Part shown: positions 1 through 43,525 of the stretch, piece after piece
Layout: each line of letters opens with the position of its first letter
Numbering within the stretch: the first letter of the stretch is position 1
NCBI GenBank assembly: GCA_945877805.1
Contig: CAMCSM010000013.1
Location: 1-43,525, forward strand
Source: Methylacidiphilum caldifontis
Lineage (GTDB): Bacteria; Verrucomicrobiota; Verrucomicrobiia; Methylacidiphilales; CAMAQI01
Length of the DNA stretch: 43,525 nucleotides
Direction: 5' to 3'
The notes under the pieces: generated by a model
What the model was told of the DNA's origin: nothing
Seen by the model: only the letters and a program-made list of their open reading frames with translations
Database searches by the model: none
Program-made: the position numbers and the translations under genes

Positions 1-94
1 GATTAAGGAATACAAAAAATTCAAAGCTCTCACGGAATCATGGAAAGAACTGGCACTCAAAAAAGCAGACCAAGCACTCAAATCCTCATCCTAA
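1..94 (+). CDS. C-terminal fragment of an unrecognised protein, cut by the left window edge
   Basis: A plus-strand frame is open from base 2 to a TAA at 92-94 and encodes about 30 residues of lysine-rich, helix-like sequence ending in AlkkADQALKSSS. No start lies inside the window, so it is the tail of a gene beginning to the left. The pattern (EYKKFKALTESW) resembles the C-terminus of small DUF6788-like proteins, but this is a memory-based guess. The next gene is convergent, on the minus strand. Too little is visible to give a function. Confidence 0.35.
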   Translation, partial: IKEYKKFKALTESWKELALKKADQALKSSS

Positions 95-185
95 TCTCTT
101 AAATCCCTTGCGATTACTGAAATCTCTCCAGCTAAACTCATTTGCACCCTTTTGAGTTTCCCCCTGTTTTCAATGCCTTTAAATT

Positions 186-267
186 AATCCGTGTGATCCG
201 CGATATCCGTGGTTGAAAATGGTTTTAAATTAGTGTGAATTCGTGTGAATTAGTGGTTAAAAACGGT
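186..267. repeat. Dispersed 'GTGTGAATTCGTGGTTAAA'-type repeat, two adjacent units
   Basis: Two consecutive units end in CCGTGGTTGAAAATGG and TTAGTGGTTAAAAACGG, each preceded by GTGTGA(A)T-type steps. Related units occur near 13694-13728 and 17532-17570 (inverted), and near 13931-13977, 14441-14465 and 17635-17670 (direct). A second repeat follows at about 285-320: read on the minus strand it is TTTACATCGATGAACAGGAT followed by TCACAGGAT, and it matches 15097-15128. The rest of 95-366 holds no convincing gene. Confidence 0.6.
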
Positions 268-366
268 TTTCTCTTTGCCTTTTAAGGATCCTGTGAATCC
301 TGTTCATCGATGTAAATAAATTCCCTTTGATTTACGTACTCCTACCAATCCACTCCTCAAACTCTT

Positions 367-1503
367 TCAACCCCTTTTCGAGGAACTCAGACCTAAAAGC
401 AACTCACTCTCCCTCAACACCGATTCAGGATCAATTAACGACATACAATCAGGATCTTTATCGCAGTTGGGTAAATAGCAGCCCAAGCATTCAATCTCAG
501 AAGCCAATTTCACCCCTCTGCCATAAATTTCAATCTCCGCCAAACTCGTTGGGCCAAAAAGCACTACTTGAGGAATCTTTAATGCCGAAGCAATGTGCAT
601 CGCTAAACTGTCGGCAGTTAAAAAAAGGTCGCAACACTCGATCAACGCTGCGGTTTGACGAATCCCTAATCCCATCCCCCCAATAAAGGATCTCTCTTTC
701 AATCTTCCAACGACCTCATCATATAAGTAACGCTCCGATTCCCCAGCAATCAGGATCGGAAGTACCTGAAATCGATCTACCATTCCTAGAATATAGGAGA
801 CAAAGTGATCAGCCTTCCAAACCTTTTTCTTCCAACGATCCCCTCCTCCCAAATTTACCCCGACTATTTTCTGCCCTTGCTTTTGATATCCACTCACCAC
901 TTGATGCGCTTGAAGACGCTCTGAATCCTTGATAAAATATTGAATTTCATCCATTTCATAGGACAAGCCAAGTGCCCCTGAAATCATCTCTTGATAACTT
1001 TTTTGATTTGCTTTTTTCTCAACATCAAATGCCCCCATTCGATACCATTCCCATCCTACATGATCGGTCGGCTCCACCACTCCTTGACTGTTTAAGAAAA
1101 AACCACGCCGAAGCTTTCCTTTTGCCATCGCAGCTAAAGCCGCGCTCCACGGATTTGCATCCGGACTCAAAATAAGATTAAATTCCTCGACTTGTAAACG
1201 AGCGACGGCCTCCCCTTCCACAGCCCAAAGCTGTTGGATCGAAGGATTGTTTTGTAATAAAGAGATATTCTTTTCCATCGTCACCCAAGTCACCGTCGCC
1301 TCAGGAAAATCACGCTTCAAAGCCCCCAAGATAAAGGTCGTCCGTAAAACATCCCCCATCGCCGCTAATTTCACGATTAAGACTCGAAAAGTTCGGGGTA
1401 AATAATCGTTACAAAAACCACAGGTCCTTCCATCTCGTTTATGAAAAGAACACGGTTTATCTCCAGGGAAATGCCCACAATCATGTTTGAAAATCGGTTT
1501 CAT
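367..1503 (-). CDS. Glycosyltransferase family 9 (heptosyltransferase-like) protein with terminal cysteine clusters
   Basis: 378 residues, matching the usual length of ADP-heptose:LPS heptosyltransferases (WaaC/WaaF, GT9), GT-B enzymes that add heptose to the LPS core at the inner membrane. Family signatures are the N-terminal VKLAAMGDVLRTT (about 44-56), GVNLGGGDRWKKK in mid-protein and LTADSLAMHIASAL followed by VVLFGPT near the C-terminus. Two cysteine groups are unusual: C9, C18, C28 and C31 before the Rossmann fold, and C339, C342, C347 and C353 at the end, suggesting a metal site or disulfides (inference). The ATG lies one base after the stop of the upstream epimerase gene, so the two are probably co-transcribed. 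The sugar transferred cannot be read from sequence. Confidence 0.85.
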   Translation of the reverse strand: MKPIFKHDCGHFPGDKPCSFHKRDGRTCGFCNDYLPRTFRVLIVKLAAMGDVLRTTFILGALKRDFPEATVTWVTMEKNISLLQNNPSIQQLWAVEGEAVARLQVEEFNLILSPDANPWSAALAAMAKGKLRRGFFLNSQGVVEPTDHVGWEWYRMGAFDVEKKANQKSYQEMISGALGLSYEMDEIQYFIKDSERLQAHQVVSGYQKQGQKIVGVNLGGGDRWKKKVWKADHFVSYILGMVDRFQVLPILIAGESERYLYDEVVGRLKERSFIGGMGLGIRQTAALIECCDLFLTADSLAMHIASALKIPQVVLFGPTSLAEIEIYGRGVKLASEIECLGCYLPNCDKDPDCMSLIDPESVLRESELLLGLSSSKRG

Positions 1504-1504
1504 T

Positions 1505-2923
1505 TTAAAAATCTATCTCATGAGTTTGATGCGGATCGCTCAGTCCAAGTAAATCAGGGGCAAAACGTAATGGGGATCGATTTCCAAAAGCAATGGGAGA
1601 TATCCCCGCTGCAAACCCCACTCCCGCTCCAGGTCCATAAATCGATTCCACGGGAGTAATTTTATCAATCAACTTCTCATCACCTAAAACTCCTTGGATG
1701 AGCCGAGACATTAATTTTCCATTGATCGGCGGAATTAAAATGTTTCCTGAGCGATTCATCACTGACTCCGGTCGATCGGTACAAAAACGGATCGTCATAC
1801 AGGGCTTCCTGAGGTAGTTCATATCCTCTTGCATCCCTCCACTATCGGTAAGAGCTGCCCAAAAATGATCGGATTCAAAAAACTCCAAAACATTTCGATA
1901 GGCAGGCCATACTTCTGTCGGAAGAAAATGAGGACTCTTTTTCAAAGCCTCAAAGCGTTCGGTCAATCCCCATCGTTGAATCGCATGCTTCGTCCCATTT
2001 AAAAGCACAAGATTCACTGAAAACCCATTTGCAATTAAACTCTCTAACGACTCAAAAATCGCCCGAAAACGATGCTCCGATAAATTTTCCTTTCGATGGA
2101 TATCCATCCGCAGCCATTTTCCCACTCCAAGCTGTGGATAGATCTCAAAAATCGATTGTTCGATTTTCCCTTTCTTCAAATGCAACATCGCATCGACAAC
2201 CAAGGCGTTCGTCACAAAAATTTGATCCTTCGGATACCCCTCTCGAATTAAATGATCCCGATTCAATGCCACCGGTGCAAAATGAAAGTCGCACCCTGCT
2301 GAGGCCACAAAGGTATCCCACTGTTCAGGATAGGGCTCGGCACGCAATAAGTGCCACTCTCCTGACTGTTGTCCCTCCATGAAATCGTGAACTGAGATTT
2401 CTGGATTCATCTTCAAAAAAGAGTCCGGAGCCATTCCTCTCATTCCCGCTTCATTATGAATCGATCGCTCATTGCGAGCCATCATCCAGGCCCCACTCAC
2501 CATCGGACAAAGGATCGTATCTCCATTGACCACAGGGATCACTTTGACGTGCGGCCATTTCTCCTTAAAATAACGAGCCAGCCAAACGCTCTTTTCAAAT
2601 AACTCAACCGATTTTTGACAGAGATCACCACGAATCTGAAGGTTCCCCGCCAAATAGGGTCTAAATCCAAACTCATCCATTCCATGAACTAAATTATGAT
2701 CATAATGTTGATTCGCATCAAAAACTAACAGCGGAAGCCCTTGCTTTGCACAGGCCTGAACCGATCCAAAAACTTTATTGTAACACGGCTTCGTCCCCAA
2801 AATAAAAAGCAAAACCCACGACTTCAAATCCTGAGCCTGCTCCAAAACCTGATTAATTAATTTCTCATCAAGCTCGATAGGAAGGGATTCTCTTGAAGGA
2901 ACAACATAAGACTGCAATGCCAT
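1505..2923 (-). CDS. UDP-N-acetylglucosamine 2-epimerase family protein (WecB-like)
   Basis: The C-terminal part carries the epimerase hallmark TDSGGMQED (from about 359), followed by RKPCMTIRFCTDRPE and a stretch around SGNILIPP. These correspond to the conserved TDSGG.QEE...TERPE block of non-hydrolysing UDP-GlcNAc 2-epimerases, which interconvert UDP-GlcNAc and UDP-ManNAc for surface polysaccharides. At 472 residues it is longer than the usual 360-390, with an N-terminal extension and a C-terminal tail, so the exact substrate may differ. It sits directly before the GT9 gene in a minus-strand operon of glycan genes. The ATG at 2921-2923 begins MALQSYVV; no strong Shine-Dalgarno is visible. 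Confidence 0.8.
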   Translation of the reverse strand: MALQSYVVPSRESLPIELDEKLINQVLEQAQDLKSWVLLFILGTKPCYNKVFGSVQACAKQGLPLLVFDANQHYDHNLVHGMDEFGFRPYLAGNLQIRGDLCQKSVELFEKSVWLARYFKEKWPHVKVIPVVNGDTILCPMVSGAWMMARNERSIHNEAGMRGMAPDSFLKMNPEISVHDFMEGQQSGEWHLLRAEPYPEQWDTFVASAGCDFHFAPVALNRDHLIREGYPKDQIFVTNALVVDAMLHLKKGKIEQSIFEIYPQLGVGKWLRMDIHRKENLSEHRFRAIFESLESLIANGFSVNLVLLNGTKHAIQRWGLTERFEALKKSPHFLPTEVWPAYRNVLEFFESDHFWAALTDSGGMQEDMNYLRKPCMTIRFCTDRPESVMNRSGNILIPPINGKLMSRLIQGVLGDEKLIDKITPVESIYGPGAGVGFAAGISPIAFGNRSPLRFAPDLLGLSDPHQTHEIDF

Positions 2924-2982
2924 TCGGTGACTCTATCGACTCTAGCAATAAAAATCAAAGTCATATTCACTTGGAATTTTAT

Positions 2983-4161
2983 TCATCGTATCACTTTTTT
3001 TACCATCCCCTCAAAACGTTCCCGCCAGAGAGCAGGAGAGGTCTCTCTTAAATTCCACTCATACCCGGCCCTTCCAAAAGTCTTTCGCATTCCTTGATCT
3101 GCAGAAAGGGCCAAAACTTGCTCTGCCAATTGTCGACTATTCCCAGGCTCATGATGAAAACCGGTCACCCCATGTTCAACCGTCTCTGTTAATCCTCCTG
3201 AACGAGCGGCTAAAACAGGCTTCTCCCACTCATAAGCCTCAAAGGTGACAAAACCCAAAATCTCCCACCAAATCGAAGGAACTAATACCGCGGAACAAGT
3301 TCGATAAAGCTCATTCTTCTCCTCATCCGAAACACGACCTCGAAATTCAATCAATGGATTCCTTAACGCTGCTATCCCCATCTCCTCAGACAATGGTCCG
3401 GCACCGCAGATCACTAACTTAGGCCCTTTTTCTCCCTCCGACTGATGCAATAGGTTCCACGTCTCGACCATCATCCGAACCCCTTTTTCAGGAATGAGGC
3501 GTCCGACATACAAAAAGAATCCGTGATCCTCAATCGCAGGTCGATCTTGAGGGGGCTCCCGAAAAGGAAAAAAGACGTGAATCTTTTCCGCTGGAACACC
3601 GGCCTCGACAAAGATTCGCTTCACAAAACTCGATTCCGCCATCCATCCCTGAATCGATCGCTCCCACCCCCCGGCATGATAAACAGAAAAAGCCATCGCC
3701 AAAGCCAACGACTGCAACCTCGATCCGCGCCAAGGGGCCCGCAAGATCTCTGGGATAAAATTCTTCTCCAGTCCCGATCGATCAATCACTCCATCAATCA
3801 ATAACGAGGAATTAACCGAATAGGGACGAAAATTATGAATGTAGTTAATCACCGGAATCCCCTGATCCAACGCCTCCTTGAAAACTCCCATCGAACCGAC
3901 GGGGATCACATTATGAGTCAACCACACCTTAGCCTGTGATCGTTTTTGAGCATCGCGGAGCTTTCGGATCGAAGTCGGATTATAGGTCGGCAAAAAGAAC
4001 TTCTCGAAAAGCGCCGGAGTCACCGGATGATTCCAATCCTTACTCTGGAAAAAACAGTTCTGAACCGATTCCGGCCCTAAAAAATCAGAGAGACGGTTGA
4101 CCATCTCCTCCTCACTCCCATATTGCTGATAAACATTAAATATCTGAAGAATCGTTGACAT
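2983..4161 (-). CDS. Glycosyltransferase family 4 protein
   Basis: A GT-B retaining glycosyltransferase. The N-terminus, starting MSTILQIFNVYQQYGSEEEM, matches the typical opening of GT4 enzymes. The C-terminal donor domain has FFLYVGRLIPEKGVRMM, then LVICGAGP, then the E-x7-E catalytic block SIWWEILGFVTFEAY followed by KPVLAARSGGL. The open frame extends upstream to a TTG at 4257, but the added residues are hydrophobic and unlike the family, so the ATG at 4159-4161 is preferred (ATG at 4168-4170 is also possible). It lies between another GT4 gene and the epimerase, all on the minus strand. Donor and acceptor are unknown. Confidence 0.85.
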   Translation of the reverse strand: MSTILQIFNVYQQYGSEEEMVNRLSDFLGPESVQNCFFQSKDWNHPVTPALFEKFFLPTYNPTSIRKLRDAQKRSQAKVWLTHNVIPVGSMGVFKEALDQGIPVINYIHNFRPYSVNSSLLIDGVIDRSGLEKNFIPEILRAPWRGSRLQSLALAMAFSVYHAGGWERSIQGWMAESSFVKRIFVEAGVPAEKIHVFFPFREPPQDRPAIEDHGFFLYVGRLIPEKGVRMMVETWNLLHQSEGEKGPKLVICGAGPLSEEMGIAALRNPLIEFRGRVSDEEKNELYRTCSAVLVPSIWWEILGFVTFEAYEWEKPVLAARSGGLTETVEHGVTGFHHEPGNSRQLAEQVLALSADQGMRKTFGRAGYEWNLRETSPALWRERFEGMVKKVIR

Positions 4162-4272
4162 AAGAGTCATCAAAGCAGCTTTAATAAAAATAACTATTCT
4201 GAAATCATAAAAATCTACCGACCCGACGATATTTCGACAAACTTTTACAATAAACAAACGTTATTCAATCAA

Positions 4273-5370
4273 TTATACTGTCAGCTTTCGATAGACTCCT
4301 GCCAATCGATTAAAATGCTCTCCCCACGTAAACCGTTTCACGTTCTCAAACCCTTTTTGAATTAGATTATTTCTGAGTTCTGGCGAATCCATCACTCGCT
4401 CAATTTGTGTGGCAAGCTCCTCAGGATTTAACGGATCATGATATAAAACAGAATCCCCACCGACCTCCTTCAAACTTGTCGCCGATGAGATCACACACGG
4501 TAACCCACAAACCTGTGCCTCCAATACAGGAAGTCCCTGTCCCTCATAAAGTGACGGAAAGCAGAGAAGATCGCAGAGTGAATAAATTCTGTGTAACTCC
4601 TCAAATGCCGGTTCTTTGATTTCCACAACAGAATCTTGAAGCGATTCCGAAATGATCCAATTCGCCAGTTCACCCGGGAAGATCATTTCTCCTGCCTTAA
4701 CGAGAGAGACTTTTCTTCCTTTTTCTTTAAGACCCTTAAACGCTTTTAAAAGGGTCGGAATATTTTTGCGAGAAATATTGGATCCCACATGAAGCAACAA
4801 GAAATCCCCCTGTTTTTTTCTCTCTTGCAAGACCCTCAGCATCGGAAATCTTTCGAACTCTTGATCAGAAACTTCTATTTTTTCATAGCGAGAATCAATT
4901 CCAAGCGGGTTGACAGTGATCTGAGATGGATCAATTTTAAAAAATTCCTGCAAATCGTTCGATGTCGATTCCGATAAGGCAAAGAAGTGTTGTGCTCTCA
5001 AGATCCCTCGCACTCTCGACTTCCACCACAAATACTGTCCCCACGACAAAGACCTATTCCGCCATTCCGCCAAGTCGTGGCAGCTCACCACCGTGGGAAC
5101 ATCACTGCGGCATAAGTGACCATAACTATGATCGAGGATATGAAGAATCGAATTTTTTCCTGAAGACTTGAAAAGGGTCTCGATTCGATGAGGGTACAAA
5201 ACATGCCGATCCCATAGGCGCGATCGCCCAGGATCGGGAAGTGCCGTTTTGAAATTAAATTGTCCCGCTAGGTTTGGGATATGCTTTTGAAATTCTCTCC
5301 AGTAGTAGTCCATACTCCACCATCTTTCCGAAGGAAGATCAGGAGCCAAAATCACCGATTGACGTTTCAT
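4273..5370 (-). CDS. Glycosyltransferase family 4 protein
   Basis: 365 residues of a typical GT4 (GT-B) enzyme. Visible signatures are HFFALSESTSNDLQEFF with ITVNPLGID at the domain boundary, LLHVGSNISRKNIPTLLKAF at the start of the donor domain, and the E-x7-E region SLYEGQGLPVLEAQVCGLP (E276 and E284) followed by EVGGDSVLYHDPLNPEELA. It would transfer a sugar from a nucleotide donor to a growing surface glycan on the cytoplasmic side. Its ATG lies three bases after the stop of the upstream methyltransferase, with a purine-rich AAGAAGAGATAAGG just ahead, consistent with translational coupling. Confidence 0.87.
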   Translation of the reverse strand: MKRQSVILAPDLPSERWWSMDYYWREFQKHIPNLAGQFNFKTALPDPGRSRLWDRHVLYPHRIETLFKSSGKNSILHILDHSYGHLCRSDVPTVVSCHDLAEWRNRSLSWGQYLWWKSRVRGILRAQHFFALSESTSNDLQEFFKIDPSQITVNPLGIDSRYEKIEVSDQEFERFPMLRVLQERKKQGDFLLLHVGSNISRKNIPTLLKAFKGLKEKGRKVSLVKAGEMIFPGELANWIISESLQDSVVEIKEPAFEELHRIYSLCDLLCFPSLYEGQGLPVLEAQVCGLPCVISSATSLKEVGGDSVLYHDPLNPEELATQIERVMDSPELRNNLIQKGFENVKRFTWGEHFNRLAGVYRKLTV

Positions 5371-5373
5371 GCC

Positions 5374-6111
5374 TTATCTCTTCTTTGCCACAATCCAAAG
5401 ATCGGGCTTCGCTGTATAAAGGTCAACGCCCTCAATCGATGTCGATGATCCATGACGAAGGGCGATCAGAAACCGGGAAAATCCATAGACGATCGATCCG
5501 ATGAATACTCGGACTCTCCCCTTGATTCCCTTTGGACAAACGTGAACTCCTTTGACGATAAATGACTCAAAGCCCGTTGATCGAAGAACCTGAACCATAC
5601 TCATCGGCGTAAAGCCCGATTCATGGGTAAAGTCCCCGTAGCGGGTTGCCGTTGAAAAGGGGCTTTGTGCATTAAAAGTTAAGATCCAAAGCTCCCCTCC
5701 AGGTTTTAAAGCCTTTTCCGCTACTTTAAGAAACTCCAACACATTCGCCTTTGGCAGGTGCTCAATTAAATCTTTGGCATGCACCACATCGAACTCCTCC
5801 GTTCGATCCTTCAATAACTCGATCGCATTCCCCGCATGGGTCACCATCTCGGGAGCACTCTTGCGAAGATAACTCAAATCCTCCTCACTAAAATCAAATC
5901 CCTCCAAGGATCGGAATCCCTTTTCTTTGAGCCACAGAAGCCATTCCCCTTTTCCGCATCCGACATCGGCAATACGGGCATGATGATCCAACTTGCTCAA
6001 AAAAAGAGCATAAAGCTGCTCAAATAATCCGAACTGGAGTTCTGGACGAAACCTTTTTGCCTCGGCAAAGTTTTCAGAGTAATTCCGGTAAAGATCATGG
6101 GTATCTGACAT
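5374..6111 (-). CDS. Class I SAM-dependent methyltransferase
   Basis: 245 residues with the SAM-binding glycine motif I ADVGCGKGEWLLWL (about 46-59), an acidic motif at LEGFDFSEED, the motif II region VVHAKDLIEHLPK and the motif III LKPGGELWILTFNA. This is the Methyltransf_11/23 type often found in O-antigen clusters, where it methylates a sugar or a lipid-linked intermediate. It is the first gene of a minus-strand run and is divergent from the large bipartite glycosyltransferase gene; the 91-bp gap between them must hold both promoters. Substrate unknown. Confidence 0.85.
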   Translation of the reverse strand: MSDTHDLYRNYSENFAEAKRFRPELQFGLFEQLYALFLSKLDHHARIADVGCGKGEWLLWLKEKGFRSLEGFDFSEEDLSYLRKSAPEMVTHAGNAIELLKDRTEEFDVVHAKDLIEHLPKANVLEFLKVAEKALKPGGELWILTFNAQSPFSTATRYGDFTHESGFTPMSMVQVLRSTGFESFIVKGVHVCPKGIKGRVRVFIGSIVYGFSRFLIALRHGSSTSIEGVDLYTAKPDLWIVAKKR

Positions 6112-6202
6112 AGAGGATAAGTAACTATCCTGTGACGAACCGCTACAAAAGTAAATACCGACTTATTTTATTCTCCTCATTTACTCATTTTCCTTTAGTT
6201 TC

Positions 6203-8575
6203 GTGCTCATGATCCTGGAGTCTTCCACACGCCCAAAACTCTTGATGATTGGCTCCACCTATTTGACAGTCGAAAATCGGAAGAAAATCCGTGCACTTCA
6301 TCACCATTTCGAAGTCACTCTTCTCCTCCCTAAAGTTAACCAACTCAATGCATTTAAAGTGGAAGTCTCTCTCGACAATGTCCCCGGTGAAGATTTTAAA
6401 ATCATCCCCCTTCCTTTTTTTGGAAATCCCGAAGAAGGAACCCGCTATGGACTATGGGGACTCTCAAGAGTAATTAAGTCTCATTCATTTGATGTCATTC
6501 TCGTCGAAGCGGAGCCTTGGTCCTGGATTCGTTGGCAAACGTGGGTCCTTAAACGAATTCATTGTCCACAAACACTCTTTGGGGAATTTACTTGGGAAAA
6601 CCTGCCACGACCCGGAATTAAGGGGAAAATACTCTCCCTGATTTACTTTTGTGCGGCGAAAACAACCGACTTCGTCATTGCCGGGAATCAAGACGCTAAA
6701 CAGCTCTTTCAGAAATCAGGTCTTTGGGAAAAGAAAATTTTGGTCGCCCCCCAGCTTGGAGTCGATCCGCTTGTTTATCATCCCGTAACCCCTGAAACAA
6801 AAACGCGACTCCGAATCGAACAGTTGCTCCCCGAACAGGCAAAAATCATCGGTTTTGTCGGCCGTTTTATCGAGGAAAAGGGGATCTTCGATCTCATACA
6901 TGCCATTGAATCTGCGAGGGATAAAAATCAATCTATTTACCTCGCTCTATTGGGATCGGGTCCCCGTGAGGATCAAATTAAAGAGCTCCAAAATCGCCAC
7001 GACTGGATTCACGTTCTCCCTCCTCGCCCCCACCATGAGATCCCCCAATTCCTCCAGTCCCTTGACCTCCTTGTTCTTCCGAGCAAAACCATCAAAACTG
7101 CACAAAAAACCTGGAAAGAACAATTTGGCCATGTTCTCATAGAAGCGATGGCGTGCGGAATTCCCGTCATCGGATCTGATTCGGGAGCGATCCCTGAGGT
7201 GATTCAAAATCCCTCCTCTATTTTTAAGGAAGGAGATATCAATCAACTCGAAAAAATCGTCGTTCAATTCTTTAGGGATTCGGATCGCCTTTCCCTTACA
7301 AAAGATAACAATGTTATTTTAAATCTAATCAATCAGCACTACACTCATGCGTCAATCGCTTCTACGTATGATCAGTATATTCAAAAACAATTACACCAAG
7401 AAAAAAAGTCGTTAATTTGGATTGATCCGACTCTGGGAAAAGAAAGCCCTACCACGAAGCCACTCTTTGAATCGATTCCCTATCTCTTATCACAAAACTG
7501 GAGAATCACCTTCCTCGGTTTTAAATCTTCTGCAAACCCCGATGATATACATCAAATCATCATTCAGATTCCTAAACCACTACGTTTCCTATTTTCCTAT
7601 TTCTCGCCAGTTCTTTTTCACCTCTCGATGCTTTCTCATCGAATCATTAAAGGAAGACCCCTGGCCTCCATCATCCATGCCACTCATGGGACCTATTTTT
7701 TTTCAGATATGAGTACTATTCAATTCTGGAATACCGCTTGGCTAAAAATGCAAATTAAAATGAAGTGTTTTCATTTTAGATTTTTAAAACAACTCCTTCC
7801 GACGATTTTATCTGCTCTTTTTGAAAACAGTCATCGTTTATTCAGACCCCAAGGGCTCTTTCTGGCTGCCTCCAGAGGAATTTGTGATGCGATCAACCCC
7901 CTTCTTTCCTCCTCTCCCGCATATCGAGTTTTTCCCAACGCCTATAATTCAAAGCGATTCAACCTCGAAGTACGTCTCCAACACCGAGACACGACACGCA
8001 AAGAACTCGGATTTCAACATCATGAGCGGGTTTTTCTTTTTGCAAGCCAAGGTCACTACGAGCGAAAGGGATTTTGGAGAGCCTTTCATGCTTTAAAACT
8101 CTTAAAAACAAAAGAGATACCCCTTCGCTTTCTGATTGTCGGCGGCACTCCAAAACGGTTGAACGATTTAAAATCTGAAATTCGAAAACAGGATCCCCAC
8201 TTTGAAACTTGGATCACCTTTACAGGAACGACCGATCAAACTGAAAAGTATTTCTCTGCTGCCGATGCCTTTCTCTTTCCCTCTTACTTCGAAGCCTTTT
8301 GCCTTGCTGAGATCGAATGCGCCGCGTTAGGAATTCCTTTGCTGCTTACACGGCATCCTGGTGTCGAAATGATTTTGCGGCCTGGTAAAAATGGTCTCCT
8401 TCTCCCTGAAGAGCCGGATCAGATCGCTCAAGTGATCGAAAACGATTTTCTTAAACGTTCAGACCCCTGGATTTACGACACAGGGGAAGCCGTGACCCAG
8501 GAACAATACAGTCATAATTTGAATGCACTCTACGAAGAAATATGGGAGAATAAATTTAATCGGATAAAAAAATAA
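6203..8575 (+). CDS. Bipartite protein with two tandem GT4-type glycosyltransferase domains
   Basis: 790 residues, about twice a normal GT4 enzyme. The first half (about 10-375) has VIAGNQDAKQLFQKSG, IGFVGRFIEEKGIFDLI and the E-x7-E region FGHVLIEAMACGIPVIG near 308-325. The second half (about 395-785) has its own acceptor-like domain, FLFASQGHYERKGFWRAFHA, RFLIVGGTPKRL and the E-x7-E region SYFEAFCLAEIECAALGIP near 690-710. It may act as a bifunctional enzyme adding two sugars in sequence. The start is GTG 6203 or ATG 6209; neither has a clear Shine-Dalgarno. Its TAA overlaps the ATG of the next methyltransferase by one base (TAATG), showing coupling. It is the only leading gene on the plus strand inside an otherwise minus-strand cluster. 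Confidence 0.85.
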   Translation: MLMILESSTRPKLLMIGSTYLTVENRKKIRALHHHFEVTLLLPKVNQLNAFKVEVSLDNVPGEDFKIIPLPFFGNPEEGTRYGLWGLSRVIKSHSFDVILVEAEPWSWIRWQTWVLKRIHCPQTLFGEFTWENLPRPGIKGKILSLIYFCAAKTTDFVIAGNQDAKQLFQKSGLWEKKILVAPQLGVDPLVYHPVTPETKTRLRIEQLLPEQAKIIGFVGRFIEEKGIFDLIHAIESARDKNQSIYLALLGSGPREDQIKELQNRHDWIHVLPPRPHHEIPQFLQSLDLLVLPSKTIKTAQKTWKEQFGHVLIEAMACGIPVIGSDSGAIPEVIQNPSSIFKEGDINQLEKIVVQFFRDSDRLSLTKDNNVILNLINQHYTHASIASTYDQYIQKQLHQEKKSLIWIDPTLGKESPTTKPLFESIPYLLSQNWRITFLGFKSSANPDDIHQIIIQIPKPLRFLFSYFSPVLFHLSMLSHRIIKGRPLASIIHATHGTYFFSDMSTIQFWNTAWLKMQIKMKCFHFRFLKQLLPTILSALFENSHRLFRPQGLFLAASRGICDAINPLLSSSPAYRVFPNAYNSKRFNLEVRLQHRDTTRKELGFQHHERVFLFASQGHYERKGFWRAFHALKLLKTKEIPLRFLIVGGTPKRLNDLKSEIRKQDPHFETWITFTGTTDQTEKYFSAADAFLFPSYFEAFCLAEIECAALGIPLLLTRHPGVEMILRPGKNGLLLPEEPDQIAQVIENDFLKRSDPWIYDTGEAVTQEQYSHNLNALYEEIWENKFNRIKK

Positions 8576-9288
8576 TGAACATTCTTATCTTCCTGCGACG
8601 ATTCCTCAGCGATTACTGGGTGACCTCGAACACGATTCGTTATCGTATTGAACTTCGAGCACTTCTGAGTTGCATTGATCATATTCCGATGAGTGAGCGA
8701 CAAGGAGTATTGGCTGATTTAGGAGCCGGTTCTGGTGAAATGTCTCGTAGACTCTTTAAACAGGGGAATTGGAAGCAACTGATCGGAATCGAATATGATG
8801 ATTCAAATTTTAAAACCCTTATAAATAACTACTCTAATCTATCCTATGCAATTTCAAAACAAGGTTCACTCTTAGATCTTCCTCTTGAGTCCTGTAGTGT
8901 TGACTGGGTACTCTCTACTCAGGTCTTAGAACATATAACTGACCATCAAAAAGCCGTTTCCGAAATACACCGCATCCTTAAGCCTGGAGGCTATGCTTTA
9001 ATTAGTGTCCCCCATCCTCCAGAAATCTTTCCAAATCCAGGTCATGTGAGGCCTGGATATTCTGAAGATCAACTCAAAGATCTCTTTAATTCTTGCCAGT
9101 TTTCCTTTTTGGGAAGCCGTTATTTCTTCATCATCAAAACATTACGGAGAATTGCAGCAGTTGAGGAATTTCCTATCTTAAGGTTTTTATGTACACTCTC
9201 TGAAATCGATTGCGAAAAAGCGCTCTCAGAAAATGAAATAAAAAGCTCCCAACCTTACGGAATTGTTGTTCTTTTTAAAAAAACCTAA
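8575..9288 (+). CDS. Class I SAM-dependent methyltransferase
   Basis: 237 residues. SAM motif I is LADLGAGSGEMSRRLF (about 44-59), followed by IGIEYDDSNF, then VDWVLSTQVLEHITD and RILKPGGYALISVPHPPE, the Methyltransf_11 pattern. Its start overlaps the stop of the bipartite glycosyltransferase (TAATG), so the two form a two-gene operon and the methyl group is probably placed on the glycan made by that enzyme (inference). The 3' end overlaps the end of the opposite-strand methyltransferase by four bases. Confidence 0.85.
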   Translation: MNILIFLRRFLSDYWVTSNTIRYRIELRALLSCIDHIPMSERQGVLADLGAGSGEMSRRLFKQGNWKQLIGIEYDDSNFKTLINNYSNLSYAISKQGSLLDLPLESCSVDWVLSTQVLEHITDHQKAVSEIHRILKPGGYALISVPHPPEIFPNPGHVRPGYSEDQLKDLFNSCQFSFLGSRYFFIIKTLRRIAAVEEFPILRFLCTLSEIDCEKALSENEIKSSQPYGIVVLFKKT

Positions 9289-10025
9289 GATTTTCTAATA
9301 ATAAAAAATAAACGACTAGAAAATAGTCCTGGTAATATATTACCAAGCCATCCAAACACAGGATCGACGATTTTACACATATTGACCCACCATTTTTTTT
9401 TGTAAAAATAGGGAATATTACCAAAACTAAATCCGGCAGGCAAGAATCTCACGTCACCTTCTCCGACTTGATTCAATAATTGCACCATCATTTTCGGATT
9501 AAAAAAACGTATATGGGGATCGCTCCATGGTTTCTTTCGTGAAGTCAGTGGACTACCCCCAGGATTGAAAAAACCGGTCAGCAAAAAATTAATTCTAGAA
9601 TGCCAGATCCCGGAATTGGGAACACTAACAATTAAATATCCCTGCTGTTTCAAATGTTTAAAGATTTCTTTCAGGGCAAACTCTGGATCTAGAAGATGCT
9701 CCAAAACCTCGAAGCAAATCGCAAATTCATAGACACTGTCATTTTGTATGGCCCCTTCTGAAGTCAATAACTCGACATTTACTCCTCCTCTTTTTGCCTG
9801 TTCTACTGCTGAAGAGGAAATATCAAAACCATAATAACCAACCCCTTTATGTTGAAGATATCCTCCATAACGACGCCCATCTCCACACCCATAATCCAAA
9901 CAACTCCTGCCGTTTGTTAAATATTGATCAAAGAACTTTTGTTCAATTGGATGAATCTTCCCCTCACTTGGACTCCAATTTGCATCCGTGCTCCAATAGG
10001 AATCATAGTAGTTTTTAACACTCAT
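9285..10025 (-). CDS. Class I SAM-dependent methyltransferase (Methyltransf_23 type)
   Basis: 246 residues. Motif I is CLDYGCGDGRRYGGYL, with YGFDISSSAVEQA as the acidic loop, FAICFEVLEHLLDPE as motif II and HLKQQGYLIVSVPNSG as motif III. The C-terminal part, with HIRFFNPKMMVQLLNQVG, is typical of Methyltransf_23 proteins of polysaccharide clusters. Its start codon overlaps the stop of the flippase gene by four bases (ATGA), so both belong to one minus-strand transcript. The substrate is unknown; a sugar hydroxyl or carboxyl is likely. Confidence 0.85.
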   Translation of the reverse strand: MSVKNYYDSYWSTDANWSPSEGKIHPIEQKFFDQYLTNGRSCLDYGCGDGRRYGGYLQHKGVGYYGFDISSSAVEQAKRGGVNVELLTSEGAIQNDSVYEFAICFEVLEHLLDPEFALKEIFKHLKQQGYLIVSVPNSGIWHSRINFLLTGFFNPGGSPLTSRKKPWSDPHIRFFNPKMMVQLLNQVGEGDVRFLPAGFSFGNIPYFYKKKWWVNMCKIVDPVFGWLGNILPGLFSSRLFFIIRKS

Positions 10026-11284
10026 AAATTATTCGCTTTCATAAATTTGAATCTAAACGACTTGATCTCAACAGTTTGTACCACAATCAAACAAAAATAT
10101 GCAAAAGACCCGCCGAGACAGGCCCCTTGAGTTCCGTAGTTCGGAATCAAAAGTAATCCAGTAATAATCAAAATAAGCAAAAGAATAAAGTGCTGCTTTA
10201 ATAATACCTTACTTTGACCCGTCCCATGAAAAAAAAGTGAAACTGTAACAGCAAGGGGCTTTAAAATTGCCAATCCGATTGAAAAAATCCAAAGATGATA
10301 AATTTCTTCGACTAATCCTTTCTCCCACCAAAATCCCATCACCCATGGAAAAAAAAGGGTGATCGAAAGAGTCACTCCTATAGAGGAGAAAAGGCAAAAA
10401 CCAACGGAGCTCTTGAGGGTCTTCATCAAATCGATCCACGAAGATTGATTGCGGCTGTAAGTCACCAGTGAAACTCGATCAATCAGATTTGCTCCAAGAC
10501 TTAGGCAAATTTGAAGGAAATGCTGTGTTCTCTCATAAATCCCCAAATCATGTATGGAGACAAATTGAGAAAGCATCAAAATATCCACTTTTTCCATCAG
10601 TGAACCAACAAAGGCTCTTGGGAAGGCATTTTGAATGAATGGCTTCCAGTAATAACTCCAAACGTCACGATCCAAACAAAAACCGAGATGATTCCAAGGA
10701 ATCCGTCCGTAGAGGAGAATTAAACGAATCATCCCTTCGCCTAGGCGTCCATATAGGAGAGATTCCATCCTCGGAAAATAATAGCACAAACCGACGGACA
10801 AAACTAACCAGACCACAACCCCCGTTACATCCACCAATCCAGTCCATCTAAATTGAAATCTTTTTTGTGCAATAAAAAGAGGGGTAAAGGTAAGAGATTC
10901 AATTAAAACAATCACTCCTAAGATTGGGATTACAGAACGAAGAGGATTCAATTCCTGAGTAAAAATCCGAATTCCTCCATACAACCCCATCCATGCGACG
11001 AGTCCAGCGATAAGCGCTGTCTGAAAATGAAACCGAGAGTATCGTGGGTCTTCGCCATTATAAGCGACGAACCCATCCTGATGCCCGGGTGAAAGTATAA
11101 TCCCACAAAGCCCGATCGCCATCAATGCCTGTGCATAAAGCCCAAATTGCTCGAGACCCAAAAGCTTTGTTGTCATCAAGATTCCACTAAAACGGAGAAC
11201 CTGACTCACGATCGATGTCCCTGCGTAGGTAAGAACCGATTTCGAGGGTAATCCCTTCATCCTCTTTTCAATCCATTGAATCAT
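10022..11284 (-). CDS. Polysaccharide flippase (Wzx/oligosaccharide transporter family)
   Basis: 420 residues with about 12 hydrophobic segments. The N-terminus (VLTYAGTSIVSQVLRFSGI, then LLGLEQFGLYAQALMA) is the classic start of Wzx/RfbX-type polysaccharide transporters of the MOP superfamily, which move undecaprenyl-linked glycan units across the inner membrane. The half-way signature PRAFVGSLMEKVDILMLSQF followed by LGIYERTQH is also characteristic. It sits between an O-antigen ligase-like gene and a methyltransferase, exactly the context expected for a Wzx/Wzy pathway. Confidence 0.85.
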   Translation of the reverse strand: MIQWIEKRMKGLPSKSVLTYAGTSIVSQVLRFSGILMTTKLLGLEQFGLYAQALMAIGLCGIILSPGHQDGFVAYNGEDPRYSRFHFQTALIAGLVAWMGLYGGIRIFTQELNPLRSVIPILGVIVLIESLTFTPLFIAQKRFQFRWTGLVDVTGVVVWLVLSVGLCYYFPRMESLLYGRLGEGMIRLILLYGRIPWNHLGFCLDRDVWSYYWKPFIQNAFPRAFVGSLMEKVDILMLSQFVSIHDLGIYERTQHFLQICLSLGANLIDRVSLVTYSRNQSSWIDLMKTLKSSVGFCLFSSIGVTLSITLFFPWVMGFWWEKGLVEEIYHLWIFSIGLAILKPLAVTVSLFFHGTGQSKVLLKQHFILLLILIITGLLLIPNYGTQGACLGGSFAYFCLIVVQTVEIKSFRFKFMKANNL

Positions 11285-11298
11285 GATTTTTTCGTTAA

Positions 11299-12789
11299 TT
11301 AAAATTGATGATCTCTGTTAGCGGGGGGGCGGCACCCTTTATAAATAGAAATCATGATCAGAGAGCCGACAAAAAGCCAAAAGAAGAGATTGATCGGAAA
11401 AACCGAAAGGGGAGATCCCGAAAAAATTCCCGTAATAAATATTCCGGATATGACAGATAAAATACCGCAACTCATAATTCGACTCCGAGGATCGACGGTC
11501 CTAAAAATCTGGAGATGAACAAAGTAAAGGAAAAGACTGGCAAAGACCATTGCGATTCCTAATCCGACAAAGCCATAGGAGACAACGGCCTGTGAGATAG
11601 CATCATGCGCAAGATAACTTCGATCTCTCGACTTCGTTCCCGCAGCGACAATATCTCTACTTCCAAAGGCAGTCCATAATTGTGAATTTGAAGTTAAGTT
11701 CTTCAAACTCTCTAAACGATCCGAATAAGTGCCGAGTCGAAATGCTTGCTCTTGAAATTCCGTTTGTGTTGGGAGCCATTTTTGAGCTACATCAATATTG
11801 TCTAACATCCAGCCAGCATTAAAAATGATCAGCATAAAAGTAACAATGGCCGATAGATAAAAAGAAATAACCCTTATTTTAGATTGATAAACATAAGTCA
11901 AAATAAATCCTAAAAATGCCATCACCCATGCTGTTCTTGCGAGACTGACAAAACAGGCATAAAGAAATAAAAGGGGAATTAAACTTTGCACGACCCACAT
12001 CATCAAAAAGTCGGACTTGCGACGATCCAAGAAAACGAAGACTGTTGATAAAATAAAAAGAGCCGCCATCATGATCGAGTAAGCATGGGTTGAGTTTAAA
12101 GTCGAAAACGGTCTTGGTTTGATATCATAAAGATTTCCAATCGTTGAAGTATAACCGGATTTAATGTACTCAAATTCGAATTGAGACAATCCAAAGTGAT
12201 GTTGAATAATGCCATAAATTGCAACAGGAATAAAGACCCAAACAATCAAACGTAGCACTTTGATGATCTCTTCGAGGGTCTCGAACAATAAGGGGATCAC
12301 GACGATTAAAATCACATAGACCGCAGTGTTCGCACTCATCGCTATCGCTGCAAAAAGATTATGGCTCTCCTTATACGCTAGCCCCACGGAAATCGACCCA
12401 AAAACAGTCACAGTCCAAAATAAAATCCATTCTCCTTTTGAGAAAAATCTTCCTTCTAGCCAGCGCTTGATGACTAGACCCACAAAAATACCGACAAGCG
12501 TCAAAGGAGCGACTTTCAACACATCGATAATCTCATTCCAGTTCACATCTCCCGCCAAAATAAGAAGTCGCTTAAAAAAATCGAGATATCCGGAAATTCC
12601 GATCAAAAAAAAGAATCCCGCACGGGGCCAAAAAATTCCTAGGATCAGTCCAGCATACCCTAAATACTCCATCAACTGCGCAAGAACATTTCGATCCGCT
12701 TCCATGATCGTAAAGACCAACCACATACTTCCAACAGCGCCTAAGATAGGTGCCCCCACACTTAAAAATAGCCGTCGGAAATCTAACAT
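11299..12789 (-). CDS. O-antigen ligase/polymerase-like membrane protein (WaaL/Wzy type)
   Basis: 496 residues with about 12 predicted membrane segments and a large periplasmic loop (about 320-410), the layout of the O-antigen ligase/polymerase (PF04932-like) family. The loop carries SYLAHDAISQAVVSYGFVGLG, matching the conserved H-N/D-x-...-G-x-x-G end of the family, and the preceding segments have SLARTAWVMAFLGF. Such proteins join repeat units to each other or to lipid A-core on the periplasmic face. Ligase versus polymerase cannot be settled from sequence. It lies just upstream of the flippase with a 14-bp gap. Confidence 0.75.
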   Translation of the reverse strand: MLDFRRLFLSVGAPILGAVGSMWLVFTIMEADRNVLAQLMEYLGYAGLILGIFWPRAGFFFLIGISGYLDFFKRLLILAGDVNWNEIIDVLKVAPLTLVGIFVGLVIKRWLEGRFFSKGEWILFWTVTVFGSISVGLAYKESHNLFAAIAMSANTAVYVILIVVIPLLFETLEEIIKVLRLIVWVFIPVAIYGIIQHHFGLSQFEFEYIKSGYTSTIGNLYDIKPRPFSTLNSTHAYSIMMAALFILSTVFVFLDRRKSDFLMMWVVQSLIPLLFLYACFVSLARTAWVMAFLGFILTYVYQSKIRVISFYLSAIVTFMLIIFNAGWMLDNIDVAQKWLPTQTEFQEQAFRLGTYSDRLESLKNLTSNSQLWTAFGSRDIVAAGTKSRDRSYLAHDAISQAVVSYGFVGLGIAMVFASLFLYFVHLQIFRTVDPRSRIMSCGILSVISGIFITGIFSGSPLSVFPINLFFWLFVGSLIMISIYKGCRPPANRDHQF

Positions 12790-12832
12790 TATGATGAATA
12801 ATATAATTTAAAATTAGAGGTAACAATCATAT

Positions 12833-13426
12833 TTAACCTTTTTCTCCCTCTACATAAATACTGTTTTCTGGGCGGTTATCAATTCTATCCAAATCTTCGC
12901 ATTTTCCTTCTCTAAATGAGTACGATCTCACATTGGAAAATCCATTTTTCTGAAGCAAAAGGACAAGGGATTCCTTGGTGTACATCCATTGATGTCGATT
13001 TTTTAATCCATGCTGATGCTCAAAAATGGCCGATAACATCTCCTCTGGATTCTCTGGATCATATTTTTTAACGTACAGATCGAGATCAGGAACGACTATT
13101 CGAACGACTCCTCCTAGAGCCAGAACTCGTTTAATTTCAGCTAATATCGTTGGGACTTGGTTCGGAAATAGATGCTCTAACACATGGGAAGAAAATACTG
13201 AAGTATAGGTGTTATCTGGATAAGGAAATCTCTTGTAGAGATTGAGATAGGAAATCTTTTTAAATACCCCTCTCTTATGCTCCAGAAGCCTCTCCTCCGT
13301 CATCTTTCCAAGTTTGAACAATAACTCAGGCAGAAAAGGAACACGAGTAATCCACTGATGAGGTGTAATGTCCGTATTGATCCAACCATCAACGGGGGAA
13401 TTAAAGGCTCCTAGATGTAGTTTCAT
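12833..13426 (-). CDS. Small SAM-dependent methyltransferase-like protein
   Basis: 197 residues. The N-terminus, KLHLGAFNSPVDGWINTDI, resembles the COG4627-type predicted methyltransferases (LNLGCG....GWINVD), but the usual glycine-rich GCG is replaced by GAF, so SAM binding may be altered. Downstream are YTSVFSSHVLEHLFPNQVP and RVLALGGVVRIVVPDLD, the motif II and III regions. It is the first gene of the minus-strand run 9285-13426. Its promoter would lie in the repeat-rich gap to its right. Confidence 0.78.
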   Translation of the reverse strand: MKLHLGAFNSPVDGWINTDITPHQWITRVPFLPELLFKLGKMTEERLLEHKRGVFKKISYLNLYKRFPYPDNTYTSVFSSHVLEHLFPNQVPTILAEIKRVLALGGVVRIVVPDLDLYVKKYDPENPEEMLSAIFEHQHGLKNRHQWMYTKESLVLLLQKNGFSNVRSYSFREGKCEDLDRIDNRPENSIYVEGEKG

Positions 13427-14003
13427 GTGTTGGTTGGCGTATAACTTTTCGTGAGGATCTCAAAGAATTTCTCGGAATGAATGTTCATAGGTCGCTTGTT
13501 GAATAAACTCTAATCAATCCCCAAGCGAAGGGCAAACTCAATCGCTGGATAGCCTGCGTAGCTGGATAGCTGGATAGCCTGCGTAGCTGGATAGCTTTTA
13601 GTGGTGAGGTAGCGGCTCTACGAAGGAAAAGCCGATTCTCCCTCAGCGGCGCAGAGACGCAGCGTAATACGAATAACAAAAAAAATACATTTTGAACCAC
13701 CAATTCACACGAATAAACACTAATTTCAGAGTGACCTTGAAAACAGAAGAGATTCGATTGGGACCGAATCGGGGTCCATGAGACAAGCGACTCTCGTAAA
13801 CGCGCTTACGGAGATCGTTTTTCTCGTGAGTCCCATTTTGTTCAGGAACAAAATTCACTCTGTTTTCGGAATTTAAAATCTCTGCGCCGCTGCGTCTCTG
13901 CGGGAAATATTGTTTTTATTTTGATTTTTTCATCCGTGTGAATCCGTGTCCATCCGTGGTTAAAAATGGATTTAAACTATTTGGCTATCAAGCTATCCAG
14001 CGA
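13427..14003. repeat. Repeat-rich intergenic region with TAGC octamers and inverted composite repeats
   Basis: No convincing gene. From about 13545 to 13600 there are alternating GCTGGATA and GCCTGCGTA units. These run into a composite segment (13584-13731) with an inverted 'GCAGAGACGCAGCG' unit and an inverted 'ACCACCAATTCACACG' unit. A facing set lies at 13879-13977 (CTCTGCGCCGCTGCGTCTC, then ATCCGTGTGAATCCGTG, then CCATCCGTGGTTAAAAATGG), followed by an inverted octamer pair (GCTATCAAGCTATCCAGC). The two sets can fold back on each other. The centre (13740-13860) includes GAAAACAGA and CTCTGTTTTC as a further weak inverted pair. Confidence 0.7.
13584..13731. repeat. Composite repeat, copy 1 (about 148 bp)
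   Basis: It begins TAGCTGGATAGCTTTTAG, continues through GTGAGGTAG, then CCGATTCTCCCTCAGCGGC, GCAGAGACGCAGCGTAATAC and AATACATTTTGAACCACC, and ends AACACTAATTTC. The same order of blocks occurs at 17426-17572 in the same orientation. Together the two copies bracket the toxin-antitoxin island. Confidence 0.65.
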
Positions 14004-14336
14004 TTAGGCCTTCTTTGATGACCGAAGGGACTTTAGAAGAGTTTTGACGGTCTTATGTCGTTTCGTGTTCTCTAAATTTTCCGCCAAACTGATTTGGGTT
14101 TTCTGATTTAAAATCCGCTCCTGATAACGACGCTCTATTTGAGCGATGCTTGCATTAGTTAAGTCCAAATGCTCTCGAGTGGTAAGGGAAAATGGAATCC
14201 CTTTCTGAATAGCTACCTGTGAAAGAAAAATATTAATGGCCTCCCCCGTTGAAATTCCCAACGCCAGAAATACCTCTTCCGCTTTTGCCCTTTTATTGGC
14301 ATCAACACGAGTCCTTAAAATTTCAGTTTTCAGCAT
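14004..14336 (-). CDS. Orphan RelB/DinJ-family antitoxin-like protein
   Basis: About 110 residues from the preferred ATG (14334-14336, MLKTEILRTRVD). The ribbon-helix-helix start followed by KAEEVFLALGISTGEAINIF and LSQVAIQKGIPFSL is the RelB/DinJ antitoxin pattern. The C-terminal half (about 55-110) is lysine-rich and would be the toxin-neutralising part. No toxin gene adjoins it, and it is flanked on both sides by TAGC-octamer repeats. The open frame extends to ATG 14363, across a perfect tandem 11-bp repeat that could be an operator. It may act as a solitary regulator or be the remnant of a pair. Confidence 0.72.
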   Translation of the reverse strand: MLKTEILRTRVDANKRAKAEEVFLALGISTGEAINIFLSQVAIQKGIPFSLTTREHLDLTNASIAQIERRYQERILNQKTQISLAENLENTKRHKTVKTLLKSLRSSKKA

Positions 14337-14356
14337 GACACAAATATGACACAAAT
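14335..14356. promoter_or_regulatory. Tandem 11-bp repeat at the start of the RelB-like gene
   Basis: ATGACACAAAT is repeated twice, head to tail, directly covering and preceding the preferred start codon of the minus-strand RelB-like gene. RelB-type proteins bind repeated sites in their own promoter, so an operator role is plausible. Alternatively it is coding sequence of the longer 119-residue form. Confidence 0.35.
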
Positions 14357-14440
14357 GTGCCATTTTACAAGAGCAATCTTAAACATTAAAAGCAATAATT
14401 TCCGCTTCCTACTCGAAGCCACTTTTCGTTTCCCAAACCT

Positions 14441-14492
14441 TTTGTGGTTGAAAATGGATTTAAGCTATCAGGCTATCTGGCTATTCCGCTTT
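14441..14492. repeat. Repeat block between the two antitoxin units
   Basis: TTTTGTGGTTGAAAATGG, the end of the 'GTGGTTAAA' repeat, is followed by inverted octamers (GCTATCAGGCTATCTGGC). The same pair of blocks in the same order occurs at 13931-14003. The short gap 14364-14494 holds nothing else. Confidence 0.6.
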
Positions 14493-14494
14493 TT

Positions 14495-14818
14495 TTAAAG
14501 TCCCAATAACTCCCTTAAACCCTCTTTGACTTGCCCCATCTGCACTCCATTCAAGAGCCCCATTTTGCGGATCAATTTACGACGATCAAAACTGGCCAAT
14601 CCCTGTATATTTACCGCCGATGTCTTCGTGAGCCAGCGGGGATGCCCTAACTCTATTTCCCCACGCATTCCCCGTATTTGTGAGGTCAATGGAGCCACAA
14701 TAACCAATGCACGGGCATCCTCCTCCCGAGGGTAAGCAAGAACCAAAACGGGACGACTTTTCTCAATCATTCCCAACTCGGCAAACCAGACCTCTCCCGA
14801 TCGAGGCTCAGTATGCAC
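14495..14818 (-). CDS. MazF/PemK-family toxin
   Basis: 107 residues. The start, PRSGEVWFAELGMIEKSRPV, then LVLAYPREEDARALVIVAPLTSQ (conserved as VVAPLTS in the family) and VNIQGLASFDRRKLIRKMG identify a MazF/PemK-fold toxin, normally an mRNA interferase. The conserved RP of the KsRPvlV motif is present. The ATG at 14816-14818 lies inside the end of the upstream RelB-like gene (11-bp overlap), so the toxin is translated behind an antitoxin of the RelB type rather than the usual MazE. Confidence 0.83.
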   Translation of the reverse strand: MHTEPRSGEVWFAELGMIEKSRPVLVLAYPREEDARALVIVAPLTSQIRGMRGEIELGHPRWLTKTSAVNIQGLASFDRRKLIRKMGLLNGVQMGQVKEGLRELLGL

Positions 14819-15038
14819 CCATTTTCTCCAGCCAAATCTGAGCCTGATCGTCCGCGGTCAAGAACCCCGAAGCCGGATCTTTGACCTCGAACGGTAATCC
14901 CTTTTGAATCTCGATCTGAGCCAACATCATATTAAAGGCCTCCCCAGGCTTTAATCCCAATCTACTTAAAATCTTCTCCGCCTTTTTTAATCGTCCGGCA
15001 GGGACTCGAGCTCTAAAGAGTGTTGTTGTTTCTTGCAT
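14808..15038 (-). CDS. RelB/DinJ-like antitoxin paired with the MazF-like toxin
   Basis: 76 residues. The N-terminus FRARVPAGRLKKAEKIL, then LGLKPGEAFNMMLAQIEIQK and GLPFEV, matches the RelB/DinJ ribbon-helix-helix type; it resembles the orphan gene at 14004-14336 (both have ...GEA-N...aqieIQKG-PF). It should bind and neutralise the MazF-like protein and repress the operon. It overlaps the toxin gene by 11 bp. RelB-like antitoxins usually pair with RelE/YafQ toxins, so the pairing is unusual. Confidence 0.78.
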   Translation of the reverse strand: MQETTTLFRARVPAGRLKKAEKILSRLGLKPGEAFNMMLAQIEIQKGLPFEVKDPASGFLTADDQAQIWLEKMGAY

Positions 15039-15428
15039 TCATCAATGATGCTCAAAAAGGCTCAAAAATGCAAAGAAAATAGAGTTCCATACGTATTTAC
15101 ATCGATGAACAGGATTTACAGGATATTATCTAAAGACATTGAATGCCGTTTGAACCACTCTCCGTGCGCAATCTCTTGGGGTCAGAACTTTCCCCCTTCA
15201 TACAAAAACAATCGGAGAATTCCCGTAGAGAGGATCGTGAGCTCTTTCCGAGGAGGGGTGAAACCGATCCCCCTACAGAGAAACTCGATCGTTTTTTGAA
15301 TCTAACTTGGCGGTGAATCCTCCTCTCCTATTAGCGGAGATCAATGAAGATCAGTGGTTTCCAGTGACTTTCAATTTACAGCCAAAAATCTATTTTTATC
15401 GTTGAAAATACTGATATAAATTTAAGAT
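15039..15428. other. Intergenic region with repeat fragments, no gene seen
   Basis: 390 bp. At 15097-15128 is ATTTACATCGATGAACAGG with TTTACAGGAT, matching the inverted repeat near 285-320. At about 15340-15358 is GGAGATCAATGAAGATCAG followed by TGGTTT, similar to AGCGAGGATCAGCGAAAATA at 16647-16666. A short frame at 15033-15299 has no recognisable protein content. The promoter of the plus-strand ATPase must lie here; an AT-rich stretch sits at 15385-15425. Confidence 0.5.
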
Positions 15429-16601
15429 ATGCAACAATTAATTGAAAGATCCTCTCTTCTTCAGAGGGTTTTACTTCGTCTCAAGGAATCTCCTGCCGTT
15501 GCTCTCTTGGGGGCTCGCCAGGTTGGAAAAACGACCTTAGCGCAAGAAATTGAAAAACGATTCCCGAAAAGTAAACGGTTTGACCTCGAAAGGCCATCGA
15601 GTCGAGCCGCTCTTGAATCAACCCCGGAATTGGTCCTCTCTCAAGCAGAGGGATTAATCATTGTTGATGAAATCCAGAGAATGCCCTCCCTCTTTGAAAT
15701 CTTAAGGCCCCTTTGTGATCGCAGTGATCAAAAATCGACTTTCTTACTCCTCGGAAACGTGAGTCCTGATATCGTAAAGGGGGTTTCGGAATCCCTAGCA
15801 GGAAGAATTCAGTTTGTTCATGTGGGCGGATTAAATCTGTTGGAAACAGGAAACTCCTCGCTTCAGCTTCTTTGGCTCAGGGGTGGATTTCCTCGATCCT
15901 TTCTGGCTGAAACCGATGAGATGGCCTGGAGATGGATGGAGGGGTTTCAACAAACTTTTTTAGAACGCGATATTCCAGCACTCGATTCAAGGATTGCCTC
16001 TCAAACACTGAACCGATTTTGGATGATGATGGCGCATTATCATGGACAAATATGGAATGCAGCGATGATTGCCCAAGCGATGGGTCGCAGCCCCCACCTC
16101 GTGAACCATTATCGGGATATTCTTGCAGGGACTTATATGCTGAGGATTCTTCAGCCGTGGCATGAAAATCTTTCCAAACGACAAGTCAAAAGCCCAAAGA
16201 TTTATCTCCGAGATTCGGGTATTCTTCATTATCTGCTTGGGATTCCCTCGCAGGAGGCATTAAGAAGTCATCCCCGATATGGAGCAAGCTGGGAGGGATT
16301 TGCTATTGAACAAATTCTCTCGGTTCACGGAGATAAGGAGGCCTATTTTTGGAGTACCCAGCGAGGGGCGGAGTTGGACTTGCTCTTACTGAGAGAGGGA
16401 AAAAGATGGGGATTTGAATTTAAATGCTCCGACGCACCGACTACTTCCCGCTCGATGCACATTGCGGTCGAAGACCTTAAGCTGGATCATTTATGGATTG
16501 TTTATCCGGGAGCGGAGAAGTATTCCCTGACGGATAAAATAACAGCGATATCACTTGAAGAAGCTCTCCTTGTAATCTCTGTTAGCTCAATAGCTCAATA
16601 G
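15429..16601 (+). CDS. AAA-type ATPase with DUF4143 C-terminal domain
   Basis: 390 residues. Walker A is GARQVGKTTL (28-37), Walker B is LIIVDEIQRMP (76-86) and a sensor-like block reads ESLAGR near 123-128. The C-terminal DUF4143 region (about 200-345) contains a PD-(D/E)XK-like arrangement: AELDLLLLREGKRWGFEFKC. These ATP-binding proteins are widespread in accessory regions; their role is unproved, though toxin-antitoxin or mobile-element links have been suggested. The final residues (SVSSIAQ) and the stop codon are formed by the TAGC-octamer repeat, so the repeat invaded or defines the 3' end. Start ATG 15429 has no strong Shine-Dalgarno. Confidence 0.82.
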   Translation: MQQLIERSSLLQRVLLRLKESPAVALLGARQVGKTTLAQEIEKRFPKSKRFDLERPSSRAALESTPELVLSQAEGLIIVDEIQRMPSLFEILRPLCDRSDQKSTFLLLGNVSPDIVKGVSESLAGRIQFVHVGGLNLLETGNSSLQLLWLRGGFPRSFLAETDEMAWRWMEGFQQTFLERDIPALDSRIASQTLNRFWMMMAHYHGQIWNAAMIAQAMGRSPHLVNHYRDILAGTYMLRILQPWHENLSKRQVKSPKIYLRDSGILHYLLGIPSQEALRSHPRYGASWEGFAIEQILSVHGDKEAYFWSTQRGAELDLLLLREGKRWGFEFKCSDAPTTSRSMHIAVEDLKLDHLWIVYPGAEKYSLTDKITAISLEEALLVISVSSIAQ

Positions 16602-16660
16602 CCTGATAGCTCAATAGCCTGATAGCTCAATAGCCTGATAGCGAGTTAGCTAGCGAGGAT
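16583..16660. repeat. TAGC-octamer array overlapping the ATPase 3' end
   Basis: About nine consecutive 8-bp units of the form ATAGCTCA, ATAGCCTG, ATAGCGAG and TTAGCTAG, with ATAGCTCA and ATAGCCTG alternating three times. The first units encode the last amino acids and stop of the ATPase. The array leads into GCGAGGATCAGCGAAAATAA and a GTGGTTTAAAATG unit. Confidence 0.8.
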
Positions 16661-16693
16661 CAGCGAAAATAAGTGGTTTAAAATGACCTTTGA

Positions 16694-17002
16694 CTATTTC
16701 GCTTGAGAAGGAAGGGCTTCAAATTGCAATTCAGTTTCAGCTTCAGAAAGAACTCGACCCGCTTCACACCATAAACGGAGCGTATCTGGTGCGATGTCGG
16801 CACCATTTGGCCAACAGATTGTTCTATAATCAACTTTAACCTGAGAAAAATAGGACTTATCCTTAAGAGGCTCAAAGGCTTCCCCGTAAATCGTCGGTTC
16901 CAAATCAATTGGATATGAATTTCCATCTAAAAACGTGACTTGAAGGCGATAGTCCCCTAAAGCTTTAACCGAACTGATTTTGTTAGATGGAGAATAGTTC
17001 AT
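16694..17002 (-). CDS. DUF2442 domain protein
   Basis: 102 residues. The pattern of a short N-terminal beta-sheet region (YRLQVTFLDGNSYPIDLEP), then YFSQVKVDYRTICWPNGADIAPDTLRL, is the typical DUF2442 ending (WPNGaDiaPdtL). The molecular function of the family is not established. It starts five bases after the stop of the DUF4160 gene, and DUF4160-DUF2442 pairs are common in accessory regions, where they are suspected to be toxin-antitoxin-like. The last seven residues extend toward the octamer array. Confidence 0.82.
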   Translation of the reverse strand: MNYSPSNKISSVKALGDYRLQVTFLDGNSYPIDLEPTIYGEAFEPLKDKSYFSQVKVDYRTICWPNGADIAPDTLRLWCEAGRVLSEAETELQFEALPSQAK

Positions 17003-17007
17003 TTGAT

Positions 17008-17268
17008 TTACTGGAGTGGTTCAATTTTTTGCGGAAGCTTACCCGTCTGCGTATCATTCCACGCTTGGATTAACTCCTTGTTATGAAGAGCCGCCCATTC
17101 CATCACCATTCCCAGTGCTCTATTATTCAAATGTCCAGCAAGAACAGTTAAAGGATGAATACCGATCGAGGCCTCTTCATCTCCATAAATAGCATGAAAA
17201 TGAGGAGCGCCATGCTCTCTAAATTGGATAATTATTTTTATCCCAAAAAATTCGGAAATTTTTGGCAT
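17008..17268 (-). CDS. DUF4160 domain protein
   Basis: 86 residues from ATG 17266-17268 (MPKISEFFGIKI). This start is preferred over the upstream ATG at 17283 because AGGA lies six bases ahead of it and family members begin MPxIsef. The diagnostic sequences are REHGAPHFHAIYGDEEASI and LNNRALGMVMEWAALHNKEL followed by W. Function unknown; it is paired with the DUF2442 gene and bordered by octamer repeats. Confidence 0.82.
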   Translation of the reverse strand: MPKISEFFGIKIIIQFREHGAPHFHAIYGDEEASIGIHPLTVLAGHLNNRALGMVMEWAALHNKELIQAWNDTQTGKLPQKIEPLQ

Positions 17269-17330
17269 AAGTAATCCTAACATAGGGGACTTCTATGTCA
17301 ATCTGAGGAGGAATCCGCTTACGGAAGGAT

Positions 17331-17410
17331 AGCCCATTAGCCCATTAGCCCATTAGCCCATTAGCCCATTAGCCCATTAGCCCATTAGCCCATTAGCCCA
17401 TTAGCCCATT
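17331..17410. repeat. Perfect tandem repeat, 10 copies of AGCCCATT
   Basis: Eighty bases made of exactly ten head-to-tail copies of the octamer AGCCCATT, followed without a gap by related octamers AGCCTGAT, AGCGAGTT and AGCTGGAT (to about 17442). It lies just upstream of the DUF4160 gene and at the start of composite repeat copy 2. Confidence 0.92.
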
Positions 17411-17425
17411 AGCCTGATAGCGAGT

Positions 17426-17572
17426 TAGCTGGATAGCTTTTTAGCGATGAGGTAGAAGATCGCAGGTTAAATCCGATTTCTCCCGCGGCAGCGCGGCGAC
17501 GCGGCGTAATCCGAGTGACAAAGAAAATGCATTTTTAACCACTAATCCACACTAATTAACACTAATTTCGGA
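17426..17572. repeat. Composite repeat, copy 2 (about 147 bp)
   Basis: It starts TAGCTGGATAGCTTTTTAG and continues with GATGAGGTAG, CCGATTTCTCCCGCGGC, GACGCGGCGTAATCCGAG, AATGCATTTTTAACCACT and AACACTAATTTC. The block order matches copy 1 at 13584-13731. Facing inverted units follow at 17580-17595 (TTTCTGCGCCTCCTGC) and 17635-17670 (GTGTGAATTCGTGGTTAAAA). Confidence 0.65.
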
Positions 17573-17679
17573 ATTTCAAATTTCTGCGCCTCCTGCCCCA
17601 AGTTTTGTATACGGGCTACGGTAAATAATCTTAAATTCGTGTCGATTTGTGTGAATTCGTGGTTAAAATTTGCCCTTAC

Positions 17680-17832
17680 CTCATTAATCGAAAAGCTCGC
17701 TGTGACTGCCTAATCGTACCAATCGTTGGAGGAACCCAGACGACCTACACCTATCAAAGTGGAACTGATGCAGCGACGATCATCTTTAAAAATAATCATG
17801 TCACTGAAAAACGCGGATCCTTTAAGCCTTAA
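17680..17832 (+). pseudogene. Possible remnant of a small secreted or lipoprotein gene
   Basis: The frame ending at 17832 reads VGGTQTTYTYQSGTDAATII and FKNNHVTEKRG, which looks like real protein (a beta-strand C-terminus as in small SmpA/OmlA-like lipoproteins). The sequence just upstream (17680-17715) gives protein-like residues only in another frame (IEKLAVTA). This suggests a truncated and frameshifted gene. No start or signal peptide is visible. The family guess is weak. Confidence 0.3.
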
Positions 17833-17870
17833 ACCCAAATTTTGCAATAGACATCTTCTCTTCCAAAATT

Positions 17871-17942
17871 TTCCTCATCTCCGTCCCGCATATGCGGGAT
17901 CGGAGTGAGGCCGATTTCTCCTTCCTCCGAAAGCTTTCGGAG
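17871..17942. repeat. Two mini-palindromes
   Basis: TCCCGCATATGCGGGA (17884-17899) is a perfect 16-bp palindrome set inside a wider imperfect stem (CCTCA..CTCCG / CGGAG..GAGG, 17871-17910). CTCCGAAAGCTTTCGGAG (17925-17942) is a perfect 18-bp palindrome. GGTTCCTTCC follows at 17945-17954 and TTTGAAGGGGAAT at 17957-17969; both recur elsewhere in the window. Apart from repeats and the possible gene remnant, 17284-18036 holds no gene. Confidence 0.8.
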
Positions 17943-18036
17943 TTGGTTCCTTCCTGTTTGAAGGGGAATTCCATTGAGAGATATTTAATTTTCAATCTCG
18001 ACGAATGAATCTTTTTTCGCTTTTGTAGATTCTCTT

Positions 18037-19524
18037 GTGAATTGGAATTCTCCTGATCTACGTCAAAATTTTGTCTATCGAGCTCTGATCTGCTTAGGTT
18101 TTGGACTCCTTTGTGCCCTTCTTATTCTTTCCTCTTTTTTTCAAAAAATCGATACCGTACTCGTCGATCAAATGATTCTCCTTCGCAATGGAATTCATAC
18201 CCCCTCCCCAGCAGAAAACCTCATCACTGTGGTTGTGGACCAAACCGCAATCACCCCCGGAACCTCCGTTTTTGCCTCAGAATGGAATCAAGGGGGATGG
18301 CTGACACGCAATAACTGGATCGTGAGCCTTGACCTGATCAAAGATTATCACAAGCCTCGGGTCATTGCGTTAGATGTCGGATTAGGGGAATCGCCGACGA
18401 TTGCGATGGCAGCCCCTCATCCCATGATTCCTCAGGACTCTTTTGAACGGGTTCGACGACTTCAAGACCTCATTCAAAGCGGTAATCTCGACCTCCAAAA
18501 GAAGTTTTGGGAATTAGCAGAAAGAAGACAGCTTGGAATGGAAGCCCCTCTTCCGGTACTTGGAGTCGAACTTATTCCGAATGGTCGAATTGAACGTCCG
18601 ATCACCCAAGCCGCGGCCCGTGATCTTTTGTTGAAAACCGTTGTTCAGTCCTGCAAAATTCCGGAGGGATGCGTCCACGGTAAGTTTAAATCGACCCCAC
18701 TTTCCTTAGATAAAATTGAGATGAAACTTCCTCCTCAGGAGATTCTTGCCGCCCCTTTACTGATCGGTTTCAATCTCCCAAATAGTGACCCAGAGAGGAT
18801 TCCGCTCCTGATCCCTATTGCCATCCAACAAAACCCGGAACAAATTGTTTATGTTCCGACCTTTACCTTAGTCACCTATCTTGCTTCGAAAGATATTTCA
18901 ATTCGTGGAATTTCCCCAGTCGGTTCCGGCTCCCCCTCCCTCCAAGTGGTTCCGGGGCGGTTTATTCAAATTCAAAAGGGCTCTGAAATTATTGAAATTC
19001 CGATCGATAGCACCGGATCGATGAGAATGAATCCCCGCCGTCAATTCAGCGATTTAGCCCCTACCCCATTCACTGCCTTTATTGAGGATGGATTGATCGC
19101 CTCACAAAGAGTTTCAGAGGGACGCACAAGCAATCTTCAAAATAAAACTATTTTTATTACCCGTTCCTACAATCGCGAAGAGAGCGAAAAAGCGGAATTT
19201 GAATGGACAGCCTTAGATATGCTCTATCGCCAAGATTTTCTTAAAAAACTCGACCCCTTTTTTCAAGGAATGATCTGTATTTGCGTGAGTCTCTTAGCCC
19301 TTTTCTTTTGTACCGTCATATCCGATCACTGGCACACCCTTGGATTTGTTGTCTTGACGATTCTTTACCTCGATGCGGTCATTATCCTCTTTTGGAGCGC
19401 AGGACTCCTCCTCCCCTTCTTCCTCCCCATGCTCCTCATTTTTGTGATTCAACGACTCACGGCAATCCCAAGACATGAGGGCTATTCGATCCCCGAAACT
19501 GAAATCGCAGATATCAAAGATTAA
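18037..19524 (+). CDS. Standalone CHASE2-domain membrane protein
   Basis: 495 residues. An N-terminal membrane segment (about 15-35) is followed by a large extracytoplasmic domain opening IDTVLVDQMILLRNG and LITVVVDQTAI, with PRVIALDVGLGE, which is the CHASE2 sensory-domain pattern (viDiDd.sl...aviglDi). Three closely spaced membrane segments follow at about 407-480, again typical of CHASE2 proteins. The usual output domain (kinase or adenylate cyclase) is absent; only about 15 hydrophilic residues follow. It may signal through a partner or be a truncated receptor. The start is GTG 18037, with no strong Shine-Dalgarno. Confidence 0.75.
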   Translation: MNWNSPDLRQNFVYRALICLGFGLLCALLILSSFFQKIDTVLVDQMILLRNGIHTPSPAENLITVVVDQTAITPGTSVFASEWNQGGWLTRNNWIVSLDLIKDYHKPRVIALDVGLGESPTIAMAAPHPMIPQDSFERVRRLQDLIQSGNLDLQKKFWELAERRQLGMEAPLPVLGVELIPNGRIERPITQAAARDLLLKTVVQSCKIPEGCVHGKFKSTPLSLDKIEMKLPPQEILAAPLLIGFNLPNSDPERIPLLIPIAIQQNPEQIVYVPTFTLVTYLASKDISIRGISPVGSGSPSLQVVPGRFIQIQKGSEIIEIPIDSTGSMRMNPRRQFSDLAPTPFTAFIEDGLIASQRVSEGRTSNLQNKTIFITRSYNREESEKAEFEWTALDMLYRQDFLKKLDPFFQGMICICVSLLALFFCTVISDHWHTLGFVVLTILYLDAVIILFWSAGLLLPFFLPMLLIFVIQRLTAIPRHEGYSIPETEIADIKD

Positions 19525-19557
19525 GGCTTCTTGCCATTTAATGGAGAAAAAAGAGTC

Positions 19558-19615
19558 TCTAAGGAAAGCATGAATGCAGGAAAAATAAAATTCCTGCATT
19601 CATGCTTTCCTTAGA
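19558..19615. repeat. Perfect 25-bp inverted repeat with 8-nt loop
   Basis: Arms 19558-19582 and 19591-19615 are exact reverse complements (TCTAAGGAAAGCATGAATGC plus AGGAA, and its complement), with AAATAAAA between. It lies between the convergent CHASE2 and lexA genes and could terminate both transcripts, though there is no long T-run right after the stem. A diverged relative of the arm lies at about 31211-31240. Confidence 0.9.
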
Positions 19616-19660
19616 AAATTTGTATTTATTCTCTTAGTACCAAGAAGGAACCGATTAATC

Positions 19661-20296
19661 TTAAGCAAAGGTACGAATCACCCCGACGAGAACTCCCTGT
19701 ACCGATAAACTCTCGATCGGCTCTAAATCAGGGAAAAGCGGATTTTCAGCTTTCAAAAAATAACGAGATCCTTTTTTAATCAAGCGCTTCAAAGTGTTCT
19801 CTCCATCCATCAACGCTGCGACGATATCCCCCGCTTTCGCCTCTTTCTGCTCTAAAATAACGATATCTCCCGAGAGAATCCCTGCCCCAATCATACTCTC
19901 GCCACGAACACGAACGGCAAAGGCCTTCGCTGGGGATCGGATCCCTAAAGAGGCAGGAGAAAGATCTAACATTTCATCCGGCTCTGCTCCGAGTGGATCG
20001 GTCAATCCTGCCGGAATTCCTGAAAAAAGCGGTATTTGAATCAGACGCTCCACAGGGGCGGCCTTCGCTTTCGGTTGTTCCGCTAGGAAAATACCACGGG
20101 CTTTGGTATGACGAATCACTTTTTTAGCCGCCTCAAGCTTTTCTAAAAAATAGGTAACGGCTCGAGGACTTTTAAACTTACAGTGATCTTGAATCTCCCG
20201 AACCGTTGGAGGCCGAGAGTTTCCCTCTTGGTAGTTTTCAATAAAATCCAAGATCATTTGTTGTCGATGAATAGAGGAAGGGCGCATAATTTTCAT
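19661..20296 (-). CDS. lexA: LexA-type SOS repressor (S24 peptidase family)
   Basis: 211 residues. The winged-helix N-terminus (about 8-70) has ILDFIENYQEGNSRPPTVRE and KFKSPRAVTYFLEKL, the LexA_DNA_bind pattern. The C-terminal S24 domain shows the Ala-Gly self-cleavage bond in GIPAGLTDP (A96-G97), the catalytic serine in VRGESMIGAGILSGD (S134) and the catalytic lysine in ENTLKRLI (K170). It would repress DNA-damage genes and cleave itself on RecA filaments. The ATG is at 20294-20296, with another in frame at 20285-20287. An imperfect palindrome upstream is a likely autoregulatory operator. Confidence 0.9.
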   Translation of the reverse strand: MKIMRPSSIHRQQMILDFIENYQEGNSRPPTVREIQDHCKFKSPRAVTYFLEKLEAAKKVIRHTKARGIFLAEQPKAKAAPVERLIQIPLFSGIPAGLTDPLGAEPDEMLDLSPASLGIRSPAKAFAVRVRGESMIGAGILSGDIVILEQKEAKAGDIVAALMDGENTLKRLIKKGSRYFLKAENPLFPDLEPIESLSVQGVLVGVIRTFA

Positions 20297-20302
20297 GATT
20301 CA

Positions 20303-20330
20303 TTTGGATAATGTTATTCTTTTGGATAAC
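20303..20330. promoter_or_regulatory. Candidate LexA operator upstream of lexA
   Basis: GTTATTCTTTTGGATAAC (20313-20330) is an 18-bp near-palindrome (GTTAT-x-C-N4-G-x-ATAAC), and its TTTGGATAA half repeats at 20303-20311, an 18-bp spacing. It ends seven bases from the lexA start. LexA genes are nearly always autoregulated, so a self-operator is expected here; the motif itself is inferred from symmetry alone. Confidence 0.5.
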
Positions 20331-20442
20331 AGTCAAGAGTAATCATCCCGAACCTTTACCGTGCTGCTTTTTAAGGAAGCGATCGGGAGTTTACTATTGA
20401 TCGATTTCTTTATTTCACTGGAAATGGGAAGGAACCATTTTT

Positions 20443-21378
20443 TTATTCAGATTTGATTCCTAATACCCCACGGAGTTCCTTGATCCAACCCTCAAACTGC
20501 GGATGGTCTGGCGCCTTGGAGATGATACTAAACATTAAATTTACCGCTTTATTTTGAAACCCAAAGACTTTTAAATCCTGCGCTTGAGTCCACCGCAGGG
20601 AAAGAAGTTCATTTTCATGAGTAAATTTTTGCTCATTACTCATGGAATCATACTTGGTCTTCAGATCAAACCACTCGATTCTCTTTTCCCAAAGATTAAA
20701 TAAACGAGCATTCTTAAGTCCTCGATAGTGACTCATTAACAGCTTTTCTAAAATCTGTTCGGAATTTGAAAGATTGATATCCCATCCTTTTGTCTCTTTC
20801 AATAAAAGCTCTAAACGATAGGCTTTTGCGAAGTAACTTCCTGAAAGAGCGGTGCTGATCGCCTTTTTAAAATTATCTCCACTTTTTTTACCCTCTTTTT
20901 TCTCTACTTTTTCGCTGGCACTGAGAAGTTTATAATTTTCAATCTCAAAACAAAGAGCAACCAAACTATCCTCAAGCTCAGTAATCTCCGTTTTTTGATA
21001 AGCCTTGATCCATAATTGAAAAAATTGTAACTGAAATAAAAGCCCTTTTTTGAAGTTTTTATCTCCCAGCATCTCCGCATTATTTGTTTTCCACTCATTC
21101 CATTCATTCGAATCGAGTGCCTTCCCTTCAAAATCAACTTTCCGTACACAGGACTGATAAAGCTTCACCGCCGACTCCCCCGAGTCTACCGCCGCACTTA
21201 AATCTTGAACAAACGAGCCAAAATCACCCTCAAGTGCCTCCTTTTGTTTTTGTTCCAGTTGCAGGAGTAATTTCTTAATCGCTTCAAGATCAATCTTACT
21301 ATCATCTTTAAGCTCTTCTCCGAGGATCAAAGGCATCATTAAAAGACAAATCAAAATAACTTGTAAGAATTGAGGCAT
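20443..21378 (-). CDS. Secreted protein of unknown function
   Basis: 311 residues. The N-terminus, MPQFLQVILICLLMMPLILG followed by EE, is a signal peptide likely cleaved after about residue 20. The rest is charged and mainly helical, with a coiled-coil-like stretch (KLLLQLEQKQKEALEG) and a basic KKEGKKSGDNFKK segment. I do not recognise the family. It lies between lexA (same strand, 146-bp gap) and the divergent ACT-domain gene. Confidence 0.65.
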   Translation of the reverse strand: MPQFLQVILICLLMMPLILGEELKDDSKIDLEAIKKLLLQLEQKQKEALEGDFGSFVQDLSAAVDSGESAVKLYQSCVRKVDFEGKALDSNEWNEWKTNNAEMLGDKNFKKGLLFQLQFFQLWIKAYQKTEITELEDSLVALCFEIENYKLLSASEKVEKKEGKKSGDNFKKAISTALSGSYFAKAYRLELLLKETKGWDINLSNSEQILEKLLMSHYRGLKNARLFNLWEKRIEWFDLKTKYDSMSNEQKFTHENELLSLRWTQAQDLKVFGFQNKAVNLMFSIISKAPDHPQFEGWIKELRGVLGIKSE

Positions 21379-21748
21379 GAGTTTTATTTACCTTGAACAA
21401 ATAAAATAGCAAACCCTCCTTTTACCCAAATCCTTCCATAAGAAAATTTTGGTTCCCCTTTTCAAAAGAATTAAGAACACTTTTAGGAGCCGACTCCAAA
21501 AGGGTTTGAAGGAGATCTGATCCCGCAGCAGCGCATGGGCGTCAACTTTAGCTCCTTCTCATGGGGCGAACCTTCAAAAAAACCTTGTCTCACGCGAAGG
21601 CGCGACGTACGCAACGTTTAAATCCCTACCTCCCCTTTTTTTATGAATGAGACAAGGAGACTCCGAGGTTGATTCCTTAGGTTTATCTCATTTTTTTACA
21701 AAATTAAATCCTTTACGATTGATTTCATGCTTTTATATTCAACAGATT

Positions 21749-22210
21749 GTGTCAGTTAAAACCGTTGAAGATACCCACGACCATAAAGTCATCCAATTTT
21801 CTGTCTTTTTAGAAAATAAAGCCGGAAAACTTCTCGATATCGTCTCCCTTTTTGGACAATACAACGTTCATGTCGTTGCCCTCACCATCCTTGATACCGT
21901 CGATTGCTCGGTGGCGCGCCTTGTCGTCGATGATCCGGATCTCGCCCGTTCTCTTTTCCAAGAACATGCCCTCGCCTTTTGCGAAGCGAATCTGGTTGTC
22001 GTCGAACTCCCGAGCAGTGCCTCCGATCTCCGAAATGTGCTCAAGGCACTTCTCCAAGCCGAGGTCAATATTCACTTCACCTACTCCTTTTTGACCCGCC
22101 CCCGCGGAAAAGCGGCCCTCGCGATGTGCGTCGAAGATGAGGAATGTGCCACGAAAGTCCTCCTTCAAAATCAGTTCAAAGTCCTCTCCCAAAAAGACAT
22201 TACACGCTGA
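21749..22210 (+). CDS. Two-ACT-domain protein
   Basis: 154 residues from GTG 21749 (the open frame reaches ATG 21647 but the extra N-terminus is not ACT-like). The first ACT-type domain begins VIQFSVFLENKAGKLLDIV followed by SLFGQYNVHVVALTILDTVD; the second is LVVVELPSSASDLRNVLKAL then LQAEVNIHFTYSFLTRPRGK and AALAMCVEDEECA. ACT domains bind small ligands such as amino acids; no catalytic domain is attached, so this is probably a regulatory protein. The lycopene cyclase gene follows seven bases downstream, so they are likely co-transcribed, though a functional link is unclear. Confidence 0.72.
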   Translation: MSVKTVEDTHDHKVIQFSVFLENKAGKLLDIVSLFGQYNVHVVALTILDTVDCSVARLVVDDPDLARSLFQEHALAFCEANLVVVELPSSASDLRNVLKALLQAEVNIHFTYSFLTRPRGKAALAMCVEDEECATKVLLQNQFKVLSQKDITR

Positions 22211-22217
22211 TTCCGAC

Positions 22218-22943
22218 GTGACCTATCTTCAATTCCACTCCCTTTTTAATCTCCCTCCACTCCTCCTCTTTCTTTATCTCCAAAAAGAGCACCCCCCCCA
22301 GCTCGCAGAAATGCTCTGCTTAGGACTCCTCTTTCTTGCCGTCGGACTCTTTACCTCCCCTTGGGACAATGCGGCGGTCAAAAAAGGGATCTGGGGATTT
22401 CCCGATCATCAACACCGTTTTAAAATCAACTATCTGCCCATTGAGGAATATCTCTTCTTTTTCATTCAAACCGTTCTCGTAATTCTCTCGACTCGTTGGG
22501 CTTACCTCACCTTCCCCTCTCTATCGCTCCACCTCGAAACGACTCTCACTCCGCTCAAAGGAGTGATGTGCCTCTTGTTGTTTCTTATTTGGTTTTTCCT
22601 CGGACGATCTCTTCATCAAAAACCGCTGGCCCCTCGATGGAACTATACGGTTCATCTCTTCCTGTGGTTCAGCCCCCTTATTCTCCTTCAGTGGATAATC
22701 GGCTACGAACTCTTTGCCCCACGACTTCCCTTTCTCCTGCTCCTCAGTATGGCCTGGGGCCTCTACTACACCCTTTGCGATTTAGTTGCGACCGCTCAAG
22801 GAATCTGGCATTTTGATTCCCAACAAATCCACGGGACTAAAATCCTGAATATACTTCCTTGGGAAGAATCGGCCTTCTTCTGGATCACCAGCCTCCTCGT
22901 TGCCCAATCCTATATTCTTCTTCTCCCTGCCTCACTGCGATAA
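22218..22943 (+). CDS. Lycopene cyclase (CrtYc/CrtYd-type, fused)
   Basis: About 242 residues from GTG 22218, seven bases after the ACT gene stop (an earlier in-frame ATG at 22137 would overlap it). It has two homologous halves, each with a W-x(n)-GIW block followed by PxEE: WDNAAVKKGIW with LPIEEYLFFF, and ATAQGIW with ILPWEESAFFW. This matches heterodimeric CrtYc/CrtYd lycopene beta-cyclases, here fused, as in CarR-type enzymes. About six or seven membrane segments are visible. It would cyclise lycopene ends in carotenoid synthesis; ispH, in the precursor pathway, is 14 kb away. No other carotenoid gene is in the window. Confidence 0.82.
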   Translation: MTYLQFHSLFNLPPLLLFLYLQKEHPPQLAEMLCLGLLFLAVGLFTSPWDNAAVKKGIWGFPDHQHRFKINYLPIEEYLFFFIQTVLVILSTRWAYLTFPSLSLHLETTLTPLKGVMCLLLFLIWFFLGRSLHQKPLAPRWNYTVHLFLWFSPLILLQWIIGYELFAPRLPFLLLLSMAWGLYYTLCDLVATAQGIWHFDSQQIHGTKILNILPWEESAFFWITSLLVAQSYILLLPASLR

Positions 22944-22960
22944 ACTCACATCGCTTTTTT
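22937..22960 (+). terminator. Candidate Rho-independent terminator after the lycopene cyclase
   Basis: GCGAT, an 8-nt loop, ATCGC, then TTTTTT (22955-22960). The stem overlaps the stop codon of the cyclase and the T-run reaches the end of the convergent sigma-factor gene. The five-pair stem is short, so activity is uncertain. Confidence 0.4.
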
Positions 22961-23971
22961 AAAACGATTAAAAGAGTCCCTCTTCATCCGATCGATCGCC
23001 ACCATCACCTCAAGCGGTTCAATCTGCATCCCACTCTCCATCTGACTCGTCCAACGAAACCCTGAAATGGCACGCTCCATCACCGTCAACCCCTTTAGAT
23101 GCTCCGCGAGTCGAGCGGCGATTTTCTCTCGCTCCATTCGCTCAAAAGGGGCCGCCCCCTCAGATCCAATCACACTCTCCAAAGTATCCCCCTCCTCGCC
23201 ATCACCATCGAGCGGTAAATCAAGAGAGGTCACGGTCAAATAAGATCCTTGAAGCTCCTCCAACTTTTCTACACTGTACCCCAAAAAGTCGGCAATCTCC
23301 TCTGGAAAAGGCTCACGACCAAACTTTGCCGTAAGCTCTGCGGTCGCCTTATCGAGCCGAGAGATCTCCTTATAGTGCTGAGCAGCAGGGGAAACGACAC
23401 TTTGACGGCGCACGCTGTACATCACAAAATCACGCATCCAAATTTTTGCGTAATTCGCAAAAGAGGTTCCTCTCTCCGGGTCAAAGCGCTCACAAGCACG
23501 TATCAATCCAATAAAGGCCTGCGACTGCAACTCCTCACGATCTAAAAGAGAGGAGCAATAACGATTCGCAACCCATCCGGTAAAATCGACATAACGAAGA
23601 CAAACTTCATTGCGAATTTCGATCGATTTTTGGTAAACCTGATTCCACTTCGTCGCCGCTTTTCCTTTGGCCTTTTCGGCGGCGAGGCGCGGCTCTTGCC
23701 AGCAGTCACTCCAAACATTTCCGGCTTCGAGCACCGTCAAAATTTCACTTGCACTCGATTCAGGATTTAAAAGAAGCTGATCCAGCTGCTCAAGTCCCTT
23801 GATTGAAAATATTTTCTTTTTGATCTCCAATTGATCCGAGGCCAAGAGCCAGAGACGAAGCCGATGACGAGCCTCAGGGACTTCAAACAAAAGAAGTTTC
23901 TCCTGTTTTAAAAGTGTTTGAAATTCTTGAAGCTGTTTTAGATCAAGGGCTGTATCAATCTTTTTTGCCAT
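22946..23971 (-). CDS. Sigma-70 family RNA polymerase sigma factor with degenerate region 4
   Basis: 341 residues. Region 2 is clear: LLDREELQSQAFIGLIRACE, RFDPERGTSFANYAKIWMRD and FVMYSVRRQS. Region 3 follows with GREPFPEEIADFLGYSVEKL. The C-terminus begins like region 4 (HLKGLTVMERAISGFRW) but lacks the usual helix-turn-helix (LEEIG..LGvsreRVRQIE), ending instead in VMVAIDRMKRDSFNRFKKAM. The N-terminal 130 residues are helical and unrecognised. -35 recognition may be altered or absent. It lies 12 bp downstream of galK on the same strand and converges with the lycopene cyclase. Confidence 0.8.
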   Translation of the reverse strand: MAKKIDTALDLKQLQEFQTLLKQEKLLLFEVPEARHRLRLWLLASDQLEIKKKIFSIKGLEQLDQLLLNPESSASEILTVLEAGNVWSDCWQEPRLAAEKAKGKAATKWNQVYQKSIEIRNEVCLRYVDFTGWVANRYCSSLLDREELQSQAFIGLIRACERFDPERGTSFANYAKIWMRDFVMYSVRRQSVVSPAAQHYKEISRLDKATAELTAKFGREPFPEEIADFLGYSVEKLEELQGSYLTVTSLDLPLDGDGEEGDTLESVIGSEGAAPFERMEREKIAARLAEHLKGLTVMERAISGFRWTSQMESGMQIEPLEVMVAIDRMKRDSFNRFKKAM

Positions 23972-23983
23972 CGCCTCCTCCTT

Positions 23984-25051
23984 CTATAAAACAGTGGCCC
24001 CATCCGAGGCACTTGAGACCAAGCATTCCGTTCCCTTCCAGGCTTGAGTCATTTTTTTGGTAAATGATTCCACCGCCGCAGTCTCCACTAAATTAAGTGT
24101 CGCTCCCCCAAATCCCCCCCCACTGAGTCGACCCCCAAGAGCTCCTTTCACTTTTTGAGCCGCCGCCACTAAAAGATCGAGCTCTTTACAAGAGTTCTCA
24201 AAGTTCTCGATCGAACTCTGATGGGAGTCCCACATCAATTGACCAAAACGGGCGATCTCTGATTTTTCAAGTGCCTTTTCCGCTTGAAGCACCCGATCGA
24301 TCTCTCCCACCACATGACGAGCCCGCTTTAAAGCAATGACAGGAAGTTTAGCTGCATTTTTTTCTAAAAATTCCGGAGTCACATCACGAAGTGCTTTCAC
24401 CCCAAGTAATCTGGCCGCCGCCTCACAAGACTCCCGACGTTCATTGTACTCTCCCGTAACCAATGCATGTTTCACTTTCGAATTGGCAATCACAAATTGC
24501 GTCCCCAACGGAATCGGAATATTCCGCACTTCAAAAGTCCGACAATCGATTCGAATCAAATGATCTTTCTTTCCAAATAAACTCGAAATCTGATCGAGCA
24601 ACCCACACCTCACCCCCACATAATAATGCTCCGCCGCCTGCCCTATTTTAGCCAGCTCAAGCTTATCGAAAGAAGTCTGATAAAGTTGCTGCAAGAAAAG
24701 TCCCGTCGCAACCTCCAACGCCGCACTACTACTGAGACCCGCCCCCATTGGAAGATTACTTGAAATCTCCATCTCAAACCCTTTTGCAGGAAGCCCCCGC
24801 TTGATAAATTGATCGTAAACCCCGAGAACATAGTTCGCCCACTCATTCGATGATTGCGGGCGAACCTCCGCAATATCGAGGATCATCTCCTCTCCCAAAT
24901 CGGTCGCCACTAATTTAATCTTCCCATCATGACGCACTCCCCCCTTCACCGTTGTCCCACGATCGACCGCGATCGACATCACAAGCCCCTCATTATAATC
25001 GGTGTGATTTCCTAATACTTCCGCTCGTCCTGGGGCATAAACTTGAATCAT
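23984..25051 (-). CDS. galK: Galactokinase-family (GHMP) kinase
   Basis: 355 residues. The three GHMP motifs are present: the N-terminal PGRAEVLGNHTDYNEGLV (7-24), the ATP-binding PMGAGLSSSAALEVATG in mid-protein and GGRLSGGGFGGATLNL near the C-terminus. The catalytic-aspartate region reads VRCGLLDQISSLFG. It would phosphorylate galactose at C1 in the Leloir pathway. The motif that is usually GEHTDYN reads GNHTDYN (N15), replacing a conserved acidic residue near the sugar site; specificity for galactose is therefore not certain. The sigma-factor gene follows 12 bp downstream. Confidence 0.85.
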   Translation of the reverse strand: MIQVYAPGRAEVLGNHTDYNEGLVMSIAVDRGTTVKGGVRHDGKIKLVATDLGEEMILDIAEVRPQSSNEWANYVLGVYDQFIKRGLPAKGFEMEISSNLPMGAGLSSSAALEVATGLFLQQLYQTSFDKLELAKIGQAAEHYYVGVRCGLLDQISSLFGKKDHLIRIDCRTFEVRNIPIPLGTQFVIANSKVKHALVTGEYNERRESCEAAARLLGVKALRDVTPEFLEKNAAKLPVIALKRARHVVGEIDRVLQAEKALEKSEIARFGQLMWDSHQSSIENFENSCKELDLLVAAAQKVKGALGGRLSGGGFGGATLNLVETAAVESFTKKMTQAWKGTECLVSSASDGATVL

Positions 25052-25188
25052 AACCGTTCAAAAAGCCATTTTTATGAAAAAACAAAAGCAGAAAATTCAT
25101 AAAAATAGGTTTCATAAGATAATTTAATAGCTTGAGCGAGATAAGAATCCCTTTTGACAGGAGCCTCCCCTCAATGTAACTTAATTTC

Positions 25189-27084
25189 ATGCAAAAAAGA
25201 GACTCCCTCTTATTCCTTCCCGTGGCATTGCTTTTCATCGTTCAGACCTTCGCTCAAACATGGGACGGGGGAACAGGGAACGCAAATTGGGGAACCAAGA
25301 ATAATTGGAGTCCAAACGTCGCACCAATCTCCTCTTCAACGACAGCGATTCTCTTTACAGGAGGGAGTCGACCGGCAACCAATCAGAACATCTCCAATAA
25401 TTTTCAAGTCAACTCGATCACTTTTGGCTCTGGGATGACCACCAATTTTTCGATCTCCGGAAACTCATTTAATCTTACCGGAACAAATCCTTCGATTATT
25501 CAAAACTCCTCTTTTACCGGCTCGATCAGTAATAATCTTACCCTCAGTAGCACTGTCACCTTAGGGGGAACAGGAACAGGAACACTGACTCTCTCTGGGG
25601 TTCTTTCGGGAGCCGGAGGAATCACTGAAGCTGGTATCAATCAGACCGTTCTTTCTGGAAACAACACCTACACGGGGGTCACCACAATCTCCAGCGGAAC
25701 GCTTCAAGCCAATAGTAATAACGCCCTAGGCTCCACTACCGGAGGAACCACAGTTCAAAGCGGCGGCACCCTACTCATTAACAGCGGGGTCTCCCTCCAA
25801 GATAATGAGACAATCACTCTCTCCGGAACAGGGGCTTCTTCTCAAGGCGCCCTTGCCAACACTGGAGGAAGCGCGGCGGTCAATGGAAACATCCTCCTCG
25901 CAGCGAATGCGACAATCAACTCCACAGCGGGAACCTTTACTCTTGGAAATAACTCCTCAACAGACACGCTCGCCCTCAATGCCTTTAACCTCACGCTCTC
26001 CGGTTCCGGGGATACTTTCATCAATTCAAATCTCACAGGAACAGGAAATCTGATCAAAAGCGGTACGGGAACCGCAACTCTTTACGGTGATAACAACACC
26101 TTTACAGGAACAACCGCAATTACTGATGGCAAGCTCATCGTCGATACCATTACGGGCAATAACACAGGACTTTTAGGAAATGTCACGGTCGGGGATGGAG
26201 TCGGTGCCGCCAATTCAGCAATCCTCCAAAACGGAGAAAACGCCACTCCAACAGCCAGTAATGTGATTGTCGATACCGTCGCCGTGACGATCAATAGTGA
26301 TGGCGTTTGGAATCTCAATAAACAGACAGAAACCGTGGGGTCTGTCGCTGGAGCGGGAAATATTCAACTGGGAACGGGAGGGGCACTGACCACGGGAGGG
26401 AATAACGCCTCAACAACGCTCTCGGGTGTCATTTCAGGAGCCGGTTCCGTGACAAAAACAGGAACCGGGATAATGAATCTTTCCGGAGCGAATACCTTTA
26501 CCGGAGCAACGACGGTCTCCGGAGGAACACTCAATGCCTCCGTGACGAATGCCCTCGGTTCAACCGCCTCTCTCACCATCAATGCCGGAAGTACTCTTTT
26601 ACTCAGTGGCACCGGAGTCTCCGATCGAATTAATAACGCCGCGACGGTCAATCTCAACGGAGGAACTCTCTCCGCCTCAGGAACGATTTCGGAAACAATG
26701 GGAGCCCTCACTCTCTCAGCGAATTCAACGATCGATTTAGGAACTGGATCAGGGACGATTACTTTTGCCTCGATCAATCGTATTGCTAGCTCTGTTCTCA
26801 CGGTAAATAACTGGACCTCAGGCGGAACGGATCGACTCTACTTCACCAGCACCAGCGGACTCACTCCTGCCTTTCTGGCTCAAATTCAGTTTTCAGGCTA
26901 TGGAGTCGGCGCGACGATCATCGGCAACGAGCTCGTTCCCCTCTCCAGTGCGATTCCGGAATCGGATAATATCCTCGCTGGAGTCCTCCTTCTGCTTCTG
27001 ATTGCCGGCTTCGAATTTCGTCGGCAGCAAAAACTGAAAATGCTTAAATTAAAAGAAGCGCCGGTGTCTCAATCAAGCGTTTAA
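25189..27084 (+). CDS. Surface protein with autotransporter-associated (PATR) beta-strand repeats and PEP-CTERM-like tail
   Basis: 631 residues. A signal peptide (residues 1-24, ending AQT) precedes TWDGGTGNANWGTKNNW, the usual opening of this family. At least three PATR-type repeats follow: AGINQTVLSGNNTYTGVTTI, KSGTGTATLYGDNNTFTGTT and KTGTGIMNLSGANTFTGATT, each continuing with a G(T/K)L strand. A beta-helix is expected. The C-terminus has IPESDN, a hydrophobic stretch (ILAGVLLLLLIAGFEF) and RR, a PEP-CTERM-like sorting signal; no autotransporter beta-barrel is present. It is therefore likely exported and anchored. Its last 41 bp overlap the end of the E2 gene. Confidence 0.82.
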   Translation: MQKRDSLLFLPVALLFIVQTFAQTWDGGTGNANWGTKNNWSPNVAPISSSTTAILFTGGSRPATNQNISNNFQVNSITFGSGMTTNFSISGNSFNLTGTNPSIIQNSSFTGSISNNLTLSSTVTLGGTGTGTLTLSGVLSGAGGITEAGINQTVLSGNNTYTGVTTISSGTLQANSNNALGSTTGGTTVQSGGTLLINSGVSLQDNETITLSGTGASSQGALANTGGSAAVNGNILLAANATINSTAGTFTLGNNSSTDTLALNAFNLTLSGSGDTFINSNLTGTGNLIKSGTGTATLYGDNNTFTGTTAITDGKLIVDTITGNNTGLLGNVTVGDGVGAANSAILQNGENATPTASNVIVDTVAVTINSDGVWNLNKQTETVGSVAGAGNIQLGTGGALTTGGNNASTTLSGVISGAGSVTKTGTGIMNLSGANTFTGATTVSGGTLNASVTNALGSTASLTINAGSTLLLSGTGVSDRINNAATVNLNGGTLSASGTISETMGALTLSANSTIDLGTGSGTITFASINRIASSVLTVNNWTSGGTDRLYFTSTSGLTPAFLAQIQFSGYGVGATIIGNELVPLSSAIPESDNILAGVLLLLLIAGFEFRRQQKLKMLKLKEAPVSQSSV

Positions 27085-28306
27085 GTTCGCTCAAGAACTC
27101 CGAGGCCACCGCACCATCAATCGCACGGTGATCACAGGAAAGAGTCAAACTCATCCGTTGCCCAATCACGATCTGATTAAGCTTATTCACCACCGGTTTT
27201 TTAACCGTTGCCCCAACGGCCAAAATCGCCGCCTGCGGAGGATTCACAATCGCTTGAAATCGGTCGATGCCATACATTCCCAGATTGGAAACGGTGATTG
27301 TTCCCGTGGTATACTCCTCAGGCTTTAGCTTTCCTTCACGAGCACGAGCCGCCAACGATTTGACCTCATCGGCAATTTGTTTTAAATTTTTATTTTGAGC
27401 CTCTTGAATCACAGGCGTAATTAACCCATTCGGAATCGCCACCGCAAAGGCAAGCGCCACATTTCCAAATTGTCGAATCGTATCCCCCTCAAAAGAGGAG
27501 TTCACCGCCGGAACTTTTCGAAGAGCCTCGGCAACGGCCTTAAGAATAAAATCGTTCGGACTCAACTTGACTGGATTCGGTAACTTTTCAAAAGCCTTAT
27601 TCAAATTCGCTCGAGTCTCCAGCATCGCCTCAACATCGACCTCCACCTCTAAATAAAAATGGGGGATCTGCGACTTACTCTCTTGAAGACGTCGAGCGAT
27701 CGTCTGCCGCATATTACTTAACGAAATACGTTCATCTTTTGCAATCGGCCCCGAAGGATAAATCCCCCAACCCCCGGCTCCTCCCCCTGAGTTTTTAGAG
27801 GCTAGCACATCCCGTTTAACGACTCGTCCACCAGGTCCCGTGCCATTGATATAAGCAACGGAAAGTCCCATCTCCGTTGCAATCTTCTTTGCTAAAGGAG
27901 AGGCTTTGACTCTTCCGTTGGCCTTCGAAACCGAGGAGGAACCTGAAACAGGAAGCGGCGCCTTCGCAATTGCAGGTGCAGAAGCGACCGGAGCAACCGC
28001 AACAGAGGTAACGACTGGGGCAGCAACAGGAGCTTTCGCTGCAAAAACAGAGTAATCGATCACTTCATCCTTAGCCCCTAAAACCGCCATCACCGTATTC
28101 ACGGCGACCTTTGTTCCCGGTCCACAAAAAATCTTTTTCATCACCCCAGAGTCGAACGACTCCATCTCAAGAACCGCTTTATCCGTTTCAACCTCAGCAA
28201 TCATCTCCCCTGATTTGACCTCATCCCCCTCTTTCTTAAACCACTTCACAAGAGTCCCCTCAGTCATCGACGGGCTCAATGCCGGCATTAAAATTTCTTT
28301 TGCCAT
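27044..28306 (-). CDS. Pyruvate dehydrogenase E2, dihydrolipoamide acetyltransferase
   Basis: 420 residues. One lipoyl domain at the N-terminus has the lipoylated lysine in EVETDKAVLEMES (K43). An Ala/Pro/Val-rich linker leads to a peripheral-subunit-binding domain (VKASPLAKKIATEMGLSVAY, then GTGPGGRVVKRDVLA). The catalytic domain ends in SCDHRAIDGAVASEFL, giving the catalytic His393 and Asp397 (usually DHRVVDGA). It transfers the acetyl group to CoA in the pyruvate dehydrogenase complex. It follows the E1beta and E1alpha genes in the same minus-strand operon; the E3 gene is not in the window. Confidence 0.9.
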   Translation of the reverse strand: MAKEILMPALSPSMTEGTLVKWFKKEGDEVKSGEMIAEVETDKAVLEMESFDSGVMKKIFCGPGTKVAVNTVMAVLGAKDEVIDYSVFAAKAPVAAPVVTSVAVAPVASAPAIAKAPLPVSGSSSVSKANGRVKASPLAKKIATEMGLSVAYINGTGPGGRVVKRDVLASKNSGGGAGGWGIYPSGPIAKDERISLSNMRQTIARRLQESKSQIPHFYLEVEVDVEAMLETRANLNKAFEKLPNPVKLSPNDFILKAVAEALRKVPAVNSSFEGDTIRQFGNVALAFAVAIPNGLITPVIQEAQNKNLKQIADEVKSLAARAREGKLKPEEYTTGTITVSNLGMYGIDRFQAIVNPPQAAILAVGATVKKPVVNKLNQIVIGQRMSLTLSCDHRAIDGAVASEFLSELKRLIETPALLLI

Positions 28307-28345
28307 AAATTATCTTTTTTTTACTAAAATTAAATCGTTTAAAAA

Positions 28346-29320
28346 TTAAGCGAGCGACTCCCGAACCGCTTCAATGATTCGCATTTCACTCGGCATCACC
28401 TCATCCTCAAGAAAACTGTTGTACGGCTGAGGAACATCCAAGCCGGTCACACGGATCACAGGAGAATCGAGTTCATCAAACAACTCGCGCTGAACTTGAT
28501 AGGCGACTTGAGCCCCCCATCCACAAAACGGTTTATTTTCCTCAACAATCACAAGACGATTCGTCTTCGAAACCGATTCCGCAATCGTTTCAAAATCAAG
28601 CGGCTTAATCGTACGAAGATCGACCACCTCCGCATGAATCCCTTCCGCAGCCAACTTCTCCGCAGCCGCTAGGGCGATATGCGTTGAAAGACTATTCGCA
28701 ACCAAAGTGATATCCCCTCCCTCACGGCGAATCTTGGCTTTTCCGATCGGAACTAAGATATCCCCCTCGGGAACCTCCCCTTTAAATCCGTAAAGCTTTT
28801 CATTCTCCAAAAAACAGACTGGATTATTACTCCGAATGGCACTCTTCAAAAGTCCCTTGGCATCATCAGGAAAGGCAGGGGAAATAACGGTAAGAGCCGG
28901 AACCCCGGCATACCAATTTTCCGGAGTATGCGAGTGAGTCGCCCCAACGCGTAGCCCCCCCCCGGAACAACCACGAAAAACAATCGGAACTGAAAACTGA
29001 CCTCCTGACATGTAACGAATCTGACCGGCATTATTGACGATCTGATCAAAGGTCACCAAAGAGAAACTCCAAGTCATGAACTCAACAATCGGACGAAGAC
29101 CATGCATCGCCGCCCCAATTCCAAGACCGGTAAAGCCACATTCACTAATCGGCGTATCAATAACACGCTTCGGCCCAAATTTCTTCAGAAGTCCCTCTGA
29201 AACTTTATAAGCTCCATTATATTCTGCGACCTCCTCCCCCATCAGGAAAACACGGTCATCCCGTTCCATCTCCTCCGCCATCGCTTGATTCAACGCTTCT
29301 CGATATAATATTTCAGGCAT
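28346..29320 (-). CDS. Pyruvate dehydrogenase E1 component, beta subunit
   Basis: 324 residues, the normal length. It begins EILYREALNQAMAEEMERDD, continues VFLMGEEVAEYNGAYKVSEG and has DTPISECGFTGLGIGAAMHG with RPIVEFMTWSF, all family signatures of the 2-oxoacid dehydrogenase E1 beta subunit. The C-terminal transketolase domain includes VVDLRTIKPLDFETI. With E1alpha it forms the thiamine-diphosphate enzyme that decarboxylates pyruvate. It is 23 bp downstream of the E1alpha gene and 39 bp upstream of E2. The ATG at 29318-29320 lacks a clear Shine-Dalgarno. Confidence 0.93.
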   Translation of the reverse strand: MPEILYREALNQAMAEEMERDDRVFLMGEEVAEYNGAYKVSEGLLKKFGPKRVIDTPISECGFTGLGIGAAMHGLRPIVEFMTWSFSLVTFDQIVNNAGQIRYMSGGQFSVPIVFRGCSGGGLRVGATHSHTPENWYAGVPALTVISPAFPDDAKGLLKSAIRSNNPVCFLENEKLYGFKGEVPEGDILVPIGKAKIRREGGDITLVANSLSTHIALAAAEKLAAEGIHAEVVDLRTIKPLDFETIAESVSKTNRLVIVEENKPFCGWGAQVAYQVQRELFDELDSPVIRVTGLDVPQPYNSFLEDEVMPSEMRIIEAVRESLA

Positions 29321-29343
29321 ATAAAAACTCAGTTTAATTCAAA

Positions 29344-30414
29344 TTAACGGTGAAAACGGCCACGATGTTCGAGAGGAGGAATCTGATCCTCGGGAGTAAA
29401 GATATCTTCCCAAAGCGTTTCAAGTTCCGGTTCAGGACTCTTTTCAGCAAAATCGTATGCCTCTTGTGAAATTTTTTGAGCCTCAGCATCCAATTGATCA
29501 AAGGTCGGATTATCCATGATCCCCTCCTCCATCAAGCGAGAGCGATAGGTCAAAATCGGATCATGTTGCTTATGTTTTTCGATCTCCTCTTTGGTTCGAT
29601 AACTTCCAGGATCGGACATCGAATGACCGCGATAGCGATAAGTCTTAATCTCCATCAATGTGGGCTGACTCTCCGTACGAGCCAGATGCACCGCTTCCGC
29701 AGTCTTCGCACGAACATCATCGACATCCATTCCATCCGCCACAATCCCCGCCATATCGTAGGCTTGGGCGCGATTCACGAGCGGGAGACCGGCTGAAGAG
29801 CGGGCGAGACTTGTTCCCATCGACCACTCGTTATTCTCGATAATATAAATAATCGGCAATTTCCAAAGAGCGGCCAAATTTAAAGACTCATGAAACGGTC
29901 CTTGATTCACGGCACCATCCCCAAGATAACAAAGAGTGACCCCACCATCTCCTTTGTATTTTTGAGAAAAAGCGATTCCCAAACCGAGCGGAGTCTGTCC
30001 TCCAACGATTCCGTGACCACCGTAAAAATGTTTCTTCGCATCAAAGAAGTGCATCGATCCCCCTTTTCCACGCGAGCATCCTGTCGCCTTCCCAAACAGC
30101 TCTGCCATACAGGCCTGAGGACACATCCCACGAGCGAGCCCGTGACCGTGATCCCGATAGGCCGTAATCACTCCATCATGCGGATTTAAAACCGAGATCG
30201 TTCCGACCGCAAGCGCCTCTTGTCCGATATAAAGATGACAAAAACCTTTAATCTTTTTTTGCGTCGCCGCTTGAGCCGCTTTCTCTTCAAATCGACGAAT
30301 TAAAAGCATCTGCTTTAAAAGATCCAAACGATCCCCTGGACTCTGCTGTGGAAGCAGCTTCGTGGAACCTTCATTAAACGAACTCTTTTTTTGGCTAGTT
30401 TTAGTCGTCGGCAT
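29344..30414 (-). CDS. pdhA: Pyruvate dehydrogenase E1 component, alpha subunit
   Basis: 356 residues from ATG 30412-30414 (MPTTKTSQ). The thiamine-diphosphate motif is present as YLGDGAVNQGPFHESLN through IIYIIENNEW, and the phosphorylation-loop region reads KTYRYRGHSMSDPGSYRT. GHGIVGGQTPLGLGIAF is also typical. The open frame extends to a TTG at 30483, but residues before MPTTK do not look like the family. The best Shine-Dalgarno (AAGGAG) serves an ATG at 30429-30431 that is out of frame and opens a nine-codon reading frame, so translation may be coupled through it. First gene of the E1alpha-E1beta-E2 operon. Confidence 0.9.
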   Translation of the reverse strand: MPTTKTSQKKSSFNEGSTKLLPQQSPGDRLDLLKQMLLIRRFEEKAAQAATQKKIKGFCHLYIGQEALAVGTISVLNPHDGVITAYRDHGHGLARGMCPQACMAELFGKATGCSRGKGGSMHFFDAKKHFYGGHGIVGGQTPLGLGIAFSQKYKGDGGVTLCYLGDGAVNQGPFHESLNLAALWKLPIIYIIENNEWSMGTSLARSSAGLPLVNRAQAYDMAGIVADGMDVDDVRAKTAEAVHLARTESQPTLMEIKTYRYRGHSMSDPGSYRTKEEIEKHKQHDPILTYRSRLMEEGIMDNPTFDQLDAEAQKISQEAYDFAEKSPEPELETLWEDIFTPEDQIPPLEHRGRFHR

Positions 30415-30582
30415 AAGAGGAATTCTGCATAACTGAAATCTCCTTGTAAAGTGTTCGTTGAAATAAAACCGCTTTTTTTTCAATTTTCCGCTGCATTCCG
30501 TAGATTTTTACCGAATTCTAACGATCCAGAGCATCGATCGAATTTATTCAGTTGATTGAAAAGGAATCTCAGACCATATTTT

Positions 30583-30663
30583 CATAAATCGGTCAAAGAC
30601 CGAAACTAAGGATATCTCCTCACTAAAAACATTCTCGACCCCATTTCAGTCGCATTGAATTCC
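30583..30663 (+). repeat. 81-bp conserved noncoding element, copy 1
   Basis: It begins CATAAATCGGTCAAAGACCG, contains the six-pair hairpin TCGGTC-AAA-GACCGA, then AAGGATATCTCCTCA, and ends CATTGAATTCC. It aligns without gaps to 36738-36818, with about nine mismatches by eye. It ends five bases before the ATG of the small membrane protein. Orientation is given relative to that gene. Confidence 0.85.
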
Positions 30664-30668
30664 GATTT

Positions 30669-31070
30669 ATGAATTTTAAAAATACAATCTCATTTGTTTT
30701 TTCCTTTTTGGGCTTAACGAACGCCAAAAACAGCACCAAGATCTCACCCAACAGGTATCTCCAGCCGTGGCACCAAAAAATGAATTGGGCTCTCATTTTT
30801 GGAGTTACCGTCGCCCTGCTCTTAAACGGTTATGCGATCCTTTGGATGATGAAACAACCCCTTCCTCCATTCCTTTATCAGCTCGCCGACAATATGAACG
30901 GTCTCTTCAAACCGATCCCCACCCCCTGCCCCCCTTTTGAATCCACCGTAATTAAAAATAGTTCCGGTAAAATCATTGAGAAACAATTCGTCGTCCCCAC
31001 CTTTCTTGTCCCCCACAATCGACTCCCCTTCCCCGTCAAAAAAGAAAATCAAAATCCACCCCCTCCCTAG
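30669..31070 (+). CDS. Small single-pass membrane protein of unknown function
   Basis: 133 residues. A basic N-terminal part of about 40 residues precedes one membrane segment (about 40-60, WALIFGVTVALLLNGYAILW), followed by a proline-rich extracytoplasmic tail (PPFLYQLADNMNGLFKPIPT, then a PPPP end). I do not recognise the family. The ATG follows the conserved 81-bp element directly; no Shine-Dalgarno is visible. It could be a false prediction, but the hydrophobic pattern is coherent. Confidence 0.45.
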   Translation: MNFKNTISFVFSFLGLTNAKNSTKISPNRYLQPWHQKMNWALIFGVTVALLLNGYAILWMMKQPLPPFLYQLADNMNGLFKPIPTPCPPFESTVIKNSSGKIIEKQFVVPTFLVPHNRLPFPVKKENQNPPPP

Positions 31071-31129
31071 TGTAGTGCGTCACACGCTCTGTATTGTTTT
31101 ACCCACTCTTTTCCCTTTGAAGGGGAATA

Positions 31130-31269
31130 AAGAACTCTCTTAGGAATGCAAAAAAGCAGCCCCGACAAAAATCGGGATGCGAGGACTTGAATTTAAAACA
31201 AAATCTTCACTTTCCTGCCTCCATGCCTTCCTAAGAGAGATTGAATTTCATTGGATCTTGGAAGGAACC
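31130..31269. repeat. Inverted-repeat region upstream of dapA, relative of the 19.56-kb hairpin
   Basis: CTCTCTTAGGAA (about 31135-31146) and TTCCTAAGAGAG (about 31228-31239) form an outer stem. Inside is CCCGACAAAAATCGGG. The right arm, TTTCCTGCCTCCATGCCTTC followed by CTAAGAGA, is a diverged copy of the arm at 19591-19615. GGAAGGAACC lies at 31260-31269, as also at 20427-20436 and (inverted) 17945-17954. Confidence 0.65.
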
Positions 31270-31319
31270 CCTTTTTATCTTCTTGCTCCTTTTCGTATCC
31301 TTTTTAGAAAGGAGGGATA

Positions 31320-32195
31320 ATGAAACGCTTTCAAGGAGTTATCACCGCACTCGTCACCCCATTCCTCAATGGAGAGATTGACGAAAAGGCCTTTATTCAA
31401 CTCATCGAATCCCAGATCGCCAATGGAATTCAAGGGATCGTCCCTGTCGGAACGACGGGAGAATCGCCCACTCTTTCCAACGAAGAGCATCTCCGCGTGA
31501 TCGAGCTCGCCGTTCAAACCGCCAAAGGCCGTATTCCGGTCATCGCCGGAACCGGAAGCAACAGCACTCAAGAGGCAATTGACTTAACTCAAGCCGCTGA
31601 AAAATTGGGAGCGAATGGAGCTCTCCTTGTTGCCCCTTACTACAACCGCCCTACCCAAGCAGGCCTCCTCGCTCATTTTAGCGAGATCGCCAACGCAACT
31701 AAGCTCCCTCTCATTCTCTACAGTATCCCCGGTCGCTGTGGCGTTGAAGTCGCCGTTGAAACAGTCGCTCAACTCGCGAAAATGCACCCCAATATCGTCG
31801 CTATTAAAGAGGCGGGAGGACAATCGGACCGTGTCAGTCAACTCCGTCAGTTACTCCCGGAATCTTTCGATATCCTTTGTGGCGATGACTCTCTTTTCCT
31901 CTCCTTCATGGCGGTAGGAGCGGTTGGCGTGATTAGTGTTGCCTCGCACATCGTCCCAAAAGAGATCATCCAAATGATGCTCACCTTCCAATCCGGAAAA
32001 ATCGCCGAAGCGGAAAAAATGCACCGCGCCCTTTATCCAATCTTCAAAGATCTCTTTATCGAAAGCAACCCCGCCCCTGTAAAGGCTGCCCTCGCCCGAA
32101 AGGGACTCATGAGCTCTGAGGTGCGTCTCCCCTTGGTCCCTCTTCAACCGGAAAATCAAGACAAGCTCTTTAAATCCCTTGATCGATTGCAATAA
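31320..32195 (+). CDS. dapA: 4-hydroxy-tetrahydrodipicolinate synthase
   Basis: 291 residues, the standard length. It condenses pyruvate with aspartate semialdehyde in lysine and diaminopimelate synthesis. Schiff-base lysine is K163 in NIVAIKEAGG; the triad residues are T46 in VGTTGESPT and Y134 in LYSIPGR, with R139 contacting substrate. YNRPTQAGLLAHF is also typical. A strong Shine-Dalgarno (AAGGAGGGATA) precedes ATG 31320. It is followed, after 37 bp, by the DUF1501 gene, which seems functionally unrelated. Confidence 0.94.
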   Translation: MKRFQGVITALVTPFLNGEIDEKAFIQLIESQIANGIQGIVPVGTTGESPTLSNEEHLRVIELAVQTAKGRIPVIAGTGSNSTQEAIDLTQAAEKLGANGALLVAPYYNRPTQAGLLAHFSEIANATKLPLILYSIPGRCGVEVAVETVAQLAKMHPNIVAIKEAGGQSDRVSQLRQLLPESFDILCGDDSLFLSFMAVGAVGVISVASHIVPKEIIQMMLTFQSGKIAEAEKMHRALYPIFKDLFIESNPAPVKAALARKGLMSSEVRLPLVPLQPENQDKLFKSLDRLQ

Positions 32196-32232
32196 TCGCA
32201 ACTTTGATTAAAAGTCGGGGTTTATTCAGTTA

Positions 32233-33680
32233 ATGAACGATGACTCCTTTCCAATCTGCTCCGATCAACATCAGAAAGAGCATTCCTTGAGTCTGGAGGA
32301 TTTAATCCTCAATCGGCGGGATTTTTTGATCCGCTCGGGGATGGGAATGGGAGCCTTGACTCTTTCCTCAATTTTTGGGATCGATCTTTTTCCTGAAGCC
32401 AACGCCGCAGAAGCCCCCTCTTTGAGGACGGGGAGCTCTCTATTGAGCCCCAAGAGTCCTCATTTTCCAGCGAAGGCAAAAGCGGTGATTCATATTTTTG
32501 CTGCGGGAGGCCCCTCGCAGGTTGATACCTTTGATCCTAAACCGATCCTTAAAAAATACGAGGGGCAAAGCCTTCCCGGAATGAGTGGGGTGGCTTTTCC
32601 CTCTCCCTTTGAGTTTAAAAAATATGGAAAATCGGGGATTGAGGTCAGTGATGTTTTTTCGAAACTCGGAGAGTGCGTTGATGAAATGGCGATTATTCGA
32701 TCGATGTGGACTGATGTCCCTGCGCATGATGTTGCGGCGCGGATGATGAATACGGGGTCGTTGCAGCTTCCTAAGCCAAGTATGGGCTCTTGGGTTCTTT
32801 ATGGGCTGGGAACTGAAAATCAAAATATGCCTGGGTTTATCTCCCTTGGTGGGGAGCCAGAATGGCGCGCCGCCAATTTTTTGCCGAGTCCCTATCAGGG
32901 CTGTAATGTCAATTTCTCCGCAAATACAAAAGCCAATGAAGTGATTAAAAACATCAAAAGTTCATTTGCCACTTCTGAAGTTCAGCGGCAACAGATTGAT
33001 TTTGCAAAAAAAATGAATGAATTTAGATCTCAATCCTCTAAGGCACATGACCCTCAGATGGAGTCGCGGATTGAATCTTTTGAAATGGCTTTTAAAATGC
33101 AAACCGAGGCGACGGATGCTTTTGATCTTTCGAAAGAACCGGAAAATATTCGCAAGCTTTACGGAGAGACCGATATGGGTGCGAAACTATTGGCGGCTCG
33201 AAGATTAGTCGAGCGAGGGGTACGCTTTATTCAAGTGAATGCCGGAGGATGGGATCATCACAATGACCTTCATAAAAACCTTCCAGAGTCGGCCAATAAG
33301 ATTGATCAAGCAGCGGCCGCCCTGATTCAAGACCTCAAGCAACGAGGCATGCTCGATTCTACTTTAGTCATCTGGGGTGAGAATTTGGACGGACGGTGGT
33401 CATGGATCGAAACGGCAATCCGATCCCCGGTCGCGATCATAACGGGAAGGCATTTTGCACCTGGATGGCAGGAGGAGGGATTAAGGGAGGAACGGTTTAC
33501 GGAGCGACGGATGAATTTGGCGCAGCCTCCATAACAGATAAAGTTCATGTGCACGATCTTCACGCGACAATTCTCCATCTGCTTGGGTTTGATCATACAA
33601 AATTAACCAATCGCTATAATGGAAGGGACTTTCGACTCACGGATAACTACGGAAAGGTCGTTCAAAAGGTTCTGGCCTAG
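32233..33680 (+). pseudogene. DUF1501 Tat-exported protein, interrupted by a 1-base frameshift
   Basis: The first part (433-residue frame to 33534) has a twin-arginine signal, LNRRDFLIRSGMGMGALTLS (R28-R29), then IHIFAAGGPSQVDTFDPKP and GGWDHHNDLHKNLPESANKI, the DUF1501 hallmarks. After DSTLVIWG the family motif WGGEFGRT is lost; the correct residues ([20 protein letters not shown]) resume in the +1 frame and run to a TAA at 33680. Adding one G near 33379 restores [11 protein letters not shown], so this is a single-base deletion or a sequencing error. DUF1501 proteins are sulfatase/alkaline-phosphatase-like and usually paired with DUF1549/DUF1553 genes, as here. Confidence 0.85.
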
Positions 33681-33700
33681 AAGATTGTTCAAGGGAGCCC

Positions 33701-36700
33701 ATGAAAGTTTTTTTCAAGTTAAAAAGAGATTTTCTCCCTCTCGGCCCTCTGCGCCTCCGTGTCTCTGTGGTAAAAACGGTGTTTCTTCTTTTTTTAACAG
33801 GGCTTTCTTTTGCTCGTGCCGAATTAACCGCAAATGAACTCGAGTTTTTTGAAAACAAAGTTCGACCGATTTTAGTCAACGAATGCTATAAATGTCACAG
33901 TATTGAGAAAGGGACCTCTAAGGGGGGGCTAACCTTGGATAGTATGCAGGGGATGCTTAAGGGAGGAGATCGAGGCGAAGCGATTTTGATTCCGGGGAAT
34001 CCTGATAAAAGTTTAATGATTGAAGCGATTCGGCATACGAATCCAGATTTGCAAATGCCGGCAAAGTATCAGTTAAAAGCGGAGGAGATTGAGGCGCTCA
34101 CCGAATGGGTTCGAATGGGGGCACCTGATCCTCGAAAGGCTCCGGGGATTAAGCTTTCAGGACTCAATGAGCAAGCACGAAGCCATTGGGCATTTCAGAA
34201 GGTCGGCTCCCCTTCATTGCCCTTGGTTAAAAATAGTACGTGGGGCCAATCTCCGATTGATTCATTTGTGCTGGCAAAATTGGAGGAGAAGCAAATGACT
34301 CCTTCCACGCAAGCTGACAAAGAGACTTTAATCCGTCGGGCTTATTACGATTTAATTGGGCTGCCTCCGAATCCTGCGCAAATTGAGGCCTTCAAGGCAG
34401 ATAAGAGCAGAGGAGCCTTTGCGAAGGTTGTCGATGAGCTTTTGAGCTCTCCGCAGTATGGAGAGCGCTGGGGACGTCATTGGCTCGATACGGTTCGTTA
34501 CTCAGATACTGTTGGAGCAAACATTAATACGAATAATCAGATCCTCGCGGAGTATCGTTTTCCTTATGCGTGGAGCTATCGTGATTATGTGATCCGCTCT
34601 TTTAATGAAGATAAACCGTATAATCGATTTATCATCGAGCAATTAGCCGCCGATCAGCTTCCGGAGTCGGCGCAAAATCCGGAGATTCTTGCCGCGCTTG
34701 GCTTTCTCACTGTAGGCGAACGATTTAAAAATAAACAGGATGAGATCAATGAAAAAATTGATACCGTTTCGAAAGGATTTCTCGGGCTGACGGTCTCTTG
34801 TGCACGATGTCATGATCATCCTTTTGATCCGATTCCGACCACTGACTATTATGCTCTTCACGGGGTATTCTCCAGCACAATGGAGCCTCAGGAGAAGCCG
34901 ATGATCAGTGTTCCAATAGAGCCCGAGTACTCGGAGTATTTGAAGAAAAAAGAGGAGATTGAGAAAAGAAATAAAGAGGATTATTTAAATTTAGTGGTTC
35001 AGTTGAATGCTCGTTTCTTAAAAAATTCTCATGCCTATTTGACAGTGATAGCAGATAGCATCAAAAATAAACAAAAGCCTAAAGATCGACAACAGGCGCT
35101 GCCTCTTGAAATAAACACAAGAGAGGATCGTGAATTCGTCAATGGGTTAACGATACTCGTGATGAAAAATGAGAGGCAGAATCCCCTGATGACTCTTTTT
35201 AAGCGATTGGCCTCTCTTTCGGATGCAGAGATTGAGAAACAAGCGGCAGAGGTCTGTCAGAAATTTCTGAAGGATCAAAATTCCAAAGCCTTTTTTCCGC
35301 CGCGATTTGAGATCGCCCTTCAGCAATCACCGATAAAATCGCATCAAAATCTTGTTGATCTTTATGCAAAACTTTTCGCAGAAATTCAGCCGACTTCAGA
35401 AATTGAAATCCGTCGGCTATTTGCATCGATCACGGAAAGTGAGACCCCTTCTCAAATCGATCCGTTGATCCAATTTCCGCTTGAGATTTTTCCTGCATCC
35501 CAACTAGATACAGAGAAATTGACCTCGATTGTTCAAGGATTTTCAAGGCCTCTGGAGAAGTTTATTATGATTTCTAAAAATCGAATCTCATTTTCACCGC
35601 TCAGTCTTTTGGAGTTGACGGCTCCGGGGGCTCCTGCGCGTGCGATGATCGTGAAAGATGTGGCGAAACCCAAGAACTCTCCCGTATTGATTAGAGGACA
35701 GGCAGAAATGCCGGGAGCGATTGTGCCACGTGCCTTCCTTTCAATTCTCTCTCCCGAAGGTCAACCGCAACCGTTTCGTGAAGGAAGTGGTCGGTTAGAA
35801 CTTGCTCGAGCGATTGCCGATCCTAAGAATCCGTTAACGGTTCGAGCGATGGTGAATCGAGTCTGGATGTGGCATTTTGGTTCTGGCCTTATCTCCACTC
35901 CCGATAATTTAGGAACTCAAAGTGAGGCGCCAAGTCATCCTGAACTACTTGATTATCTATCGGAGGTCTTTATCGATAATGGATGGTCGATCAAAGAGCT
36001 TCATCGGCTCATGATGCTTTCCAGTACCTATCAGCAAAATGGCTCTGATCGGGCTGAGTATACTGAAATTGATCCCCAAAATAGATTACTCTGGCGTGCG
36101 AATATTCGCCGACTCGATTTTGAATCGATTCGCGATTCTTTAATTAGCTTTGGAGGGAACTTGGATACGACTCTTGGGGGGAAACCGGTCAATTTAGTCG
36201 ATGAACCGTACAGCCATCGACGGAGTGTCTATGGGTATATCGATCGGGGGAATCTTCCTGAGCTGATGGCTCAATTTGATTTTAGTAATCCGGATGCCTC
36301 CAATTCTCAAAGGAATTCGACAGTGGTTCCTCAGCAGTCGCTCTTTTTTATGAATAGCCCCATGATTATTGAGGTCGTGCGGAATATTTTGAATCGATCG
36401 GAGTTTACTCAAGCCGCAACTGAGGGGGAAAAAATTATTGCTCTCTACTTGATTGTGCTTCAGAGAACTCCAGAAATGGAGGAGGTTGATTTAAGTCGCG
36501 AGTTTTTAAAGACAGTTCCAGCGAAGCGAGTTGCCGAAAAAATCAGTGAGGAACAATTGATGAAGATCAAATCGGCCGCTAACGAAAATGATTCAAAAAA
36601 GAGGGAGAAAAGAATTGGAAAAAAAGAGGCTGTAAAAAACGAAGGGACTCTCGTGATGCGAACTCCACTATCGGCTTGGGAGGCCTTGGCTCAATCACTG

Positions 36701-36733
36701 ATCTTTCTCAATGAGACGATCTACGTCAACTAA
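33701..36733 (+). CDS. PSCyt1/DUF1549/DUF1553 cytochrome-c-like secreted protein
   Basis: 1010 residues. A signal peptide of about 40 residues ends LTGLSFARA-ELT. The PSCyt1 cytochrome c domain (about 45-145) has the haem motif CYKCH (62-66) and a LQMPAK methionine. The DUF1549 domain follows (KLEEKQMTPSTQADKETLI, RRAYYDLIGLPPNP, and CARCHDHPFDPIPTTDYY near 367). The C-terminal DUF1553 domain has VRAMVNRVWMWHFGSGLIST and ELHRLMMLSSTYQQ. The family is typical of Planctomycetes and Verrucomicrobia and is suspected to serve polysaccharide breakdown. ATG 33701 has AAGGGAG ahead; a GTG at 33767 would give a shorter signal peptide. The segment 33738-33776 resembles an intergenic repeat. Confidence 0.88.
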   Translation: MKVFFKLKRDFLPLGPLRLRVSVVKTVFLLFLTGLSFARAELTANELEFFENKVRPILVNECYKCHSIEKGTSKGGLTLDSMQGMLKGGDRGEAILIPGNPDKSLMIEAIRHTNPDLQMPAKYQLKAEEIEALTEWVRMGAPDPRKAPGIKLSGLNEQARSHWAFQKVGSPSLPLVKNSTWGQSPIDSFVLAKLEEKQMTPSTQADKETLIRRAYYDLIGLPPNPAQIEAFKADKSRGAFAKVVDELLSSPQYGERWGRHWLDTVRYSDTVGANINTNNQILAEYRFPYAWSYRDYVIRSFNEDKPYNRFIIEQLAADQLPESAQNPEILAALGFLTVGERFKNKQDEINEKIDTVSKGFLGLTVSCARCHDHPFDPIPTTDYYALHGVFSSTMEPQEKPMISVPIEPEYSEYLKKKEEIEKRNKEDYLNLVVQLNARFLKNSHAYLTVIADSIKNKQKPKDRQQALPLEINTREDREFVNGLTILVMKNERQNPLMTLFKRLASLSDAEIEKQAAEVCQKFLKDQNSKAFFPPRFEIALQQSPIKSHQNLVDLYAKLFAEIQPTSEIEIRRLFASITESETPSQIDPLIQFPLEIFPASQLDTEKLTSIVQGFSRPLEKFIMISKNRISFSPLSLLELTAPGAPARAMIVKDVAKPKNSPVLIRGQAEMPGAIVPRAFLSILSPEGQPQPFREGSGRLELARAIADPKNPLTVRAMVNRVWMWHFGSGLISTPDNLGTQSEAPSHPELLDYLSEVFIDNGWSIKELHRLMMLSSTYQQNGSDRAEYTEIDPQNRLLWRANIRRLDFESIRDSLISFGGNLDTTLGGKPVNLVDEPYSHRRSVYGYIDRGNLPELMAQFDFSNPDASNSQRNSTVVPQQSLFFMNSPMIIEVVRNILNRSEFTQAATEGEKIIALYLIVLQRTPEMEEVDLSREFLKTVPAKRVAEKISEEQLMKIKSAANENDSKKREKRIGKKEAVKNEGTLVMRTPLSAWEALAQSLIFLNETIYVN

Positions 36734-36737
36734 CTCC

Positions 36738-36818
36738 CATAAATCGGTCAAAGACCGAAACCAAGGATATCTCCTCAATGAAAATAGTCTCTCCCCCATT
36801 TCAATCCCATTGAATTCC
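36738..36818 (+). repeat. 81-bp conserved noncoding element, copy 2
   Basis: Starts CATAAATCGGTCAAAGACCG just after the DUF1553 stop and ends CATTGAATTCC, 49 bp before the ispH ATG. The hairpin TCGGTC-AAA-GACCGA and AAGGATATCTCCTCA are identical to copy 1, while the middle third carries most differences. Likely a 5'-leader, promoter or small RNA; the strand is inferred from the downstream gene. Confidence 0.85.
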
Positions 36819-36867
36819 TTATTTTTAATAGTGGATTTTTTAATCTTGGTGGCTATCCTCCCTGGTT

Positions 36868-38148
36868 ATGTCCTCTAACTTACATGCTAACGCCGCTGGA
36901 AAAGTGAACCTTCGTACTCCCGAAGTCATGAGTCAAGTTCAAGCGGAAGTCGAAAATCATTACCGCAGTCCTATTGTCGAATTCCTCCGCTATTCAGGAC
37001 AACCGATCTCAAACGCCGGATTAACGATCAAACTCGCAAAGGCCTTCGGCTTTTGTTACGGCGTTGAGCGCGCCATTGATCTCGCTTATGCCGCCGCTAA
37101 AGTTTTTAAAGGAAAACGGATCTACGTCTTAGGAGAAATCATCCACAATCCTGAAGTCAACGATCAGCTCAACGCCATGGGAATCGAGCACATGCACGAG
37201 GTCGATGGTCATTATCCGATCGACAACCTTTCTTCCGAAGATGTCGTGATTGTCCCCGCTTTCGGCGCTGAAGTGAAAACGATCGGACGCCTCAAAGAAC
37301 TCGGTTGTAAACTGGTCGATACAACCTGTGGCGACGTCATGTCGGTCTGGCGCCGCGTTCGTCAATATCGAAAGGAACAGGTCACCTCGATCATCCACGG
37401 AAAAGCGTGGCACGAGGAAACAAAAGCAACCGCCTCCCACGCCGCAGGGGAAGATCGTACCGGACGCTATCTCGTCGTCTACAGTCTCGCGGAAACGGAC
37501 TATGTCTGTAACTATATTCGGAACGGCGGGGACCGTGAGGAGTTCCTTAAAAAATTCGAAGGAGGATACTCTACTGGTTTTGATCCCGATCTCCATTTGA
37601 AAGCCGTCGGTGTTGCCAATCAAACGACCATGATGCGCGGCGAAACTGAAGAGGTTCAAAATCGGATTAAAAAAGCGATTGAAGATCGTTTCGGCGCTCA
37701 AAATGTCACTCAACACTTCCGATTTTTTGATACTATTTGTGGGGCGACACAAGAGAGGCAAGATGCGCTTCGTGATATGCTCGACCATGAAAAAATGGAT
37801 CTCCTCATCGTCGTTGGGGGTTATAACAGCAGTAATACCTCTCATTTGGCAGAAATGGGCGAGGGACATCTTCCGACTTATTTTATTAAAAACTCTGAAA
37901 AACTAATTTCCACCAGTGAAATCGAACATTGGAATCAACATGACAATATCGAGATCTCCACAAAAGATTGGCTCCCGAAAGGCAATGTCACTGTCGGAAT
38001 CACCGCGGGGGCCTCTTGTCCTAATAATTTGATCGAAGAGACGATCCGTCGAATCTATGAGCTCCGTGGTGTCGATGTCGAAACGATTCTTCCCGCCGAT
38101 TATCGCGACCAAGTCCCCCCAACAAACGCCAGCGGCTCTGCTCATTAA
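36868..38148 (+). CDS. ispH: 4-hydroxy-3-methylbut-2-enyl diphosphate reductase, long form
   Basis: 426 residues against about 310-320 for the E. coli type, so this is the long form known from cyanobacteria and plastids. The three [4Fe-4S] cysteines are C63 in AFGFCYGVERA, C154 in VDTTCGDVMSVW and C291 in FDTICGATQERQDA. H93 (LGEIIHNPEV) and the SSNTSHLAEMG block are also present, as is ITAGASCPNNLIEET. It makes IPP and DMAPP in the last step of the MEP pathway, which supplies carotenoid and quinone precursors; a lycopene cyclase lies 14 kb away. The upstream 81-bp element may regulate it. Confidence 0.94.
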   Translation: MSSNLHANAAGKVNLRTPEVMSQVQAEVENHYRSPIVEFLRYSGQPISNAGLTIKLAKAFGFCYGVERAIDLAYAAAKVFKGKRIYVLGEIIHNPEVNDQLNAMGIEHMHEVDGHYPIDNLSSEDVVIVPAFGAEVKTIGRLKELGCKLVDTTCGDVMSVWRRVRQYRKEQVTSIIHGKAWHEETKATASHAAGEDRTGRYLVVYSLAETDYVCNYIRNGGDREEFLKKFEGGYSTGFDPDLHLKAVGVANQTTMMRGETEEVQNRIKKAIEDRFGAQNVTQHFRFFDTICGATQERQDALRDMLDHEKMDLLIVVGGYNSSNTSHLAEMGEGHLPTYFIKNSEKLISTSEIEHWNQHDNIEISTKDWLPKGNVTVGITAGASCPNNLIEETIRRIYELRGVDVETILPADYRDQVPPTNASGSAH

Positions 38149-38510
38149 TTGTTCACTTTCCCTCAAAGAGAGGGAGAACTTAAGAAATATTCGAAGACAG
38201 TTTCTCACGCGAAGCAACTGTCCCCATGGAATGGGGAATGGCACAGTTGTGAAGTTGGATTTTTAAAAACATTTTTCACGCAAAGCCACAAAGCTTCCCA
38301 AGGTTCTCCCCACAGGAATTTCGAAAACAAAAAAAATCATTTGCCTTTTCGGGAGGAGCCTTGGGCAACTTCGCGGCTTCGTGTGAAAATGTTTTAAATT
38401 GTATTTCCTTAAGTTGACGCCGATGTGAAATTCTTCGAGATGCGAAGATTTGGTTCTATTGCAAAATCTGGGTTTAATCAAAAAATTCTAATCACAGGAG
38501 AGATGGAGTT
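38149..38510. repeat. Intergenic stem-loops after ispH
   Basis: No gene seen. TCCCTC-AAAGA-GAGGGA lies at 38159-38175, right after the ispH stop, without a T-run. A nested stem follows: CAACTGT (38215-38221) with ACAGTTG (38243-38249), enclosing CCCCAT-GGA-ATGGGG (38222-38236). Arms 38265-38311 and 38351-38396 are imperfect inverted repeats (CACGCAAAGCCACAAAGC against GCGGCTTCGTGTG) that could form a stem of about 45 bp. Confidence 0.65.
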
Positions 38511-38720
38511 TCATTTCAATTCACTGACGACAAACGAATTCACCACCCGAACTCCATCATAATCTTGTCCGGAATTCAAATCTTCGGTATACAAAATTTT
38601 ACATCCCAATGTAATCGCAGCCGCAATGATGGAGGCATCCCAGGATTTCTTAAAAGCTCAATGGCAAGATGTATTTTTCGAAAGTCAAATTTTGAAATGG
38701 TTTTTCAATCTTAATCATGA
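38511..38720 (-). pseudogene. Decayed PIN-domain (VapC-like) toxin fragment
   Basis: Read on the minus strand, one frame ends KSWDASIIAAAITLGCKILY then TEDLNSGQDYDGVRVVN and SFVVSELK before a TGA at 38511-38513. This is the C-terminal third of a PIN domain, with the WDA..iaAA and YTEDLn.GQ.y.GvrvvNpF motifs. A TGA lies only five codons before SWDA, and the residues that should precede it (IHLAIELLRN) are in another frame. The N-terminal part is missing, cut off near the start of pepA. No antitoxin gene remains. Confidence 0.65.
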
Positions 38721-38732
38721 GATAGATAAAGG

Positions 38733-40157
38733 ATGCTTCCTAATCCTAAGTTCGAACTCATTAATGTCCCCTCTAAATCCGGTGAGGAAATCCAATACCT
38801 CTTTCAAGGAAACCTCGCAGAGGAAATTCCCAAAGAGGAGTTTGAAGGAAAACGTGAGACTACCGCTCTGATTCGGAACGGTAAGCAACGTCTGCTTTTC
38901 ACAGGGCTCGGAAAAAAAGAAAAACTCAACTCCTTTATTGTCCGTGAAGCGACGGGGGTTGCCATTCGACAACTCCTCTCCATTGGAGCCGAGGAGATTA
39001 CCCTCAATTTACTTGGCCTAGAGGATCATCTTGCCTCCGCAGTCGAAGGAGTCCTCCTCGCCTCTTATCTCTTTGATGACTTCAAACCGGAGGATCGCAA
39101 ACGTCAAACGAACTTGAAAAGTGTTCGTTTGAGGGTTTCCAATGCCAAATCCGAGGAGCTGCAAGCCGCACTCCTTCGTGGAAAAATTTTTGGAGAATCG
39201 ATCAATCAAGTCCGTCATCTCGGCAATCTTCCTCCCAATGAAGTTTACCCGGCACGGATGGCAGAGGAGTCGATCAAGCTCGCCATGAAATGGAAGCTCC
39301 GTTGCCATATTTGGGATGAAAAACAATTACGCAAAGAGGGCTTTGGCGGAATTCTTGCCGTCGGAAAAGGGTCGAAATGCCCTCCCCGATTCATCGAACT
39401 TGACTATCAAGGGGGAAAGAAAAATCAAAAACCGATCGTCGTGATCGGGAAAGCAGTCACTTTTGATACGGGTGGAATCTCGATTAAACCAGCCGGCGGG
39501 ATGGAGGAGATGAAGTACGATAAAATGGGGGGGTGCGCCGTCCTTGGAATTATGCAAGTCGTCGCTCGTCTCAAGCTCCCTCTTAATATCATCGGTCTGA
39601 TCCCAAGTGCCGAAAATATGCCCAGCGCCAATGCCTATCGTCCCTCCGACCTCGTTAAGGCCTACGATGGAAAAGTTATTGAGGTCCTCAATACCGATGC
39701 CGAAGGACGCGTCATCCTCGCTGATGCCATCGCTTATGCGCGAATTCATCTAAAGCCGGAATGGATCGTCGACTTCGCAACCCTCACAGGAGCGATGATC
39801 GTTGCCCTCGGAACTCGCCGTGCAGGAGTCTTCTCAAATCAAGATTCTTTACGAGATCTCTTTTGTCTCGCGGGCCATCAATCCGGAGATCTTGTCTGGC
39901 CGATGCCGGTCGGAGATGAATATGATGAGCAGATCCGCAGTGAGATCGCCTGCGTTAAAAACACCGGAGGACGGGATGCCGGCTCCTGCACCGCCGCCTC
40001 CTTTTTAAAAACATTTGCCGAAGAAACTCCTTGGATTCACGTCGATATCGCCGGAACCGCCACCACTGCAAAAGCACTCCCCTGCATCGAAAAAGGAGCT
40101 ACCGGATTCGGCGTTCATCTCACCATCGCCGCCCTTGAGTCCTGGATTAAAAAATAA
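38733..40157 (+). CDS. pepA: Leucyl aminopeptidase (M17 family)
   Basis: 474 residues, within the family range. The C-terminal catalytic domain has the M17 signature NTDAEGRVIL (320-329). Two-metal ligands and catalytic residues are K240 and D245 (VIGKAVTFDTGG), D263 (KYDKMGGCAV), D322 and E324, with K252 and R326 catalytic. The N-terminal domain (about 1-150) is the variable regulatory part. It would release N-terminal residues from peptides in the cytoplasm as a hexamer. The start, ATG 38733, leaves the decayed PIN gene just upstream on the opposite strand. Confidence 0.93.
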   Translation: MLPNPKFELINVPSKSGEEIQYLFQGNLAEEIPKEEFEGKRETTALIRNGKQRLLFTGLGKKEKLNSFIVREATGVAIRQLLSIGAEEITLNLLGLEDHLASAVEGVLLASYLFDDFKPEDRKRQTNLKSVRLRVSNAKSEELQAALLRGKIFGESINQVRHLGNLPPNEVYPARMAEESIKLAMKWKLRCHIWDEKQLRKEGFGGILAVGKGSKCPPRFIELDYQGGKKNQKPIVVIGKAVTFDTGGISIKPAGGMEEMKYDKMGGCAVLGIMQVVARLKLPLNIIGLIPSAENMPSANAYRPSDLVKAYDGKVIEVLNTDAEGRVILADAIAYARIHLKPEWIVDFATLTGAMIVALGTRRAGVFSNQDSLRDLFCLAGHQSGDLVWPMPVGDEYDEQIRSEIACVKNTGGRDAGSCTAASFLKTFAEETPWIHVDIAGTATTAKALPCIEKGATGFGVHLTIAALESWIKK

Positions 40158-40163
40158 TCTTTT

Positions 40164-40225
40164 AGTCCCTCACTGTTTGAATTCTTCGCAAAATAGTCAA
40201 CATTTTGTGATTTTTGTGAGGGACT
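40164..40225 (+). terminator. Candidate stem-loop after pepA
   Basis: AGTCCCTCAC (40164-40173) and GTGAGGGACT (40216-40225) are a perfect 10-bp inverted repeat with a 42-nt loop, seven bases after the pepA stop. There is no T-run, so termination would be imperfect or Rho-dependent. Confidence 0.4.
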
Positions 40226-40227
40226 GC

Positions 40228-40880
40228 AAGTTTCGGCAAAGCCCGAAACAAAAAACCAGAATTTCTGTTTTCTGCGAAGCAAATTTCATAAACCGGAGTC
40301 GGAATGATTTTTTTCGATCTAAGAACGACTCGTCCATTAAATGAGCCTTGCTTCCGGCTCGTCCGGTTTATGAAAAGGATCGCGAAAACGATAAGCTAAA
40401 AATCGCTGGAAGTGAAAATAATTTTGTAGGGATGCAGGAAAAATACCGGATTCACCACAGAGTAAACGGAGGAAATACTGGTTTTATAAGAAAACGAGAA
40501 ATGCGATTTATTTTGTTAAGTTTGTTTTGAAAAAAAAGAACAGAATTTTCATCTGTTACCCTCCGTTTACCCTTCCATGAGAAGGCAAGTCAAGAAGTAA
40601 GAGAAAGAGATTTTCGGGATTGTATTTTAGAGATCAAGATCACGCTTCCATTCGCACTCTTTTATGGAACCTTCAAGGGTTCCGGTGCATGATAAAATCC
40701 GGTCTTGAGCTGCTATCTGCGGTCCGCCTTTAAAAAGGACAGGGTATACGACGCAGTCATCAAAATCGGGATCTTTCTCTAAAATCTTATCCGTTAAAAA
40801 TCTTTCTTTTTTTCTCCTCGAGCTTTCTTTCCTTGATTCTTTTGTTTTGTTTCGGGCTTTGCTTAATTAAAAGCCTGCCT
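40228..40880. repeat. Intergenic region with several inverted repeats next to the IS110 element
   Basis: No convincing gene. GCAAAGCCCGAAACAAAA (40236-40253) recurs inverted at 40845-40862, an exact 18-bp pair framing the region. A perfect 14-bp inverted pair, TTTCATAAACCGGA (40284-40297) and TCCGGTTTATGAAA (40362-40375), encloses a further CGGAA/TTCCG step. GGAACC-TTCAAG-GGTTCC is a hairpin near 40664-40682. ATTGTATTTTAG (40619-40630) and CTATCTGCGGT (40713-40723) both recur on the other side of the transposase. Confidence 0.7.
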
Positions 40881-41906
40881 TTAAACCTTCTGTAATTTCA
40901 AGGCTTGATAGGGTTCTTCGCTTTTCCAGAGAGCATGTAAAAGCACTGCAAGTTTTCGAGCGACTGCGATCACCGCTTTTTTCTTAGCCGCTCGTCCTCC
41001 CCGTTGGATAAGTTTGAGTCCAAAGCGCTTGAGATCACTGTCGGGGCCGAACTTTCCCAAGATATATTGAGCGCAGTTGACCAAGAGCCGGCGTAACATC
41101 GAGTTTCCCATTTTACTAATCCCTAGTTTTTTATCAATCTCCCCCGATTGATCTCTCTTGGGTTTTAGTCCCAAATACGCCCCTACTTCTCGACTGCTTT
41201 TAAACTTCCCAGGCTCCTCCAAAATCAAAACATACGCCAGTGAGGTGATCGGTCCCACGCCAGGCACTGCTTTGAGCTTTTTGATCTCAGGGTAATTCTT
41301 TTCCTGCGCCAAAATCATCTGATCATACTTTTTTATCTCTTCACTCATTGATCCAATCGATTTGAGCACTCCTGTTAAACACCCTTTAAGCTCCTCCGGT
41401 AACTCAATTTGACCACTAAAACACTTCGTACTCGTCTCTTTGAGTCGATATCCAAAGTTCTTCGCAATCGATCTCAACGTGTTCACAAGGTCAGCTCGGG
41501 CGTTGACTAAGCTCTCCCGTCCCTTGATCCACCCCAAATCCAATCGATGGGCTCTTTTTCTTATCTGCACAGGCTTTAAGAGCTTGCGATCCGCACGAGC
41601 TAATCGAGCCAATTGCTCCGCATCTCTCGAATCACTCTTGTTGCAACTCTTCCAAATCGATTTCACCTCGCGACTATTGGCCACGATCCATTTCACTCCC
41701 TCTTGCTCACAAAGATCTACAATCCATCCCGTGTGTACCCCGGTTTCGATCGCCAACTCGCTCCCTTTGTGCTTCCTTAAAAAAACTCTCATCGATTCAG
41801 GATCATTACTCACACTTCCTCGCTCTTCCACCTCTCCATCTACTCTTAAGACGCAGTACCAATTTTTTTTGTCTCCCAAATCCATTCCAATCATGCTATT
41901 GTTCAT
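40881..41906 (-). CDS. IS110-family transposase
   Basis: 341 residues. The N-terminal DEDD RuvC-like domain has MIGMDLGDKKNW (D9), ELAIETGVHTGWIVDLCEQ and NKSDSRDAEQLARLARAD. The C-terminal Tnp_20 domain has LKAVPGVGPITSLAYVLILE, VGAYLGLKPKRDQSGE and LGISKMGNSMLRRLLVNCAQ. It is intact with no internal stop. ATG 41904-41906 has GGAGG eight bases ahead, and this ribosome-binding site lies in a strong stem. IS110 transposases work with a bridge RNA made from the noncoding end of the element. Confidence 0.93.
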   Translation of the reverse strand: MNNSMIGMDLGDKKNWYCVLRVDGEVEERGSVSNDPESMRVFLRKHKGSELAIETGVHTGWIVDLCEQEGVKWIVANSREVKSIWKSCNKSDSRDAEQLARLARADRKLLKPVQIRKRAHRLDLGWIKGRESLVNARADLVNTLRSIAKNFGYRLKETSTKCFSGQIELPEELKGCLTGVLKSIGSMSEEIKKYDQMILAQEKNYPEIKKLKAVPGVGPITSLAYVLILEEPGKFKSSREVGAYLGLKPKRDQSGEIDKKLGISKMGNSMLRRLLVNCAQYILGKFGPDSDLKRFGLKLIQRGGRAAKKKAVIAVARKLAVLLHALWKSEEPYQALKLQKV

Positions 41907-41908
41907 TC

Positions 41909-41993
41909 GCTAACCTCCGTTGGGGTGACACGTTGAAGTATCACCGGTTTGTTTTTTTCCACCCGGACTTTAACATATTCCAACGAGGTTAGC
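41909..41993 (-). ncRNA. Structured leader upstream of the IS110 transposase, possible bridge RNA or part of it
   Basis: GCTAACCTCCGTTGG (41909-41923) pairs with CCAACGAGGTTAGC (41980-41993), a 14-pair stem with one bulge. Inside, GGTGACAC (41924-41931) and GTATCACC (41938-41945) form an eight-pair hairpin. The transposase Shine-Dalgarno (GGAGG on the minus strand) is within the closing stem. IS110 bridge RNAs are known to come from this 5' noncoding end, but the 85-nt fold is shorter than known bridge RNAs (about 170 nt), so the full RNA may extend further. Confidence 0.5.
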
Positions 41994-42097
41994 CTTCTCA
42001 TTCTATCTGCGGTAAAAATTGTATTTTAGTTGTCATAAAGTTGATCCTCATGCGACGGGACGGGGTCTTGATCTTTTTCCCAATACCTGAAATGAGT

Positions 42098-43525
42098 TTA
42101 TCCCAAAACCGTCAAGGTTCCACTGGTCACCCCGAGTTGATTCACTACTTTTAAGCGTCTTCCTAACTCCTCAGGCTCAATTCGCTTCGCCATCAAATCT
42201 TGATAAGCTCTGATGACTTTTAAAGAGTCCTCCTTCGACTCCGTTAACAACTCCACCCGAAAACGATTAACCCCTGCCTCGACGAAATCCCAAAAATAAT
42301 CGACCCCGCTTTGGGCCTTGCCATGATAGACCGTATTTCGACATCCCACATCAGCCTTCAACGGATGAAGCATTCCCACACGATCTTTGAGTGCCACTTG
42401 ATGTCGATCACAAGGACGCCCGCAATCGGTGTAATCTTTTCCTTTCGATAAGAAGGCCGCAAAAACACAGTGCTCCATATGAAACATCGGCAGATGTTGA
42501 TGCATTGTCAGCTCAAACCACTCCGGAGGGGTCGACTGGAGAAGGTCTAAAACTTGACCGGAATTTAAATCGTAAGAGATCGTCAGATGATTCAACGGCT
42601 CCTCTTTGAGAAGTGCTGCCGTGATCGGGTTTGCTACGTTCAAGGAGAAATCTCCGATCAGCGGAAATTTCTTATCCCGAAAATAATCGATCCCCCCTAA
42701 GTTTCGAATCAAGACTCCATCGGGATCGGCCTGCTCAATCACCTTAAAAAAACCGACCTCTCCCGATTTTTGAATTCGCGGAGTCGCTAAAAAAATCTGC
42801 GAACCGCCATGGGCGCGAACTTGAGCCACTGCCTCTTTTCCACGACGAATATCTTCGTAATCGACATAGATCGTCGAGATCCCTGATTCTAATGCCGCCT
42901 GCAGTTGCTCAGAAGTTCGACAAAGGACCCGCAGATCAAATGAGGTCTCTCCTTCGCTTCTTTGTTTTCGGTTCGATTTCGGAATCGAATTTAAAATTGT
43001 TTCCAAAGTTCCCTTTGATTCCGTCGCTTCCACAGGGAGAGTGGATTCCGAATCTCTTAAAGCCTCTTCAAGCCGCATCACCCACTCTCGACGAAGTTGA
43101 TTGAGCTCCTTGATCGGAAGCATTCCCTGCCCTTCCAAGTGAAGGGCGACCTTTTCCAGTTCAAAAGGGGTCTCTCCGAGACGTCCCATCTGTTCTTGGA
43201 CTCGTTCTAAAGTCAACGGTTGATTTTTCGCCTCGATTAAAGGGATCGAGGAGAAAACCGTTACCCCGACCTCTCCGAAAGAGGCCTCTACTTTAAGTAC
43301 CTCACCGACACGACCGCTCACCAAAAGAGCGACCTTTTTTCTGCTCGCAGCGGTTTCTTTTGAAAAACTTTGGCGTATTTTTTTTTGTAAATGCGGATCA
43401 TCCGTCTTCCAAACCCGATGCCCAACGCGAATTCGATTCAAATTTAATTTTCCCTCTTCAAATCGAAGCCAATCTCCTTTGACCCCCCAAACCCGTCCCC
43501 CTTGTTCACGGTCTGTATCCCCACT
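42098..43525 (-). CDS. U32 family peptidase, C-terminal part (cut by right window edge)
   Basis: The frame stays open from the TAA near 42098 to the window end, so the start lies outside; an internal TTG at 43441 is not a likely start. The visible part, about 475 residues, includes a DUF3656-like middle region (about 30-170 of the visible protein) and a second U32-type TIM-barrel half: TIYVDYEDIRRGKEAVAQ, DGVLIRNLGGIDYF, and the cysteine-bearing HMEHCVFAAFLSKGKDYTDC with GRPCDRHQVALKDR and CRNTVYH. U32 proteins are collagenase-like peptidases or RNA/tRNA-modification partners. Downstream of it is the IS110 element. Confidence 0.85.
   Translation of the reverse strand, partial: SGDTDREQGGRVWGVKGDWLRFEEGKLNLNRIRVGHRVWKTDDPHLQKKIRQSFSKETAASRKKVALLVSGRVGEVLKVEASFGEVGVTVFSSIPLIEAKNQPLTLERVQEQMGRLGETPFELEKVALHLEGQGMLPIKELNQLRREWVMRLEEALRDSESTLPVEATESKGTLETILNSIPKSNRKQRSEGETSFDLRVLCRTSEQLQAALESGISTIYVDYEDIRRGKEAVAQVRAHGGSQIFLATPRIQKSGEVGFFKVIEQADPDGVLIRNLGGIDYFRDKKFPLIGDFSLNVANPITAALLKEEPLNHLTISYDLNSGQVLDLLQSTPPEWFELTMHQHLPMFHMEHCVFAAFLSKGKDYTDCGRPCDRHQVALKDRVGMLHPLKADVGCRNTVYHGKAQSGVDYFWDFVEAGVNRFRVELLTESKEDSLKVIRAYQDLMAKRIEPEELGRRLKVVNQLGVTSGTLTVLG

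What the first reader, a model, noticed from the sequence alone, without database searches (positions are those of the whole stretch)
41907..42030. IS110 leader folds over the transposase ribosome-binding site
The closing stem (41909-41923 with 41980-41993) contains the GGAGG that serves the transposase ATG, so RNA structure could limit transposase translation. The same leader is where IS110 bridge RNAs arise, so one transcript may switch between guide RNA and mRNA.
Basis: partly seen in the sequence, partly recalled or inferred. Interest (0 to 1): 0.55.

Follow-up and report, generated by a model that had tools for sequence, protein, structure and literature searches.

The report
Hairpin guarding a jumping-gene start codon
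The message of this jumping gene seems to begin with an RNA hairpin that ends almost at the start codon and recurs in related elements, probably holding enzyme production down, while the element's guide RNA is predicted at its opposite end and not in this hairpin.

Summary
The hairpin is real, on the minus strand (transposase 41906-40881): -37.2 kcal/mol, z -3.57, GGAGG inside the stem. It is not the bridge-RNA source. The element is of the IS1111 group: 10-bp subterminal inverted repeats, about 310 nt of 3' non-coding sequence, insertion into one of at least 39 genomic repeats. A covariance model from 22 relatives, window excluded, matches the window once, at 40771-40623 in the 3' region (E 1.5e-16); flanking target halves match the elements' own 3' regions, not leaders. 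The guide/mRNA switch in the leader is rejected. The hairpin itself recurs: in 30 of 33 leaders of this clade it starts in the left inverted repeat and ends 0-3 nt before ATG, with arms that vary but stay complementary (0 of 100,000 permutations). The predicted circle-junction promoter would start the message there; it beats shuffles for the window, and in 13 of 26 elements. GGAGG occurs in 1 of 33, so start-codon-proximal structure is what is conserved. Best reading: a 5'-terminal hairpin damping transposase translation, as in IS200. Function is inferred.

The parts
40572..42006 (-). whole IS1111-type element, about 1435 bp, the only full copy found in this genome; LE at 42006, RE (with one core AG) at 40572
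   Evidence: one repeat copy split by it (repeat query 4-102 at 40465-40573 and 100-150 at 42006-42054); own-genome search
40881..41906 (-). transposase, 341 aa, DEDD_Tnp_IS110 + Transposase_20, motif GLKPKRDQSG
41909..41993 (-). leader hairpin (closing stem 41993-41980 with 41923-41909; inner hairpin inside)
   Evidence: same place in 29 of 32 relatives; arm tests
41914..41918 (-). GGAGG in the 3' arm, possible Shine-Dalgarno; present in 1 of 33 leaders
41992..42001 (-). left subterminal inverted repeat ATGAGAAGGC; its last bases start the hairpin's 5' arm
40577..40586 (-). right subterminal inverted repeat GCCTTCTCAT
42000..42005 (-). -10-like TAGAAT of the predicted circle-junction promoter
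   Evidence: 0 of 300 shuffles as good
40588..40593 (-). -35-like TTGACT of the predicted circle-junction promoter (17-bp spacer once the ends join)
40623..40771 (-). bridge RNA / seekRNA region in the 3' non-coding region
   Evidence: covariance model of 22 relatives without the window: 57.4 bits, E 1.5e-16 (rough calibration), only match at E up to 10 on either strand of the window
40742..40749 (-). candidate right-target guide GTATACCC (complementary to GGGTAAAC at the right junction with one mismatch)
   Evidence: read; set-wide test of right flanks
40713..40723 (-). left-target guide ACCGCAGATAG, identical to 42013-42003 at the left junction
   Evidence: 9 of 20,000 shuffles of the region reach 11
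40692..40698 (-). candidate right-donor guide ATTTTAT (pairs with LE ATAGAAT, one G-U)
   Evidence: read; not tested statistically
40645..40651 (-). candidate left-donor guide ATGGAAG, identical to RE 40578-40572; lies in a motif conserved in the 22 aligned relatives
42007..42054 (-). left half of the interrupted genomic repeat (target), core AG at 42008-42007
40465..40571 (-). right half of the interrupted genomic repeat (target), starting GGTAAACGGAGG

Best explanation
This is the left end of an IS1111-group element. When the element excises as a circle, its joined ends make a promoter (TTGACT-17-TAGAAT) whose start point falls on the first paired base of the leader hairpin (predicted, not measured). 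The transposase mRNA would then begin with a hairpin whose 5' arm starts in the left inverted repeat and whose 3' arm ends next to the start codon, so ribosome loading is limited. The guide (bridge/seek) RNA comes from the 3' non-coding region, possibly from the same long transcript. The hairpin would keep transposase low while guide RNA is still made, much as IS200 keeps its transposase low with an RBS-burying leader hairpin. Supported by data here: the fold, complementary variation across relatives, the 3' location of the bridge RNA. Inferred: start point, translational effect, purpose.
For: Fold: (z -3.57); 27 of 32 correctly cut leaders with z <= -2. Position: 30 of 33 leaders have the last paired base 0-3 nt before ATG; with the 5' start fixed at AAGG, 28 of 33 real leaders make a closing stem of at least 4 pairs ending there, against 196 of 1980 shuffled leaders. 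Complementary variation: 17 representatives, own arms 6.76 of 8 pairs, swapped 5.53, 0 of 100,000 permutations; register fixed by two pairs (15 of 17 representatives have one), positions 3-8 own 4.2 against 2.94, 3 of 50,000, and positions 5-8 2.53 against 1.83, 170 of 50,000 (29 of 33 leaders: 4 of 50,000). Junction promoter of the window: 0 of 300 shuffles as good. Opening cost of the landing zone 20.2 kcal/mol, against a median of 7.4 for 29 raw ORFs of the window, the transposase among them. Bridge RNA location.
Against: No transcript, probing or reporter data. The junction promoter beats 95% of shuffles in only 13 of 26 elements with both ends; L053 and most of the TCGACA group do not. 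Opening costs of the clade (median 11.9, 33 leaders) are no higher than those of seven other IS110-family leaders (9.9-14.8). If the 5' end is left free, a hairpin ending near ATG is commonplace (8 of 8 outgroup leaders, 79 of 96 shuffles), so the case rests on the fixed start and on complementarity. Three of 33 leaders pair 8-9 nt from ATG and five of 32 have weak z. The strand test is weak: 7 G-U against 3 A-C. In 15 of 26 elements at least the first five hairpin positions lie within the run shared by the two ends, so part of the complementarity may be kept for DNA reasons.
Confidence: 0.62

Rival explanations
1. The leader is the bridge-RNA gene and one transcript switches between guide RNA and mRNA there.
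For: Bridge RNAs of the IS110 group do come from the left end (PMC11208160, passages).
Against: The bridge-RNA model matches only the 3' region of the window; left flanks share on average 4.2 contiguous nt with their leader against 8.5 with their own 3' region, n = 26; five relatives have leaders of only 25-27 nt from AAGG to ATG, too short for a bridge RNA.
Confidence: 0.02
2. The inverted repeat is kept for DNA reasons: a transposase- or host-protein-binding site that extends the left inverted repeat.
For: The 5' arm begins inside the inverted repeat (identity run of LE with RE 9-13 in 24 of 26 elements); the G-U excess is small.
Against: Arms vary in sequence but keep complementarity at positions 5-8, mostly beyond the inverted repeat; leader length varies from 25 to 90 nt; the 3' arm is tied to the ATG (30 of 33); five GNRA-type loops on the sense strand and none of the antisense equivalent.
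Confidence: 0.15
3. The hairpin mainly protects the 5' end of the junction transcript from RNase and does not act on translation.
For: The predicted start point lies at or within three bases of the hairpin start, the arrangement of 5'-terminal protective stem-loops (recalled, ompA-type).
Against: Does not explain why the 3' arm ends at the ATG; a protective hairpin could sit further upstream.
Confidence: 0.15
4. The hairpin is a second transposase-binding RNA through which the protein represses its own synthesis.
For: Transposases of this family bind structured RNA from the element (PMC11187229, sections read).
Against: No complementarity between leader and bridge-RNA region beyond swapped controls (5326 of 20,000 permutations as low, n = 27), though this does not test protein binding; leader sequence and loops vary, unusual for a protein-recognised hairpin.
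Confidence: 0.06

Closest known systems
IS1111-group insertion sequences with 3' seekRNA/bridge RNA (ISEc11, ISKpn4, ISPa11; PMC11187229, PMC11208160)
   Same: DEDD transposase of 341 aa with GL-P----SG, subterminal inverted repeats, long 3' non-coding region, two-loop guide RNA with top-strand guide 5' of bottom-strand guide, promoter motifs at the joined ends
   Different: a leader hairpin between the left repeat and the ATG with complementary arm changes across relatives; not mentioned in the parts of either paper that I read or in the term searches; whether other IS1111 elements have it is open (two outgroup elements, L121 and L123, can form one starting at their own repeat)
IS200 tnpA leader (stem-loop sequestering the RBS; PMC12594629, passages only)
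   Same: inverted repeat in the transposase leader burying the start region
   Different: unrelated transposase (recalled); here the hairpin begins in the element's own inverted repeat and at the predicted junction-promoter start, and 32 of 33 members lack an SD motif
IS10/IS50 fold-back control of read-through transcripts (recalled; the IS10 Hfq paper PMC5006887 seen in a search listing only)
   Same: structure formed by an end of the element blocks transposase translation
   Different: in IS10/IS50 the block applies to transcripts from outside (recalled); here the predicted junction transcript carries the hairpin too

Membership tests
IS1111 group | subterminal inverted repeats of 7-17 bp | tested here: met
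   ATGAGAAGGC / GCCTTCTCAT, run of 10; range from PMC11208160 passage
IS1111 group | longer non-coding region downstream of tnp, carrying the guide RNA | tested here: met
   about 100 nt upstream against about 310 nt downstream; bridge-RNA model match at 40771-40623
IS1111 group | guide complementary to the top strand lies 5' of the guide complementary to the bottom strand | tested here: met
   GTATACCC at 40749-40742 (one mismatch) lies 5' of ACCGCAGATAG at 40723-40713; set-wide flank tests; order given
IS1111 group | DEDD + Transposase_20 protein of 330-350 aa with GL-P----S(t)G | tested here: met
   definition
IS1111 group | circular intermediate with junction promoter | not testable with these tools
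   promoter sequence predicted; circle not observed
IS110 group (sensu IS621) | guide RNA in the left end, upstream of tnp | tested here: not met
   no model match in the leader; left-flank match in the window's leader 4 nt against 11 nt in its 3' region
IS200-type leader control | stem-loop in the transposase leader that includes the RBS | tested here: met
   window only: GGAGG inside the stem; in the 32 relatives no SD motif
IS200-type leader control | translation shown to be inhibited by the stem | not testable with these tools
   needs reporter fusions

The most novel reading that the evidence does not exclude
In this clade of IS1111-type elements the left inverted repeat does double duty: as DNA it marks the end and, joined to the right end, makes the promoter; as RNA it is the 5' arm of a hairpin at the very start of the message. 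Excision therefore switches on a transcript that is built to be poorly translated but rich in guide RNA, setting the guide-to-transposase ratio and limiting runaway transposition. The layout may reach beyond this clade (two outgroup elements can form it from their own repeats).
Probability: 0.27. Interest if true: 0.68.

Novelty: new variant of a known kind. Interest (0 to 1): 0.5.

Why it matters
How bridge-RNA recombinases keep their own dose low is little described in the parts of the two founding papers that I saw; here a leader structure with complementary changes across a clade makes it testable. It also corrects a likely mistake: a hairpin upstream of an IS110-family gene need not be a bridge RNA. 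For users of such recombinases, the native leader may depress expression and be worth replacing.

Tried and rejected
Leader as bridge RNA: rejected. Rfam at gathering thresholds: no family in the window. Clean empty site in the two same-genus genomes: G002 carries another gene (MATE-type by my reading of the protein; no family search) between the same neighbours, and no match to the neighbouring U32 gene was found in G001, so the empty site rests on the split repeat instead. Leader-to-bridge-RNA pairing: own -31.8, swapped -31.4 kcal/mol, 5326 of 20,000 permutations as low, n = 27, rejected. A second promoter giving leaderless mRNA (AT-rich -10-like stretch shortly before ATG): no consistent -35, mostly low scores, no shuffle control run; not excluded. 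Strand test by G-U against A-C: 7 against 3, with 158 Watson-Crick and 24 other mismatches, 32 of 33 leaders; inconclusive. Free-start hairpin scan: uninformative, since 79 of 96 shuffled outgroup leaders have one too. MAFFT alignment of leaders (A2) aligns the arms badly, so pairs were counted by register in scripts. Viral contigs: two scans, nothing. Plasmids: only transposases below 60% identity; one search was capped at 5000 records.

Rows dropped: L060 (transposase in pieces, a second inverted-repeat copy instead of a leader; z 0.43); L063 was cut wrongly and recut; L061 showed no inverted repeat; L092, L101 and L103 gave no whole leader (L092's contig begins inside it); identical copies and repeats of the same locus were counted once. 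Loci L064-L078 (distant or partial matches) were not examined for leaders, except a motif scan of L069. In one search a bridge-RNA region was extracted from 24 of 33 elements (window included), 9 gave none; one search aligned 22 of the 23 relatives (L095 left out); the window was left out on purpose. One search used 7 of the 8 outgroup loci (L120 has no annotated gene).

The odds of the novel case went from 0.30 to 0.27 because the promoter is beyond chance in only half of the elements.

Full report
What is there. The transposase gene lies on the minus strand, 41906-40881: 341 aa, DEDD_Tnp_IS110 and Transposase_20. Its leader, read 5' to 3' on the minus strand, contains a closing stem 41993-41980 with 41923-41909 that includes GGAGG (41918-41914) seven bases before the ATG. 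The fold is -37.2 kcal/mol against a shuffle mean of -24.0 (z -3.57, 1 of 200 as good).

What the element is. A repeat fetched from this genome has 39 matches at E <= 1e-3, a lower bound since 40 of 81 candidates were scored. Two of the rows are the halves of one copy, repeat query 4-102 at 40465-40573 and 100-150 at 42006-42054, and the transposase lies between them. The element therefore runs from about 42006 to 40572, about 1435 bp, with target halves ...ACCGCAG and GGTAAACGG.... Its ends carry ATGAGAAGGC and GCCTTCTCAT, a 10-bp subterminal inverted repeat. About 100 nt lie upstream of the gene and about 310 nt downstream. Subterminal repeats, a downstream non-coding region and a 330-350 aa transposase with GL-P----SG are the IS1111 features given in PMC11187229 (abstract and four result sections read: features, seekRNA, ISEc21, targets); alignment. 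PMC11208160 (passages) places most bridge RNAs in the right end of IS1111 and in the left end of IS110 elements.

Relatives. The same-order search found no close relative (7 of 62 genomes with a match, the window's own included; the others at 33% identity or less). The class-wide search (384 genomes) gave relatives at 40-46% identity over most of the protein, and two family searches in the same class (18 of 260 and 10 of 252 genomes at E <= 1e-60) gave more. Thirty-two relatives and the window have a complete leader. G252 has five copies; the four fetched with both ends share the left flank TTCAACAAGATTAG and have similar right flanks, which locates the ends.

Where the guide RNA is. For 26 elements the 20 bases left of the inverted repeat share on average 8.5 contiguous bases with their own 3' region, 6.2 with other elements' 3' regions and 4.2 with their own leader; 0 of 20,000 permutations reach the observed sum. 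Right flanks (20 elements) give 6.25 against 5.3, 0 of 20,000. Not every element fits: L053, L111, L112 and L115 share only 5-6 bases, the background level, and in L055 the shared stretch is elsewhere. The window's match is ACCGCAGATAG, 11 of 11 (9 of 20,000 shuffles). A covariance model built from 22 relatives without the window (17 pairs, 10 with changes on both sides) has one match in the window at E up to 10: 40771-40623, minus strand, 57.4 bits, E 1.5e-16 with a rough calibration. The leader is not the guide RNA.

The leader hairpin. In most relatives the leader folds the same way: the 5' arm starts at the AAGGC of the left inverted repeat and the 3' arm ends at the ATG. Of 32 correctly cut leaders, 27 have z <= -2; L089, L091, L094, L096 and L098 do not. 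In 30 of 33 the last paired base is 0-3 nt from the ATG; in L094, L096 and L097 it is 8-9 nt. With the start fixed at AAGG, 28 of 33 make a closing stem of at least four pairs ending within 3 nt of ATG, against 196 of 1980 dinucleotide-shuffled leaders. Arm sequences differ: GGCAGTGA/TCACTGCC, GGCGTAG/CTACGCC, GGCGGG/CCCGCC, GGTA/TACC, GCTAACC/GGTTAGC. With 17 representatives, own arms pair at 6.76 of 8 positions, swapped arms at 5.53; 0 of 100,000 permutations reach the observed total. With the register fixed by two pairs only (found in 15 of 17 representatives and 29 of 33 leaders), positions 3-8 give 4.2 against 2.94 of 6 (3 of 50,000; representatives) and positions 5-8, mostly beyond the inverted repeat, 2.53 against 1.83 of 4 (170 of 50,000; 4 of 50,000 for the 29). 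The arms vary while staying complementary.

Link to the junction promoter. With the ends joined, 26 elements can be scored: 17 have TTGAC at -35, 7 have TCGACA, 2 neither (weights recalled). The window scores TTGACT-17-TAGAAT, 0 of 300 shuffles as good, and the predicted start is the second base of GGCTAACC, the first paired base of the hairpin. Over the set, 13 of 26 score within the best 5% of their shuffles; L053 and the TCGACA group do not, so the promoter is a strong prediction for the window and some relatives only. PMC11187229 states that joined ends create a promoter, active in a few tested cases, presumed to transcribe tnp and also the non-coding region (passage). The junction message would thus begin with the hairpin.

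What it probably does. A hairpin ending at the start codon should slow initiation. The window's landing zone costs 20.2 kcal/mol to open, against a median of 7.4 for 29 raw ORFs of the window (the transposase among them); the median of the 33 leaders is 11.9. Seven other IS110-family leaders cost 9.9-14.8, so cost alone is not distinctive. Those seven all have an SD motif, while only the window among the 33 does. In this window SD motifs precede 4 of 29 raw ORFs (8 of 29 if any ATG of the first 30 codons is allowed) against 5 of 29 at a control position, and in 38 related loci 12 of 117 (16) against 17 (some ORFs spurious). The window's GGAGG may therefore matter less than the stem. The closest documented mechanism is IS200, whose leader stem-loop sequesters the ribosome-binding site (PMC12594629, passages). 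RNA rather than DNA is favoured by the tie to the ATG, complementarity without sequence conservation, and five GNRA-type loops on the sense strand with no antisense equivalent; the G-U against A-C count (7 to 3) is too small to decide.

Beyond the clade. With a free 5' end every one of 8 outgroup leaders can form a hairpin ending near ATG, but so do 79 of 96 shuffles, so this says nothing. Looking back at the structures, L121 and L123 form one that starts at their own left repeat and ends 0-2 nt before ATG; L120 does not. That is a lead, not a test.

Print status. Searches for IS110/IS1111 or transposase leaders with hairpin, ribosome-binding site, stem-loop, start codon or mRNA structure listed no paper that, by title and abstract start, describes this leader hairpin. 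In PMC11187229 the terms hairpin and stem-loop do not occur. In PMC11208160 'ribosome binding' and 'Shine' do not occur; its passages on hairpins, stem-loops and recombinase expression concern the bridge RNA and assays, with a remark that the non-coding ends have been suggested to regulate recombinase expression and that small RNAs may do so in ISPpu9. The library is open-licence only; the ISEc11 junction-promoter paper and the IS200 2015 paper were not held.

Verdict. Observation confirmed; the translation idea is strengthened and made general within a clade; the bridge-RNA idea is refuted for this leader and relocated to the 3' end.

Noticed in passing
genome G000, 39 matched places; window 40465-40573 and 42006-42054: Interspersed repeat family of about 150 bp with inverted GGAGG/CCTCC arms, 39 matches at E <= 1e-3; the element sits in one copy.
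   Followed up: partly
41911-41922 (- strand): The leader's 3' arm shares the 12-mer CAACGGAGGTTA with five fetched loci of that repeat family, some of which overlap; chance or capture, the window being the only leader with GGAGG.
   Followed up: partly
L085 (G082), right end: Two right ends 171 bp apart: a partial tandem duplication of the right end with the donor-guide part of the 3' region.
   Followed up: no
L050, downstream of the transposase: The segment GAGATGACTGCGGTG occurs twice in the 3' region, as if the 5' part of the guide RNA were duplicated.
   Followed up: no
leaders of the clade, shortly before ATG: A recurring AT-rich stretch (GATAAT, TATAAT, GATACACT) before the 3' arm; -10-like but without a consistent -35.
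   Followed up: partly
L121 and L123 (plasmid outgroups), leaders: IS110-family elements outside the clade can form a hairpin from their own left repeat to 0-2 nt before ATG.
   Followed up: partly
L048 (G002:C235) 1523-2356: In a same-genus genome the interval between the aminopeptidase and U32 peptidase genes holds another gene (MATE-type by my reading, no family search) instead of the repeat and element.
   Followed up: no
L060 (G313): Left end with a second inverted-repeat copy directly before a transposase start codon and the transposase in pieces.
   Followed up: no
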